A DNA stretch of 49,840 bases from a virus. The stretch covers positions 1 to 49,840 of the IMG/VR virus record IMGVR_UViG_3300022542_000375, one strand, 5' to 3'. Below, piece after piece: positions 1 through 49,840 of the stretch. The notes under the pieces are model-generated. The model was not told the origin of the DNA. It worked only from the letters and a program-made list of their open reading frames with translations, and ran no database searches. The position numbers and the translations under genes are program-made. The stretch's first letter is position 1. Each line of letters begins with the position of its first letter.

Positions 1-113
1 AATATAAATGGCAACAACATTGAGGTATCATGATCTCTAATCACAACACATTCTTTAGCAAATACCTCAAAATCTTCTATATATTCAATTAATTGTTTAT
101 CAAGATCATCCAT
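1..113 (-). CDS. large terminase, 5' end (duplicate of the gene completed at the right end)
   Basis: The start codon at 113 and the first 37 codons of the large terminase gene are present here and again at 49700-49812. Only the right-hand copy is complete. Joining the ends removes this fragment. Confidence 0.9.
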   Translation of the reverse strand, partial: MDDLDKQLIEYIEDFEVFAKECVVIRDHDTSMLLPFI

Positions 114-141
114 ATTACGCAGAACCTAAAGTAGCAATCCC
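1..141. repeat. terminal direct repeat, left copy
   Basis: Bases 1-141 match 49700-49840 exactly, offset 49,699. It spans the first 113 bases of the large terminase gene (minus strand) and the end of the next gene. An exact repeat of 141 bases lying inside genes is what an assembler leaves when it closes a circle with a k-mer of that size, so it probably marks a circular or circularly permuted genome rather than a biological terminal repeat. Confidence 0.95.
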
Positions 142-561
142 CGCAGCATCTAACTCTATAGTAAAATCACCATCAACATTACCCTTAGACGCTCCAAAAT
201 CATTGTATGCAATAAGATTTGATGTTGCTGCTGTACCTGTAGCTTTATATAAAACTGCAATCCGAGCATCACTAAATCCAGATCCAGATTGTGACCATGT
301 AGCTGGATCATCTGCATCAAACTTAATCACATTTGCAGATACAGTTACAGCTGGATTAGCACAAGCATTGCCACCAGCAGTATAATTTGTTCCGGTAACC
401 TCATTTGTCACATCATTAAAGTAATCATGTGTTGCTCTGTTTGGCGTATAAGTTACTGTAGCCATCGCAATCTTAAATGTATCGAGATCATGATCTACAA
501 ATGCAGTAAATTCGCCTGACAACATACCCTTCAAATAACTGTCATAAACTACCCAGGCCAC
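115..561 (-). CDS. phage structural-type protein, 148 aa
   Basis: The reading frame opens with GTG behind a strong AAGGGGG site. Its TAA stop lies one base before the terminase ATG, so the two are probably co-translated. The sequence is rich in Thr, Ala and Asp and contains the segments DVTNEV, YTAGG, FDADDPATW, AVLYKATGTAATSNLIAY and GDFTIEL. This pattern is shared by a widespread family of virion or tail-associated phage proteins of unknown role, as I recall it. A beta-rich fold is likely. No catalytic motif is visible. Its place in the structural arm, beside the terminase, supports a virion role. The exact function is not known. Confidence 0.75.
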   Translation of the reverse strand: MAWVVYDSYLKGMLSGEFTAFVDHDLDTFKIAMATVTYTPNRATHDYFNDVTNEVTGTNYTAGGNACANPAVTVSANVIKFDADDPATWSQSGSGFSDARIAVLYKATGTAATSNLIAYNDFGASKGNVDGDFTIELDAAGIATLGSA

Positions 562-563
562 AA

Positions 564-782
564 TTAACCCCCTTCACGCTGTAGTTCACGTTTAATTCTC
601 AACATTCTGAATGTGTACTCATCATTAAATGATTCAAATCGTTTTGAAGCTCCTTGCCCTCTCTCAATCATCTCATCCATTTTTAGTTTCAAACGCTCAC
701 AACGTTGTAAATCACGCTGTAATTTCTGTTCCGCACTTGGATTTACATGCACATCTTTTCCCTTAAAATTAAATAAAAACAT
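564..782 (-). CDS. small coiled-coil protein, 72 aa
   Basis: ATG start behind AAGGAAT. After a short hydrophobic beginning (MFLFNFKG) the protein is highly charged and rich in Lys, Arg and Glu, with a heptad-like pattern over about residues 17-50, consistent with a helical or coiled-coil protein. It ends two bases before the next structural gene. I do not recognise the family. Small charged helical proteins in this position are often assembly or structural accessories, but nothing here proves that. Confidence 0.65.
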   Translation of the reverse strand: MFLFNFKGKDVHVNPSAEQKLQRDLQRCERLKLKMDEMIERGQGASKRFESFNDEYTFRMLRIKRELQREGG

Positions 783-791
783 ATTCCTTCC

Positions 792-1535
792 CTATGTTAA
801 TGATAATGATGCTCCTAATGAACTCAGTCCTCTACTTATTGTTACATCACCAACAATTGTAATCGTCTTACCAGTAAATGTTAATTGTGCATTACTAATT
901 GTAATGACCTCATTTGTAGTTATACTTTTACCAGTAAACGTTAATGATACTTTTCCAACTTCTTCTATAACATGGATATTTGCTACAACAGACTTCCCTG
1001 TCCAAGTTAATCCGGCCTTTGAAATAACAAAGACCTGATTAAGTAATAACCCTTTTCCAGTATACGTTAAATCAACTTTACCAATAACCACACCTATATG
1101 TGTAGTGATTGCTTTACCAGTATAAGTTAGAGCAGCTTTTGTAATTTCCTCAACAGTTCCACAAACAGCAGTTACATCTTTTCCTGTCCATGTTAATGCT
1201 GATTTAGTAATTGTTTCAGTTACATCGATACTCGTTCCAACTGACTTTCCGGTATACGTCAAACTTAATTTACCAATTGAAATATCTTTGTTTGCTTTTA
1301 TTGACTTACCTGTATAAGTTAATGCAACTTTAGTAATATCTTCTATAATAGCAATATTTGCTACAACAGATTTGCCCGTATATATCAATCCTACTTTTGT
1401 TATTATTACTGTTTCTGCGCCAACAAAATCATCAGGTACAAGTCCTGCTGAAATATAGAACTTAGTACTACCATCATCCCCTTGGCTATCTTTGGGAGGT
1501 AGTCCAGCAGTTATATAGAATTTAGAAGTAGCCAT
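792..1535 (-). CDS. tandem-repeat protein with nine LTYTGK units, 247 aa
   Basis: The N-terminus carries two related segments (KFYITAGLPP and KFYISAGLVP). The remainder is nine imperfect repeats of about 19-22 residues, each ending in a core such as LTYTGKS, LTWTGKD, LTFTGKT or LIYTGKS, preceded by an alternating hydrophobic strand (for example EDITKVAL). The pattern fits a solenoid or stacked beta-hairpin fibre. The start ATG overlaps the TAA of the upstream beta-helix gene (TAATG), so translation is coupled. The likely role is a virion surface or fibre protein, inferred from context. The family is not recognised. Confidence 0.75.
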   Translation of the reverse strand: MATSKFYITAGLPPKDSQGDDGSTKFYISAGLVPDDFVGAETVIITKVGLIYTGKSVVANIAIIEDITKVALTYTGKSIKANKDISIGKLSLTYTGKSVGTSIDVTETITKSALTWTGKDVTAVCGTVEEITKAALTYTGKAITTHIGVVIGKVDLTYTGKGLLLNQVFVISKAGLTWTGKSVVANIHVIEEVGKVSLTFTGKSITTNEVITISNAQLTFTGKTITIVGDVTISRGLSSLGASLSLT

Positions 1536-2551
1536 TAGCTACCAAACTCCAAATCAATTGCTAATCTATTTAATTCTCTTGATGCTTTAAGATTAAAATC
1601 ATCATTAGTGCGATCATTATACCCATCATCAGCATCTATATCAACTTTGTTTGTACCATCAATTCCTTCATCAAAACGATGATTAGTTAATACTGCTCTG
1701 TATGGAATATTATGCATAGCAATACCTTCAATAGCATCATTAGTTATATTATTATGAAAATAATTCCAACCAGCAAGACCTAAATAATTATTAAGCTCTA
1801 ACCCGTATGTATTATTTGTAATTCTATTCCCAAGTAATAACAATCTGCTATTGCCGAGCCACACACCACGACCCTCACCATCAATAATACTATTTATTAT
1901 CATACAAGATGTGTCTAAATCATGTATACCATATGTTGTATTATTATGAATAATACTACCATAAATTAGAACTTCCTCGCAATAGTTACCACCGGACATT
2001 CCATACCCACTATTATCATGAATAGTAGTAAATATAATTCGTGTATTATTATAAACTGTAGATAAACCATGGCTTGTATTATTATATATATCACACAAAA
2101 TAAATGCCGTATCTGTAGTACCAGCACCTAATTCAACACCTTCACCACCATTATTATGTATTAATGTATTTAAATAAACCCATCCTACAGCAGAAACAGG
2201 AACACTAACACCATGGCTTGTTGCATTTTTTATTTCAAAATTTTCAATCCAATGAGTTGCCATTGCGCATACAATACAATTTGCAGCAGCAGTATTACCA
2301 TCTAATACATATTTTGTTCCATCAACACTACCATCAGCAGCACAACCAATATGCTTTACATATCCATCCGTACTATCACCAGCATTTGTATCAAAATCAA
2401 TAGCTGCCGTAAGTGTTTTTAAACCACGATAATAATTAAAATCCCCTGCAACAGCTAAATCAACAATTGTCTGTGGATCAGTAGCAGCTTTTGCCCAAGT
2501 CTCATACGGACTGGTATTAGAACCTGCTGTATCTGAGTATCGATCTGTCAT
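1535..2551 (-). CDS. parallel beta-helix tail-associated protein, 338 aa
   Basis: The middle of the protein (about residues 85-260) repeats short strands with Asn and Gly turns (LIHNNGGEGVEL, DIYNNTSHGL, TIHDNSGYGM, IIHNNTTYGI, RITNNTYGL). This is the signature of right-handed parallel beta-helices of the pectate-lyase or tailspike type. It is probably a receptor-binding or glycan-degrading virion protein; no catalytic residues can be assigned by eye. The beginning resembles particle-surface beta-helix proteins (YETWAKAATDPQTIVDLAVAG). Start ATG with AGGATA upstream; the stop overlaps the next gene's ATG. Confidence 0.8.
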   Translation of the reverse strand: MTDRYSDTAGSNTSPYETWAKAATDPQTIVDLAVAGDFNYYRGLKTLTAAIDFDTNAGDSTDGYVKHIGCAADGSVDGTKYVLDGNTAAANCIVCAMATHWIENFEIKNATSHGVSVPVSAVGWVYLNTLIHNNGGEGVELGAGTTDTAFILCDIYNNTSHGLSTVYNNTRIIFTTIHDNSGYGMSGGNYCEEVLIYGSIIHNNTTYGIHDLDTSCMIINSIIDGEGRGVWLGNSRLLLLGNRITNNTYGLELNNYLGLAGWNYFHNNITNDAIEGIAMHNIPYRAVLTNHRFDEGIDGTNKVDIDADDGYNDRTNDDFNLKASRELNRLAIDLEFGS

Positions 2552-2904
2552 AATAGGGTATCCTCATAATGATAAGTTGTATCAACCAAAATATCATCAA
2601 TCCAGATTTCATCTATATCAACAACATGAAGACAATTCTCAACGCATAAAGTCAGATCCCATTCTAAATGAAGGTGCGAGCAAAAACTTTTCTGAATTAT
2701 AAGACAATCTTCTGCAATAGCATCAACAGGAATCAAACAATTAACAAGATTACAACCAATAAACGTAAGATTAGAAATACCTGAACAAATAGAAGTATTT
2801 GAATTTGGTTGTACTAGATTACAATTTTCTATTATATCCCCATCTGATACAATCAAATTGCTAGTTCGAGCGTGTGAAAAATTTTTATTCTTAATTATTG
2901 CCAT
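2548..2904 (-). CDS. small beta-helix-like protein, 118 aa
   Basis: The ATG at 2904 is chosen because GGGGGG lies just upstream, and because the longer frame back to 3015 would run through the preceding gene. The protein contains repeated short strands with Asn and Cys (IIENCNLV, LTFIGCNLVNCLI, DCLIIQKS, CVENCLHVV) that look like one to several turns of a beta-helix. It overlaps the beta-helix gene downstream by a few bases. It may be an accessory or partner of that protein. The family is not recognised. Confidence 0.65.
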   Translation of the reverse strand: MAIIKNKNFSHARTSNLIVSDGDIIENCNLVQPNSNTSICSGISNLTFIGCNLVNCLIPVDAIAEDCLIIQKSFCSHLHLEWDLTLCVENCLHVVDIDEIWIDDILVDTTYHYEDTLL

Positions 2905-3121
2905 GTTTATACCCCCCAAAGAAATTGGAACCCAGCCAGGAATAGATAATCCATGCCAATGACATGATTGGATCTTTATCAGAATTAATCCACGCTCTAC
3001 GCTTCGCATTATCAAGACGATCCCATATATCTTTCCGTTCCAGCATCAGAGATTTCAAAGTATTCAACTTTGGTTGAATCTTTACTGCCTCTACGTGTTG
3101 TCCTGTTAAATTCAATATCAT
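2891..3121 (-). CDS. unknown structural-arm protein, 76 aa
   Basis: The ATG at 3121 is preferred: AGGAG, formed by the last codons of the small terminase gene, sits just upstream. The sequence (residues 10-45 helical, rich in Lys and Leu; then WIIYSWLGSNFFGG, hydrophobic and aromatic) suggests a short helical protein with a membrane-seeking or amphipathic end. It is coupled to the small terminase upstream and overlaps the next gene downstream. The function is unknown. Confidence 0.6.
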   Translation of the reverse strand: MILNLTGQHVEAVKIQPKLNTLKSLMLERKDIWDRLDNAKRRAWINSDKDPIMSLAWIIYSWLGSNFFGGYKHGNN

Positions 3122-3122
3122 T

Positions 3123-3683
3123 CTACTCCTCTGCTGGTTCAAAGGTTACTGCATTACCCTCACATGGTTTCATTTCAATTGCTTCCGGTTGTGGTGCTTC
3201 TAATCGTAATTGATGTAATCTGCGTAATCTTGCCTCTAGTGTATCCTCTTCAATAACATGACGCTCAATAAAGTCACCTTCCGATTTACCAAGAAGCTCA
3301 GAGGCCTTTAATCGATTAGCCATATTTGCTTCTTCATTATGCATCACATCCGTCCAAAACTCCTGGCGTTTAACTCTTGAAGCTACTTTAGAAAATAACT
3401 CTTTATTTTCTCGATCACGAATAGCAGCTACAATTTCAGACTTTATCATTAACCGTTTAACTGCCTGGTGCGGTGCCTTATATCCGACTTCCTTGGCAGC
3501 AGCTACAGGATCACCAGCAAATACCTTAATAAAATCAAGTTCTTTCTGATTCAAACCCTTTAGTGTGCCACGCGTTTCAGCATGTTCAGCAGGTTTAGTA
3601 TATACCCGAGACTTACCATCTTTCATCATCTTATGGCCATGTGGATGTTTACGAGGAGTTCCCCCTGGATATTTACGTGCCAT
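3123..3683 (-). CDS. terminase small subunit-like protein, 186 aa
   Basis: The small terminase binds the packaging site on phage DNA and presents it to the large subunit. The N-terminus (about residues 1-40) is basic. A helix-turn-helix-like stretch follows (AAAKEVGYKAPHQAVKRLM), then the segment RQEFWTDVMHNEEANMANRLKASELLGKSEGDF, a pattern I associate with this family. The C-terminus is acidic. It lies in the same transcription unit as the large terminase but is separated from it by six genes, which is unusual. It ends in TAG, overlapping the start region of the next gene. Confidence 0.8.
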   Translation of the reverse strand: MARKYPGGTPRKHPHGHKMMKDGKSRVYTKPAEHAETRGTLKGLNQKELDFIKVFAGDPVAAAKEVGYKAPHQAVKRLMIKSEIVAAIRDRENKELFSKVASRVKRQEFWTDVMHNEEANMANRLKASELLGKSEGDFIERHVIEEDTLEARLRRLHQLRLEAPQPEAIEMKPCEGNAVTFEPAEE

Positions 3684-3685
3684 AA

Positions 3686-3826
3686 TTATTTCTTAAATAC
3701 AGCTTTCCCAATGTTTAATATAATCTGGACAACCGAATTACTTTTTATTGGTAACATACCAATTATTTCTGATATAGCTCCAAAAACTATTCCAGCTATT
3801 ACATAATAAAGTGTTGCTTCATCCAT
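3686..3826 (-). CDS. small membrane protein, possible holin, 46 aa
   Basis: The ATG at 3826 has AGGGAA upstream. Residues 7-25 (YYVIAGIVFGAISEIIGML) form one membrane segment; a second, weaker one may follow (VVQIILNIGKAVF), and the C-terminus is basic (KK). This layout fits small phage holins. It sits directly after another one-segment membrane protein, at the start of the late transcript. No endolysin gene was recognised nearby, so the lysis role is inferred from size, topology and position only. Confidence 0.6.
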   Translation of the reverse strand: MDEATLYYVIAGIVFGAISEIIGMLPIKSNSVVQIILNIGKAVFKK

Positions 3827-3836
3827 GATTATTTCC

Positions 3837-4016
3837 CTAAATAACAATATTTTTAATAAGTAGTGCAATAAACAAAACTATAATTGTCCAGAATTTTGTA
3901 TCGACACTCTTTATTTTTTTATCTTGTGAAATTAATTTTTCATCAATTCGATTTGCTAAATACTTTAATCTTTCATCCAGACGAATGATCAAATCTTTTA
4001 TATCTTCATTCTTCAT
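3837..4016 (-). CDS. XhlA-like coiled-coil plus membrane anchor protein, 59 aa
   Basis: This is the first gene of the leftward arm. It has ATG at 4016 behind AGGGGA. Residues 1-40 are charged with heptad spacing (IKDLIIRLDERLKYLANRIDEKL), and residues 43-59 are one membrane segment ending at the C-terminus (FWTIIVLFIALLIKNIVI). This matches haemolysin XhlA-type or small phage lysis-accessory proteins. Together with the next gene it forms a plausible lysis pair. It is a short gene with strong physicochemical signals. Confidence 0.65.
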   Translation of the reverse strand: MKNEDIKDLIIRLDERLKYLANRIDEKLISQDKKIKSVDTKFWTIIVLFIALLIKNIVI

Positions 4017-4083
4017 TGATATCCCCTGAATATAAGCACCAGCGTTTATTTTTACAGAAAGTGCTATAATTGTAAACTATAAT

Positions 4084-4112
4084 TTGACAGTTTAATTTCC
4101 AACTCTTATTAT
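4084..4112 (+). promoter_or_regulatory. rightward sigma70-type promoter, overlapping the leftward one
   Basis: The -35 TTGACA is at 4084-4089 and the -10 TATTAT at 4107-4112, with a 17-base spacer. It faces the gene-poor region 4.2-5.2 kb, so its transcript would be non-coding or a primer. Its -10 overlaps that of the opposing promoter. Confidence 0.6.
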
Positions 4113-4139
4113 TATAAGCATTAAAAGTACATTTGTCAA
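4111..4139 (-). promoter_or_regulatory. leftward late-arm promoter
   Basis: Read on the minus strand: -35 TTGACA (4139-4134), 17-base spacer, -10 TATAAT (4116-4111), a perfect consensus. It is placed to drive 4016 leftward into the membrane, terminase and virion genes. The spacer holds TTTTAATGCT, shared with elements at 15.6 and 41.3 kb. Confidence 0.8.
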
Positions 4140-4588
4140 GCAAAAGATTTAATTATTTGTAAAAAGATATAGAAATTATATAGTAATATTTAGATCAAGG
4201 TACTCTGTAAGCATTCTTTTATATATTTATATACGTGAACGAGAGTGATGATGAGTACACATATGGGTGGATCGTTCCATCCGCTACCACCTTAGGGGTA
4301 CCCCTCCAACTATTTACTTGCATCCATATACTCAATTGTAACCAATTCCTTGCACTTATACACCCAATTGCTTACACCCCACACCCATTAACGCCAAATC
4401 ATGCCCTAGAATCCCCTCAAATAGTTTATCGAATACCAATACAGCTACCCACACTCAGCGACGTAAGGAAGGCACGCATATGGACGTTTAATCGATATAT
4501 ATAATTAGAACCCAAGGTGACTGTTGTCATGAATACCTGATGAGACGATCATAAGCATATCAAGAAGGCGATGCCATGTAGTGGTGGA

Positions 4589-4631
4589 GGGTAAGGGAAG
4601 GGGGGACTGCGGGCAGGTCTTGGGGGATGGG
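4589..4631 (+). other. G-quadruplex-capable G-run cluster
   Basis: Six runs of three or more G occur at 4589-4591, 4595-4597, 4600-4605, 4611-4613, 4622-4626 and 4629-4631, with loops of 2-8 bases. The first four meet the usual four-run quadruplex rule. The same strand can also form a nested hairpin: CAGGTC 4614-4619 with GACCTG 4644-4649 outside, ATGGG 4627-4631 with CCCAT 4637-4641 inside. Confidence 0.6.
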
Positions 4632-4707
4632 ATGAACCCATTGGACCTGAGGTAAATGAATCTGGGAAAAGCTTTAGAAGCTCTTATAGTGAAATATATT
4701 AGTATGA

Positions 4708-4729
4708 GTAGTACCCTTAGGGGTACTAC
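4708..4729. other. perfect 9-bp hairpin
   Basis: GTAGTACCC (4708-4716) pairs with GGGTACTAC (4721-4729) around a TTAG loop. There is no T tract after it on either strand, so it is more likely a structure or protein-binding site than a terminator. The sequence TTAGGGGTAC also occurs at 4292-4301. Confidence 0.6.
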
Positions 4730-4734
4730 GAAAT

Positions 4735-4862
4735 ATTAATATATAAGCTATTAGAGATTCTTATAGCTAATAGTTATCAAAACCCTAAGGGTTTTGTTAT
4801 TAGTTAATAGTTATTAGTAACAATACTTAATACTATATACTACTACTTATTAATACTATTAA
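4735..4862. other. AT-rich tract with repeated TAATAGTTA-type words
   Basis: Nearly all A and T, with inverted CTATTAG/CTAATAG and several copies of TTAATAGTTATTAG-like words. It directly precedes the alternating GC tract. This arrangement fits a DNA-unwinding element. Function is inferred from composition and place. Confidence 0.45.
4778..4801 (+). terminator. possible terminator hairpin
   Basis: CAAAACCC (4778-4785) pairs perfectly with GGGTTTTG (4789-4796) with a three-base loop, followed by TTATT. It could end rightward transcripts from the promoter at 4084. The stem is AT-rich at its base, and the T tract is short. Confidence 0.4.
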
Positions 4863-5113
4863 GCGCGCGCACCAGCGCGCATGTGCGTATGCGTATCATT
4901 TACGTAAGCGCGTGCACGTGAGCACGTTCCTTATTAAAGGGAGGAAAAGTTGGGTATTATATTTGAGAGACACGCTGGCATGGGTAATAACCCGTCAATC
5001 TCACATTACTTGCACTACAATAATCTCGTTCAAGATCCTGAGAGCCAACAATGATGTACATATAGTGCATACATACAATACACTCAGTGTACACACTGTA
5101 CCACAAGCTTACA

Positions 5114-5239
5114 ATATTACATAAATGTAATATCTTACGTAATCAATTGAAATGCTTGAGTATAATTTATTACATTTTTGTAACTATCACTAAATGTACA
5201 ACAAATGTTACCTGATGTGTTGACTTTGTTGTCAAATGT
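5114..5239. repeat. cluster of AAATGT repeats and a 9-bp inverted repeat
   Basis: AAATGT occurs at 5123-5128, 5192-5197, 5203-5208 and 5234-5239, with an inverted copy (ACATTT) at 5172-5177. A perfect inverted repeat, ATATTACAT (5114-5122) and ATGTAATAT (5125-5133), encloses the first. The last copy lies inside the spacer of the promoter at 5220. These look like binding sites for an initiator or a repressor of the early promoter. Confidence 0.45.
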
Positions 5240-5247
5240 CTTATAAT
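5220..5247 (+). promoter_or_regulatory. first early promoter
   Basis: -35 TTGACT at 5220-5225, 16-base spacer, -10 TATAAT at 5242-5247. It lies about 40 bases before the start codon of the first rightward gene. An AAATGT repeat lies in the spacer, suggesting regulation by a DNA-binding protein. Confidence 0.75.
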
Positions 5248-5288
5248 TTACACATGATTTACACACAATATTTAAAGAGGATATAATA

Positions 5289-5561
5289 ATGAATTACTAT
5301 ATAATGATTATATTAAATACGGGTGAGATAAAAACTAAACTCCTTCCTAAGCGTAGAGCTAACAAAGCATTTAGTGAGTTTAGGGAGGAAGTAAGGTCTG
5401 ACTTATTAACCACAGAAGATATTGTAAGAACAAAAGTTTTTGCTGTGCAGCCGGGAACAACACAAGAACTACTTGACTACCATAAATTTATTTTACTATA
5501 CTATAATGACTTTGTTTGTTTCACGTGTGATGATAAACTATTTACAGTTGTGGATAAATAA
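5289..5561 (+). CDS. unknown early protein, 90 aa
   Basis: The first gene of the rightward arm, with ATG behind AGAGGA and the promoter at 5220. The protein starts with a beta strand (YYIMIILNTGEIKTKLL), has a charged middle, and ends with an aromatic and Cys stretch (YYNDFVCFTCDD). No family is recognised. First-expressed phage genes of this kind often act on the host, which is inference only. Confidence 0.65.
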   Translation: MNYYIMIILNTGEIKTKLLPKRRANKAFSEFREEVRSDLLTTEDIVRTKVFAVQPGTTQELLDYHKFILLYYNDFVCFTCDDKLFTVVDK

Positions 5562-5569
5562 GGGACGCC

Positions 5570-6028
5570 ATGTTTAATAGTGAAACCAAGATTGATACAG
5601 ATAAACCACTTACTGTGTTGTTGAATGATGGTTATCTGATAACAATTACATTTGGAGACAAACGAGCAGCCAAGATAAGACGGCTCAAACGTTTTGACAA
5701 TATACGCAAGATCCTCATTAATGTGTTGCCTGTTGATTGTGATATTGCAAGTGTCAAGATTACCAAGATTAATAGAGTAGTACATGATTATGAGTTAAGT
5801 CTGGCAATTAATGATTTATATCAGGGAGGCAACATACTTTGCCCCTATTATTATGATTATCCTATCGTCGTCCATATCCGGGAGGGTACTCCTGAGTGTA
5901 GTGGTGAAGTAAGTAAGATGATTTATGGAGTGTCACCATACACACCAGCGGAGATTGAACAACGTGCCAAGCGCTGCAAAGAAAAGACCGTACCAACAAA
6001 AGATTTTCCAGATTATGGGATAAAATAA
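5570..6028 (+). CDS. unknown early protein, 152 aa
   Basis: It starts at ATG behind AAGGGA, nine bases after the previous stop. The first half is a mix of strands and basic helices (GDKRAAKIRRLKRFDNIRKIL); the second half contains CPYYYDYPIVVHIREGTPECSG and ends in a basic, Pro-rich tail. No known motif is visible. The gene order and spacing show an operon with its neighbours. Confidence 0.65.
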   Translation: MFNSETKIDTDKPLTVLLNDGYLITITFGDKRAAKIRRLKRFDNIRKILINVLPVDCDIASVKITKINRVVHDYELSLAINDLYQGGNILCPYYYDYPIVVHIREGTPECSGEVSKMIYGVSPYTPAEIEQRAKRCKEKTVPTKDFPDYGIK

Positions 6029-6029
6029 T

Positions 6030-6263
6030 ATGAAAAAACATGTGTTAGACTTTGGGTTTCCAGCAATTAAAGGTGAAGGGAAACCGATGCACCCAGATTA
6101 TATGGGTATAGGCTTCACCGGGGGAATAGGCCTGACTGATAACCAATATCACGCACAACTAAAGGCTTATGCAGAATGTTATGGCATTGAGCATGCAGAG
6201 GACGTTTCTTGCACAAGACCACATTTATTAGAAAAAGTTATTGAAGATGTTGCCATTATATAA
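6030..6263 (+). CDS. unknown early protein, 77 aa
   Basis: ATG one base after the previous stop, so translation is probably coupled. The protein is Gly-rich near the middle (HPDYMGIGFTGGIGLTDNQYH), then helical with two Cys. The family is not recognised. Confidence 0.55.
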   Translation: MKKHVLDFGFPAIKGEGKPMHPDYMGIGFTGGIGLTDNQYHAQLKAYAECYGIEHAEDVSCTRPHLLEKVIEDVAII

Positions 6264-6283
6264 ACATATTGCAGTCAAGTTCC

Positions 6284-6311
6284 TTGACAATTGATTTTGC
6301 CTGATTATAAT
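6284..6311 (+). promoter_or_regulatory. early promoter, type B copy 1
   Basis: -35 TTGACA at 6284-6289, 16-base spacer, -10 TATAAT at 6306-6311: full consensus. The spacer ends in CCTGAT, and AATTGA follows the -35, as in the copy at 6587. It drives the gene at 6333. Confidence 0.85.
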
Positions 6312-6332
6312 AGAGATAAAGGAGGTGATATT

Positions 6333-6557
6333 ATGACATTACCTGAAATATCACGTAAAGACGTAAGAGAGTATCTGGGGCACAACGGAGTAACCTGTAA
6401 AGTGAGGATTCGCGAGGACGGATCTGTTGAAAGGTATGGCAGCATTAACCCATCTGATCGTTCAAAAGATTATTGGGAGTTTATGGGTTTCAAGGACAAG
6501 ATCGTCGCAGAAATAAAGGAAAATAAAAAAACAGAAATAAAGTTGACATTGTTTTAA
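6333..6557 (+). CDS. unknown small early protein, 74 aa
   Basis: The ATG at 6333 is chosen because AAAGGAGGTGAT lies just upstream, a near-perfect ribosome-binding site; a longer frame starting at 6291 would overlap the promoter. The protein has a central strand (TCKVRIREDGSVERYGS) and a basic C-terminus (EIKENKKTEIKLTLF). With its own consensus promoter and ideal site it should be made strongly. The family is not recognised. Confidence 0.7.
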   Translation: MTLPEISRKDVREYLGHNGVTCKVRIREDGSVERYGSINPSDRSKDYWEFMGFKDKIVAEIKENKKTEIKLTLF

Positions 6558-6586
6558 AGAAACTGTAGTCAATATCAAAAAAGATA

Positions 6587-6614
6587 TTGACAATTGAAAT
6601 AACCTGATTATTAT
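6587..6614 (+). promoter_or_regulatory. early promoter, type B copy 2
   Basis: -35 TTGACA at 6587-6592, 16-base spacer, -10 TATTAT at 6609-6614. It shares TTGACAATTGA and CCTGATTAT with the promoter at 6284, and both are preceded by GYAGTCAA, so the unit has been duplicated. Confidence 0.75.
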
Positions 6615-6676
6615 ATGTGTAAGAAAGAAATAAAAAGGTTCTTTAAGAAATAAATAAAAATAATCACAAAAAGAAT

Positions 6677-6704
6677 TTGACATTTAGAAATTAGCTGTTA
6701 TCTT
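6677..6704 (+). promoter_or_regulatory. promoter of the candidate non-coding RNA
   Basis: -35 TTGACA at 6677-6682; -10 TATCTT at 6699-6704 (16-base spacer). The start TTGACATTTAGA is identical over 12 bases to the promoter at 41319. Transcription would begin about 6711, at the beginning of the structured region. Confidence 0.6.
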
Positions 6705-6710
6705 ATAGTT

Positions 6711-7190
6711 GAAAGGGGAAGAAAGGCAGCCGGGGAGTAAACGAGGACACTCCCTAAACGGAGAATCAAGAAAACCTGCTCATTGACAAATAATCGGTTC
6801 CAGCCTAAAGGTTCCCAACCTTTAAAACCGATTCAAAAAATCTTTAGAAGTCTGGCTGACTGAATCAGCAAGCAAGCCCTCAATTCCTTAGCCGGAAGAT
6901 CGGGCAAGCGTTGGATTGTGTTATTACTGAGATAATGATTATTTTACCTATCCTGAATCAATGGCATTATTCTTTATGCTACGTTAGGAGAGTGTAAAGA
7001 GGTTTACATAATGTTTGTATGGGGCAAGCGCCCTTCCGTCGTTCACGATGTGAACTTCCGTTGTGAACGGTAACCAATAATCACCGGGTATGGTCAACGG
7101 TGACGGCATCAAGTACCTGATACGGGTAACATGCAAGGGTAACGGTGACCAAGATAATCGTTGTTTCAAGTGGTAACATAAACCTTATAA
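6711..7190 (+). ncRNA. candidate large structured non-coding RNA, about 480 nt
   Basis: No gene fits here, and G+C is visibly higher than in the flanks. Helices seen: GGCAG 6725-6729 with CTGCT 6776-6780 enclosing GGGAGT 6733-6738 with ACTCCC 6749-6754; AATCGGTT 6792-6799 with AACCGATT 6826-6833 enclosing AAAGGTT 6807-6813 with AACCTTT 6817-6823; GCTGA 6855-6859 with TCAGC 6865-6869; ATAATG 6932-6937 with CATTAT 6965-6970; TGTAAA 6993-6998 with TTTACA 7003-7008; GGGC 7022-7025 with GCCC 7030-7033; GTTCAC 7041-7046 with GTGAAC 7050-7055; CCGTT 7058-7062 with AACGG 7066-7070; TCACCG 7081-7086 with CGGTGA 7098-7103. It starts just after a promoter and ends before a protein gene. It resembles large phage RNAs such as GOLLD or ROOL in size and density of structure; I could not match it to either. 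Confidence 0.5.
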
Positions 7191-7203
7191 TAAGGAGGAA
7201 ACT

Positions 7204-7377
7204 ATGAAATCATACCATGAACAGAATTATCCTGTGAGTATAAATGTAAGTGTGACCTTTAGTCTTTTTGATGAAGACGATACTTTTGAGGATAGCATCA
7301 AGGGTTTAAATGAAGGCCATGCATTATACTTGGCCCGGTTGAATTGGCCTGATGCAGTTATTATAGAGATTATATAA
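7204..7377 (+). CDS. unknown small acidic protein, 57 aa
   Basis: ATG at 7204 has AAGGAGG six bases upstream. The protein is acidic in the middle (LFDEDDTFEDS), followed by a helix (GHALYLARLNW). The ribosome-binding site overlaps a small palindrome (CCTTAT/ATAAGG) that could hide it. The family is not recognised. Confidence 0.65.
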   Translation: MKSYHEQNYPVSINVSVTFSLFDEDDTFEDSIKGLNEGHALYLARLNWPDAVIIEII

Positions 7378-7389
7378 TAAGGATAGAAT

Positions 7390-7581
7390 ATGAAACCAAT
7401 TATTGAACTTACTTTAAAGGATGGCAGTTATTTTGTAGACTTTGTTAATTGTATAGAAATATTCAAACAATTTGGTACAACAACTCTGCAAACGGCATAT
7501 TGTCTTCCACTGACATTCCGCGAAGCAAAGGCATTTCTTCAAGCGTTGAATCCAGATCATAAAATAAAGGTAATTAAATAA
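7390..7581 (+). CDS. unknown small protein, 63 aa
   Basis: ATG behind AAGGAT, 12 bases after the previous stop. It has a strand (IIELTLKDGSYFVDFVNC), then helix (REAKAFLQAL), and a basic end. No recognised family. Confidence 0.6.
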   Translation: MKPIIELTLKDGSYFVDFVNCIEIFKQFGTTTLQTAYCLPLTFREAKAFLQALNPDHKIKVIK

Positions 7582-7590
7582 GGGGGAAAT

Positions 7591-7986
7591 ATGAGAAACT
7601 TAACACATACACCATTTATACTTTTTTCAGTTGAACAAGGGAAATGTACCGCAAACGATAACGCAGTGCATACACAAGCTTGCAGAAATAATTTACAATT
7701 AAATAGTATTGATTTTAAGGAGGTTATTGGTTTTTACGATGGGAAAAGCGAGGTATCTTTTTTGGTGGTAGATACTGATAAGAATTTCAGATGTGTGAAG
7801 CAAATAGTAAAGCGGTTCAATCAGGAATGTATTTTGTTAGTTGATCAGTTTCGTAATGCAACACTTGATTTCTTGAGCTGGGAAGATCCACAAAACATTG
7901 GTACTTTTCAATCAGTAGATTCGGCAAGTGGGCATAACGCTTATACAGTTGATCCAGCAACAAGCAAAATTTACGTTTGTAAATAA
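7591..7986 (+). CDS. unknown protein, 131 aa
   Basis: ATG behind AAGGGGG. The segments EVSFLVVDTD, VKQIVKRFNQECILLVD and GTFQSVDSASGHNAYTVDP suggest a compact alpha/beta protein. The middle pattern resembles conserved small phage proteins of unknown function. No catalytic motif is clear. Tight spacing places it in the early operon. Confidence 0.65.
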   Translation: MRNLTHTPFILFSVEQGKCTANDNAVHTQACRNNLQLNSIDFKEVIGFYDGKSEVSFLVVDTDKNFRCVKQIVKRFNQECILLVDQFRNATLDFLSWEDPQNIGTFQSVDSASGHNAYTVDPATSKIYVCK

Positions 7987-8001
7987 AGGAGATAAAGATT
8001 A

Positions 8002-8214
8002 ATGGAATGTAATCAGTTACAGAGGCAAGAGTTATCAGCGTGTATAAGAAGGATTGATGCATTTGCGAGATTTACAACAAGGGATGCGGAAGAACTTACA
8101 CGTTTGAAGCACCAAACAATCAAGACAGTTCGTAGAATGAGGTCCGGTGTACCGGAGACGAACGACAAACAATGGCATTTGCCGACTATCTGGAGGCATT
8201 GCCGTGACATGTAG
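8002..8214 (+). CDS. unknown helical basic protein, 70 aa
   Basis: The ATG lies 12 bases after GGAG, a long but usable spacing. Arg- and Gln-rich helices (LQRQELSACIRRIDAFARF, LKHQTIKTVRRMRSG) suggest nucleic-acid or protein binding. It ends in TAG. A gap of 230 bases without a gene follows; no clear promoter is seen in it. Confidence 0.5.
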   Translation: MECNQLQRQELSACIRRIDAFARFTTRDAEELTRLKHQTIKTVRRMRSGVPETNDKQWHLPTIWRHCRDM

Positions 8215-8444
8215 GGGGAGATCACAAAGAAGCCCAACGGAGTTTAGGACAAGGCGGGATTTACAAAGCTCACACGGCCTAGGGCGTAGAAGGATGGGAA
8301 ATAGGGAATTAATTACATGAGGATTTTTGATATGATTATGGTACAATAGTATTTCATTACTTGGTTAGTAGTGAAATACAGTGGTATTATAAGCAAAAAA
8401 GACTTAACGAAAAGGGAAGGCCGGATTTTGAAACGGAGGATATT

Positions 8445-8630
8445 ATGAAGAGCTGGAAGGACAACCCAATGTATCGGCACAGTAAGGGTAAGGGATTACC
8501 AAAATGCCAATTCTGTTTGTTTTTCGGTGAGCTGAGCCGAGCAACTTTCAGATGCAACTCATGTGTAAATATTGCACATGGCACCAAGGACTTTTTTGTC
8601 CCCGCGAGTAGGGGAGGCCGGAGGTCATAA
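8445..8630 (+). CDS. small zinc-ribbon protein, 61 aa
   Basis: ATG 8445 is preferred over the upstream frame because GGAGGA precedes it. Two CxxC pairs (KCQFC and RCNSC) about 14 residues apart form a zinc ribbon. The ends are basic. Its stop touches the start of the SprT-like gene, whose ribosome-binding site lies inside this gene, so both are made together. Confidence 0.65.
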   Translation: MKSWKDNPMYRHSKGKGLPKCQFCLFFGELSRATFRCNSCVNIAHGTKDFFVPASRGGRRS

Positions 8631-9140
8631 ATGGATAAGCAACTACTATCAAGTAAGGCATTGATCAAACGGACAAAGCGCATCTTTCGCCAATATGGGG
8701 TGAAGGATGTGAAAATTGGCATTGTAACTAACAATAGAGGGATTGCTGTCACGCAATATATTACAGGGAAACGTAAGGCGCGGGTTGCGTTTGATCCACT
8801 ACTTTTATTTGCAAAAAAATATTCTCATGTAGATGAAGTTATTCGGCATGAATTAGCACATGTTCTGGATTTTAAAAATAGAGACACATCGGATCATGGT
8901 CCAGAGTGGGCTAAGTGGGCAAAAAAAACAAAAGCACCTGCAGATGCATATATCTCTTTCAAAAATAAGGGAAGGCTTGAGGTACATTGCAAGAATTGTG
9001 GGGCAATATTGACTAGGTATCCTGTATTAACACAACAAAAGGCCGATTATCTTATTAATTGTATGATTCATGCAGCATGTGGTTTTGCTGGAAGAGTAAA
9101 GATAGTGGATAGTTATACAAAAGGGGTGTACCTTGGTTAA
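8631..9140 (+). CDS. SprT-like zinc metalloprotease, 169 aa
   Basis: SprT-family proteins are zinc-dependent metallopeptidase-like proteins; relatives (Spartan) cut proteins bound to DNA. The sequence shows HELAHVLD (H73, E74, H77), the third metal ligand region DHGPEWAKW (H89), and a C-terminal zinc ribbon (CKNCG at about 122-126 plus Cys near 144 and 150). The length is close to bacterial SprT. GGAGG precedes the ATG. In the phage it may free replicating DNA of bound proteins or damage a host factor; that is inference. Confidence 0.85.
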   Translation: MDKQLLSSKALIKRTKRIFRQYGVKDVKIGIVTNNRGIAVTQYITGKRKARVAFDPLLLFAKKYSHVDEVIRHELAHVLDFKNRDTSDHGPEWAKWAKKTKAPADAYISFKNKGRLEVHCKNCGAILTRYPVLTQQKADYLINCMIHAACGFAGRVKIVDSYTKGVYLG

Positions 9141-9215
9141 ATATCAATTGTGTGCCCTAAATATTTGGGGCACATGGTGGGTGTTTAACACCTACAACGC
9201 AAAATCGGAGGCCAT

Positions 9216-9407
9216 GTGAATCTTTATACAAGGAAGGATTTACAGTCAGGTTTAGGTTCAAGAGAATATGAAACAATGAAAATTGGAAAAGTTGGTAAAA
9301 ATAAATATGCTACTTATCCGATGCATTGCGTTTTACCGGAAGGCGTAACTTTAGTCGGGCATGTGTACCCGACGCAACACGGTGTGAAATTACAATGGTG
9401 TAATTAG
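9216..9407 (+). CDS. unknown small protein, 63 aa
   Basis: GTG start after GGAGG; the ATG one base earlier is followed at once by a stop and cannot serve. Rich in Gly, Lys and Tyr; likely beta structure (MHCVLPEGVTLVGHVYP). No recognised family. Confidence 0.55.
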   Translation: MNLYTRKDLQSGLGSREYETMKIGKVGKNKYATYPMHCVLPEGVTLVGHVYPTQHGVKLQWCN

Positions 9408-9415
9408 GAGGTTTT

Positions 9416-9589
9416 ATGGAATATGATATTTTAGCGGTTATCAGGCAGATGGAATATCAAGTAGAGTCTGAAAGTAGGGCTTTAGTAAAATTGGTTTTAA
9501 ATCATTCACCGGGGCAGGGGGCAAAGGCCAGAAAAATCCGAGCAATAGCGAACGGTAGAGCAAGATTACTGACACGTTATCATTATTAG
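9416..9589 (+). CDS. small basic helical protein, 57 aa
   Basis: ATG behind AGGAGG. The N-terminal half is a mixed helix (IRQMEYQVESESRALVKLVL), the C-terminal half strongly basic (KARKIRAIANGRARLLTRY). It may bind nucleic acid. Ends in TAG, nine bases before the next ATG. Confidence 0.55.
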   Translation: MEYDILAVIRQMEYQVESESRALVKLVLNHSPGQGAKARKIRAIANGRARLLTRYHY

Positions 9590-9597
9590 GGGGAATA

Positions 9598-9822
9598 ATG
9601 AAGCAGGTGGTGTGGGTATCACCCCTATGGGATGATCAGCGTAGGGTATACAGTGAGGACACATTTTTGGTGAAACATGGCACAAATACGCTTGGTGTGG
9701 TATATCTTAAGAGGGGTGGCTTGGTACGTGTGTTTGACCATATCACCGGGGTAGATGATAATGTCAACGGCCTGCGAGAAGCTGTTGAAAGATTGATAAA
9801 TTCATATGAATTGGAGAGTTAA
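9598..9822 (+). CDS. unknown small protein, 74 aa
   Basis: ATG after AGGGGGAATA. Beta-rich N-terminal half (VVWVSPLW, FLVKHGTNTLGVVYL) and a helical end. Stop and the next start overlap as TAATG, so translation is coupled. No recognised family. Confidence 0.6.
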   Translation: MKQVVWVSPLWDDQRRVYSEDTFLVKHGTNTLGVVYLKRGGLVRVFDHITGVDDNVNGLREAVERLINSYELES

Positions 9823-10130
9823 TGAAGCCGGGGAATATAATTTTAAGGATGGCCGATGGCCAGACAGATAAAATGGTTATTGGGTTTGTGGACGGACCGT
9901 TGTGTATTCATCCCGTAGTAAATGGTCCCGGATGGGTGGTAACCCACCGGGAAACGGGTTTGTCTTTAACAAAAACTCTTACACAAGATGTTGCAGAGAC
10001 GGTAGTTGCTGAACTATTGACATTTGGGGATGCAGTTTGGAATTTCGGGAGCCCCAGAGAATTTACAGCTGCAGCAGAAAAACATGCGGATAACATTCAG
10101 GCTATCTGTAAAAAATATTTTAATAAATAG
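9822..10130 (+). CDS. unknown protein, 102 aa
   Basis: Starts in the stop of the preceding gene. Gly- and Pro-rich strands in the first half (VDGPLCIHPVVNGPGWVVTHRE) and two Ala-rich helices at the end. No recognised family; co-translated with its upstream neighbour. Confidence 0.6.
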   Translation: MKPGNIILRMADGQTDKMVIGFVDGPLCIHPVVNGPGWVVTHRETGLSLTKTLTQDVAETVVAELLTFGDAVWNFGSPREFTAAAEKHADNIQAICKKYFNK

Positions 10131-10138
10131 GAGTGCGA

Positions 10139-10327
10139 ATGTCAAAATTAAGGGACCCATTTCCAGAAGAAATAGGAACCGCTGAATTTGAGGCGGTTTG
10201 GGAATGTATTAAAAATTGGGATATAGCCACAGGCCATGACAAAGATATGGCTGGTAATGATTTGTGTACTTCTGCAAAGGGCAATCACGTCGTTGCAATA
10301 CTTGATTTCTTGAGGGATGTTAAATAA
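10139..10327 (+). CDS. conserved-type small phage protein, 62 aa
   Basis: ATG 10139 is chosen because GGAG lies just ahead of it; a GTG six bases earlier is less well placed. The core EFEAVWECIKNWDIATG plus GNHVVAILDFLRDV resembles a small helical protein seen in many phage early regions. Function unknown. Confidence 0.65.
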   Translation: MSKLRDPFPEEIGTAEFEAVWECIKNWDIATGHDKDMAGNDLCTSAKGNHVVAILDFLRDVK

Positions 10328-10353
10328 GGAAACAGGATGAAAAGGGAAAAGTT

Positions 10354-10629
10354 ATGGAATCAGCAGTTGATGTATTTGCAGATAAATTACTAACCGATAG
10401 TGAAAAGTCCGAACGAGATTTCCCGGGCGCCTATAATGTAATTCGACAATGTATTTATTGTGGAAACGACACAGGTGTTGGTCACACACAAACATGGGCG
10501 TTTAATGCCTTATGTAAAGCCGGTCTGAATATACCCTGCGTTTGCTCAAGGTGTTACGGAATATTGTTTGAGGCGTGTGAACGATATTATAACCAAAATC
10601 CTGCAAAAGCAGATATAATGGGGTTTTAG
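10354..10629 (+). CDS. zinc-finger protein, 91 aa
   Basis: ATG after GGGAAAAG. Cys pairs CIYC (about 33-36) and CVCSRC (about 61-66) frame a loop with His and Trp, consistent with a treble-clef or zinc-ribbon fold. Acidic N-terminus. Probably a nucleic-acid or protein-binding accessory; family unknown. Confidence 0.6.
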   Translation: MESAVDVFADKLLTDSEKSERDFPGAYNVIRQCIYCGNDTGVGHTQTWAFNALCKAGLNIPCVCSRCYGILFEACERYYNQNPAKADIMGF

Positions 10630-10639
10630 TGGAGGAACA

Positions 10640-10849
10640 ATGAGCTTACATACGATTACAAGACTTGAGGGCTATCTGGCAGGAATGGAAGGCCAGCCAT
10701 TTGCTGATAACCCATATCAGGGAAGGACATTGAGTTTTCAACAGTGGAAAAACGGTTGGTTCAACGGCTGTGAAATAAAAGTTCTAATGCAGAGGGTTAC
10801 CGAAGGCCAAAACTGTGATTGTGCGAATTGTAAATGTAAAAGTAAATAG
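10640..10849 (+). CDS. RMF/CrpP-like small protein, 69 aa
   Basis: ATG after GGAGG. Residues 9-47 (EGYLAGMEGQPFADNPY, then FQQWKNGWFNGCE) match the spacing G-x2-AG-...-NPY-...-W-x2-GW seen in ribosome modulation factor and small phage or plasmid proteins of that superfamily. The C-terminus is Cys-rich (CDCANCKCK). RMF makes ribosomes dimerise; phage relatives have unknown roles. Similarity is by motif only. Confidence 0.45.
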   Translation: MSLHTITRLEGYLAGMEGQPFADNPYQGRTLSFQQWKNGWFNGCEIKVLMQRVTEGQNCDCANCKCKSK

Positions 10850-10856
10850 GTGAGTT

Positions 10857-11126
10857 GTGAACAGAACTTGGACGATAATCAATAGAGGGGTGCATATTAC
10901 CTCATTCCTTCCGCATGATCCCGGCGGACCTATGGTGCTGGTGGTACCGTGTCCACAACAAGTAACAGTAGAGGACACACATTTTTACTTTGTTTTAATC
11001 ATTCAAAATGAAGGCACGCAGCTTATACCCTCATTTATGAACGCAACAGAGATATTTCAGTTTCTTGGGATATCGGAAGAACTATTACCAACGCTCGACG
11101 AGTGGGAAGGGGGGAGCCTACAATGA
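10857..11126 (+). CDS. unknown protein, 89 aa
   Basis: GTG start after AGGTGAG. Beta-rich first half (GVHITSFLPHDPGG, MVLVVPC), helical acidic end. The stop overlaps the next ATG (ATGA). No recognised family. Confidence 0.55.
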   Translation: MNRTWTIINRGVHITSFLPHDPGGPMVLVVPCPQQVTVEDTHFYFVLIIQNEGTQLIPSFMNATEIFQFLGISEELLPTLDEWEGGSLQ

Positions 11127-11437
11127 AAGAAATAACAGGTTGGGAAACTTTTGTTGATAGTGTACCGACAGAGACAGACGATTCCAACTTTGAGTTGTCA
11201 GCTATCATGTATGATGTAAGCGTAGATGGTCATACTATTACCATGACCCCAATGGAGGAACATGGACTTGCCCTTAAAATCACGAAGGTAGGTGAAAATG
11301 AGTATGCAGTTGCATACGATATTCATGGGGTGTTTGTCGATCGTGGTGCAAACGTAACAAAAGAACAACTTATGATCAATTGGGAATTACCTGAGGAAGT
11401 ATTTATTTATCAGGATAAGGTATTAAAAGATGAATGA
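11123..11437 (+). CDS. unknown acidic protein, 104 aa
   Basis: ATG 11123 is used because GGGGGGAG lies ahead and the preceding stop overlaps it. Acidic overall, with alternating strands (HTITMTPMEEHGLALKITKVG, EYAVAYDIHGVFV). No recognised family. Confidence 0.6.
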   Translation: MKEITGWETFVDSVPTETDDSNFELSAIMYDVSVDGHTITMTPMEEHGLALKITKVGENEYAVAYDIHGVFVDRGANVTKEQLMINWELPEEVFIYQDKVLKDE

Positions 11438-11516
11438 AGAACTTATATTTCTACTTATGACTAGTTTATTTTTCATTACAGCGGTTGTAATTCTGATGAT
11501 AGTGGGGGTAATATGA
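11430..11516 (+). CDS. 28-residue single-span membrane peptide
   Basis: Starts inside the end of the upstream gene and ends in ATGA shared with the next start. After MNEE the rest is one hydrophobic segment with no charge. Such peptides are common in phage early operons and may act on the membrane. The coupling on both sides supports a real gene. Confidence 0.5.
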   Translation: MNEELIFLLMTSLFFITAVVILMIVGVI

Positions 11517-11737
11517 GAATATTCACAATGTTTTGGCGAACAGGGCAAAGGGAAGTCCTTAAAGGACAAACAATGGAAGATGCACTTTCACGAGCAGGGT
11601 ATGGTGCAGGAGCTATTCCTGCATTAGATTTTTATGCAAATGGTAATAATGATAATTATATTTGGGATGATGCATTGAGAGAGTGGATAACCCATGTACA
11701 ATGGAATGAGATTCAACGATGTGATGATAGGACATAA
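11513..11737 (+). CDS. unknown protein, 74 aa
   Basis: ATG overlaps the previous stop, with GGGGG inside the preceding gene as ribosome-binding site. Mixed composition; Asn/Asp-rich loop (NGNNDNYIWDD). No recognised family. Confidence 0.6.
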   Translation: MRIFTMFWRTGQREVLKGQTMEDALSRAGYGAGAIPALDFYANGNNDNYIWDDALREWITHVQWNEIQRCDDRT

Positions 11738-11740
11738 ATA

Positions 11741-11947
11741 ATGGTTTTACACGGCGTGGAATTCCGGAACAAGATTACAGGCCGTAAAGTTATAATCTTT
11801 CCATTCAATACTACAAAAAAATTATGGCGTGTATTCACGGAAATAGACGATAAAATTTTACAGTTTGAAATTCGGGATGGGGACAGGCTTGATAAATTTC
11901 TTAAAAAAAGTTGTGAATTTGTAAAACAGAGGATCACAAATGTATAA
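11741..11947 (+). CDS. unknown basic protein, 68 aa
   Basis: ATG after AGGA, four bases past the preceding stop. Alternating strands (VEFRNKITGRKVIIFPF) and a basic helical end. Overlaps the next start by eight bases. No recognised family. Confidence 0.55.
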   Translation: MVLHGVEFRNKITGRKVIIFPFNTTKKLWRVFTEIDDKILQFEIRDGDRLDKFLKKSCEFVKQRITNV

Positions 11948-12335
11948 AATATACCCAACGAGAGGACAAAAAAATAAGGCCTCACCAGAGGCAACGGATT
12001 TGGTGGAGATTACCAATTTAGAGTTCCAATTTAAAACAACACCATTTACTATTTTTATGATAGAGGGCACCCCATATTTTCAAATGACAAACGTGTGTAA
12101 GTCATTAAATTTGGGTAGTCCATCAACCCGGTGGTATGATATTCCTGAGCAACTCAGGATTAAACGCAAACTACCAAAGCCCCATAATCAAACCAGACGT
12201 GGGCTTGTAACAGTTGAAGGATTTTTATATTTACTTGATAGGGCTAGGGACCAAGAGCGAGCAACCAAAGTCAAGATGTGGTTGCACCAATCACTTAATA
12301 GGATAATGGAAAATAGGGGGTTACCATGTGTTTAA
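11940..12335 (+). CDS. BRO-N-like DNA-binding protein, 131 aa
   Basis: BRO N-terminal domains bind DNA and occur in phage antirepressors. Residues about 38-120 carry a pattern of that kind: FTIFMIEGTPYFQMTNVCKSL, then a basic loop, then LVTVEGFLYLLDRA and KVKMWLHQSL. The usual C-terminal effector domain is absent; the protein ends soon after the BRO domain. AGAGGA precedes the ATG. It could regulate early transcription or act on a host repressor; similarity is by pattern only. Confidence 0.6.
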   Translation: MYKIYPTRGQKNKASPEATDLVEITNLEFQFKTTPFTIFMIEGTPYFQMTNVCKSLNLGSPSTRWYDIPEQLRIKRKLPKPHNQTRRGLVTVEGFLYLLDRARDQERATKVKMWLHQSLNRIMENRGLPCV

Positions 12336-12493
12336 GATGCGCAGCATGCAATGAAATGTTACACGACGATGATGATTATGATGGATTGTGTGGGACATGC
12401 GCAAAAGTCAAGCACGATCTTTTAAGTCCAATGATGGAGTTGGCAGATATCGTCAGAGAATTGGTAGATGATTCTGATGAAACTACCGAATAA
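12326..12493 (+). CDS. small zinc-ribbon protein, 55 aa
   Basis: Two CxxC pairs (CAAC at 5-8, CGTC near 23-26) separated by acidic residues (HDDDDYDG), followed by a helix. Starts inside the preceding gene and overlaps the primase start, so the three are co-translated. Possibly a replication accessory, by position only. Confidence 0.6.
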   Translation: MCLRCAACNEMLHDDDDYDGLCGTCAKVKHDLLSPMMELADIVRELVDDSDETTE

Positions 12494-13361
12494 ATATTGG
12501 CACGACGAACCGATCGGAGTTGAGGTACTATACAAACATGATAAATGTGTTAAGGAAAGCCATACCGGAAACTTATATGTCAGACGGACCGCGGGGGGGT
12601 ATGTCTTTTGTTGTCATTCATGCCCCTTCCACGGCTTCCAACCTCGTCATGAGTATGGTAGCATCAACGAAACATTACGGATGCATTCTAGGATGCAATC
12701 TACTGATAACTTAGTGGGGAATGATGCACACATTAGATTACCTTTTGATTTCAAGAATGAAATTCCACCAAAGGGTATATGGTGGCTCAAGAAATATCAG
12801 ATTAGCGATAATGAGATATCGACGCTTAATTTCGGGTATTCTGAAACGTACCAGAGGCTAATACTACCCGTCTATTCTTCCGATGGAAGACTTATCTTCT
12901 GGCAAGGTAGAAATCTTGGAGTAGTAGACAAAGACAATCCGAAGTATATTAATCTTAGGAGTAAAGTAAAAAATGTTTTCTTTTTTAGACTGGCTAGAGA
13001 AACAAATAGCGATAGTGGGGGCTTGTCTTCTATTGCTTATGATGATAGGATTGTTCCTCACATGCCTTGCGTTGTGCTTGTAGAGGATATACTTTCCGCA
13101 ATTAAATGTGGGAGAATAGTAAATTCTATAGCAATATTAGGAAGCTATCTATCTGATTATATTATAAATTATATTAGAAAGTATAAGCGAGTTTATATAT
13201 TCCTTGATTATGATAAACGAGCATCTTGCATAAAATATGCACAACGGATCACTTCTTTAACAGGAGTAAAGGCGATACCAATAATAGATAAATGTGACCC
13301 TAAAGAACTTTCTATGAAAAAGTTAAGGAGATTACTAGAGGTAGATGACAAGAAAAGATAA
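12468..13361 (+). CDS. DNA primase (zinc-binding and TOPRIM domains), 297 aa
   Basis: Makes RNA primers for lagging-strand synthesis. The N-terminus has a zinc-ribbon arrangement (C27, H32, C48-C49, C52 around FCCHSCPFHG), the middle matches the RNA polymerase-like part (WWLKKYQIS, LILPVYSSDGRLIFWQGR), and TOPRIM motifs follow: VLVEDILSAIK with E206 and FLDYDK with D247 and D249. This equals the N-terminal half of T7 gene 4. The helicase half is a separate gene beyond two HNH genes, at 14268. Two start codons are possible, 12468 or 12477; neither has a strong site. Confidence 0.85.
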   Translation: MILMKLPNKYWHDEPIGVEVLYKHDKCVKESHTGNLYVRRTAGGYVFCCHSCPFHGFQPRHEYGSINETLRMHSRMQSTDNLVGNDAHIRLPFDFKNEIPPKGIWWLKKYQISDNEISTLNFGYSETYQRLILPVYSSDGRLIFWQGRNLGVVDKDNPKYINLRSKVKNVFFFRLARETNSDSGGLSSIAYDDRIVPHMPCVVLVEDILSAIKCGRIVNSIAILGSYLSDYIINYIRKYKRVYIFLDYDKRASCIKYAQRITSLTGVKAIPIIDKCDPKELSMKKLRRLLEVDDKKR

Positions 13362-13596
13362 ATATACAAATAGTGATGGATACGTACAAGTGTATTGTCC
13401 TTATCATCCAAGGGCAAATAAAAATGGCTACCTACCGGAGCATATTTTGGCTATTTATGATGCTATAAATGGTTATCCAAGAAGTGCGCATGTTCATCAT
13501 ATTAATGGTATTAAACATGATAATAGATTGATCAATTTAGTATTATGTTTAAATAATGATCAACATATGATGTTGCACAGAAAGGTGAGAGAATGA
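13345..13596 (+). CDS. HNH homing endonuclease-like protein, 83 aa
   Basis: The core HVHHINGIKHDNRLINLVLCLNNDQHMMLH matches small phage HNH endonucleases (the HHINGxxxDNR...NL pattern). The N-terminal part may form the DNA grip. ATG after GAGG, overlapping the primase end. These enzymes nick or cut DNA and spread their own gene. It lies between the primase and helicase halves, a common place for such insertions. Confidence 0.75.
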   Translation: MTRKDKYTNSDGYVQVYCPYHPRANKNGYLPEHILAIYDAINGYPRSAHVHHINGIKHDNRLINLVLCLNNDQHMMLHRKVRE

Positions 13597-13679
13597 TACA
13601 CTTTATACAGTTTGCACACGTGTATGGTTATTTAATATTTGTTTCTGTAATGTTATATTTGGTAATTACGAGGGGGTGA
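13593..13679 (+). CDS. 28-residue membrane peptide
   Basis: ATGA overlap with the HNH stop. One hydrophobic segment (YLIFVSVMLYLVI) ending in TRG. The stop lies next to the ribosome-binding site of the following gene. Weak but consistent with a translated small gene. Confidence 0.4.
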   Translation: MIHFIQFAHVYGYLIFVSVMLYLVITRG

Positions 13680-13686
13680 GTATATA

Positions 13687-14253
13687 ATGCTGGTCATTGT
13701 CAAATCGTCAAAGAACAGGCCATTGACAAAGATTACAATCGTTGACGCTTTTCGATTGATAAAACAAGGACGAGCAAGGGTAGTCAAACGAAGCCCTATA
13801 ACAATTAAGTTAATTTATAAAAAGACCGAACAAACGTATCTAAACGGATGTACAGGGTATCATTCCAATAGCGCTGTTGAATGGATTGTGTATCATAAAT
13901 TACTGATACAATACAGACTACACAATATAATCCAACGTGTCGAGCATTGGCTTACAGAGCGTCTACATATGTCACATAATGCATGGCGCGATGTGCGTAT
14001 AGGTGTACTACAGCGTGATGGTTTTAAGTGCCAATGGTGCGGTTATATTTGTCCTGTAAAGGAACTACGAAGGAAATCAGATAAGCTCCAGGTCCATCAT
14101 ATTCGATACAAAAGTGAGGGTGGTTCAAATCATCCATCAAACTTGATTACATTATGTCGTAAATGTCATGGGGCGGTCCACAATGGGCGAATTGAGTTAC
14201 CGCAGCATCCAGCACCAGAGTTTGTTGAATTTCTAAAGAAATTGATAATGTAG
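13687..14253 (+). CDS. PLMP/RRXRR-domain HNH protein, IshB-like, 188 aa
   Basis: The first 45 residues (VIVKSSKNRPLTKITIVDAFRL, GRARVVKRSPITIKL) match the N-terminal PLMP (RRXRR) domain of IscB-family nucleases, with PLTK in place of PLMP. Residues about 105-165 form an HNH domain: LQRDGFKCQWCG, then VHHIRYKSEGGSNHPSNLITLCRKCH, with two CxxC zinc pairs. There is no RuvC domain. Length and order equal those of IshB, a proposed relative of IscB of about 180 residues. GAGGGGG precedes the start. It may be a stand-alone homing enzyme or need a guide RNA; no guide RNA was identified. Confidence 0.75.
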   Translation: MLVIVKSSKNRPLTKITIVDAFRLIKQGRARVVKRSPITIKLIYKKTEQTYLNGCTGYHSNSAVEWIVYHKLLIQYRLHNIIQRVEHWLTERLHMSHNAWRDVRIGVLQRDGFKCQWCGYICPVKELRRKSDKLQVHHIRYKSEGGSNHPSNLITLCRKCHGAVHNGRIELPQHPAPEFVEFLKKLIM

Positions 14254-14267
14254 GGGGAATAATCAAT

Positions 14268-15500
14268 GTGCAGAGCGTCGAACTTCTAATCCTCAAATTA
14301 TTTTTAGAGGACAAACAAAAATGGCGTAAATATGAAAGATATTTTTCCACTGATTCTTTAGAACCAGAATTTAAGGTTATATTGAATTGTATTAAAAAAT
14401 ATTATAAAACATATAATTCAGATAGTATAGTTTTTTCTGAGTTGAGTATAATATTTGAAACAGAATATCCGAATATAAAAGGCCCGGAACTATATGCTGG
14501 TATCTTTGCAGACCTTAAGGCTTTACCATTAAATCAACAACTTGCCAATGATCTCATTTTACAATTTGTTGAAAAGGATTTTACCAATAGAATTATAAAT
14601 AAAGGCATTCAAAATCTCTCTGGTAATGTTAATGGTATTATGGTGGAGATTGAACAACTTGTTCATACCTGGAATGAGATTAAGGGTGGGTTTGTTTCTG
14701 AGGAAGCTGAAAATGTTTTTTATGATTTAGATTTACAGACCTTGGTGGATAAGGAGATTAATGCAGAAGGTTTATCGTGGCGACTCAAAGAGTTTAATGA
14801 TCATTTAGGCCCACTGCGTGGGGGAAGGCTAGGACATATCTTTGGATCAAGGGATGCCGGGAAGACATCATTATGGATGTCTGAAATGTCGTACTTTGCT
14901 AAACAGTTATTCCCAAATGAAAATATTATTTGCGTGAATAATGAAGAACGTAAAACTAAGGTAGGGATGCGTATATTTTGTAGTGTGCTTAATGCAACAC
15001 AAAGGCAAATAGAGAACAACATGGAACGAGCTTCTATAGCATTCCGAGAACGTAACGGACACCTCATACGATTGTATGATAGAGATAAAGTCTATTTTGA
15101 TGACATTGAAGCATTGATTAAAGAGTTTCGCCCACTTATTATGATTATTGATAATGCGGACAAAGTACGGTTTAAATCCCATGGAAGGGATTTGGAAGGT
15201 GAAGCCCGGATAAGTTTCTTATACCAGGAGTATAGGCGTTTAGTAAAGAATTATGAGTGTGATATTATCACAGTTGGACAAGCCTCAAAAGAAGGAAATA
15301 ATAGAAAATTTTTAACTGATGACCTTATGGCTAAATCAAAGGTAGATAAGCCTGGTGAGATGGATTTTGCTATTGGGATAGGTGTTACAGATAAGGTTCA
15401 AGCAACAAGATATATAAGCGTCTGTAAAAATAAGGATGGTCCTCATGGTGGATGGGTGTGTACTCTTGACCCTGAGCGAGCGAGGTTTAGCGGAATCTAA
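14268..15500 (+). CDS. replicative DnaB-like helicase, 410 aa
   Basis: Unwinds DNA at the fork as a hexamer. Walker A is GSRDAGKTS (residues 193-201), Walker B IMIIDNAD (291-298), followed by a QxSKEGN-type motif (VGQASKEGN) and the C-terminal ISVCKNKDGPHGGW seen in T7 gene 4-like helicases. The N-terminal 150 residues are helical and not primase-like. The start is GTG; an out-of-frame ATG overlaps it two bases ahead. A hairpin terminator follows directly. Confidence 0.85.
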   Translation: MQSVELLILKLFLEDKQKWRKYERYFSTDSLEPEFKVILNCIKKYYKTYNSDSIVFSELSIIFETEYPNIKGPELYAGIFADLKALPLNQQLANDLILQFVEKDFTNRIINKGIQNLSGNVNGIMVEIEQLVHTWNEIKGGFVSEEAENVFYDLDLQTLVDKEINAEGLSWRLKEFNDHLGPLRGGRLGHIFGSRDAGKTSLWMSEMSYFAKQLFPNENIICVNNEERKTKVGMRIFCSVLNATQRQIENNMERASIAFRERNGHLIRLYDRDKVYFDDIEALIKEFRPLIMIIDNADKVRFKSHGRDLEGEARISFLYQEYRRLVKNYECDIITVGQASKEGNNRKFLTDDLMAKSKVDKPGEMDFAIGIGVTDKVQATRYISVCKNKDGPHGGWVCTLDPERARFSGI

Positions 15501-15502
15501 AG

Positions 15503-15527
15503 ACGGCCTAAAGGCCGTTGTGTTTTC
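15503..15527 (+). terminator. terminator after the helicase gene
   Basis: ACGGCC (15503-15508) pairs with GGCCGT (15513-15518) around TAAA, followed by TGTGTTTTC. It lies three bases after the helicase stop. The T tract is interrupted, so termination may be partial. Confidence 0.65.
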
Positions 15528-15570
15528 TATACACATATATAATTAACCCCCAGTCGAATAACTAGGGTGT

Positions 15571-15599
15571 AATATAAGCATTAAATATTTAAATGTCAA
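15571..15599 (-). promoter_or_regulatory. boundary element, promoter-like on the minus strand
   Basis: Read leftward: TTGACA (15599-15594), 17-base spacer containing TTTAATGCT, TATATT (15576-15571). On the plus strand the same bases sit just upstream of the ribosome-binding site of the Mom-like gene, so it may be an operator for that gene rather than, or as well as, an antisense promoter. Confidence 0.5.
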
Positions 15600-15616
15600 G
15601 TAAAGGAGGATAAATA

Positions 15617-16231
15617 ATGTATGATAATAGGCTGCATAAGCATGATTATGAAATAAAAGAAATCTCATATAAAGATGCTATGAAGATAGTGCTTGAAAAA
15701 CATTATTTACATAGAAAATGTCAAGCATCATTTAAATTTGGACTCTTTAAAAGAGATAATGATCGTTTATTGGGCATTATTACATATGGCACACCAGCAT
15801 CACCTACTGCATGTAGTGGTGTGTGTGGTCCTGATGAACGTAATAATGTTATTGAATTGACTCGGCTATGGATCCATGATTCAGTCCCTAAAAATGGGGA
15901 GAGTTATTTAATTGCTCATACATTAAAATTAATACCAAAGAATATTATTATTTCGTATGCAGAAGTAGCCCAAGGACACTTGGGTATAGTTTATCAATCA
16001 ACCAATTGGTTTTATGTTGGTTTGACGTTAAAGCGTACAAATAGAGTAAAGATAGATGGTACTGAAACAAAGCACAATCGAAGTCAATGTTATGATAAAG
16101 AAAATACAGTATTAGTTGATAGACCAAGAAAACATAGGTATGTGTATTTTCTTGGATCCAAAAAAAGAAAAAAAGAACTCCTTAAAAAGTTAAGGTATTC
16201 AATTTTATCATATCCGAAGGAGATACCATGA
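15617..16231 (+). CDS. Mom-like DNA adenine-modification protein, 204 aa
   Basis: Mom of phage Mu is an acetyltransferase-fold enzyme that modifies adenine so that host restriction enzymes cannot cut. Segments here fit Mom-like phage proteins: EKHYLHRKCQASFKFGLF, LLGIITYGTPAS, ELTRLWIHDSVPKNGESYLI, IISYAEVAQGHLGIVYQSTNW and FYVGLT. AAAGGAGG precedes the ATG, an excellent site. It begins a new unit after a terminator and a repeated regulatory element, so it is probably controlled separately. The C-terminus is very basic. The chemical product cannot be told from sequence. Confidence 0.7.
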   Translation: MYDNRLHKHDYEIKEISYKDAMKIVLEKHYLHRKCQASFKFGLFKRDNDRLLGIITYGTPASPTACSGVCGPDERNNVIELTRLWIHDSVPKNGESYLIAHTLKLIPKNIIISYAEVAQGHLGIVYQSTNWFYVGLTLKRTNRVKIDGTETKHNRSQCYDKENTVLVDRPRKHRYVYFLGSKKRKKELLKKLRYSILSYPKEIP

Positions 16232-16470
16232 AAAAGTATGATTTTTTAAGTTTAGATTGGGAACCTACTACAGAAGAAACAAAGTTCAAACCGGGGATGG
16301 TTGTTGAAACACGTCTCGGTCACCAATATATACTTGGTGAGCTTATCCCTGATGTTGATCAACGATCTGCTGCTGGTGCTGGATGTGGGTGTTGTAGCTG
16401 TGACTATGACTCGGAAATCACTAAGTTTCACATTGTAAAATGGGCATGGTTGTGTGAGGACTTATGTTAG
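16228..16470 (+). CDS. unknown Cys-rich protein, 80 aa
   Basis: ATG after GAAGGAGATA. After a charged start, the middle has AGCGCCSCDYDSE, a cluster of four Cys that may bind metal. Seven bases overlap with the polymerase gene. The pattern FKPGMVVETRLG suggests a small beta barrel. Function unknown. Confidence 0.6.
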   Translation: MKKYDFLSLDWEPTTEETKFKPGMVVETRLGHQYILGELIPDVDQRSAAGAGCGCCSCDYDSEITKFHIVKWAWLCEDLC

Positions 16471-17609
16471 TATTGGATGTGGAGACTACGAAAGCCCCAA
16501 AGTTCCTTCCTTGGCTTCCTGGCTCATATATAGTATCAGTACATGGGTATGATGGGAAGAATCGATATACATGGTTGTTTAATCATCCTGAGGCCCTTAA
16601 AACATTTGCGCAAAATGTATCAGAGATACAACAAATGGTTGATAATACTGAGATGGTAGGGGGCCATAATTTTAAGTTTGATATGCATTGGCTACAGCGT
16701 ATTGGTGTGGATATGACACGGATATGCTTATACGATACAATAGTTGCTGAGTATATCATTAAAATGCAGGATACCACAGTTCGTCTATCATTAGACAAAC
16801 TTGCAGAGCGATATGATTTACCATTGAAATTAGACATAGTGAAGTCTTATTGGGACTCTGGATATGATACAGATGAAGTACCTGCTCATATGTTAAGCGA
16901 ATATGGTGAGTGGGACTGTGTATTAACATACCTTGTTCGTGAATATCAGCTTCCAATAATTAAAGAGATGGGTTTGGAAAGAGTAATCTCTATGGAAATG
17001 GAGATGCTTCGGGTATTGGTTGATATAGAATTTAATGGAATGATGGTTGACATTTCATTATTGGAGTATTATAGTAAAGAGTATGAAATCGAGATCGAAA
17101 AGTGCGATGAAGAATTATCACAATTATTAGGTGATATAAATCTGAGTAGTGGTGACCAATTATCATGTGTTCTGTATGGAGGTACTTATCAAAAAGATGG
17201 GGTGGAGACAGTGAATCGGACATTAAAGTCCGGGAAAATCAGAACATATGAACGTAAGTGTCAGATTCCTGTTGTTGTGAAAGGCCTTGGTATTAAACCA
17301 CTTCCTAAGACTGAATTAAAAAAGTCCGGCTTTTATTCTACAAGCGCACCTACGTTAAAGCAATTAAAATGTACTACAAAAATCCAGAAACGGGTTGTTC
17401 AGTTAATACAGGAACGAGCGAAGTTGGTTAAGCTTAAGAGTACCTATTTTGATAAGCTGTTGGAGGATCAAATTGATGGATATATCTATCCTTCATTGAA
17501 TCAATGTCGCACAGCAACAAGCCGATTAAGCTGCTCAAACCCCAATAATCAGACAATACCGCGCATCACTAATGCGCCTGTAAAGAAGGTATTCATATCA
17601 AGATATTAA
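16464..17609 (+). CDS. family A DNA polymerase, N-terminal fragment (3'-5' exonuclease and thumb), 381 aa
   Basis: Exonuclease motifs are intact: LDVETT (D5, E7), HNFKFDMHWL (D73) and YGEWD (Y147, D151). The end carries the thumb/palm entry TATSRLSCSNPNNQTIP and stops after KKVFISRY, where normal polymerases continue with motif A within a few residues. The rest is encoded from 18646. The two parts together (624 residues) are close to T7 DNA polymerase (704). Both parts must fold together to give an active enzyme. Confidence 0.9.
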   Translation: MLVLDVETTKAPKFLPWLPGSYIVSVHGYDGKNRYTWLFNHPEALKTFAQNVSEIQQMVDNTEMVGGHNFKFDMHWLQRIGVDMTRICLYDTIVAEYIIKMQDTTVRLSLDKLAERYDLPLKLDIVKSYWDSGYDTDEVPAHMLSEYGEWDCVLTYLVREYQLPIIKEMGLERVISMEMEMLRVLVDIEFNGMMVDISLLEYYSKEYEIEIEKCDEELSQLLGDINLSSGDQLSCVLYGGTYQKDGVETVNRTLKSGKIRTYERKCQIPVVVKGLGIKPLPKTELKKSGFYSTSAPTLKQLKCTTKIQKRVVQLIQERAKLVKLKSTYFDKLLEDQIDGYIYPSLNQCRTATSRLSCSNPNNQTIPRITNAPVKKVFISRY

Positions 17610-17614
17610 AACAT

Positions 17615-17803
17615 TTGATAAGAAAATATCAGCGATGGGAAGCAGGGGTGATAGATTATATTGCGTTTGGTCCCGTATGGCTTAGGGAAGAAGAAACTGC
17701 TATATTAATGAAACACTTATGGCAGCGCGAGGTACTTATGCCAGATCATTTTACATTAGCAATAGAGGCATATATTGAAAAAAAAAGAATCATGGCCAGC
17801 TAA
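17615..17803 (+). CDS. unknown protein in the polymerase insert, 62 aa
   Basis: TTG start five bases after the polymerase fragment stop; the ribosome-binding site is weak (AAGAAGG farther upstream). Helical (REEETAILMKHLWQREVL). First of four overlapping small genes separating the two polymerase fragments. No recognised family. Confidence 0.45.
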   Translation: MIRKYQRWEAGVIDYIAFGPVWLREEETAILMKHLWQREVLMPDHFTLAIEAYIEKKRIMAS

Positions 17804-18092
17804 GTGGAAACGTTTATATGTTGAAAATTGTATAAAATGTGTAGACATTATGATTAAAGCTATGAAGGAAAGGGAAATGAATTCCTTACGAGGACAAAGG
17901 GCTTATTATCCTTCTGTTGATGATATAAAGATTTCCCAAGAAATGGAGGACGATGATCAATATAAACTGAGTGATAAAGAAAGGTGGGGGATAACTGATG
18001 ATATGGAAGCAGCTTATCAAGTGATTCAAATTGAATCTTTAGTTAATAAACGCCGGGGACGAGTAAGAAAGAAAGGTAAGTGGGAATTATGA
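17775..18092 (+). CDS. unknown charged protein in the polymerase insert, 105 aa
   Basis: TTG start with GAGG six bases ahead. Strongly charged: basic ends and an acidic middle (SQEMEDDDQYKLSDKERWGI). Its stop overlaps the next start (ATGA). No endonuclease or splicing motif is visible, so it does not look like a homing gene. Confidence 0.55.
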   Translation: MKKKESWPAKWKRLYVENCIKCVDIMIKAMKEREMNSLRGQRAYYPSVDDIKISQEMEDDDQYKLSDKERWGITDDMEAAYQVIQIESLVNKRRGRVRKKGKWEL

Positions 18093-18358
18093 AAAAGGAA
18101 AATTTCAAGAGAGCCGGAATATTAATAAACGGAATAGCCCGACTTGACAATATTGTTTCTTTATTTGGGAAGCCCATGATAGGACGTGAATTATATCGAG
18201 AGATATATGAGGCTCTGTGTTATGGGCAAATAGAGGGTATTCTAACTGATGCACAAATGGCACGCTTTGAAGACATTAATGTTGATGCTGCGATTGCGTT
18301 GAAGTTGTTATGCCAACAACGATTGTATGAACTTGTCCATGAATTTAAATCATTATAA
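18089..18358 (+). CDS. unknown helical protein in the polymerase insert, 89 aa
   Basis: ATG overlapping the previous stop. Helical; segments LYREIYEALCYGQIEG and AAIALKLLCQQRLYELVHEF. No recognised family. Translationally coupled to its neighbour. Confidence 0.55.
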   Translation: MKKENFKRAGILINGIARLDNIVSLFGKPMIGRELYREIYEALCYGQIEGILTDAQMARFEDINVDAAIALKLLCQQRLYELVHEFKSL

Positions 18359-18371
18359 TGGAGATGGAATT

Positions 18372-18641
18372 ATGATACTTGCAGTACTTGAACGAGCAGT
18401 AGAACTGCGTAAGATAATTAATCGTTTTAAATATTTACATGAGACAATTATGAATGCTGAACCTACGGCGTCTGCGGTTGTGGGGGTTTTAGAAGATGTT
18501 CAGTATGATATGGCGATGGGGTATGTATCTGTTACCGATACTGAGATTATCGCTAATGCAACAACGAGTATGCTTTGCGCCCTTGAAAGAGCTGTTAGTA
18601 ATGTAATCTACAGATTAAACATAGAATTCGACGAGCTATAA
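18372..18641 (+). CDS. unknown helical protein in the polymerase insert, 89 aa
   Basis: ATG 18372 with GGAG just upstream; the longer frame would overlap the preceding gene. Alternating helices (ILAVLERAVELRKIINRF, TTSMLCALERAVSNVIYRL). The two ERAV segments hint at an internal duplication. Ends four bases before the second polymerase fragment. Confidence 0.6.
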   Translation: MILAVLERAVELRKIINRFKYLHETIMNAEPTASAVVGVLEDVQYDMAMGYVSVTDTEIIANATTSMLCALERAVSNVIYRLNIEFDEL

Positions 18642-18645
18642 TCCT

Positions 18646-19377
18646 ATGATACTTGATGCAGACCTTAGCCAAATTGAGTGGCGTGTCGCAGCCTTCCTAT
18701 CACGGGATAAAATAATGTGTGATGAAATTCGTAGAGGAATTGATCAACACGATAGGACTTGCATTGATTTGATGGAATTAGAATTGACGAAGGAGAATAG
18801 AACATCCGCAAAAAATGCTAATTTCAGATTGATATATGCTAATCCGAAAACGTCTTGGTTTGGGTTCTATAGAGACCCCAACATGCCAGACTTCCCACAA
18901 GGGAAGTGGAAGGTTATTGTAAATGGTTTCTTTGAAAAATATGTGGGATTGGCTGCATGGCATGTAAAAATTATTAATGACGTTCAACATAATGGATATT
19001 TACGTGGTCCTACAGGACGCTATTGGACGTTTAAGAAACATGTTCAAAAAGAAGGGTACTTAGACTACAATACAAATCAGATACGTAATTATCCGGTACA
19101 GGGAATGGCCGGTGATATCATTAAGTTAGCATCAATAATGATTAGAAAACGAACACAGCATATCCCCAACCAAAAAATGATTATGATTGTGCATGATGAT
19201 ATCGTGTTTGATTTACATCCTGCTGTTGTAGAAGAAGTGGCTGTGATATGTATTAAAACATTTAATGATATTCCAATACTTTTGGAGAAGGCTTTTAACA
19301 TTAACTTTGATTTACCCATTGATGGTAGTGCCTGTTTGGGGAAATGTTGGGGTGATGTAAAGGAAATAATTTTATGA
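18646..19377 (+). CDS. family A DNA polymerase, C-terminal fragment (palm and fingers), 243 aa
   Basis: Begins MILDADLSQIEW, which is motif A (catalytic Asp at 6), so the split lies right before the active site. Motif B is RTSAKNANFRLIYAN (R52, K56, Y64); motif C is VHDD (182-185). All catalytic residues are present, so the protein should be active if it joins the N-terminal fragment. There is no good ribosome-binding site; translation may be coupled to the gene ending at 18641. The end overlaps the start of an HNH-type frame. Confidence 0.9.
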   Translation: MILDADLSQIEWRVAAFLSRDKIMCDEIRRGIDQHDRTCIDLMELELTKENRTSAKNANFRLIYANPKTSWFGFYRDPNMPDFPQGKWKVIVNGFFEKYVGLAAWHVKIINDVQHNGYLRGPTGRYWTFKKHVQKEGYLDYNTNQIRNYPVQGMAGDIIKLASIMIRKRTQHIPNQKMIMIVHDDIVFDLHPAVVEEVAVICIKTFNDIPILLEKAFNINFDLPIDGSACLGKCWGDVKEIIL

Positions 19378-19847
19378 TAAAAGATATACAAGGATTACGA
19401 TTTGGACGATTGATTGTAGGTACATACGTTGGTAGTGACAATCACGGCAAAGCCCAGTGGTGGTGTTTGTGAGATTGTGGTAATGAAACTGTAGTTACAG
19501 GTGATAAATTAAGAAGAAGGCACACAAAATCATGTGGTTGTTTAGGGAAGGAGTGCCATACTATACACGGAAAAAGTTATAGTAAGGTGTACGGCGTTTG
19601 GCGGGCAATGTTAGCCCGGTGCCGGAACCATAACAATAAAGCTTTTGATAATTACGGTGGGCGTGGAATTAAAGTTTGTGATGAATGGCATTATTTCAAA
19701 AATTTTTATGGGGATATGGGCGATCCGCCCCCAAAACACACACTTGAACGTGTTGATAACGATGGTGATTATACACTTAAAAATTGTAAATGGGCTACAA
19801 GGAAAGAACAACTCATGAATCGTCGTCCATATAAACAAAGGAAATAA
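19374..19847 (+). pseudogene. HNH-type endonuclease frame broken by one TGA
   Basis: The frame runs from ATG 19374 to 19847 with a single TGA at 19470-19472. Around it the protein reads WWCL-stop-DCGN and later SCGCL, so the stop replaces a zinc-binding Cys. The second part (VWRAMLARC, NYGGRGIKVCDEW, TLERVDNDGDY and NCKWATRKEQ) matches a common phage endonuclease-like family. A restart at GTG 19587 is possible but lacks a proper ribosome-binding site. Sitting next to the split polymerase, it is probably a decayed homing gene. Confidence 0.75.
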
Positions 19848-19864
19848 ATATAGGGAATCAAGAT

Positions 19865-20260
19865 ATGACAACTGATTTTAGTAAAGCAAAAATAGGGGAC
19901 AAGGTTTTTGATAGATTTAGGCAGGAGTGGGGGGTAATAACCAGTATAGATACTGGCTATACTTATCCCATAACAGTTGTGTATAGTAGGGATGATGAGG
20001 GCTATACAAAGTTTGGTTTTGTACTTGAGGAACATGCCATGCCTGCTTTGGTATGGGGGCAACAAACTCCAGCAGAAGATTGGAACGAACTTCCAGAAAT
20101 GCCAAAGAGGATTGTAAAAAGAAAAGTTGAGGGGTATGTTAATGTATATCCTAATGAATTTACTTGCCATTTTAATAAGGAGCAAGCAGATTGGTATGCT
20201 GATAAAACTAGAGTGTGTGGGTTTCATGTCTCACATGAATACGAGATTGGGGAGGAATAA
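19865..20260 (+). CDS. unknown protein, 131 aa
   Basis: ATG after a weak site. The beginning (DFSKAKIGDKVFDRFRQEWGVITSI, YPITVVYSRDDEGYTKFG) resembles small beta-barrel phage proteins found in early regions and called hypothetical. The C-terminal part contains HFNKEQADWYADKTRV. Function unknown. Confidence 0.65.
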   Translation: MTTDFSKAKIGDKVFDRFRQEWGVITSIDTGYTYPITVVYSRDDEGYTKFGFVLEEHAMPALVWGQQTPAEDWNELPEMPKRIVKRKVEGYVNVYPNEFTCHFNKEQADWYADKTRVCGFHVSHEYEIGEE

Positions 20261-20265
20261 ATAAT

Positions 20266-20883
20266 ATGTACGCAACCGTAGTATTAGTAACACAAAATGT
20301 TACAAAAATAAGTAAAGCAAATAATGAGTACACTTGCACTGAGTTTACTTATCAAGGTGATCCTTATCAAGGAAAAGCTAAACCACCAACTACACGAAAT
20401 ATTTTTCCAGATGATGAAGTACATGATTTAGTTATGGCTCTTGAGGAAGGTGATCGAGTTAATTTAGTCTTTAATAAAGATGGACAATTTACACAATTAG
20501 TGGGCGTTTCAAAAATTAGCGAGGCTGAAACACCATCCACTACAAATACAAGTAAACCAGATACAGTAGTGCCTACTTATGTCGAGCCCGAGTATTTCAA
20601 AGACGATCATCCGGATAAGGCCAAACGGATTGCACAAAGTGTGGCGGTGAAGGCTGGTGTTGACATGGTTTTGGGATTTTTGGCAAGCGGGGCATATAAA
20701 AAATCAGTTACACCAGAATTTCTGAGGAATGAAATACTGACATCTGTGCAGTTTTTAAAAAGACATTTAAATGTCCCCACTAACCTTCCCCCTCAAACAG
20801 AGGAGGAAGCAGCACCAGAGGAAATTCCTTTACCAGAAGAACCGCCACCGGTGAATGTCCCTGATGATGATCTTCCATTTTGA
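20266..20883 (+). CDS. single-stranded DNA-binding-like protein, 205 aa
   Basis: Covers exposed single strands at the fork. The first 85 residues are beta-rich, fitting an OB fold; a flexible Pro/Glu linker follows; the last six residues are DDDLPF, the acidic tip that bacterial SSBs use to recruit partners. GGGGAGGAA precedes the ATG. Neighbours are the polymerase and a nuclease. The fold is inferred; the tip is direct sequence evidence. Confidence 0.7.
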   Translation: MYATVVLVTQNVTKISKANNEYTCTEFTYQGDPYQGKAKPPTTRNIFPDDEVHDLVMALEEGDRVNLVFNKDGQFTQLVGVSKISEAETPSTTNTSKPDTVVPTYVEPEYFKDDHPDKAKRIAQSVAVKAGVDMVLGFLASGAYKKSVTPEFLRNEILTSVQFLKRHLNVPTNLPPQTEEEAAPEEIPLPEEPPPVNVPDDDLPF

Positions 20884-20891
20884 GGAGTAAC

Positions 20892-21110
20892 GTGAAGCCA
20901 ATAGAACTATTTAAAATCTATAGCGAGAACAATGCTAAAAATCAGCATTATGTACGAGCAATTATTTTTATGTTATTAGATATGGATTTAACAATTTATC
21001 CTGAGGACGATTATATATGTCTTTATAACCCTTTTATTTATAATCTTCATATAGCCGGTAAAGACGCCCAAGAAGATTATATAAATATGAAAGATTATTA
21101 TAGGGTGTAA
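20892..21110 (+). CDS. unknown protein, 72 aa
   Basis: GTG 20892 is preferred: GAGGAG lies just ahead. Aromatic-rich (IYPEDDYICLYNPFIYNL). The stop overlaps the next ATG (TAATG). No recognised family. Confidence 0.55.
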   Translation: MKPIELFKIYSENNAKNQHYVRAIIFMLLDMDLTIYPEDDYICLYNPFIYNLHIAGKDAQEDYINMKDYYRV

Positions 21111-21301
21111 TGTCTTTTTATAAAGAATACCCAAATCGAAAAGATTGGCGGAAACCATATAGAGATAGCCGAGGCATCGACAGTCAGTGTAAAAATCATG
21201 GGCGCTGTAGCTGGTGCCACCAAAATAGAACATATGCTGATCGTCGGTTTCGGCTTATCGCTGATGAAAAATTAAAGGAGTGGTATGAGGATAACGAATA
21301 A
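21110..21301 (+). CDS. small zinc-binding protein, 63 aa
   Basis: Starts in the previous stop. Residues 27-36 (CKNHGRCSWC) look like a compact zinc site; the rest is Arg- and Lys-rich (RKDWRKPYRDSRG). A small protein of this type is common in phage replication operons. Function unknown. Confidence 0.6.
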   Translation: MSFYKEYPNRKDWRKPYRDSRGIDSQCKNHGRCSWCHQNRTYADRRFRLIADEKLKEWYEDNE

Positions 21302-22169
21302 ATTAAAATTACCAAAATTTCTATATGATATACTGGCAAATGATGAATATGATCCTGGTGATACTGATTATTCAGTAACATCATTAATTGAATCTCCCCG
21401 TATAATCCAATTAAAACGACGGCATGAGAACGAAATTATTGAGGATGTTGCCGATAGAGTGTGGTCTATGGGGGGTAATGCTCTGCATGATTATATGGCA
21501 AACAGAGCGCCAAAGGATGCTATCTCAGAAGAAAGATTCTTTGCAGATGTACTTGGAAGAAAAATATCAGGCCAAATAGATGTGTTAGTTGATAATGATT
21601 TATTTGATTACAAACGTACATCAGTATGGTCTGTCATATTTAAAACTCAATATACAAAGTGGGAAGAACAACTAAATTGCTATGCCTATTTGTTGGGTTT
21701 ACAGAAGATTCCAGTAAAAAGATTAGCTATTATCGCAGTTTTCAGAGATTGGATGGAGAGTAAAGTTAATACTTCAAATTATCCTAAAGCAAATACTCAA
21801 GTTATTGAATTTCCACTATGGTCAACAGTAGACCAGACAGGATTTATTGCTAAAAGAATCGCCTTACATATGAAGAATGAACGTAAATCAGATGATGAGC
21901 TAACACTATGTACCCCGGATGAGATGTGGATTCGGAATGTGCAGTTTGCAATAATGAAAAATAAAAATAAAATAGCAACTAGACTTTGTCCTAATATGAA
22001 ACAAGCTAACGCCACTTTAAATTATTATAAAGACAAAAATCCCAAGGATAAATATCGAATTGAGGAACGTCCTTCTGTGCGTACTCGGTGTGAAAAGAAT
22101 ATTTGTAAAGTAAACAAATGGTGTAATCAATATCAGGAGTATAAGGGTAATGGAAGAACTGTGGGATGA
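21285..22169 (+). CDS. PD-(D/E)XK nuclease (Cas4/RecB-like), 294 aa
   Basis: The nuclease core is GQIDVLVDNDLFDYKRTS with D99, D108 and K110, preceded by SEERF (E83) and followed by EEQLNCYAYLL (Q129). Four Cys near the C-terminus (LCPN, TRCEKNIC, KWC) may hold an iron-sulphur cluster, as in Cas4 and AddB; the first is far from the rest, as in those. Probably an exonuclease for recombination, DNA processing or host DNA breakdown. GGAG precedes the ATG. Confidence 0.75.
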   Translation: MRITNKLKLPKFLYDILANDEYDPGDTDYSVTSLIESPRIIQLKRRHENEIIEDVADRVWSMGGNALHDYMANRAPKDAISEERFFADVLGRKISGQIDVLVDNDLFDYKRTSVWSVIFKTQYTKWEEQLNCYAYLLGLQKIPVKRLAIIAVFRDWMESKVNTSNYPKANTQVIEFPLWSTVDQTGFIAKRIALHMKNERKSDDELTLCTPDEMWIRNVQFAIMKNKNKIATRLCPNMKQANATLNYYKDKNPKDKYRIEERPSVRTRCEKNICKVNKWCNQYQEYKGNGRTVG

Positions 22170-22332
22170 GGGCGAGGAAATAGTCCCTTTACATCAAACT
22201 GAAATAGAACGATTGATTAATGCCTTACGACTATTAAAGGCTGTATACGTTGCAATGGGACATGGTTTTATTTCTGAGGAATTAGCACAGGCTGTTGATT
22301 TTTATTTTGAAGAAGATGAGGAGACACATTGA
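22150..22332 (+). CDS. unknown acidic helical protein, 60 aa
   Basis: ATG inside the end of the nuclease gene. Acidic ends, helical middle (EIERLINALRLLKAVYVAMG). Its stop overlaps the next TTG start. No recognised family. Confidence 0.55.
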   Translation: MEELWDEGEEIVPLHQTEIERLINALRLLKAVYVAMGHGFISEELAQAVDFYFEEDEETH

Positions 22333-22745
22333 AAAATCTACGTTATATGTCCAAGCGAAAAGCTTTGGTAAAGTGTATCCATATGTGGAGTTGGTTGGCT
22401 AAACATCCCGAAATGACTAAACGGGATTATATGATGATACATGAACTAGAAGAAGTTATGCATGATTGCTATCTCTGCGAGTATGTGGAGGGAACAGACG
22501 GTCCAAGTTGTGAAGAATGCCCCGTCCGTTGGGAAACAAAAAATAATTTTTGTCATTTTAAAGGTTCAGCATATAGTAAGTGGTACTTTAATCGAAGATC
22601 TCCCAAAGATAAACGTTGTACTTTAATAAGGATTGCGTGTGCAAGACACGTAGCAGATTTGGCACAAGAAGCATTGACCTTATTGGATATGAGAAGGCAA
22701 CATGCGAAAACCAGTAGTATATCTAGGCATCGATCCCGGCGCTAA
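22329..22745 (+). CDS. Cys-rich phage protein, 138 aa
   Basis: TTG start with GAGGAG seven bases ahead; ATG 22347 is the alternative. Two CxxC pairs (CYLC and CEEC) plus C near 83 indicate a zinc-binding fold after a helical N-terminus (ALVKCIHMWSWLAKHPEMTK). Such proteins are found in phage early regions; function unknown. The basic tail overlaps the resolvase gene by 44 bases in another frame. Confidence 0.6.
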   Translation: MKNLRYMSKRKALVKCIHMWSWLAKHPEMTKRDYMMIHELEEVMHDCYLCEYVEGTDGPSCEECPVRWETKNNFCHFKGSAYSKWYFNRRSPKDKRCTLIRIACARHVADLAQEALTLLDMRRQHAKTSSISRHRSRR

Positions 22746-23148
22746 GGGTGCAGCAGCTCTGTACTCTGCTACAACCCACAAAGATTTTACATGGGATAAA
22801 ATTTTAAATCTAACCCGGAATAATCTTGAACAGTGGGTGGATGATTTTGATATTCGATTCTGTGTAATTGAGCGTCAAGCATGGGGGCATAAACTTTGTA
22901 TTAACTACGGGATATGGTTGGGTATGTTATTAGCGTATCATATTCCATATGTGGATTTTACTCCTATGGAGTGGCGCAAGAAACTCTTTAAAAGAGAATT
23001 ACCAAAGGGTAAAAAATTAATCAAAGCATACATGCTAAAGAAGGCAAGAGAATTATTTCCGGCCATAGAATTTAAATGGAAGAAAGATACGGACAGGGCG
23101 GAGGCACATTTAATGGCTTCACTTGCTCAAATCATAAGGCACAGGTGA
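22702..23148 (+). CDS. RuvC-like Holliday junction resolvase, 148 aa
   Basis: Cuts branched DNA during replication and packaging. Acidic residues are in the RuvC positions: GIDPG (D11), VIER (E57), and TDRAEAHLM (D131, E134). Length fits RuvC or phage resolvases. The ATG has AAGG upstream. Its neighbours (nuclease, dUTPase) form a DNA metabolism block. Confidence 0.8.
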   Translation: MRKPVVYLGIDPGAKGAAALYSATTHKDFTWDKILNLTRNNLEQWVDDFDIRFCVIERQAWGHKLCINYGIWLGMLLAYHIPYVDFTPMEWRKKLFKRELPKGKKLIKAYMLKKARELFPAIEFKWKKDTDRAEAHLMASLAQIIRHR

Positions 23149-23151
23149 TGT

Positions 23152-23664
23152 ATGGAAAAGTTATGTGATAACTATATGTATGCAGATGATGTTATGGAAA
23201 AACCATGGTGTGGTAATTGTCTTTACGAGTACAATAACGATGGTAAAGGACCATGTGATTGGTGCGAGGAGTATAATGAATGGATATCAAAACCGAAACC
23301 GGGCCAGTGTATTCCAGTTTCGAACATAAAAGATTACATATCAAACGATCATCCGGGTGTAGCCTTCCCAACATCAAAGGGAGGTACGGTGGCCGATGAA
23401 TCGGCAGATTCTATAGGATATTCTCAGGCATTGAATACCGCATCAATATCTGCATTAGATGAACAAATTGGTGGTGATCATTACAAAAAAATGACTATGC
23501 AACCACTTTTGTTTTGTGAGAAGAATAACCTAAACGCTTGTGAAACATTGGCAATTAAATATATCTGTAGACATAGAGACAAGGATGGTCTTGAGGATGT
23601 AAAAAAAGCTATCCATTGTCTCAAAGCACTTGCTGAGATGGTGTATAATGAGTATATCGAATGA
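23152..23664 (+). CDS. DUF3310-domain protein, 170 aa
   Basis: The C-terminal 65 residues (GGDHYKKMTMQPLLFCEKN, then ALAIKYICRHRDKDGLEDVKKAIHCLKAL in close form) match the DUF3310 family, frequent in phages and linked to nucleotide metabolism by context only. The N-terminal half holds two Cys pairs (CGNC and CDWC) that may bind zinc. Overlaps the dUTPase start. Confidence 0.75.
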   Translation: MEKLCDNYMYADDVMEKPWCGNCLYEYNNDGKGPCDWCEEYNEWISKPKPGQCIPVSNIKDYISNDHPGVAFPTSKGGTVADESADSIGYSQALNTASISALDEQIGGDHYKKMTMQPLLFCEKNNLNACETLAIKYICRHRDKDGLEDVKKAIHCLKALAEMVYNEYIE

Positions 23665-24100
23665 ACCACAAATAAAAATTAAGTTGATTCATATCGATGC
23701 CAAGGTTCCAAAATTTGAAACAGAGGGTGCAGCAGGAATGGACTTCGCTCTTGTGGAAGATGTATTCCTGCCAGCTAAAACAACATTGATGTATCCTACC
23801 GGCATAATAATGGAGATCCCCGTAGGGTATGAACTGGAACTGCGACCACGATCAAGCTTTGCACTTAAGTTTCCAGGAATAGTTATGGCAAACGCACCCG
23901 GTACTATTGACTCAGATTTTCGTGACCAGATTAGAATCATTCTCCGAAACACAACAAATGAAATGGGACTTATACCAAAGGGTACGAGAATTGTACAAGG
24001 TATCATACATAAAGTATATCAGTTAAAGATAACTGTTACAAATAAAGTCTCAAAAACCAAACGAGGGTCAGGTGGTTTTGGGCATACAGGTGATAAATAG
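23648..24100 (+). CDS. dut: dUTP diphosphatase (trimeric dUTPase), 150 aa
   Basis: Breaks dUTP to dUMP, keeping uracil out of DNA and feeding thymidylate synthesis. The five family motifs are visible: AAGMDFAL, RPRSSFALK, APGTIDSDFRD, KGTRIVQGI and RGSGGFGHTG. ATG 23648 is chosen over a frame starting at 23630 because it gives the usual N-terminus and overlaps the previous stop region. Trimeric, cytoplasmic by family. Confidence 0.92.
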   Translation: MSISNEPQIKIKLIHIDAKVPKFETEGAAGMDFALVEDVFLPAKTTLMYPTGIIMEIPVGYELELRPRSSFALKFPGIVMANAPGTIDSDFRDQIRIILRNTTNEMGLIPKGTRIVQGIIHKVYQLKITVTNKVSKTKRGSGGFGHTGDK

Positions 24101-24109
24101 AGGCTTATA

Positions 24110-24283
24110 ATGTGTAAATTGAAGGACTTGATCACGGATAAACTCTATCCAGTAGAAATTATTGAACGGCTGAGTGATAATATAACTTCGGTAGAGTTGG
24201 TGGAAAGATTGTGGGATATTATTGAAGCTAATGTTGATGTCTTTATTGAAGATTTTACAGTGGATGGGGAAATATTTGAATGA
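24110..24283 (+). CDS. unknown acidic protein, 57 aa
   Basis: ATG with GAGG upstream; TGA overlaps the next ATG. Acidic with helices (VEIIERLSDNIT, VELVERLWDIIEA), two similar halves. No recognised family. Confidence 0.6.
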   Translation: MCKLKDLITDKLYPVEIIERLSDNITSVELVERLWDIIEANVDVFIEDFTVDGEIFE

Positions 24284-24477
24284 AATTAGTTACTTGTGAT
24301 TGTTGTGGTAAAAAATTTAAAGATGATTTTGCGGAACCCGCAGGCCTGTGCGAGCATCGCGACATAAATTTCATTGGAAAATATGGTTCAATTTCTGAGG
24401 ATGGTAACCGTGTAATTTGTAGTCTTTGTATACATTGTATACATAAAATGATGGGATTAGGATATGATCAAAACTAA
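24280..24477 (+). CDS. small zinc-binding protein, copy 1, 65 aa
   Basis: CDCCG at 7-11 and CSLCIHC near 46-52 frame the middle (FIGKYGSISEDGN). The next gene encodes the same layout, so these are tandem duplicates. Four Cys at zinc spacing. Similar proteins occur in phage nucleotide-metabolism blocks; function unknown. Confidence 0.65.
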   Translation: MKLVTCDCCGKKFKDDFAEPAGLCEHRDINFIGKYGSISEDGNRVICSLCIHCIHKMMGLGYDQN

Positions 24478-24712
24478 ATTTGTTCCTACAAAATATGAAG
24501 AAATAGAAGCAATCATTTGTGATTCTTGTGGTAGAGAAATGCATCCCACAGATCATATTGAATACCAAGAAAGCTTTAGTATCGTTTTTACAGGTGGGTA
24601 TGGCTCTATTTTTGGTGATGGTGTGGATATAACATGTGATCTTTGTCAATATTGTTTGCATAAAATGATAAAGGATTTTTACTATCTTGATGGCGAACGG
24701 GATATTGATTAA
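24464..24712 (+). CDS. small zinc-binding protein, copy 2, 82 aa
   Basis: Parallel to the previous gene: CDSCG, FTGGYGSIFGDG, CDLCQYCLHKMI. It has a longer N-terminus and an acidic tail. It overlaps copy 1 by 14 bases and touches the reductase start, suggesting co-expression with it. Confidence 0.65.
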   Translation: MIKTKFVPTKYEEIEAIICDSCGREMHPTDHIEYQESFSIVFTGGYGSIFGDGVDITCDLCQYCLHKMIKDFYYLDGERDID

Positions 24713-26352
24713 TGGAACAATACTTTAAAACCTCTTTTGCAGAGGAAATATTCAACTTAAAGTATCGCCTTCATCCCTATGAGACATGGGCAGATAGGGC
24801 AAATATAATTGTTGATTATGTATGTGGTACAGAGGGGGGTAAAAGCGCCCCTCTCTTATGTAAGTCCGACTTACGAGATTTGGAATATATTATCACATAC
24901 ATGAAATTTATACCCGCCGGACGATACATATATTATGCTGGGCGGTTAGCAAGGTTCTATAACAATTGTTACGCCTTTATCGCAGAAGAGGATACAAGAG
25001 AAGAGTGGGGTAGGATACTCCACAAAGTATCAGATGCTCTAATGACAGGTGGTGGTATTACAGTTGAGTACAGTAAATTCAGGGCAAGGGGAGAAATACT
25101 AAAAAGTACCGGCGGAGTAGCTAGTGGACCAATACCACTAATGTACTCTGTCAATGAAGTTGCACGTAATGTTCAGCAAGGCGGGTCAAGACGTAGTGCT
25201 GCTGGTGCCACCCTCCACTGGAAACATAAAGACATAAATGAATTTATTCACACTAAAGATTGGCCATATGATATCAAACAACTTAAAGCAAAGGATGTTA
25301 ATTTTCCAGCACCATTGGACATGTCCAACATCAGCATTCGATGGGATACAGAATTTCATAGAAATTATTCTGCGACTAGTGTATTACCGAAGGTGTGGTA
25401 TGATTCTGTAATTCAAATGTGTAAGACCGGTGAGCCGGGACATTATTATAATTTCTATGATCAAGAGTATGAGATTGCTAGAAACGTTTGTGGAGAATTT
25501 ATTTCTGATGAAGATAGTGATTGTTGTAATTTAGGTTCAGTCAATCTTGCCAATATAGAATCAAAAGCAGAGTTACGGGGTGTTGTGGGTCTTGCTTCAA
25601 AATTTCTATTGTGTGGAACTATGCGGAGCAAACTGCCCAATAATAAAATCTGTGCTGTGCGCAACCGCACCCGTAAAATAGGACTAGGGCCAATGGGGTT
25701 TCATGAATGGTTATTACAACGTTCTATGCCTTATGCATGCACACATGAACTTCACCAATGGCTTAGTATATATCAAGATGAATCAGAGGCTTCCGCAAAC
25801 GATTTGGCTGATAAACTATCTATACCACGGCCAGAAAGATACAGAGCTGTAGCCCCTGCCGGGAGCATTGGAGCAATGGCAGCTACAACTACTGGAATTG
25901 AGCCTTTATTTTCTGTGGCATATAAACGTAGGTATTTAAAGAATGGTACGAAATGGGTGTATCAATATGTCATTGATCCTATTGCTAAATTATTAATGGA
26001 GAAGTATGGTTTTGATCCTGATAAGATTGAAACAGCAGCATCATTAGCCAAGAACCCAATGAAGAGGATCTTGTTTCAGGCAGAGGTACAGAAATACGTG
26101 GATATGGGTATAAGTTCTACCATTAATTTACCAGAATGGGGAACCCAATATAATAATGAAACTACTGCTGAGGTATTAGCACTTACACTTGCTACAATGT
26201 GTGATAGTTTAAGGGGTATTACAATGTATCCTGAAAACGCAAGAGGGGGACAGCCCCTAACACCAATACCATATAAAGAAGCAATAAAACATGAGGGAGA
26301 AATCTTTGAAGAAGTTGTTGACAATTGCAAGTCAGGTATGTGTGGAATTTAA
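24712..26352 (+). CDS. nrdJ: class II (B12-dependent) ribonucleotide reductase, 546 aa
   Basis: Reduces ribonucleotides to deoxyribonucleotides. The active site N258-V-C260-G-E262 matches the N-x-C-x-E motif; C86 (NNCYAF) and C272 (CNLGSVNL) are the redox pair; the C-terminus CKSGMCGI is the re-reducing Cys pair. There is no small-subunit gene or glycyl-radical motif, which points to class II, using adenosylcobalamin from the host. The N-terminal allosteric ATP-cone is absent; the length is short, as in phage forms. Confidence 0.88.
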   Translation: MEQYFKTSFAEEIFNLKYRLHPYETWADRANIIVDYVCGTEGGKSAPLLCKSDLRDLEYIITYMKFIPAGRYIYYAGRLARFYNNCYAFIAEEDTREEWGRILHKVSDALMTGGGITVEYSKFRARGEILKSTGGVASGPIPLMYSVNEVARNVQQGGSRRSAAGATLHWKHKDINEFIHTKDWPYDIKQLKAKDVNFPAPLDMSNISIRWDTEFHRNYSATSVLPKVWYDSVIQMCKTGEPGHYYNFYDQEYEIARNVCGEFISDEDSDCCNLGSVNLANIESKAELRGVVGLASKFLLCGTMRSKLPNNKICAVRNRTRKIGLGPMGFHEWLLQRSMPYACTHELHQWLSIYQDESEASANDLADKLSIPRPERYRAVAPAGSIGAMAATTTGIEPLFSVAYKRRYLKNGTKWVYQYVIDPIAKLLMEKYGFDPDKIETAASLAKNPMKRILFQAEVQKYVDMGISSTINLPEWGTQYNNETTAEVLALTLATMCDSLRGITMYPENARGGQPLTPIPYKEAIKHEGEIFEEVVDNCKSGMCGI

Positions 26353-26369
26353 ATTTAAGGAGTAAATAT

Positions 26370-26588
26370 ATGGAACAGGGACAATGTGTAATACCTACTT
26401 CTGAAAGACAGAAAAGGCAAATAGCGTTAGATTCAATTTTACTTATTCTAATGGCTGCACATCGAATTGGTGCAGCAACAGATACTCCGGAGGGATCACG
26501 ATATATTCTAATATCGGAGACATTGGCTGATCAGATGATTAAAACTATTGAAGACTATGTCGAGAAAGGGTGGACATATTTAATATGA
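26370..26588 (+). CDS. unknown protein, 72 aa
   Basis: ATG 26370 with AAGGAGT upstream. Central helix (ALDSILLILMAAHRIGAA), then ISETLADQMIKTIEDYVEKG. Overlaps a very small frame downstream. No recognised family. Confidence 0.6.
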   Translation: MEQGQCVIPTSERQKRQIALDSILLILMAAHRIGAATDTPEGSRYILISETLADQMIKTIEDYVEKGWTYLI

Positions 26589-26656
26589 AAAAAAGAACAA
26601 TGTTTAGAGTAACATTTGAAGCAATACATGATGCCTTAAGATTACGAGATGAATAA
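26585..26656 (+). CDS. possible 23-residue peptide
   Basis: ATG overlaps the previous stop (ATGA). Basic start (MKKRTMFRVTF) then an amphipathic helix (EAIHDALRLRDE). Short; accepted only because of the tight coupling. Confidence 0.35.
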   Translation: MKKRTMFRVTFEAIHDALRLRDE

Positions 26657-26698
26657 TAAATAATAAATAATGTATGACAAACTTATGGGGAATAAATA

Positions 26699-26923
26699 AT
26701 GCATTTAGCTGACTATGTGGGAACAGGTACGCACATCCTTGTGGAATTAAAGACTGGATATTTTGGTATGTTCCAACGACAGGAAATAGTTGTCTTAGGA
26801 AAACTAGGAGGTAAAGAATATTATAAGTTACAGTATGATAATTGGAAAACTATGTGGGTTGATCTTGATGATATGATCGTATTAGGAGTTATTGAAAGTG
26901 AAAACATTCAAAGTAGAAATTAA
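26699..26923 (+). CDS. unknown protein, 74 aa
   Basis: ATG after GGGGAATAAAT. Beta-rich (THILVELKTGYFGMFQRQEIVVLG, EYYKLQYDNWKTMWVD), like a small barrel. Overlaps the next gene. No recognised family. Confidence 0.55.
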   Translation: MHLADYVGTGTHILVELKTGYFGMFQRQEIVVLGKLGGKEYYKLQYDNWKTMWVDLDDMIVLGVIESENIQSRN

Positions 26924-27182
26924 ACCAAATTATATGGTCGTGCGCTTTGATCATGGGTCAGGCACGATTGCACTAACGCTTTTTCTTCCAGCAACAAGAG
27001 AATCGTTTGGTCATTTTGCAGAAGCTGTTATTGAAACAGCACAGGTGACAGGATATGCAGCCTCAAGAACTGAGGCTGCATTATTACTTGATCGTGTCTT
27101 GAAGTGTACTGAACAAAGTGGACTTTGTTGGGATGATAGTGTGAAAATGTCCAATGAAGATCCAATATCCATAGATATATAA
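26898..27182 (+). CDS. unknown protein, 94 aa
   Basis: GTG 26898 is chosen with GGAG nine bases ahead. Beta strands then helices (FAEAVIETAQVTGYAAS, TEAALLLDRVL). No recognised family. Confidence 0.55.
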   Translation: MKTFKVEIKPNYMVVRFDHGSGTIALTLFLPATRESFGHFAEAVIETAQVTGYAASRTEAALLLDRVLKCTEQSGLCWDDSVKMSNEDPISIDI

Positions 27183-27196
27183 ATAAGGAGAATATT

Positions 27197-27334
27197 ATGT
27201 TTCCGGACGCAAATTTTCTTGAAGCACCGGCTTATTATTTTTATACCCAAGATCGTTTGGTTGAATTTTATAAAATTACACAGGTATATAATCTTACTAT
27301 TTCTCGAAAGGGATTTCCAATTTATGGCTGTTAA
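27197..27334 (+). CDS. small aromatic-rich protein, 45 aa
   Basis: AAGGAG lies seven bases before the ATG. Rich in Phe and Tyr (APAYYFYTQDRLVEFYKI). Overlaps the next start by 11 bases. Function unknown. Confidence 0.5.
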   Translation: MFPDANFLEAPAYYFYTQDRLVEFYKITQVYNLTISRKGFPIYGC

Positions 27335-27584
27335 GAAATATAGAAAAGTACCAGTGGTGATTGAAGCTTGTCAATGGGTGGGTGAAAACTTTAATGAAAT
27401 CTATATATTTATGGATTACTATGATCAAACACCACGTTTGAAAAATGGTGTGTTAACACTCCTCACACTTGAGGGATTACATATAGTTAATCAAGGTGAT
27501 TACATTATTAAAGGTGTGAAAGATGAGTTTTATCCATGTAAGCCAGATATCTTTGAAATGACATATGAGGAAGTATGCGAATAA
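27324..27584 (+). CDS. conserved small phage protein, 86 aa
   Basis: ATG 27324 is used instead of the longer frame. The sequence KKYRKVPVVIEACQWVG, GDYIIKGVKDEFYPCKPDIFE and TYEEV matches a very common phage protein family of unknown function (the YPCKPDIFE motif). Its stop overlaps the LOG-like gene start. Confidence 0.75.
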   Translation: MAVKKYRKVPVVIEACQWVGENFNEIYIFMDYYDQTPRLKNGVLTLLTLEGLHIVNQGDYIIKGVKDEFYPCKPDIFEMTYEEVCE

Positions 27585-28198
27585 TAGATGAATCATGCAG
27601 ACTCTGGCATATAATGTCAGAGTTTGTGGAGGGCATGTATGCCTTAAGGGATATTGACAATGCTGTCAGTATCTTCGGCTCGGCAAGAACACCACCACAT
27701 AGCTATCATTACAATGCTGCTGAATATTTGGGATGGCTATTGGCAAAGGAGGGTTTCCCTGTGATTACAGGTGGTGGTCCGGGTGTTATGGAAGCAGCAA
27801 ACAGGGGTGCAAAAAGGGCCGGTGGAATTTCCATAGGTGTTAACCTACGTATTCCCCATGAGCAGGGAGGAAACCCATATACCACAATTAACATGATGCT
27901 TAATCATTTCTTCGTTCGCAAAGTTATGTTCACAAAATACTCAAAAGCTGCTGTGGTATTCCCCGGTGGGTTTGGCACACTGGATGAATTGTTCGAAACG
28001 TTGACCTTAATCCAGACTGAGAAGGCTGCCCCTATCCCGGTACTTCTGTTTGATTCTTCTTATTGGAAGGGATTACTTAAATGGTGGGAGGTACACCTAT
28101 TACACCCGCATTTTATATCAGATAAGGATAAGTATCTGTTTGATGTTAAAGATGATATTGAAGAAATTGTGGACATATTGGTGAGGATATTAAAATGA
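27575..28198 (+). CDS. LOG-family (TIGR00730-type) nucleotide phosphoribohydrolase-like protein, 207 aa
   Basis: LOG enzymes split the base from adenosine monophosphate-type nucleotides. The Rossmann core VSIFGSAR and GGGPGVMEAAN and the active-site motif PGGFGTLDE (130-138) with FFVRK (112-116) are intact. Length matches the family. In a phage it could salvage purines, free adenine or alter a signalling nucleotide; none of this is shown. It lies at the end of the metabolism arm. Confidence 0.8.
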   Translation: MRIIDESCRLWHIMSEFVEGMYALRDIDNAVSIFGSARTPPHSYHYNAAEYLGWLLAKEGFPVITGGGPGVMEAANRGAKRAGGISIGVNLRIPHEQGGNPYTTINMMLNHFFVRKVMFTKYSKAAVVFPGGFGTLDELFETLTLIQTEKAAPIPVLLFDSSYWKGLLKWWEVHLLHPHFISDKDKYLFDVKDDIEEIVDILVRILK

Positions 28199-28608
28199 AA
28201 TTTATAAAAACTATACGTAGGGATAGACAGCGATGGGAGCCGGAAGCTCTTGGTTTTAATATAGTCAAAGCACCCTGGTCGTATTTCCACATCATCTTGA
28301 ATTTGAATCTATACTCTTTGGGGTATGGATTATTTAAGAATTTTTGCTTGAGGGAGATAGTCTTCGGGGAAGCAAAACGGACGTTTCGTTTCTATTTCAG
28401 GATAGCAAGGCATAAGAATCGGTGTAGTGGGGTATACAGTTACATTACTTTGAGAGTCAGATTAACCAAAGCACAGATGATTGCAACCGAAGAAGATATA
28501 GATGATATGCGTTGGGATAGAGATCATCAACTTGATGATAGAGGTCATCCTATTTTGGATTTGAAAATGATGCCTTTACCAGAGCCCAAGGTGATACAAC
28601 TAATATAA
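28195..28608 (+). CDS. unknown protein, 137 aa
   Basis: ATG overlaps the stop of the LOG-like gene. Basic, aromatic N-terminal half and an acidic middle (TEEDIDDMRWDRDHQLDDRG). The last rightward gene before the terminator. No recognised family. Confidence 0.6.
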   Translation: MKFIKTIRRDRQRWEPEALGFNIVKAPWSYFHIILNLNLYSLGYGLFKNFCLREIVFGEAKRTFRFYFRIARHKNRCSGVYSYITLRVRLTKAQMIATEEDIDDMRWDRDHQLDDRGHPILDLKMMPLPEPKVIQLI

Positions 28609-28613
28609 ATAAC

Positions 28614-28637
28614 AATGCCCCCTTAATCGGGGGCATT
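28614..28637. terminator. bidirectional terminator between converging arms
   Basis: AATGCCCCC (28614-28622) pairs perfectly with GGGGGCATT (28629-28637). A T-rich stretch follows on both strands. It lies between the last rightward gene (ends 28608) and the last leftward gene (ends 28640). Confidence 0.9.
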
Positions 28638-28639
28638 AT

Positions 28640-31600
28640 TTACTTTCGTTTTAATTGTTTTGCTATTGCAATTTTACGATAATGATTGCGGAATCTTGAT
28701 AGTTGTTTATTAAATGTCTTTTGTAAAATAGGATGTCGTTGTTTATTTCGCATATGTTTTTTAATGAAAGGACTTTTAAATTGTTTATCAAGATATTTTT
28801 TAGCATGATGTCCGTAACTAATCATTAAATCACGGTAAATATCCTCATCAAATTTACCTTCCTTCCCTCTGTATTTAAATCGTTGTGACGGTGGTGATGG
28901 ATAAATTTCTAAAATCTTTAATCCCTTTTCTGTAGGATCATCTGTTTCTTTGCGCCATTTATATGGTAGCCATTGTTTGAACGCTTCAATTCCCTTACTC
29001 TGCCAGGTTGTCACATCCTCAGATAACGTAATATCTTCTCCCCAAACATCTATTTTAGCAGGGCTTGTCAACCCTGGTATTACACTTCCAAATGCTCCCT
29101 TCCAAGTTGTTGTGTCTCTAACTTTTGCTGATCCTTCTGTCATAACATTAAATGCACGATCCATTGATCTCCAAAAACTTGACCATGGTACAAAACTAGA
29201 CAATGTTTTAGGAACAAAGCCCTTCATTTTATCATGTCTATTCACTAATCGAGCAAGCCCTTCCATGTAAGAAGAATCAATTAGATGATTTTTAAACTCT
29301 ACACCCACTTTATGCATTATATCTGTAGCAGTTTCTTCATCTTTTGCATCTACTATAGCTTGATAAGCATTAGCAGCAAATGCAATTGGATAATTAAATG
29401 GCTCAATTCTGCGATATTGATAATAGGTATCCCCTATCTTCCATGCATTAGGTAATTTACCTTGTGCATAAAATCGTTCTCTTGCAGCTTTATTTTTAGG
29501 AGCTGCGCCTGTAATTTCACCATTATGAACTTTCATCATAACGTAAAGACCTAATGTTAAACCCTCTATTTGCTTGGCTATTACCTCTGCTGGATTTTGT
29601 CCTTTGGCTAAAGCTAATCCAACACCAGGTGTCATTTCAACACCACGCTTTAATAAATTACCAATTGTATTGACAAATGGAATTATCAATCTTCCACCTG
29701 GAATTGATTTACGAAGCTGATCAACTGCCTTACTAATTTTACCGGGTGAATCAGTAAATGTAGCATATCTACCATATTTAACAATATCATCCATTGCCCA
29801 ATCTGGTGGATTGGCTGTAAATTCTTTGACGAAATTCTTTTTTGCTATCCCCTTTAACCCCTTTTGTAAAGCTGATCTTATAGCTAATGCGCCTAATTGA
29901 GCATCCTGTGCCAATGATTTAGAATATACATCCATAGCTTGCATTGCACGCAATGGTGATGTAAAATATTTGCCCACCTTACGAACAGTTTTATTTGGAC
30001 TTCTACTAAATGCTGAGGATGCTGCAAAAGCTTCTTGTCCCCATTTGGTAGCAGTATCATAATACTCTTGATGCCATATTTCGCCAGCAGCTTTTATTGC
30101 TTTACGTTTCCCACGTACTACGCCCACCATTAGTGGTACAACTTCATTTATATACCTTGTGCGTTGTTTTTTACCAAATGTATGTAGTACCCTATCGATA
30201 CCAGCAGTTAACGCACGATGTGGTATTTGAAAGTCACGCCATAATGTATTCGATACAGTATTAACTACGTGAGTTGGAATACCAGATAACACATTACTAT
30301 ACCAATATTCATAAACATATTCTTTTAATTTAGGTTTGGGTATTCTTTTAATAAATGTAGTTACACTATCAATATCATCCCAATCAACTTTAGATAATTC
30401 TTCTAATTGACGAGAATCTAATTTCTTATTTAACTGTGCGATTGCTTTAAATGCCTTATCCTTAGCAACAACAATATTATACATACTCAATCGCCTACCG
30501 GCATTTGCAGCTAATGGGTTAGTTACATCAAAGAATAATTCTTGCATACCTTTCTGCATATCATCAAGTACATTTTTTGGAAGTTCCCCACGCGCAACGC
30601 GCTCGGCGGTATCAACAAATGCTTCAAATTTATTGGCATTCATTAATCTAAAAGCTAATTCTTCTTCAATTGATGGGGTCATACCACCAGCAATATCCTG
30701 TACCCTTTTATTAAAATACACAGGATCTTCGGTTAAATTTTCAAATATTCTGTGTGCTTTTTTAATTAATTCTTTTTGACTCTTTCGTGTCTTAATTCCC
30801 TTAGTATTAAAAAACTCTACCTCTATTCGTTTAGCTTGTGCTGAAATATCTTGACGTTGTAGATTTACTGATCCTGCATATTTTGGTAAATCATCTGCTA
30901 TGTCTGCCACAGATGGTGGTGGTTTTTTTACCTTTATTTTTGGTTTTACAGACTTAATGTGCTTAGCTGTTTGTGACAATTCGGGTTGTCGTAATTTCAT
31001 CTCCCCATAAGTACCTAGTGTCATGTCAGCAACTGCTCCAATAATTAAAGGGGCAGTTATTCGTAACATTGTTTTAACTTGTGGAGATAAATTTGCCTTC
31101 TCGACCATTGGTTCAATTTCTTCAAGGACCCTATTGGTTATGTAATCTGTTCCACCTGCTATAATAGCACCTGTACCTATAGAACTTAATGCTGCTTTGG
31201 CACTTGTTACCATATGCGGAATATATTTAGCCATAACTGTATGACTTAGCCCGCTACCAACAGCGCCCATTAGTAAACTTAACCCAAGATCTGATACAGG
31301 ATCAGTAAGTGGGGTTTTGAGTTGTTCAATTGTACGTTCACCAGCTAATACATTTTTTCCAAAGTATTCCTGTCCATCACGCCACCCAATCAACCCAGCA
31401 GTATCCCGCAAAAGCGTGTTCAAACCTTTAACCATTCCTGTTGTGGGTCTGGCTAACATTCCAAACATTTCTTTGGGAATATTAGTACCATATTCACCAA
31501 GAGCTTTTAAATCAATAGGTTTAGGTGGTTCAGTGCCAACACCAAGGGGAGGATATACCTGATCAGCAGTAATGTCTGGCTGTTCTTCTGATACAGTTGG

Positions 31601-31717
31601 TTTAATTATATCTTTGGGTTCATCCGCAAACAAATCAATAACTTTTTCTTGTGTCTTATCTGCAAATAAATCTAAGGGTTCTTTTAAGATTTTATCTTTA
31701 AATAAATCTAAAGGCAT
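28640..31717 (-). CDS. large internal virion (DNA ejection) protein, 1025 aa
   Basis: Position and size equal T7 gp16, the protein that leaves the capsid with the DNA and forms the channel. The N-terminus has three short repeats with the core LDLFKDK, LDLFADK, IDLFADE. Hydrophobic helices lie around residues 155-225 (ALSSIGTGAIIAGG). The segment EYWYSNVLSGIPTHVVNTVSN recalls phage proteins of this class. No peptidoglycan-cutting domain is evident. The C-terminus is very basic. It is the last gene of the leftward arm. Confidence 0.75.
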   Translation of the reverse strand: MPLDLFKDKILKEPLDLFADKTQEKVIDLFADEPKDIIKPTVSEEQPDITADQVYPPLGVGTEPPKPIDLKALGEYGTNIPKEMFGMLARPTTGMVKGLNTLLRDTAGLIGWRDGQEYFGKNVLAGERTIEQLKTPLTDPVSDLGLSLLMGAVGSGLSHTVMAKYIPHMVTSAKAALSSIGTGAIIAGGTDYITNRVLEEIEPMVEKANLSPQVKTMLRITAPLIIGAVADMTLGTYGEMKLRQPELSQTAKHIKSVKPKIKVKKPPPSVADIADDLPKYAGSVNLQRQDISAQAKRIEVEFFNTKGIKTRKSQKELIKKAHRIFENLTEDPVYFNKRVQDIAGGMTPSIEEELAFRLMNANKFEAFVDTAERVARGELPKNVLDDMQKGMQELFFDVTNPLAANAGRRLSMYNIVVAKDKAFKAIAQLNKKLDSRQLEELSKVDWDDIDSVTTFIKRIPKPKLKEYVYEYWYSNVLSGIPTHVVNTVSNTLWRDFQIPHRALTAGIDRVLHTFGKKQRTRYINEVVPLMVGVVRGKRKAIKAAGEIWHQEYYDTATKWGQEAFAASSAFSRSPNKTVRKVGKYFTSPLRAMQAMDVYSKSLAQDAQLGALAIRSALQKGLKGIAKKNFVKEFTANPPDWAMDDIVKYGRYATFTDSPGKISKAVDQLRKSIPGGRLIIPFVNTIGNLLKRGVEMTPGVGLALAKGQNPAEVIAKQIEGLTLGLYVMMKVHNGEITGAAPKNKAARERFYAQGKLPNAWKIGDTYYQYRRIEPFNYPIAFAANAYQAIVDAKDEETATDIMHKVGVEFKNHLIDSSYMEGLARLVNRHDKMKGFVPKTLSSFVPWSSFWRSMDRAFNVMTEGSAKVRDTTTWKGAFGSVIPGLTSPAKIDVWGEDITLSEDVTTWQSKGIEAFKQWLPYKWRKETDDPTEKGLKILEIYPSPPSQRFKYRGKEGKFDEDIYRDLMISYGHHAKKYLDKQFKSPFIKKHMRNKQRHPILQKTFNKQLSRFRNHYRKIAIAKQLKRK

Positions 31718-31719
31718 AA

Positions 31720-32733
31720 TTATTTACCTTTTCTCGTGCTGTATGCTTTAATAACTTCTTCCCTAGTTTTACCATATTTTTTCATATTATATTCAACATC
31801 TTCTTCAGACAATCCTTCTGGCAATGTCCCCGCTGTGCGTGCTGGTTCAAATGCCTCAGCTTCGGGAACAGTCAATAAATCCCCAAAGTTTTGATTAATT
31901 TCTTCAGGCGTCCATCCCTTGTTTATCAACTCATTTATAATTGTTTCGTCATCACTATATCCCAAAGCATCACCAATAGCTGTTCTTGTCTCAGTAATAT
32001 TATTAAATACTATCCCTTTATTTGCTGTTGGAATATTATCTAATGTTGTTATTGTTTCCTCTGCTTCAAGACTTTCTTTATATTCAATATCAATTTCTTC
32101 AACAGCTTTACGGATTGATTTGATTTTACCCATTCCGCCTTTGCGGAAATCAAACGCTTTATCTGCTGCACGGATAATTTTAGTTCTTGTCTCTGGATCT
32201 ACTTTCTCTAAATCAGATACTTCATATAAATCCTGAACCTCATTTAAAATTTCCCTTTCATCCTTATTTAAATCAGGAGCTTTTGGTGTTCCTAATAATG
32301 CTAATTTTTTCTTTTTCAGTTTGATATCTAATTCTTTGCCTTCTCTCTCTAATGGGGTTAATGGTCTTGGACCTGCCCTTGGTGCTACTGGCTTAGACCA
32401 TGGCATCAATCCTTTAGCTTCTTCTGTGGGTAGGAGCCCCTTAACTGTCCTATATAATTTTTGTTTTGGTTCTTTTTCTTTTTCCGGCTGAATTGATTGA
32501 AATTGTTTAACCACCTTAATCAATTCCATCATTAGTTCCGTTCCAGATTCATTATCAAGATTATTTTCTTGTGCAAATTTCTGAACCCCTTCTGGGGTAT
32601 AATCACCTTGCTGTATGAACTTAGCACCAAGTTCCCTAATCAATTTAGCTTTTCGACGCTGACCAAATCCCGCCAGTCCTTGGAGAAGCTGTTGACGTTC
32701 CGCCACATTTGCTTGTATAAGTGATCCAAGCAT
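31720..32733 (-). CDS. internal virion-type protein, 337 aa
   Basis: Almost all helical and charged: Gln-rich N-terminus (AERQQLLQGLAGFGQRRK), Lys/Pro linker, long acidic coiled-coil-like middle. AAGGAGG precedes the ATG. Placed between other ejection-type proteins, so it is probably co-packaged in the capsid. No enzymatic motif. Confidence 0.6.
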   Translation of the reverse strand: MLGSLIQANVAERQQLLQGLAGFGQRRKAKLIRELGAKFIQQGDYTPEGVQKFAQENNLDNESGTELMMELIKVVKQFQSIQPEKEKEPKQKLYRTVKGLLPTEEAKGLMPWSKPVAPRAGPRPLTPLEREGKELDIKLKKKKLALLGTPKAPDLNKDEREILNEVQDLYEVSDLEKVDPETRTKIIRAADKAFDFRKGGMGKIKSIRKAVEEIDIEYKESLEAEETITTLDNIPTANKGIVFNNITETRTAIGDALGYSDDETIINELINKGWTPEEINQNFGDLLTVPEAEAFEPARTAGTLPEGLSEEDVEYNMKKYGKTREEVIKAYSTRKGK

Positions 32734-32747
32734 TTAAATCCTCCTTA

Positions 32748-33800
32748 TTAATATCCTGGAATTGGGGGGAAACCAGCGCTCGCACCAGGAGTTGTAAATC
32801 CACCTCCTCCACCACCCACATTCTTAAACAAATCCATTATATGCGGATATGCTTGTAATGCCGTGCCCATTTGTCCCATCAAGGATGGTTGGTACTGCGC
32901 AGAAGTTGTCTGTGTCGGGATGCCATAGCGCATACCCTGCATCTGCATAGCGATTGGGGATATGAATTGCATATATTCTCTAGCGCCAACATTAGGCGCC
33001 ATTCCCGGCATCAATTGTAAAAGCTTATCTAGGGTACTAACCCCTGCGCCATATCCTGCTGTAGCCCCCCTAAGAACATCTCCACCTGCTCTTTCCATTG
33101 CACCATATGATCTTTGTCTTGCCCCCGGAATAAACTCAACTTGTCCACCGCCAACACCGATTGAAACAGGCTTTAAATATTTTTCCTCGGCCTTAGCTAC
33201 ACCACCTTGATATTTTTCAATGGCTGCTAATAAGCCTTCTTCTTCTTTTTGCAATTCTTCACCATAACGTTGTGTCCAATCTCGTCTAAAACCAACATCT
33301 TCTTCTAATTTTTCTCTAAATGACGGTTCAGCAGGAGCAACCCTTTCCACAGATGGGATCACGCCTTCCTCATAAAGATTGGCAATATTTGTTGCTTGTG
33401 GAGATGTAATTCCAATACCAACGTTTGCATCAAGACCAAGATCTTCTACTGCTTTAATCATACTACTAACATTAGCTTCGGAAGATGCTGTTGGAGACAG
33501 GCTACTCATAATGGTATCTGTTAATATTTTTAAATCCCCACCTGATACATTACCTTTTACTAAACTTTCAACCTTACTTTTAACATCTCCAATATCACCT
33601 ACTGTCGGAACACCTGCTTCGGTAACCGCAGATACACCAAACAATTCATCAATAAAACTATCCCATACTTGTTTTTGATCCTTCTCCCACTTGGCAGGTT
33701 CCATTCTCATTGTTTGTCTACCACCGCTTTTACCACCACCAAACAATCCACCTGCAATACCAGCAGCAGCGCCTCCTAATACACTTCCTAACAAACCCAT
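32748..33800 (-). CDS. internal virion-type protein with glycine zipper, 350 aa
   Basis: Residues 1-25 (LLGSVLGGAAAGIAGGLFGGG) form a glycine-zipper membrane segment, typical of proteins inserted into membranes during DNA entry. The rest is helical with a Gly-rich end (NVGGGGGGF). AAGGAGG precedes the ATG. Likely an ejection protein; the assignment rests on place and composition. Confidence 0.6.
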   Translation of the reverse strand: MGLLGSVLGGAAAGIAGGLFGGGKSGGRQTMRMEPAKWEKDQKQVWDSFIDELFGVSAVTEAGVPTVGDIGDVKSKVESLVKGNVSGGDLKILTDTIMSSLSPTASSEANVSSMIKAVEDLGLDANVGIGITSPQATNIANLYEEGVIPSVERVAPAEPSFREKLEEDVGFRRDWTQRYGEELQKEEEGLLAAIEKYQGGVAKAEEKYLKPVSIGVGGGQVEFIPGARQRSYGAMERAGGDVLRGATAGYGAGVSTLDKLLQLMPGMAPNVGAREYMQFISPIAMQMQGMRYGIPTQTTSAQYQPSLMGQMGTALQAYPHIMDLFKNVGGGGGGFTTPGASAGFPPIPGY

Positions 33801-33810
33801 ATTATCCTCC

Positions 33811-34584
33811 TTACATTAGCATTTGCGCCATTAATTTATATGGTGCTAATGGATCAGCACTACCTGAAATTTGTCCTAATTGCGCAAGGTTTCCAAGCAT
33901 ACCCGGTACCGCCATTTGCTGTTGTAATCCGGCTGCCATGGAGGGATATGCTTGTGCGCCTACTTGCTGTGCTATGCCTTGCCCTGCCCTTGCTAATGCA
34001 TCAGAAGCAACAGTACTTGACAAAATATTTCGACCTGCTAATTGATTCAATGTTCCTTGCATTCCCTGTGGTCCCATTCCCATACGCATTAAATTAGCAT
34101 ATTGATCCTGTAATGTCTGTCCAAATTGGGCTGCTTGTTCCGGCAACTGTCCTGCTGCTTGTGTCAATTGAGGGATAAGAGAAGATAAGAATCCCTGCAT
34201 CCCCGGTATGCCGGATACTGATGTGGGATACGTGCCTGCACCAACAAGTTGTTCGACATTAAATAATTCTGGTGCTGTGGTAGTTGCCCTTGGTTTAGGC
34301 TGTGTTGTTCTAGCACCCATTTGCCCACCTGGTCTTTGAACTCCACCGGTGGGTTGCCGAGGTTGAGTAGCTCCCGGCATTGCTGGATATCCCAAATATT
34401 GTCCTGCTTGAGCAGGTGAGAACTGTGTTCCTGCACCTATATTATAAACAGGTGCCAATTCCCCAGGAGTTATACCATACTCCCCCAACATAGAACGAAC
34501 ATGCTGTGGTGTTTGTGTACCTACCCACCCCGATATATCTTGAGGAGTCCATCCACGTTCTGCCATTAATTGTTGTAAAGCCAT
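33811..34584 (-). CDS. Gln/Pro-rich internal virion-type protein, 257 aa
   Basis: N-terminus with WTPQDISGWVG; residues 60-110 Pro/Gly/Gln-rich (QPRQPTGGVQRPGGQ), then Ala/Gln helices. GAGG precedes the ATG. The position equals T7 gp14. Function not shown. Confidence 0.55.
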   Translation of the reverse strand: MALQQLMAERGWTPQDISGWVGTQTPQHVRSMLGEYGITPGELAPVYNIGAGTQFSPAQAGQYLGYPAMPGATQPRQPTGGVQRPGGQMGARTTQPKPRATTTAPELFNVEQLVGAGTYPTSVSGIPGMQGFLSSLIPQLTQAAGQLPEQAAQFGQTLQDQYANLMRMGMGPQGMQGTLNQLAGRNILSSTVASDALARAGQGIAQQVGAQAYPSMAAGLQQQMAVPGMLGNLAQLGQISGSADPLAPYKLMAQMLM

Positions 34585-34596
34585 AAGTTTACCTCT

Positions 34597-34917
34597 TTAT
34601 AATCGCACTTCCCTTATTTTTCTTATACCGTTAATTGGGGCTATATTATCATTCCGAATATCAGTTATTATTTTACTTTGTTGTGGTTCAATTAAATGAC
34701 ATATTCCATTTTGTAAAACAATTATGTTTACACTATGCGCCCCATAAAGACTATTATCTTCTCTATAATAATTTATTTCAATTCTACCAACAGAAATATC
34801 ACCATATCCTTTATAAGCTAACCATCCTTTAAACATCATTGAAAAATCTTCACAATCACGACTTTCTGAAATAAAAGGATAATTATCTACTGGACATTTT
34901 AATAAAATTTGATCTAA
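34597..34917 (-). pseudogene. C-terminal part of a transglutaminase-like protein, behind an amber stop
   Basis: This frame continues that of 34918-35334 after TAG. It has no ATG, GTG or TTG before the ATG at 34839, yet the diagnostic segment ESRDCEDF lies upstream of that ATG, followed by GAHSVNII and HLIEPQ (a DCxDF plus H pattern of transglutaminase-like folds). So the natural protein likely spans both parts (245 codons). Either readthrough of UAG is used, or the gene is broken, or translation restarts at 34839 and loses the Cys. Confidence 0.65.
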
Positions 34918-35334
34918 CTACTGTTGATTTATTTGTCTATATACACTATCTGTTACGTGCCATTTACAATAATCTTCAAACAAAAGATCGGTATTCAAAA
35001 TTTGTTGTTTTAACATTCCAAAAGATATAGGACCAACTGGTAATAAATTTAAAGGGGAATCAATAAAATCAATTAATCCCATTACTATTAGGGAATTAAA
35101 TCGATCAATCCATGCGCCTAATTCCTCTATGGTATTCACATGTAATTGTGAATTACAAAAATCAATTAAATCATCTGGATGTACACCATATCGGAAATTA
35201 AATCGTTTCTTTAATATCCAAATAAATGGTTTTAATTCTGTATTTTCTAATGATTGTAAATATAATAACAAACTGATGTTTGAAAATGCTTGATAATCAG
35301 AGTAATATGGTTGTAAAAAATCTTTTAATAGCAT
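34918..35334 (-). CDS. N-terminal part of a tail-module protein ending at an amber codon, 138 aa
   Basis: ATG with AAGGAG. Helical, aromatic-rich (LQPYYSDYQAFSNISLLLYLQSLEN). It ends with QINQQ and TAG, and the same frame continues for 107 codons into the transglutaminase-like segment. The position, behind the glycine-rich adhesin, suggests an accessory or adhesin chaperone in the tail module. Confidence 0.65.
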   Translation of the reverse strand: MLLKDFLQPYYSDYQAFSNISLLLYLQSLENTELKPFIWILKKRFNFRYGVHPDDLIDFCNSQLHVNTIEELGAWIDRFNSLIVMGLIDFIDSPLNLLPVGPISFGMLKQQILNTDLLFEDYCKWHVTDSVYRQINQQ

Positions 35335-35335
35335 A

Positions 35336-36412
35336 CTAACTCCTTGGAATTTGCTGTGTAACTATGGTCCCAACTGAGCCATCGCCGCCATCTGTACCAA
35401 CGGCACCAACAGTACCCCCTAATCCCTTTGTACCTCCCGCAACTGTCCGTGCAGCGCCACCATCCAATGAAAGTGCCCCCTGGTATAAATAAGCCTGCAC
35501 GCCCCCTCCACCGCCCCCTCCACCAGCACCAGACCCATAAGTAGCACTATCAGCATTTTCACCGTTGCTTCCATTTTCACCGTTACAACTCACATCACAA
35601 GTAGCACCAAATGTTAAATTACCAGCGCATATAATTATAAGACTACTACTAGCATAACCACTAACTCCACCATCACCACAATTGCCTTGTCCTTTAGCAC
35701 CTAAAGCACCCTTAACCGATAATGTTGCATTAGCCCCATGACTACCAGTGCTAGTGGTAAAACTACCACCGCCACCACCGCCTCCATGACCACCGCTATT
35801 CTTTATCCCTTTATAAGCACCGCCACCATTACCAGCACGTGAAGTACCTTGAGAAGAGTAAGCATTTGCATTAAAAGTACCACCAAGGTTAATATGTGTG
35901 TTTCCCTTACTTAATCCTGACTGCCAACCAACAGCATCATGATCTCCACCCGAAGATGGATTTCTACTTGCCCCTCCTGCTTTGTCTCCAGCAGCTAAAG
36001 CATCATATGTCACTGTAGCAGTTCTATATCCTCCTCCCCCACCGCCACCGCCATCACCGCCTATCATGGAAGCACATTTTTCCATTATAGCATTTTTCAA
36101 TATGCCTGATTCAAAATAGTTAGCATAATAGTTTGGGATTATATCCCCATCATCAGCACCATATCCTTTACCGTCAAGATCGATTTCGCCATTGATTGTA
36201 ACGTCTCCACGAACAAACATTATCAAACCTTTGACACGATTTGTTGTAGAAACAATAATTCCATTATCAATGTTTACCGATGCATATTCTTTCACAATCC
36301 AAGAGCCTTCACTATCGGAATAATCATAATTAGATTGGGGATCAAAGGCACCATCTTTACCAGTACCGCCAAAAGGCATAGTATCTATTGCAGGATATCT
36401 TTTAACAGCCAT
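35336..36412 (-). CDS. glycine-rich tail-tip adhesin-like protein, 358 aa
   Basis: Several Gly runs (GGDGGGGGGGGYR, GGHGGGGGGGSF, GAGGGGGGGGV) separate variable loops, with few long hydrophobic stretches. This is the pattern of adhesins with packed polyglycine helices, as in the tip protein of phage S16 (gp38), where the loops bind the receptor. The N-terminus (INGEIDLDGKGYG) is beta-rich. GAGG precedes the ATG; it overlaps the next gene by one base. Confidence 0.65.
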   Translation of the reverse strand: MAVKRYPAIDTMPFGGTGKDGAFDPQSNYDYSDSEGSWIVKEYASVNIDNGIIVSTTNRVKGLIMFVRGDVTINGEIDLDGKGYGADDGDIIPNYYANYFESGILKNAIMEKCASMIGGDGGGGGGGGYRTATVTYDALAAGDKAGGASRNPSSGGDHDAVGWQSGLSKGNTHINLGGTFNANAYSSQGTSRAGNGGGAYKGIKNSGGHGGGGGGGSFTTSTGSHGANATLSVKGALGAKGQGNCGDGGVSGYASSSLIIICAGNLTFGATCDVSCNGENGSNGENADSATYGSGAGGGGGGGGVQAYLYQGALSLDGGAARTVAGGTKGLGGTVGAVGTDGGDGSVGTIVTQQIPRS

Positions 36413-36744
36413 TATGTAACCTCAACTCCACTACATGAGAAAACAACATCTGCGTGATTTGCTCTTACCAATAATGTATGCGTTGTTGCCATTGCCAAAC
36501 CAATATTTAAAACTAATGAACTATTTGGGTTTAATGTAGCATCATAGTATTTATAGTCCTCATTAGAAATTGCCCCAATAGCACCATCAACATGTGCTAA
36601 CCGAAATGTTCTTTGTGTCGCCCCTATATTACAGATTGTGATTTCACTGACTATTGCTTCTGTACTTGCTGGTACTGTATATAATGCAGTATCCGTATCA
36701 GCAGTTACTACTGTAGCACCTAAACGTTTATATACCCTTGCCAT
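36412..36744 (-). CDS. tail fibre-associated protein, 110 aa
   Basis: Beta-rich (VVTADTDTALYTVPASTEAIVSEITICNIGATQRTFRLA), a pattern common in small tail or fibre proteins of phages. GGGGG precedes the ATG. Probably a fibre or baseplate decoration, by family resemblance and position. Confidence 0.65.
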   Translation of the reverse strand: MARVYKRLGATVVTADTDTALYTVPASTEAIVSEITICNIGATQRTFRLAHVDGAIGAISNEDYKYYDATLNPNSSLVLNIGLAMATTHTLLVRANHADVVFSCSGVEVT

Positions 36745-36746
36745 TA

Positions 36747-37109
36747 TTACATACCCCCAAACAGTAATATATCAGGTATAGGATCTTCGGAAGCAATCGT
36801 CATTGTTTCATCCCCACCATCATTGTTTTCAGTAAATGTTATATTTTCCCCTGCAAGTAATTTACCATTCACAAACCCAACAGTAGTATCATTAGATGAA
36901 ATAACTACACCGGAACCAGCAGCTAACGCTGCTATAAACACGTCTTGAGCATCCTGCTTTGCTAATAGATTTGCTTCACCATCTCTAGCATTTGTTATCT
37001 CAGTTTCTAATGCTGCGACATCTGTATATAATTCAGTATCATTTGCATTAACTTTTGTTTTTAATGCATCTTTAACTGTATCTGACCCTAATATTGTACT
37101 TTGTGCCAT
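36747..37109 (-). CDS. tail fibre stem protein, 120 aa
   Basis: A helical first half (DTELYTDVAALETEITNARDGEANLLAKQ, residues 24-52) and the segment VVISSNDTTVGFVNGKLLAG plus ITFTENNDGGDETMTI, found in many phage fibre stems. GAGG precedes the ATG. Likely trimeric. Confidence 0.65.
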   Translation of the reverse strand: MAQSTILGSDTVKDALKTKVNANDTELYTDVAALETEITNARDGEANLLAKQDAQDVFIAALAAGSGVVISSNDTTVGFVNGKLLAGENITFTENNDGGDETMTIASEDPIPDILLFGGM

Positions 37110-37110
37110 A

Positions 37111-39435
37111 TCATATCCTCAATGGTCTGAATTTAACCATCATACCATTAACATATAATGGCCATCCTGTTAAAACTACATCATTAATATATATTTGAAA
37201 TGACCATGCATTAATATTTATTTTCTTAAACAAAGGTGCTGTAGAAGATTCTACTAGAAATAGTGCATCATCCACATCCATCATTGCTTCGTCGACTGTT
37301 AATCCATCATATACATCTAATGCATATGAAACTAAATCATGAGCTTCTGCACCATTTGTATAAAATTTGGCTGAAACAGATGCACCACCCTTAGAGCTTG
37401 CAATAATTTGCATATCAGTTAAATTGGCGCTTGTAAATGGCATGGTGATATACGCGCTGGCAAATTTAGAATCAACATGGATAATACTCTGGTCCTTGTA
37501 GTCAGAAGAATCTAGTTTATATATGTAGCCATCATTACCACCAATAAAAAATTCACCACAAAAATTACCAAAGCACGATGGGACCAATACTGTTTTCAAA
37601 ATAATACCAGATGTATCAGGATCGCCTGTAGCATCCTTAAAATACACTGTGTCATATCCTAGGGTATCATCATCACCATAAAACCATTGGTGGTCTTCTA
37701 GGTTACCAATTACTGCTTGGTTAGTACATTTCTGACCACCTTTAATTATCACATCAGGTTGTACATCGAATGAAGGATCGCCACCTGCTGCAATCTCACA
37801 TCGATAAATATCAGTTTCACCAGATTTAAGTGTCCATTTATACACACTACTTGTTAATTCATGCAAATACAATTCATATTCTGCCCAAGCGTATCGCACA
37901 CCCACTTGTTCTGGATTCGTTGTGGGTATCTTAACGTGAGATACCAACACACGATGATGCCCAGGCATACAAAGCATATATTGACCATCAATCGGATAGT
38001 ATGCTGCAAATGCATCAGCAGTTATCCAATTATCTATAATCCTATTATATATTGGATCAGATGCAGAAAATGTTCTCAAATCACCATACTCAGTCACGCC
38101 TGATATGGCGTCGGCACCATCTTCTGATGTAAAGAAAATATCATTAATTACGGACATTGCTGTTTTATGTGTTGCCCATACTCGTTGGAATAATACCGGT
38201 AATGCATAATCAGTGGGTGATGTCCCTGTTAATTTACAAAGATAGGGTTGTGCTTGTGTACCAAACACATATAATTCAGCATATAGATTTACAATCGCAC
38301 CAATCTCATAGTTATTTTTGTTTTCATCTACTGCACCAACATACCCACCACCATCCGAAGTTGACCAATCTAAATGTGTAAGGTTACTGTACCAGATATA
38401 TCCAGGATTATCTGGATCTCCACCAAGAAAAAGTCTTGAGGTTGATACAGTACCAAAAGTTGCTTTGGGAGGCATACCTGGGCGCAAACTCATAATAGGA
38501 TTCTTGTCTGTATCAGCAGACCATGATCCTGTATAATGATATCCTAAACCACCAGCAGCCACATCAGTACAATGACATTTAATATAATGGGAAGCATCAC
38601 CATTGGCATATTCTACTGAAAAATAATATGACACATTTGGGCTTAACTCATTAGCAATATCACCAGCAACAAATGTAGTTGAATATTCAGTAGCCGTATC
38701 AGAAACGTTTGTGTTTAATGGCGCTGCTACTAATGTACGAGTAGCTAACACAGAATTATCAGCTACTAATCGAATTTTAATTATAACATCTTGATCATCT
38801 GTTCCGGTATAACCATTACCATTTTTTGATAATTTTGCTGTTACTGTTGTGGGCGGTATTGTGTATCCAGCTGTAAATGTTTGTGATGTAAATTTATAAG
38901 CTATCCTAGTATTCGTGCCATTACCAAGTGCTAAATTAGAATCATCTGAACCTGCACTATTTCTAAATTGGTAACCAGATGTTCCTGTTCCATCATCATA
39001 AGCTATTTTAATATTTGAAATACCGTCTAAGTATTTTAAATAACTTCCATCCATTAAAATAGCCACACCATTATAGGCGACTATTTCGGCATCACCTTCC
39101 AGTGTGCCAATAAGTGTTAACGTTCCCGAATTATTATAATAGAGTTTATAATTAGCATCAACAAGAAGTTCATAATTTGTCCCCCCTATAGGTGCCCGAA
39201 TAAATGCTTTAACGGGGGAATTACTTGTGGTAGCTGTTAAATTATATTTGGTAATCGGGGATCTTGATTCTAATTGGCCACCACGATTAATTTTAAAATT
39301 AATCAGAGCAGCACATTCCGTCTGACGTATTTGTGTTGCTGGAACAGACGTATTTAGTCCGTGTGGGAATCCCTGAAAACTTATAGCGCTTTGCTGACTC
39401 TGTCTGCGCTGTGCTTGTGCTATTCTTCTCCACAT
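37111..39435 (-). CDS. tail tubular protein B-like (nozzle) protein, 774 aa
   Basis: Position after the adaptor, size and the N-terminal pattern (FPHGLNTSVPATQIRQTECAALINFKINRGGQLESRSP) match T7 gp12-type nozzle proteins. Repeated strands across the protein fit a beta-propeller. ATG 39435 is used, with GGAAG from the end of the upstream gene as ribosome-binding site. Part of the short tail that guides DNA out. Confidence 0.75.
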   Translation of the reverse strand: MWRRIAQAQRRQSQQSAISFQGFPHGLNTSVPATQIRQTECAALINFKINRGGQLESRSPITKYNLTATTSNSPVKAFIRAPIGGTNYELLVDANYKLYYNNSGTLTLIGTLEGDAEIVAYNGVAILMDGSYLKYLDGISNIKIAYDDGTGTSGYQFRNSAGSDDSNLALGNGTNTRIAYKFTSQTFTAGYTIPPTTVTAKLSKNGNGYTGTDDQDVIIKIRLVADNSVLATRTLVAAPLNTNVSDTATEYSTTFVAGDIANELSPNVSYYFSVEYANGDASHYIKCHCTDVAAGGLGYHYTGSWSADTDKNPIMSLRPGMPPKATFGTVSTSRLFLGGDPDNPGYIWYSNLTHLDWSTSDGGGYVGAVDENKNNYEIGAIVNLYAELYVFGTQAQPYLCKLTGTSPTDYALPVLFQRVWATHKTAMSVINDIFFTSEDGADAISGVTEYGDLRTFSASDPIYNRIIDNWITADAFAAYYPIDGQYMLCMPGHHRVLVSHVKIPTTNPEQVGVRYAWAEYELYLHELTSSVYKWTLKSGETDIYRCEIAAGGDPSFDVQPDVIIKGGQKCTNQAVIGNLEDHQWFYGDDDTLGYDTVYFKDATGDPDTSGIILKTVLVPSCFGNFCGEFFIGGNDGYIYKLDSSDYKDQSIIHVDSKFASAYITMPFTSANLTDMQIIASSKGGASVSAKFYTNGAEAHDLVSYALDVYDGLTVDEAMMDVDDALFLVESSTAPLFKKININAWSFQIYINDVVLTGWPLYVNGMMVKFRPLRI

Positions 39436-39437
39436 AA

Positions 39438-40100
39438 TCACTTCCACTTGGGTGTTATTTTTATTGTTTTTGTGCGTCTCATCCTCATAATCTTTAATGC
39501 TCTATTCTGAAACAGATCTTTTAGTATACTTTCAATTTGAACATCCAACTCATTTCGATATTTAGCGAGTAATTTTACGCCCTCAATAATTTCTTGATTA
39601 AACAGATTTTTATATGGCATCGTCCCACCTGTTGTCAGTGGAATAAAGTTTGGAAAATACTTTAACCTAACAGTATACGCATCATCAGGAGCTTCTTTAA
39701 ACCAAAGGTAGTCCCCTACTATACAGTATTCATCTGGTTGCGATCTATGGCTAGTATTACCTGCTTCTTCTTCATTTATAGTATCATACAGATCTTCCTC
39801 TTCACACCAATCCATAGGTTCATATGTATCAACCCATATTCGATGTGGAACCCATAGGTCACCCATTGTATTATCAGCAAGCGCATAACTTTGCGTTCCA
39901 GCCACAGTGGTAACCGTTCCTGTTCCAGTTCGTATTAATTCTGACTTTTCATAAACAAGAATTTCATATGTCATTTCAAGACATTTATTGATATAGGCAA
40001 GTAATTCCGCATCGGAATATAATACTTTATCTTCATCCCGTAATTCATACCGAACATCAGTTTTAATTGTAGTTGTTGTAACTGTTCTTGCTGCGCCCAT
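39438..40100 (-). CDS. tail adaptor (T7 gp11-like) protein, 220 aa
   Basis: Connects portal and nozzle. Helical N-terminus (YSDAELLAYINKCLEMTYEIL), beta segments (SYALADNTMGDLWVPHRIWVD), then helical C-terminus, as in T7 gp11 and P22 gp4-type adaptors. Its stop lies next to the next gene's start. AAGGTGA precedes the ATG. Confidence 0.75.
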   Translation of the reverse strand: MGAARTVTTTTIKTDVRYELRDEDKVLYSDAELLAYINKCLEMTYEILVYEKSELIRTGTGTVTTVAGTQSYALADNTMGDLWVPHRIWVDTYEPMDWCEEEDLYDTINEEEAGNTSHRSQPDEYCIVGDYLWFKEAPDDAYTVRLKYFPNFIPLTTGGTMPYKNLFNQEIIEGVKLLAKYRNELDVQIESILKDLFQNRALKIMRMRRTKTIKITPKWK

Positions 40101-40101
40101 G

Positions 40102-40899
40102 TTATATTATCACCTTTATGTCAGCAAATTCTTTATTCGGGGTTATGTGTATATCTACACCATTCATCTCAACCGGAGGATACCCTGCATTCTCTGAATA
40201 AGTATTGTCTGTATTATTTGCATGGGTACTTAAAAAAGTTCCGCAAATAACTATAATCTTTGGCTGTAGAATAACCTTGTTTCCTTTTATTCGATTGACG
40301 GGTATTCTGTCCATTTGTCTTTGATGAACATGCCCAAAAAGGAAGAGGTCTGCATCCCAATAAAGGGCTTCTCTGGAGAATTTTGTAAGTAGGCCACCCC
40401 GAGTTGTTGTTCCCCCGCCGTAGCCGTGATGCCATCTGACGATTATAGTACGACTCTGTTTTGATTTTTTATCCCCCTGCAATACGAGTTTAATAATTCC
40501 GGAAACCCCCATTGGGGGGCAACCAAGCATTTTGGATATCCGTTTAGTAGGATCTGTTCCGCACCGTTTCAGTACAGTAGCTTCATGGTTACCATTGCCC
40601 ATTGCAATAATCTGTTTTCGATATGGTTTCAAAATCTCATATGCCATATCAATCTGATCATCAATTACTGCATCAGACGTTGTAATATCACCATGCTTAT
40701 CATATCGTTTATCGGTAACCACGATGGAATCTATCAAATCTCCACCACTGAAATAGTATGTATTAGGGTCTACTGGGCCCAAAAACTTTTTGAATGCATC
40801 AACATCACAGTATTTACTACCTAAATGAACGTCAAAGATCGGCTTGAGTGTGATTGTCTCATTAAATCCACATGGGATTTTCTTTGTGATTACGATCAT
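40102..40899 (-). CDS. calcineurin-like metallophosphoesterase, 265 aa
   Basis: Metal ligands are in order: FDVHLG (D23, H25), GGDLID (D54), GNGNHE (N104, H105), RWHHGYGGG and FGHVHQ. The enzyme would cleave phosphomonoesters or diesters. It lies inside the structural arm, between a head gene and the tail adaptor, which is unusual. AAGGAG precedes the ATG. The substrate is unknown; DNA processing during packaging or ejection is possible. Confidence 0.8.
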   Translation of the reverse strand: MIVITKKIPCGFNETITLKPIFDVHLGSKYCDVDAFKKFLGPVDPNTYYFSGGDLIDSIVVTDKRYDKHGDITTSDAVIDDQIDMAYEILKPYRKQIIAMGNGNHEATVLKRCGTDPTKRISKMLGCPPMGVSGIIKLVLQGDKKSKQSRTIIVRWHHGYGGGTTTRGGLLTKFSREALYWDADLFLFGHVHQRQMDRIPVNRIKGNKVILQPKIIVICGTFLSTHANNTDNTYSENAGYPPVEMNGVDIHITPNKEFADIKVII

Positions 40900-41306
40900 T
40901 ATTTGTGACTCCTTGAAGGTTGATTGGGACCAAATACATCTTCACCATCTTCATCAAGATCTCGATCCTCTGGACGAAGATCGTCATCACCCATTAAATC
41001 AGGATCGGTCTTACGTCCGTAGCGCTTGTCAATAACAATAGAAGATATTGCACTATCCTTTGTTTGGACATAAATTTCGTATTCATCATCTGTATCCCAA
41101 GTATTCGTATCATCAGTAACCTCATCTTCTGATACTGCTGTTATCAAACCATCGGTTACCTGTGTCAAGTTCAAAATCGGCATTCCAATTCTAATACCAC
41201 ATGATTTAAAATTTTGTCCTGGATTAACTAATGAAGCTGAACCGGATCCTCTCTTGTGGGTTCCGGTTGCCATTGGTTGATCACATGTATGATGTTCGAT
41301 TATCAA
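40899..41306 (-). CDS. unknown head/tail region protein, 135 aa
   Basis: TTG start with GGAGG just ahead; an internal ATG at 41273 (MATGTHKRG) lacks such a site. Acidic C-terminal tail (MGDDDLRPEDRDLDEDGED). The first gene behind a terminator and a separate promoter, so it may have its own timing. Family not recognised. Confidence 0.6.
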   Translation of the reverse strand: MIIEHHTCDQPMATGTHKRGSGSASLVNPGQNFKSCGIRIGMPILNLTQVTDGLITAVSEDEVTDDTNTWDTDDEYEIYVQTKDSAISSIVIDKRYGRKTDPDLMGDDDLRPEDRDLDEDGEDVFGPNQPSRSHK

Positions 41307-41318
41307 AATACCTCCGAT

Positions 41319-41347
41319 TTGACATTTAGATATTTAATGCTTATTAT
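41319..41347 (+). promoter_or_regulatory. rightward promoter-like element, antisense to the virion genes
   Basis: TTGACA 41319-41324, 17-base spacer with TTTAATGCT, TATTAT 41342-41347. It would make RNA antisense to the capsid-side gene, up to the hairpin at 41408. It may instead be an operator for the opposing promoter. Confidence 0.5.
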
Positions 41348-41371
41348 ATAGTCATATTTAAGTTAACCCAA
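41343..41371 (-). promoter_or_regulatory. leftward promoter of the tail genes
   Basis: On the minus strand: TTGGGT (41371-41366), 17-base spacer, TATAAT (41348-41343). It lies between the capsid-operon terminator and the gene starting at 41306. Its -10 overlaps that of the rightward element. Confidence 0.55.
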
Positions 41372-41407
41372 GGTTTAATGGCAGAAGTAAGGGTAAGAAT
41401 AAAGAGA

Positions 41408-41426
41408 GCGCCCCACAAAGGGGCGC
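41408..41426 (-). terminator. terminator after the capsid operon
   Basis: GCGCCCC (41408-41414) pairs with GGGGCGC (41420-41426); on the minus strand the stem is followed by TCTCTTTATTCTT. It separates capsid from tail genes. Confidence 0.8.
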
Positions 41427-41454
41427 GATAAAAGAAAATAAATAATAAAATAAA

Positions 41455-42366
41455 TCATGTATCCGCTGCTGGTTTTAATATACCCTGTACAGCAACTGCG
41501 TTAGTAACATAAACTTCTCCATAACACATCGCTGCACCAGCAGGACCAACTGTATCCTTCAACTGACCAATACGAAGATCATTCATCATACCTGTAGTAT
41601 CTGATTTCACAGAAACAGAAAGACCAGCAGTAACATCATCATTAATAACTATACCATTACTGATTGTCATAAATGTAGATGCTGCTGTTAAAGCATCAAT
41701 AGCTGCACCTGAAAAGTCACCATAGATTTTAAAGTTCTTTACGATAGAAAAATTAGAGGCACCTACAAATATAATGCACTGAGAATCAGTACCACCTGTT
41801 ACACCAAAGAACTCAAATCCATCAATCAAAACATTGTGACAAGCTGCTGTAACACTAACGCCAATCAAAAATTCTTTTGTATTAGCAGCCTCTTCCATCC
41901 TGATATTCTTGAGAACTGCACCATCAGCAGCAGCACCAAGTGTAATACCAGTAGTTATGCCTGTTGCAAAATTTGCATAAAGATAAAAATTCTCAAAATG
42001 CACATTAGCACCCGTTATACTTATTGTTCCAGCTGCTGCTGTGAATGTCAGTTTAGGCTTGGTCAGACCATGGCCAACACCTAAAATCTTAATACCATCT
42101 ACGTCTACGACAAGACTTGTAGCTGTTGATATATTTTCAGCATGTCCAGGCATTACAATAATAACATCGCCATTATCAGCAGTACATTTACCTACTGCAT
42201 AATCAATAGTCGCAAAAGGTGATTCTACATCTTTACCAGATGAACCTGTATCAGCCCCAACACCAGAATCTACAAAGAAAATATTCCCCGTTGTGACATC
42301 ATGCCCCAACGCTCCAAGAACAGGCACCCCAAAACTTGTGATACCATTCGGATAATCTGTTAACAT
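41455..42366 (-). CDS. beta-helix virion protein, 303 aa
   Basis: Repeated short strands (GIKILGVGHG, NVHFENFYLY, NVLIDGFEFFG, FSIVKNFKIYGDF) indicate a parallel beta-helix. An N-terminal segment (FVDSGVGADTGSSGKDVESPFATIDYAV) is typical of phage beta-helix structural proteins. Lying next to the capsid gene, it may decorate the head. ATG behind AGGAG. Confidence 0.7.
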   Translation of the reverse strand: MLTDYPNGITSFGVPVLGALGHDVTTGNIFFVDSGVGADTGSSGKDVESPFATIDYAVGKCTADNGDVIIVMPGHAENISTATSLVVDVDGIKILGVGHGLTKPKLTFTAAAGTISITGANVHFENFYLYANFATGITTGITLGAAADGAVLKNIRMEEAANTKEFLIGVSVTAACHNVLIDGFEFFGVTGGTDSQCIIFVGASNFSIVKNFKIYGDFSGAAIDALTAASTFMTISNGIVINDDVTAGLSVSVKSDTTGMMNDLRIGQLKDTVGPAGAAMCYGEVYVTNAVAVQGILKPAADT

Positions 42367-42386
42367 CTATAACTCCTTATATATGA

Positions 42387-42408
42387 TGCCCCTATATTTC
42401 AAGGGGCA
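42387..42408 (-). terminator. hairpin after the capsid gene
   Basis: TGCCCC (42387-42392) pairs with GGGGCA (42403-42408); a weak T-rich stretch follows on the minus strand. Possibly an attenuator that lets capsid mRNA outnumber downstream mRNA. Confidence 0.5.
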
Positions 42409-42413
42409 GTTAG

Positions 42414-43337
42414 CTATGCTGGAATATTTGCGTACCAACAGCGAGGATCTTTAATTTCAGCAGAGAATCTCTGATCAGCCTTAACCATCATATCTCCAGT
42501 CTGGAAATCCTTTTCCTTGGCAAACCGGGTTTTACGAAGATTAAAGTAAACAATGCCCTCCCCACTTAACTGTAAATACCATGCATCTATGTCTGTAAGA
42601 TGAGGCCATATTGCCAATTTAATATTACGACCGCTTTGTGCATAAGCACTAACGGCTCTATTCGCAGTATCAGGACGATCTGTAGATTTAAGAATTTCTA
42701 ATGCCTGACGCTCTAACTGCGGAGGAATCCATAATTTATTAACGTCTTTCCCCACTCTATACTGAGTATATCCCAACTGATTTTCAGCAGCTACAAGAGC
42801 TGCCCAAAAAGCAGTGTAGGTTAAATCAGCGTTTGTTGCTTTATTTGAAAATGTTGTTCCGTCTAAACGAGGATGATCAGTTGCAAAAAGAGCTTTTGCA
42901 TTACGAGTTGTATGATAAGTTGTTGCTGCTCCATTAACAAGGAAGCGTGCCATCAACACCTCTTCATTCTCACTCATGGCTTCACCAAGATCATAGAAAA
43001 TTTCTCTAAGACCACCGCCTCCACCACCATTCAGTTCATACAAATTATCATCAATAGCTTCTTCTGAAATCCGTACAGCAAGTGCATATACATCAGGAAC
43101 CCACGTTTGTTTTGCACCTGCAATCTGAGTATCATAAGTTACGGGCGCACTTTCCGCCTTAAGAACTGGCCGAGTGAGGCCACTTCTCTCAACATCCTCT
43201 TCCTTTGCCTTTTTACTTGTCTTTGATGTTACCAATTCCTTCCACATACTTTTTACACGAAGCATTGCATATGTATCAATAGATACTGCAAAAAGTCCAG
43301 GAACTAGTTCATCAGCGAACCTTGCCCTTGTCCACAT
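42414..43337 (-). CDS. major capsid protein, 307 aa
   Basis: Forms the head shell. Position after scaffold, length, and the segment ALFATDHPRLDG (the F-x-x-DHP pattern of Mu gpT-like HK97-fold capsids) support this. A Gly run (ELNGGGGGGLRE) lies in a loop. AGGAGG lies upstream, somewhat far from the ATG. The protein begins with a helix, as in HK97-type folds; no N-terminal prohead protease site is apparent. Confidence 0.8.
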   Translation of the reverse strand: MWTRARFADELVPGLFAVSIDTYAMLRVKSMWKELVTSKTSKKAKEEDVERSGLTRPVLKAESAPVTYDTQIAGAKQTWVPDVYALAVRISEEAIDDNLYELNGGGGGGLREIFYDLGEAMSENEEVLMARFLVNGAATTYHTTRNAKALFATDHPRLDGTTFSNKATNADLTYTAFWAALVAAENQLGYTQYRVGKDVNKLWIPPQLERQALEILKSTDRPDTANRAVSAYAQSGRNIKLAIWPHLTDIDAWYLQLSGEGIVYFNLRKTRFAKEKDFQTGDMMVKADQRFSAEIKDPRCWYANIPA

Positions 43338-43369
43338 AGATTATTATTCCTCCTTATATTTTATTAATA

Positions 43370-43978
43370 CTATGCAATACCTGCAATAGTATCACCATAA
43401 TAATGCTCATTGATCTGAACGATATATCGGCATCCCACATCCGTATCCGTTGCTGGTAAATCATACATATACGGATGAACCAATTTAACCATCAGTGCAG
43501 CACCATTACCTGCGGAATCTGAATCAATCTCCATCTTACTTATTCCACTTGCCGTATTACCTAAAGCAAGTGTAGTAGCTATAATATCTGCATTCATTGA
43601 ACCATCCGTAAGATCAATGGCATTACCATCGGCATCTTCTTGTGCAAGAAATAACTGCATAGGATGATCCGCAATAAGCACATAACCAGCTACTCCACCG
43701 GCCCCTACCCGTGTTGCTGCTATATATTTTACAGGATACATATTTTCATCAAATACAGATACAACTGATCCCAATGCTGGGGCAGCTGACGCCGGTATTG
43801 CTGCATCTGCAATAGTTGTCATATATCCATATGGTGTTGAAAGAAAATTACCCTCTGCAATAATTATATCATTATGAAAAACATTAATTACAGGGGCAGT
43901 TGTTACTACATAAAGATTTGTTCTTAACAATTCCCCATATACCTGAAACCCAAAGGGCCTGTCAACATTTGTTCCCAT
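43370..43978 (-). CDS. capsid-associated protein, possible decoration protein, 202 aa
   Basis: Ala/Gly/Asp-rich beta protein (AGGVAGYVLIADHPMQLFLAQEDADGNAIDL). It lies directly upstream of the capsid gene and is probably abundant. GAGGAG precedes the ATG. Assigned as decoration or cement by place and composition only. Confidence 0.6.
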   Translation of the reverse strand: MGTNVDRPFGFQVYGELLRTNLYVVTTAPVINVFHNDIIIAEGNFLSTPYGYMTTIADAAIPASAAPALGSVVSVFDENMYPVKYIAATRVGAGGVAGYVLIADHPMQLFLAQEDADGNAIDLTDGSMNADIIATTLALGNTASGISKMEIDSDSAGNGAALMVKLVHPYMYDLPATDTDVGCRYIVQINEHYYGDTIAGIA

Positions 43979-43997
43979 ACTAAATTATCTCCTCTAC

Positions 43998-44561
43998 TTA
44001 TTCTTCATAAGTTTCAAAATCAGCCATAACCTGATCTCGATTTCCAATTTTATGCCTATCACCGGATCGCCATTCCCCCCACTCTTCACGAAGACCATCC
44101 TTATTTTTTATATCTCCCGCATCATCTTTAGTTTTAGCAATTTTCATTTTCGCTTCTTGATATGCTACATGCATCCAAAACGGTTTGAACAACAATATCT
44201 GATCCAATTTCTGAACACCACCATGAACTGGATCAACATGCTTTGTAAGAAATGGTGTATTTACGGCATTACAAATCCACCACTTTGCAGGTGCATCTAA
44301 TGTCCGTAATTGATCTATACGTTTAGATGTTGCTTCACACCAACGAAAAGCAAACTTACCACCCTCTTGCATTTCAGCAGCCTCCTTAGGAAGCTTATAC
44401 GGATCTTCTGCAAGTGAATAATCTAATATAGATTCCTCTGTAATAATTTCCCACTCACGGTCAGGATTTGCAATTCGTTTAGCAAGGGCCACTTCCTCTG
44501 GCGTTAATGGAGTAGGCGCCATTACTTCTTTTACTTCTTCTACTAATTTATTTTCAGTCAT
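43998..44561 (-). CDS. unknown head-morphogenesis region protein, 187 aa
   Basis: Acidic N-terminus; conserved-looking Trp-rich core (FAFRWCEATSKRIDQL, KWWICNAVNTPF, FWMHVAYQEAKMKIAKTKDD) and a charged end. The start overlaps the scaffold stop. The family is seen in similar phage head operons; role unknown. Confidence 0.6.
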   Translation of the reverse strand: MTENKLVEEVKEVMAPTPLTPEEVALAKRIANPDREWEIITEESILDYSLAEDPYKLPKEAAEMQEGGKFAFRWCEATSKRIDQLRTLDAPAKWWICNAVNTPFLTKHVDPVHGGVQKLDQILLFKPFWMHVAYQEAKMKIAKTKDDAGDIKNKDGLREEWGEWRSGDRHKIGNRDQVMADFETYEE

Positions 44562-45463
44562 TATTTGTTACCTTTCTTCATAAGCCTGAGGTAAATCTTC
44601 CGCTGTGCTGGATTCATATCTAAACGATCCATAGTTTCTCGTTGTGTTGGTGTTGCACCACCACTACCATCAGTCGGTTTTATCGCATTTCCAGAAGATG
44701 TTAATGAATTATCTTTAATAGTCTTCTTACGCTGACTATTTGCCTTTTCTTTTAATGCGTCTGCCTTACCCTTCTCATATGATTCTTTCTGAATATTAGG
44801 TAACTGATCCACAAGTATTGCTCCCATTGCTAAATAATCACCCATTGGATGTGCCTCAATTCCCAATGTGCCCTTTACAGTATCAGCCTGTGTACGAAGT
44901 TCTGAATCATCTTTTGCTAATTCAGGCCATGCATTATACACAAAATTATCGTGTACTTGCTTACGCCTGGATAATTCTGTAGCGTCAACTGCTGCTTCTT
45001 TTCCCTTTACTGTACCCTGTTCCACCATGTAATTTACAAGATCGAATAGCGTATCGGTATCATCTGCATGCTCTTTAAATAACTTCTTTAACTGATCCGG
45101 GGATATGGCAGTTTCCGGTTTATCTTCTTTTTGTGCTTTTAATTCTTTCTTTGCTTTTCGTTCAAGGTGCAAAGCCCTGTTTAGATCAGCAACATGCTTT
45201 TCTAAATTAGTAATCTTCTCAGTAGCCTCATCAACTACTGGTTCAGGATCTTCTTTTTCTGGCAAACCTTCTTCTGGCTCTACCGGAGGATTTTCTTCCG
45301 CAGCAACCTCAGGCTGGATATCTTTATCATCTTCTTCCACATCTAAATTACCTTCAAAGCCTTCAGCGTATGCACCAAGAGCATCCACATCAAAGTCTTC
45401 TTCGGTCAAATCCATTTCTTCCGAGGATGGATCGATTCCCGTGGTTTCTAATTCTTCACCCAT
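44561..45463 (-). CDS. scaffolding protein-like, 300 aa
   Basis: Scaffolds shape the shell and leave before DNA enters. The N-terminal 85 residues are very acidic, the middle is coiled coil (ITNLEKHVADLNRALHLERKAKKELKAQ), and the end is basic. Location between portal and capsid is standard. AAGGAA precedes the ATG. Confidence 0.75.
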   Translation of the reverse strand: MGEELETTGIDPSSEEMDLTEEDFDVDALGAYAEGFEGNLDVEEDDKDIQPEVAAEENPPVEPEEGLPEKEDPEPVVDEATEKITNLEKHVADLNRALHLERKAKKELKAQKEDKPETAISPDQLKKLFKEHADDTDTLFDLVNYMVEQGTVKGKEAAVDATELSRRKQVHDNFVYNAWPELAKDDSELRTQADTVKGTLGIEAHPMGDYLAMGAILVDQLPNIQKESYEKGKADALKEKANSQRKKTIKDNSLTSSGNAIKPTDGSGGATPTQRETMDRLDMNPAQRKIYLRLMKKGNK

Positions 45464-45474
45464 TATAAAGTTCC

Positions 45475-45735
45475 TTATTCTTCAAATATATATTTACGTA
45501 CATATTCTGTTTGAAATTTTCTAAAACCTTCGATAGTCAGTTGCTTCATATAATGATCTTCATCACCTAAATGTTCTGGTAAAAGAATTATCTTTCTAGC
45601 CAAGCCCATTGCTCCCTTCATCTCTGCAAGATCTACACTACCTCTAAACATTAGTGGTAACATATATTCAACCATTGCTTCAATCTGCTTCTCATAAAAT
45701 ACTTTAAATTCTGCACATTTTAAAAACTCATTCAT
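45475..45735 (-). CDS. unknown protein between portal and scaffold, 86 aa
   Basis: Helical and charged with a Met-rich segment (MVEYMLPLMFRGSVDLAEMKGAMGLA). AAGGG precedes the ATG. Ends 11 bases before the scaffold start. No recognised family. Confidence 0.6.
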   Translation of the reverse strand: MNEFLKCAEFKVFYEKQIEAMVEYMLPLMFRGSVDLAEMKGAMGLARKIILLPEHLGDEDHYMKQLTIEGFRKFQTEYVRKYIFEE

Positions 45736-45738
45736 AAA

Positions 45739-47565
45739 TTACCCTTGCTGTGACTGTCCTTGTTGTCCCTCTTGCTGTGTCATCTTCTGTTGTAAGTATT
45801 GCATAACAACCTGTGGTATTTCTGGATTCTCTTGTATAGCAGCCAACATTTGACTGATCTGTGGGGCAATATATTTTTCAGGTGTTGATTCTGGCTTATG
45901 CGTGTTAATGATATCTCCCACCAAAGAGACAGGATTTACAATAGGATCTTGACGTAACATCCCATAAAATTGCTCATTCATTTGCATCTCAAGCATCTTG
46001 TTACTAAGATCTGTACTTCCTGTTAACCTGAATTTATTTGGCCGACGCATCATTTGTCTTGGTATCTGAATAGGTTGTCCCTTATGTGTAATTTGTGTAT
46101 CAAATGGCATATATTGATAATACATATCATATATAGTTTTTAACAATCCTAAAAACTCATCTTTAATATTCTGAGATTGATAATTATGTTTTATATTACC
46201 TTCATGTATAACTGCCATTGTTTCTGTTGCAGTCTGACTCTTTCGTTGCTCAGAGGGTCTGCCTAATTGCAAGTCGCCTATTGAACCAAGACGTTCCCAC
46301 AAAGACATAAATATTTCAATAAACTGAATATATGCCCCAGGCTGAATATTAAATTTTGGAAAGGCTACTTCTCGAGGCTCATCTACTTTAATGCCTTTAC
46401 CCGGAGATATAACAGGTTCATCCTCAAATCCTGCTTTGTCTGAGTACAAGAACCATGGGATCATACATATTGTAGCAACATTGATCACCAAATTAAAGAG
46501 ATCACTGGCGCCATCTTGAATAGCTTGCATCTTTCCATAAATCGTTGTACCATATGCCTGACCATGTTCAGGAAATAATCGATGACATTTAATTACATGC
46601 TCATTCTGAAAATTAATATCACGTAAAAGAACAAGCCGAATGAGCACCTTACTATCTTTAGCAATTAATGCTATTATACGCTCTTCTGTCCAATCATCTA
46701 TATCCGCATCCTTTTCATCTTCTTTACGATACACATAAGATAAATGACACTCTAAACATTCAATTGTTTCTTTTCCGGTAACCCTTGCATTAATAAGTTC
46801 TTGTGTTGGAGATTGTGCATCTTCATCTAATTCATCAACACTCTCATTAATTAACCATGGCCCAATGTTCATATAACCAGAGTTATCTTTTACCCGCATC
46901 AACTCCCCATATGTAGGGCGTACGCGTCGAATAATATCAGTTTTTTCCCAATCAATAATTTGATCTGGAACAAATATATCATTGAACTCAGCAAAATCTA
47001 CTTTACCACCTTGAAAAATCGTATTACTATATTCCGTAGTTTGGGGTTGCCCATCCTCACCAATAATGATATTACCCTGTTCATCATAAAGAAAATCAGA
47101 GCATAACCGTTCTTCTTCATCATATGAAGCAATCGGATAAACAGTTCCTTCTGTCAACAATTTGTGGATAGTTGTCCTAGCAACATGTCCAATATTAACA
47201 GTCTGATTTAATTCATCATTAAACCATCCCTCTAATGCTTCTACAACAGGATCAGATTCACCATCAGTAGTAAACTGAACAATTGGTAGTTTACCTGTTA
47301 ATGCAGCACACAATCTTGGTTCTAAATTATCAACTGTAATAGTTACCATTGGTAATATTACGTTAGAAGCATCATCCCAAGGAAATGTCGCTTTATTAGC
47401 CTTCTGTGCGTAAATCTTAATTGTCTTTTTTATTTCTTCTAGTTTTGTTTGCCGATATTCTGATTGCTCAAACTGATCAAATAAATCTAATGCGTGTTCA
47501 ACCAAATGTTTAAATTTCCCATTCCGTTCTATCGCAGAAGCAGACATTTCTGTTTTATCAACCAT
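45739..47565 (-). CDS. portal protein, 608 aa
   Basis: Forms the ring at the head vertex through which DNA passes. Segments such as FPWDDASNVILPMVTITVDNLEPRLCAALTG and the downstream clip/stem-like helices, with a Gln-rich tail (QQKMTQQEGQQGQSQQG), fit podovirus-type portals. Length is typical. Located immediately downstream of the terminase block. GGAG lies ahead of the ATG. Confidence 0.8.
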   Translation of the reverse strand: MVDKTEMSASAIERNGKFKHLVEHALDLFDQFEQSEYRQTKLEEIKKTIKIYAQKANKATFPWDDASNVILPMVTITVDNLEPRLCAALTGKLPIVQFTTDGESDPVVEALEGWFNDELNQTVNIGHVARTTIHKLLTEGTVYPIASYDEEERLCSDFLYDEQGNIIIGEDGQPQTTEYSNTIFQGGKVDFAEFNDIFVPDQIIDWEKTDIIRRVRPTYGELMRVKDNSGYMNIGPWLINESVDELDEDAQSPTQELINARVTGKETIECLECHLSYVYRKEDEKDADIDDWTEERIIALIAKDSKVLIRLVLLRDINFQNEHVIKCHRLFPEHGQAYGTTIYGKMQAIQDGASDLFNLVINVATICMIPWFLYSDKAGFEDEPVISPGKGIKVDEPREVAFPKFNIQPGAYIQFIEIFMSLWERLGSIGDLQLGRPSEQRKSQTATETMAVIHEGNIKHNYQSQNIKDEFLGLLKTIYDMYYQYMPFDTQITHKGQPIQIPRQMMRRPNKFRLTGSTDLSNKMLEMQMNEQFYGMLRQDPIVNPVSLVGDIINTHKPESTPEKYIAPQISQMLAAIQENPEIPQVVMQYLQQKMTQQEGQQGQSQQG

Positions 47566-47567
47566 AG

Positions 47568-47720
47568 TTATTTCTTCTCCTTTTTATGTCGCTTCTTCCA
47601 AATACTATAGCAAATTGCAATACTCTGATTTACATCTTCTTTTTGCTTTTCTTGCCTTCGTCGTTGTACACATCTTTGAACAAAATCGGATCGTGTTTCA
47701 TTTTTTCTAGGTTTAGGCAT
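47568..47720 (-). CDS. small basic head-region protein, 50 aa
   Basis: Lys/Arg-rich with the pattern DFVQRCVQRRRQ and DVNQSIAICYSIWKK, which resembles a short conserved motif seen near portal genes in many phages. ATG two bases before the end of the preceding gene; stop near the portal ATG. Function unknown. Confidence 0.6.
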   Translation of the reverse strand: MPKPRKNETRSDFVQRCVQRRRQEKQKEDVNQSIAICYSIWKKRHKKEKK

Positions 47721-47721
47721 T

Positions 47722-48069
47722 TTAATATAACTCAATAGTTACCAAACAAGTTTCTGGTGTTGTTAATGTACAATCTGATGCATCAATCACAGGCGTACAG
47801 TATTTAGGTGGGTTAAAGTATTTTATTTTAGGATCAATAGTTGGCACTGTTCCTGAATGAAACAGTGGTGCGCCATCAAGATCACTTCCATTATGAACAA
47901 TCATAATATCATTTGCAGTAGACGGATTAAACTGAATTGCGGTAATCCATATACCACCCATATGACTATGCTCAGATAATTCTGTATCCCACAACCAATC
48001 TGCATCAAATGTTGAATGTGGTACTATTGATATAGTACTACCACTTATTTTAGTTGTATTTGCCCCCAC
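47722..48069 (-). CDS. unknown virion-region protein, 115 aa
   Basis: GTG start behind AAGGAG. Beta-rich (GSTISIVPHSTFDADW, DIMIVHNGSDLDGAPLF), two Cys near the end. Lies between the large terminase and portal. Family not recognised. Confidence 0.6.
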   Translation of the reverse strand: MGANTTKISGSTISIVPHSTFDADWLWDTELSEHSHMGGIWITAIQFNPSTANDIMIVHNGSDLDGAPLFHSGTVPTIDPKIKYFNPPKYCTPVIDASDCTLTTPETCLVTIELY

Positions 48070-48081
48070 GTGCTAATCTCC

Positions 48082-49812
48082 TTATTGTCCCTTACGTGCG
48101 AAATTCCCAAATTTAACTCGCATACTTCGTCGTCTTAACTTTCTAAATTTCTTTGGTAATAAAAGCATCATTTGACCTGCCATCCCTGCCGTAATTACCC
48201 TATCATCTTTACATCCAGATGCAGCACTAAAAGTCCTACTTTCCTCAATAAACGTCCTCATTTCTGAAACAGTTTGTTTACATCTAATCTGTATTTCACC
48301 ACTCTTTACAAAACGATATAAATCATCAACCATTCTTGGTTTAGATGTTCGAGTAGGCATAAATCCTGGTTTTCGTGGCCTTGACTCATACATAGGATAA
48401 TTCAATCGTTCTAAATCTGCGACAACTGTATAACCATGATTCATTAATTCAACACATGCTGGCGCATGATCATACATTTTTCCAATCATTTCAACAAGAT
48501 CGCCAATCAAATCATAATCAATATGCCCGTGCCACTGTGCAACCTGAACGCCTGTTCGATGATTCCATACATCTATTACAGTATAATCTGGCTCTACTTT
48601 TTCTTTCTTATGCTTCTCTGTTTTTCCACCTGCAACATCTACAGTCATGAAGTATGATTCACGATCTGTCTGACGTTCCCAAACCGAAAAGTGTCCATGT
48701 TTGTTTGTACGAATAATTGTCTTACTCCCACGTACAGCAACATCACCAATAATAATTGGCTCTTCACAACCCTTTTCTACATCATCACACAGTATTTTAG
48801 GAAATACATTATTACCTGATGAGAGAAAAGCCTCTTCAAATGTAGCTGGAAACTCTTGATGAAACTTATCAAGATTACCGCGAGTAACATTCTCAATAGC
48901 CCACTCACGCCAATGTAGTTGTTCTAACGTTAAGTTATATTGTCGCTTTAATTGTAAGGCCTCTGAATCAATCCACATCGATTCTTCAACATCAAATACC
49001 TTTTCTGTTATGGCTTTTGTAAATACTGTTTTCTCCTGCTCCGAATCAAATTCCAACGTATAACGTGCGTGTACAAACCAAGGAATAAAGACTACTACCC
49101 AATTTGTCTTGGGATTATACCATGCATAAATAACACCATCTTGTTCATAATATGGATATTGACCTTCCATATACGATTTAAACGCTTCTTCTTGAAAAGT
49201 ATTACCATATCCTTGTGCTGTACTTTCTCGAATAATCTCTGTTTCTGCTGGAGGCATTGGTACACATGCCATTAATCCATCAAGTAACTCACCACCGTGT
49301 TCATAATAAGCTTCTTCTGAAAAGTGTAGGTAATGAATACCTTGCGAACGCCCAGCTGTCAGATTTCGTGCAGTTGCCAACTCATATTGACTCTTAAGAC
49401 CAGTACCTTTAGCATTATCAAAAATCAGTTGTTGTGCATTTGACTTTCTTGTAGCAGGAGCAATTGGATTACGTTCCTGGGCGAGTTTAGCCATTGCAAA
49501 TAGGGTGGCAGTCGATCGCTCTTCATGACCCACAATGAACACATTCCTATTCTCATTCATTGAAGCCTTCCAATAATAACGACCTTCTACATAAGTTGAT
49601 CCGCCAAACCGTCGGCTCTTAAGTAAAAGAAGTTTAACATACCCCTTCTCTTTCTTTTGCTTCTCAACTATTGCATGAAGAATTTTCTGACCATTATTAA
49701 ATATAAATGGCAACAACATTGAGGTATCATGATCTCTAATCACAACACATTCTTTAGCAAATACCTCAAAATCTTCTATATATTCAATTAATTGTTTATC
49801 AAGATCATCCAT
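48082..49812 (-). CDS. terminase large subunit, 576 aa
   Basis: Motor and nuclease that pack DNA into the head. ATPase: Walker A-like KSRRFGGST (65-73), Walker B YLHFSEE (161-167). RNase H-like nuclease: VDVAGG (391-396), PDYTVIDVW and a later KDDRVITAG (about 537-545). All regions are complete. The weak ribosome-binding site suggests coupling to the gene whose stop lies one base ahead. The first 113 bases are repeated at the left end of the contig. Confidence 0.92.
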   Translation of the reverse strand: MDDLDKQLIEYIEDFEVFAKECVVIRDHDTSMLLPFIFNNGQKILHAIVEKQKKEKGYVKLLLLKSRRFGGSTYVEGRYYWKASMNENRNVFIVGHEERSTATLFAMAKLAQERNPIAPATRKSNAQQLIFDNAKGTGLKSQYELATARNLTAGRSQGIHYLHFSEEAYYEHGGELLDGLMACVPMPPAETEIIRESTAQGYGNTFQEEAFKSYMEGQYPYYEQDGVIYAWYNPKTNWVVVFIPWFVHARYTLEFDSEQEKTVFTKAITEKVFDVEESMWIDSEALQLKRQYNLTLEQLHWREWAIENVTRGNLDKFHQEFPATFEEAFLSSGNNVFPKILCDDVEKGCEEPIIIGDVAVRGSKTIIRTNKHGHFSVWERQTDRESYFMTVDVAGGKTEKHKKEKVEPDYTVIDVWNHRTGVQVAQWHGHIDYDLIGDLVEMIGKMYDHAPACVELMNHGYTVVADLERLNYPMYESRPRKPGFMPTRTSKPRMVDDLYRFVKSGEIQIRCKQTVSEMRTFIEESRTFSAASGCKDDRVITAGMAGQMMLLLPKKFRKLRRRSMRVKFGNFARKGQ

Positions 49813-49840
49813 ATTACGCAGAACCTAAAGTAGCAATCCC
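49700..49840. repeat. terminal direct repeat, right copy
   Basis: Identical to bases 1-141. See the left copy. Together they close the genome at 49,699 bp. Confidence 0.95.

What the first reader, a model, noticed from the sequence alone, without database searches (positions are those of the whole stretch)
16464..19377. Family A DNA polymerase split exactly before motif A by a four-gene insert
The first fragment stops at KKVFISRY and the second begins MILDADLSQIEW; normal enzymes join these within a few residues. All exonuclease and polymerase residues are intact, so this is a working split, not decay. The 1.04 kb between holds four overlapping small genes with no endonuclease, intein or intron signature. 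This suggests either a two-subunit polymerase, perhaps with the insert proteins as partners, or an undescribed intervening element.
Basis: partly seen in the sequence, partly recalled or inferred. Interest (0 to 1): 0.85.

Follow-up and report, generated by a model that had tools for sequence, protein, structure and literature searches.

The report
Phage DNA polymerase in two pieces
This uncultivated phage makes its Pol I-type DNA polymerase as two separate proteins that very probably reassemble; comparison with about 100 related phage sequences shows that the break is real, is not an intron, has arisen or been undone several times at the same spot, and only later collected unrelated small genes.

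Summary
Confirmed: the family A polymerase is divided into PolA-N (16464-17609, exonuclease plus the N-terminal polymerase part) and PolA-C (18646-19377, motifs A, B, C). Joined end to end they lack about one residue compared with an unsplit relative. The 1,036-bp gap holds four orphan genes and no intron, intein or endonuclease signature.

The same seam occurs in 81 related loci, with gaps from -17 bp (overlapping frames) or -1 bp (TAATG) to 3.6 kb and unrelated genes inside. Overlapping halves leave no room for an intron, so fission came first and the four genes are most likely passengers. A genuine group I intron in one relative (motif B) was detected strongly, validating the negative here. 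Both halves are under purifying selection and fold confidently alone.

The split was published in 2023 for phages MEP401/402, where an intron was suspected; this survey argues against that. New here: unsplit relatives interleave, so the tree needs four fission/fusion changes, three at one palm hairpin. HNH homing endonucleases entered the seam in some relatives; in five contigs this comes with a frame-breaking insertion in motif A that resembles the T4 gene 60 bypass cassette.

The parts
14268..15500 (+). DnaB-like replicative helicase, upstream member of the replication block
   Evidence: PF03796 E 2.5e-5, below Pfam's cut-off; homologues upstream of PolA-N in relatives such as L012, L013, L014
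16464..17609 (+). PolA-N: 3'-5' exonuclease, thumb and first part of the palm; ends SRY-stop
   Evidence: PF01612 and PF00476; AlphaFold2 pLDDT 91.9, weakest in the last ~30 residues that would pack against PolA-C; PDB matches to Pol I
17607..18648 (+). Seam: from the PolA-N stop codon to the PolA-C start codon, 1,036 bp between the genes
   Evidence: the same seam in relatives with gaps of -17 to +3598 bp
17615..17803 (+). Small ORF A (62 aa, TTG start), likely passenger gene
   Evidence: no Pfam/PHROG match; no match in relatives' loci
17775..18092 (+). Small ORF B (105 aa, TTG start), likely passenger gene
   Evidence: no convincing family match; no phage match; none in relatives
18089..18358 (+). 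Small ORF C (89 aa from ATG, ATGA overlap with ORF B), likely passenger gene
   Evidence: no convincing family, phage or viral-contig match
18372..18641 (+). Small ORF D (89 aa from ATG 18372), likely passenger gene; stops 4 nt before the PolA-C start
   Evidence: no convincing match
18646..19377 (+). PolA-C: remainder of palm plus fingers, motifs A, B, C; starts with the motif A strand
   Evidence: PF00476 E 9.6e-35; AlphaFold2 pLDDT 95.9, first strand residues 2-7; Klenow match from chain position 378; Foldseek Pol I / Pol theta
19374..19847 (+). HNH endonuclease gene starting in an ATGA overlap with the PolA-C stop, interrupted by an in-frame TGA; uninterrupted part 19587-19847
   Evidence: phrog_374 E 7e-36; sequence; homologue in L014 lies between helicase and PolA-N

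Best explanation
A split family A replicative polymerase. The gene was cut into two cistrons at the hairpin joining two adjacent palm strands, just before the motif A strand. Each half has its own reading frame and start (shown by sequence; often overlapping frames with start signals in relatives). The two proteins are inferred to associate without a covalent link, pairing the C-terminal strand of PolA-N with the N-terminal strand of PolA-C to rebuild the palm and active site. Fission came first, probably as an overlapping stop/start (inferred from relatives); the seam later became a landing site for unrelated genes, here four small orphan genes carried as passengers in the same operon.
For: Same seam in close and distant relatives, with halves overlapping by 17 or 1 bp, abutting, or separated by up to 3.6 kb. 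37 of 49 PolA-C ATG starts have an SD-like motif against 18% of control ATGs. Seam genes are non-homologous between subclades. Both halves have dN/dS 0.05-0.20 in MEP-like pairs. Catalytic residues conserved. Both halves give confident models matching Pol I, and the least certain region of PolA-N is the tail that would pack on PolA-C. The split family B polymerase 43A/43B of T4-related phage 25 co-purifies and is active (PMC2988022).
Against: No biochemical evidence for any split family A pair was found. PolA-C in the window lacks a clear SD and may depend on coupling to ORF D. Association of the halves was not modelled as a complex. In loci with a -17 bp overlap a frameshift fusion cannot be excluded. 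dN/dS was measured in the MEP-like clade, not in the window's own, which is too divergent.
Confidence: 0.86

Rival explanations
1. The gap is a self-splicing intron (group I or II) that restores one reading frame, as suspected for MEP401/402 in the 2023 paper.
For: Phage DNA polymerase genes are classic intron hosts, and one relative (L105) does carry a group I intron, in motif B. PMC10580990 raised the possibility for MEP401/402.
Against: No intron match here at E<=10, whereas L105 scores 86.5 bits. PolA-N has its own stop within about 0-15 residues of the seam and PolA-C almost always its own start there. Many relatives have overlapping or abutting halves with no room for an intron. The window insert is packed with coupled ORFs.
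Confidence: 0.03
2. The four insert proteins (or one of them) are obligate third subunits that hold the halves together.
For: They are co-oriented, partly overlap, and sit between the halves. In the MEP-like clade a small acidic ORF occurs in the seam of 37 loci.
Against: No homologues of the window's four ORFs in the nearest split relatives L012, L013, L014 or elsewhere in what was searched; many split relatives have no seam gene at all.
Confidence: 0.06
3. Split-intein trans-splicing joins the halves.
For: A putative split intein interrupts the family B polymerase of phage MIJ3 (PMC6892783).
Against: PolA-N ends at SRY and PolA-C begins at the motif A strand, with no room for intein halves.
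Confidence: 0.005
4. The polymerase is a decaying or inactive relic.
For: Fission can be a step to gene loss; the motif C residue E883 is D or S.
Against: dN/dS 0.05-0.20 in both halves of relatives, conserved catalytic residues, and the motif C change is shared with unsplit relatives.
Confidence: 0.03

Closest known systems
Split DNA polymerase of Methylophilales phages MEP401/MEP402 (PMC10580990, 2023)
   Same: Family A, exonuclease plus N-terminal part in one ORF, C-terminal part in another, same seam, small unrelated ORF between.
   Different: The window belongs to a different lineage in which unsplit polymerases interleave; the AU test rejects one clade of window+L012+L013 with the MEP-type rows (p 0.00013). 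Insert content is unrelated and larger.
gp43A/gp43B split family B polymerase of T4-related Aeromonas phages (reviewed in PMC2988022)
   Same: Replicative polymerase encoded as two cistrons that co-purify with activity; a homing endonuclease is associated in phage 25.
   Different: Family B, not homologous; there a homing endonuclease or untranslated spacer lies in the seam, here small ORFs.
Icepovirus ICP2 and Vibrio phage VP41s3 polymerases
   Same: Family A split before motif A; ICP2 nearly abuts (9 bp), VP41s3 has one gene in the seam.
   Different: Break about 17 residues upstream of the window's seam: a separate event by position and by tree.
Phage genes split by homing endonucleases (T4 gene 39/60 with bypass; Aeh1 nrdA)
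   Same: Essential phage gene divided, with endonucleases in the break in some relatives (PMC2988022, PMC5009743).
   Different: No endonuclease in the window's own seam.

Membership tests
Family A DNA polymerase (PF00476, exonuclease PF01612) | Exonuclease and polymerase motifs A, B, C | tested here: met
   caveat E883 to D
MEP401-type split family A polymerase | Two ORFs cut at the hairpin before motif A | tested here: met
MEP401-type split family A polymerase | Common descent of the split | tested here: inconclusive
   AU p 0.00013 against one clade with MEP-type rows; four state changes. One old split with later re-fusions is not excluded.
Group I / group II intron | Conserved catalytic RNA fold in the insert | tested here: not met
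   positive control L105
Inteins / split inteins | Splicing blocks at the ends of the two halves | tested here: not met
   halves end and begin at polymerase residues
Homing-endonuclease-interrupted gene | Endonuclease ORF inside the break | tested here: not met
   no endonuclease match in ORFs A-D; an HNH gene lies just downstream of PolA-C
Two-subunit reconstituting polymerase | Halves bind each other and polymerise DNA | not testable with these tools
   needs co-expression; no complex prediction available
Zobellviridae (virus family) | Shared core genes and capsid/terminase phylogeny | not tested
   only the replication block was compared

The most novel reading that the evidence does not exclude
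The palm hairpin before motif A is a natural, reusable fission point of family A polymerases: phages have split (or split and re-fused) the enzyme there at least three times, plus once 17 residues upstream, without any mobile element being needed; the seam then recruits genes, including homing endonucleases that in some relatives force ribosomal recoding through motif A.
Probability: 0.45. Interest if true: 0.75.

Novelty: new variant of a known kind. Interest (0 to 1): 0.6.

Why it matters
A replicative polymerase cut next to its catalytic aspartate is a strong natural test of how an enzyme tolerates fission. Relatives in every stage (unsplit, overlapping stop/start, short spacer, many genes) let the path be read: fission first, insertion afterwards. 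That speaks to the intron suggestion left open in the 2023 paper. It also points to natural split points for two-part family A polymerases, and the interleaving of split and unsplit enzymes makes repeated fission versus re-fusion testable.

Tried and rejected
Intron: Rfam at gathering and at E<=10, with the L105 intron as positive control. Intein: no extra sequence at either half. Assembly error: excluded by relatives. Partner role for the insert ORFs: no conservation. Single-sequence scans of viral contigs with the window's halves gave nothing; alignments were needed. Promoters in the insert: promoter-like sites are fewer than in shuffles, so no claim is made. The same-seam split rows as a single clade: rejected by AU tests. 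An internal restart for the frame-broken PolA-C of endonuclease-bearing relatives was considered and judged unlikely: it would drop the motif A aspartate and has no matching ATG in L053. Five of the ten hits of the motif A break pattern scan (L122-L126) were unrelated to polymerases.

Full report
OBSERVATION. The window is a whole IMG/VR virus record. PolA-N (16464-17609) and PolA-C (18646-19377) are on the + strand in a replication block after a DnaB-like helicase. Pfam PF00476 is covered in two pieces with six profile columns between them; against Klenow, PolA-C starts at chain position 378 of 1d9d, at the motif A strand. The gap of 1,036 bp holds four small co-oriented ORFs with no convincing family match, no match in phages for B, C and D, none in viral contigs for C, and none in the fetched relatives for any of the four. 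GC of insert and halves is the same (0.37). Rfam finds no intron.

SURVEY. Alignment-based scans of viral contigs plus annotated phages gave 103 loci with both halves, L105 aside: 85 split (the window included) and 18 unsplit, one of these (L107) a doubtful distant hit. Near-duplicates are counted, and the sample is biased to MEP-like sequences because the queries were split polymerases. Apart from the ICP2-type records (L007, L008, L112) the break is at one seam: PolA-N stops about 0-15 residues after SR[YF] or its counterpart, and PolA-C starts M[IL]L..D. Among 54 non-redundant split loci the gap runs from -17 to +3598 bp; 20 have 60 bp or less and 11 overlap. QDWS535 has TAATG; L014 has TAGTG with an SD GAGGAGGAA encoded in the tail SEEE. 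Overlapping frames cannot hide an intron. 37 of 49 PolA-C ATG starts carry an SD-like motif against 18% of control ATGs.

SEAM CONTENT. Seam ORFs fall into many unrelated clusters: a small acidic ORF in 37 MEP-like loci, a zinc-ribbon protein in L012 and L013, an R67-type DHFR-like ORF in MW202697, a cytosine methyltransferase and others in MW202796, and HNH endonucleases in L013, L053, L084, L085, L091. So the insert is variable cargo.

PHYLOGENY. A tree of concatenated halves needs four changes of split state (4-4 across bootstraps): the MEP/QDWS535 group (all split), window+L012+L013 (support 97/98), L014 alone among unsplit relatives, and ICP2+VP41s3, whose break lies about 17 residues upstream. 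AU tests reject window+L012+L013 with the MEP group (p 0.00013), window+L012+L013+L014 (p 2e-47) and all same-seam rows (p 1e-61) as one clade. The groups were named after seeing the split states, and an early fission followed by re-fusions would also need several changes; so repeated fission, or fission with re-fusion, is what is shown, and the direction is inferred.

FUNCTION. dN/dS is 0.05-0.20 in both halves of MEP-like pairs. AlphaFold2 gives pLDDT 95.9 for PolA-C and 91.9 for PolA-N, with Pol I matches in the PDB. The last ~30 residues of PolA-N are the least certain, as expected for a strand that lacks its partner. Reassembly without a covalent link is inferred, by analogy with gp43A/43B (PMC2988022).

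LITERATURE. PMC10580990 describes the same split in MEP401/402 and most related metagenomic genomes and leaves an intron open. No other paper on split family A phage polymerases was found in the open-licence library searched; subscription papers were not searchable.

SIDE FINDING. All five contigs that carry one 149-aa HNH-type endonuclease in the seam (L053, L084=L115, L091, L114, L116) also carry a duplicated PolA-C start and a 4- or 6-nt frame-breaking insertion (the 6-nt one brings an in-frame TAA) between motif A codons QL and EW, with matching codons on either side (CTT/CTT, CTG/CTG). A pattern scan of all viral contigs found this break in polymerase genes only in these contigs. Sequence after the break has dN/dS 0.13. 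[quoted passage not shown]

Noticed in passing
L053 6423-7035; L091 2084-2701; L084 376-978; L114, L116: 149-aa HNH-type endonuclease in the polymerase seam with a sigma70-like promoter sequence (TTGACT-17-TATACT), a duplicated PolA-C start and a 4- or 6-nt frame-breaking insertion between motif A codons QL and EW; downstream sequence still under purifying selection. Looks like a small counterpart of the T4 gene 60 bypass cassette.
   Followed up: partly
L013 6493-7010; L005 5040-5090: One-base frame breaks in motif A of PolA-C: L013 with an HNH_3 endonuclease in the seam whose N-terminus looks like a captured PolA-C start (MIVDADL), L005 without an endonuclease, in a run of A. Sequencing error not excluded.
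   Followed up: partly
window 19374-19847: HNH endonuclease gene overlapping the PolA-C stop (ATGA) with an in-frame TGA where a cysteine codon would be expected in its zinc-binding part; pseudogene or recoding unknown.
   Followed up: no
L105 6200-6400: Group I intron of about 201 bp (RF00028, 86.5 bits) in motif B of an otherwise unsplit relative.
   Followed up: yes
window 15617-16231: Mom-family DNA modification gene (PF25680, E 4.4e-42) just upstream of the polymerase.
   Followed up: no
window 18646-19377 and relatives: Motif C is VHDD here and VHDS in nearly all relatives aligned, split or unsplit, instead of VHDE.
   Followed up: partly
L014 6960-7010: Youngest-looking fission: overlapping TAGTG whose SD is encoded by the tail SEEE of PolA-N, nested among unsplit polymerases.
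   Followed up: yes
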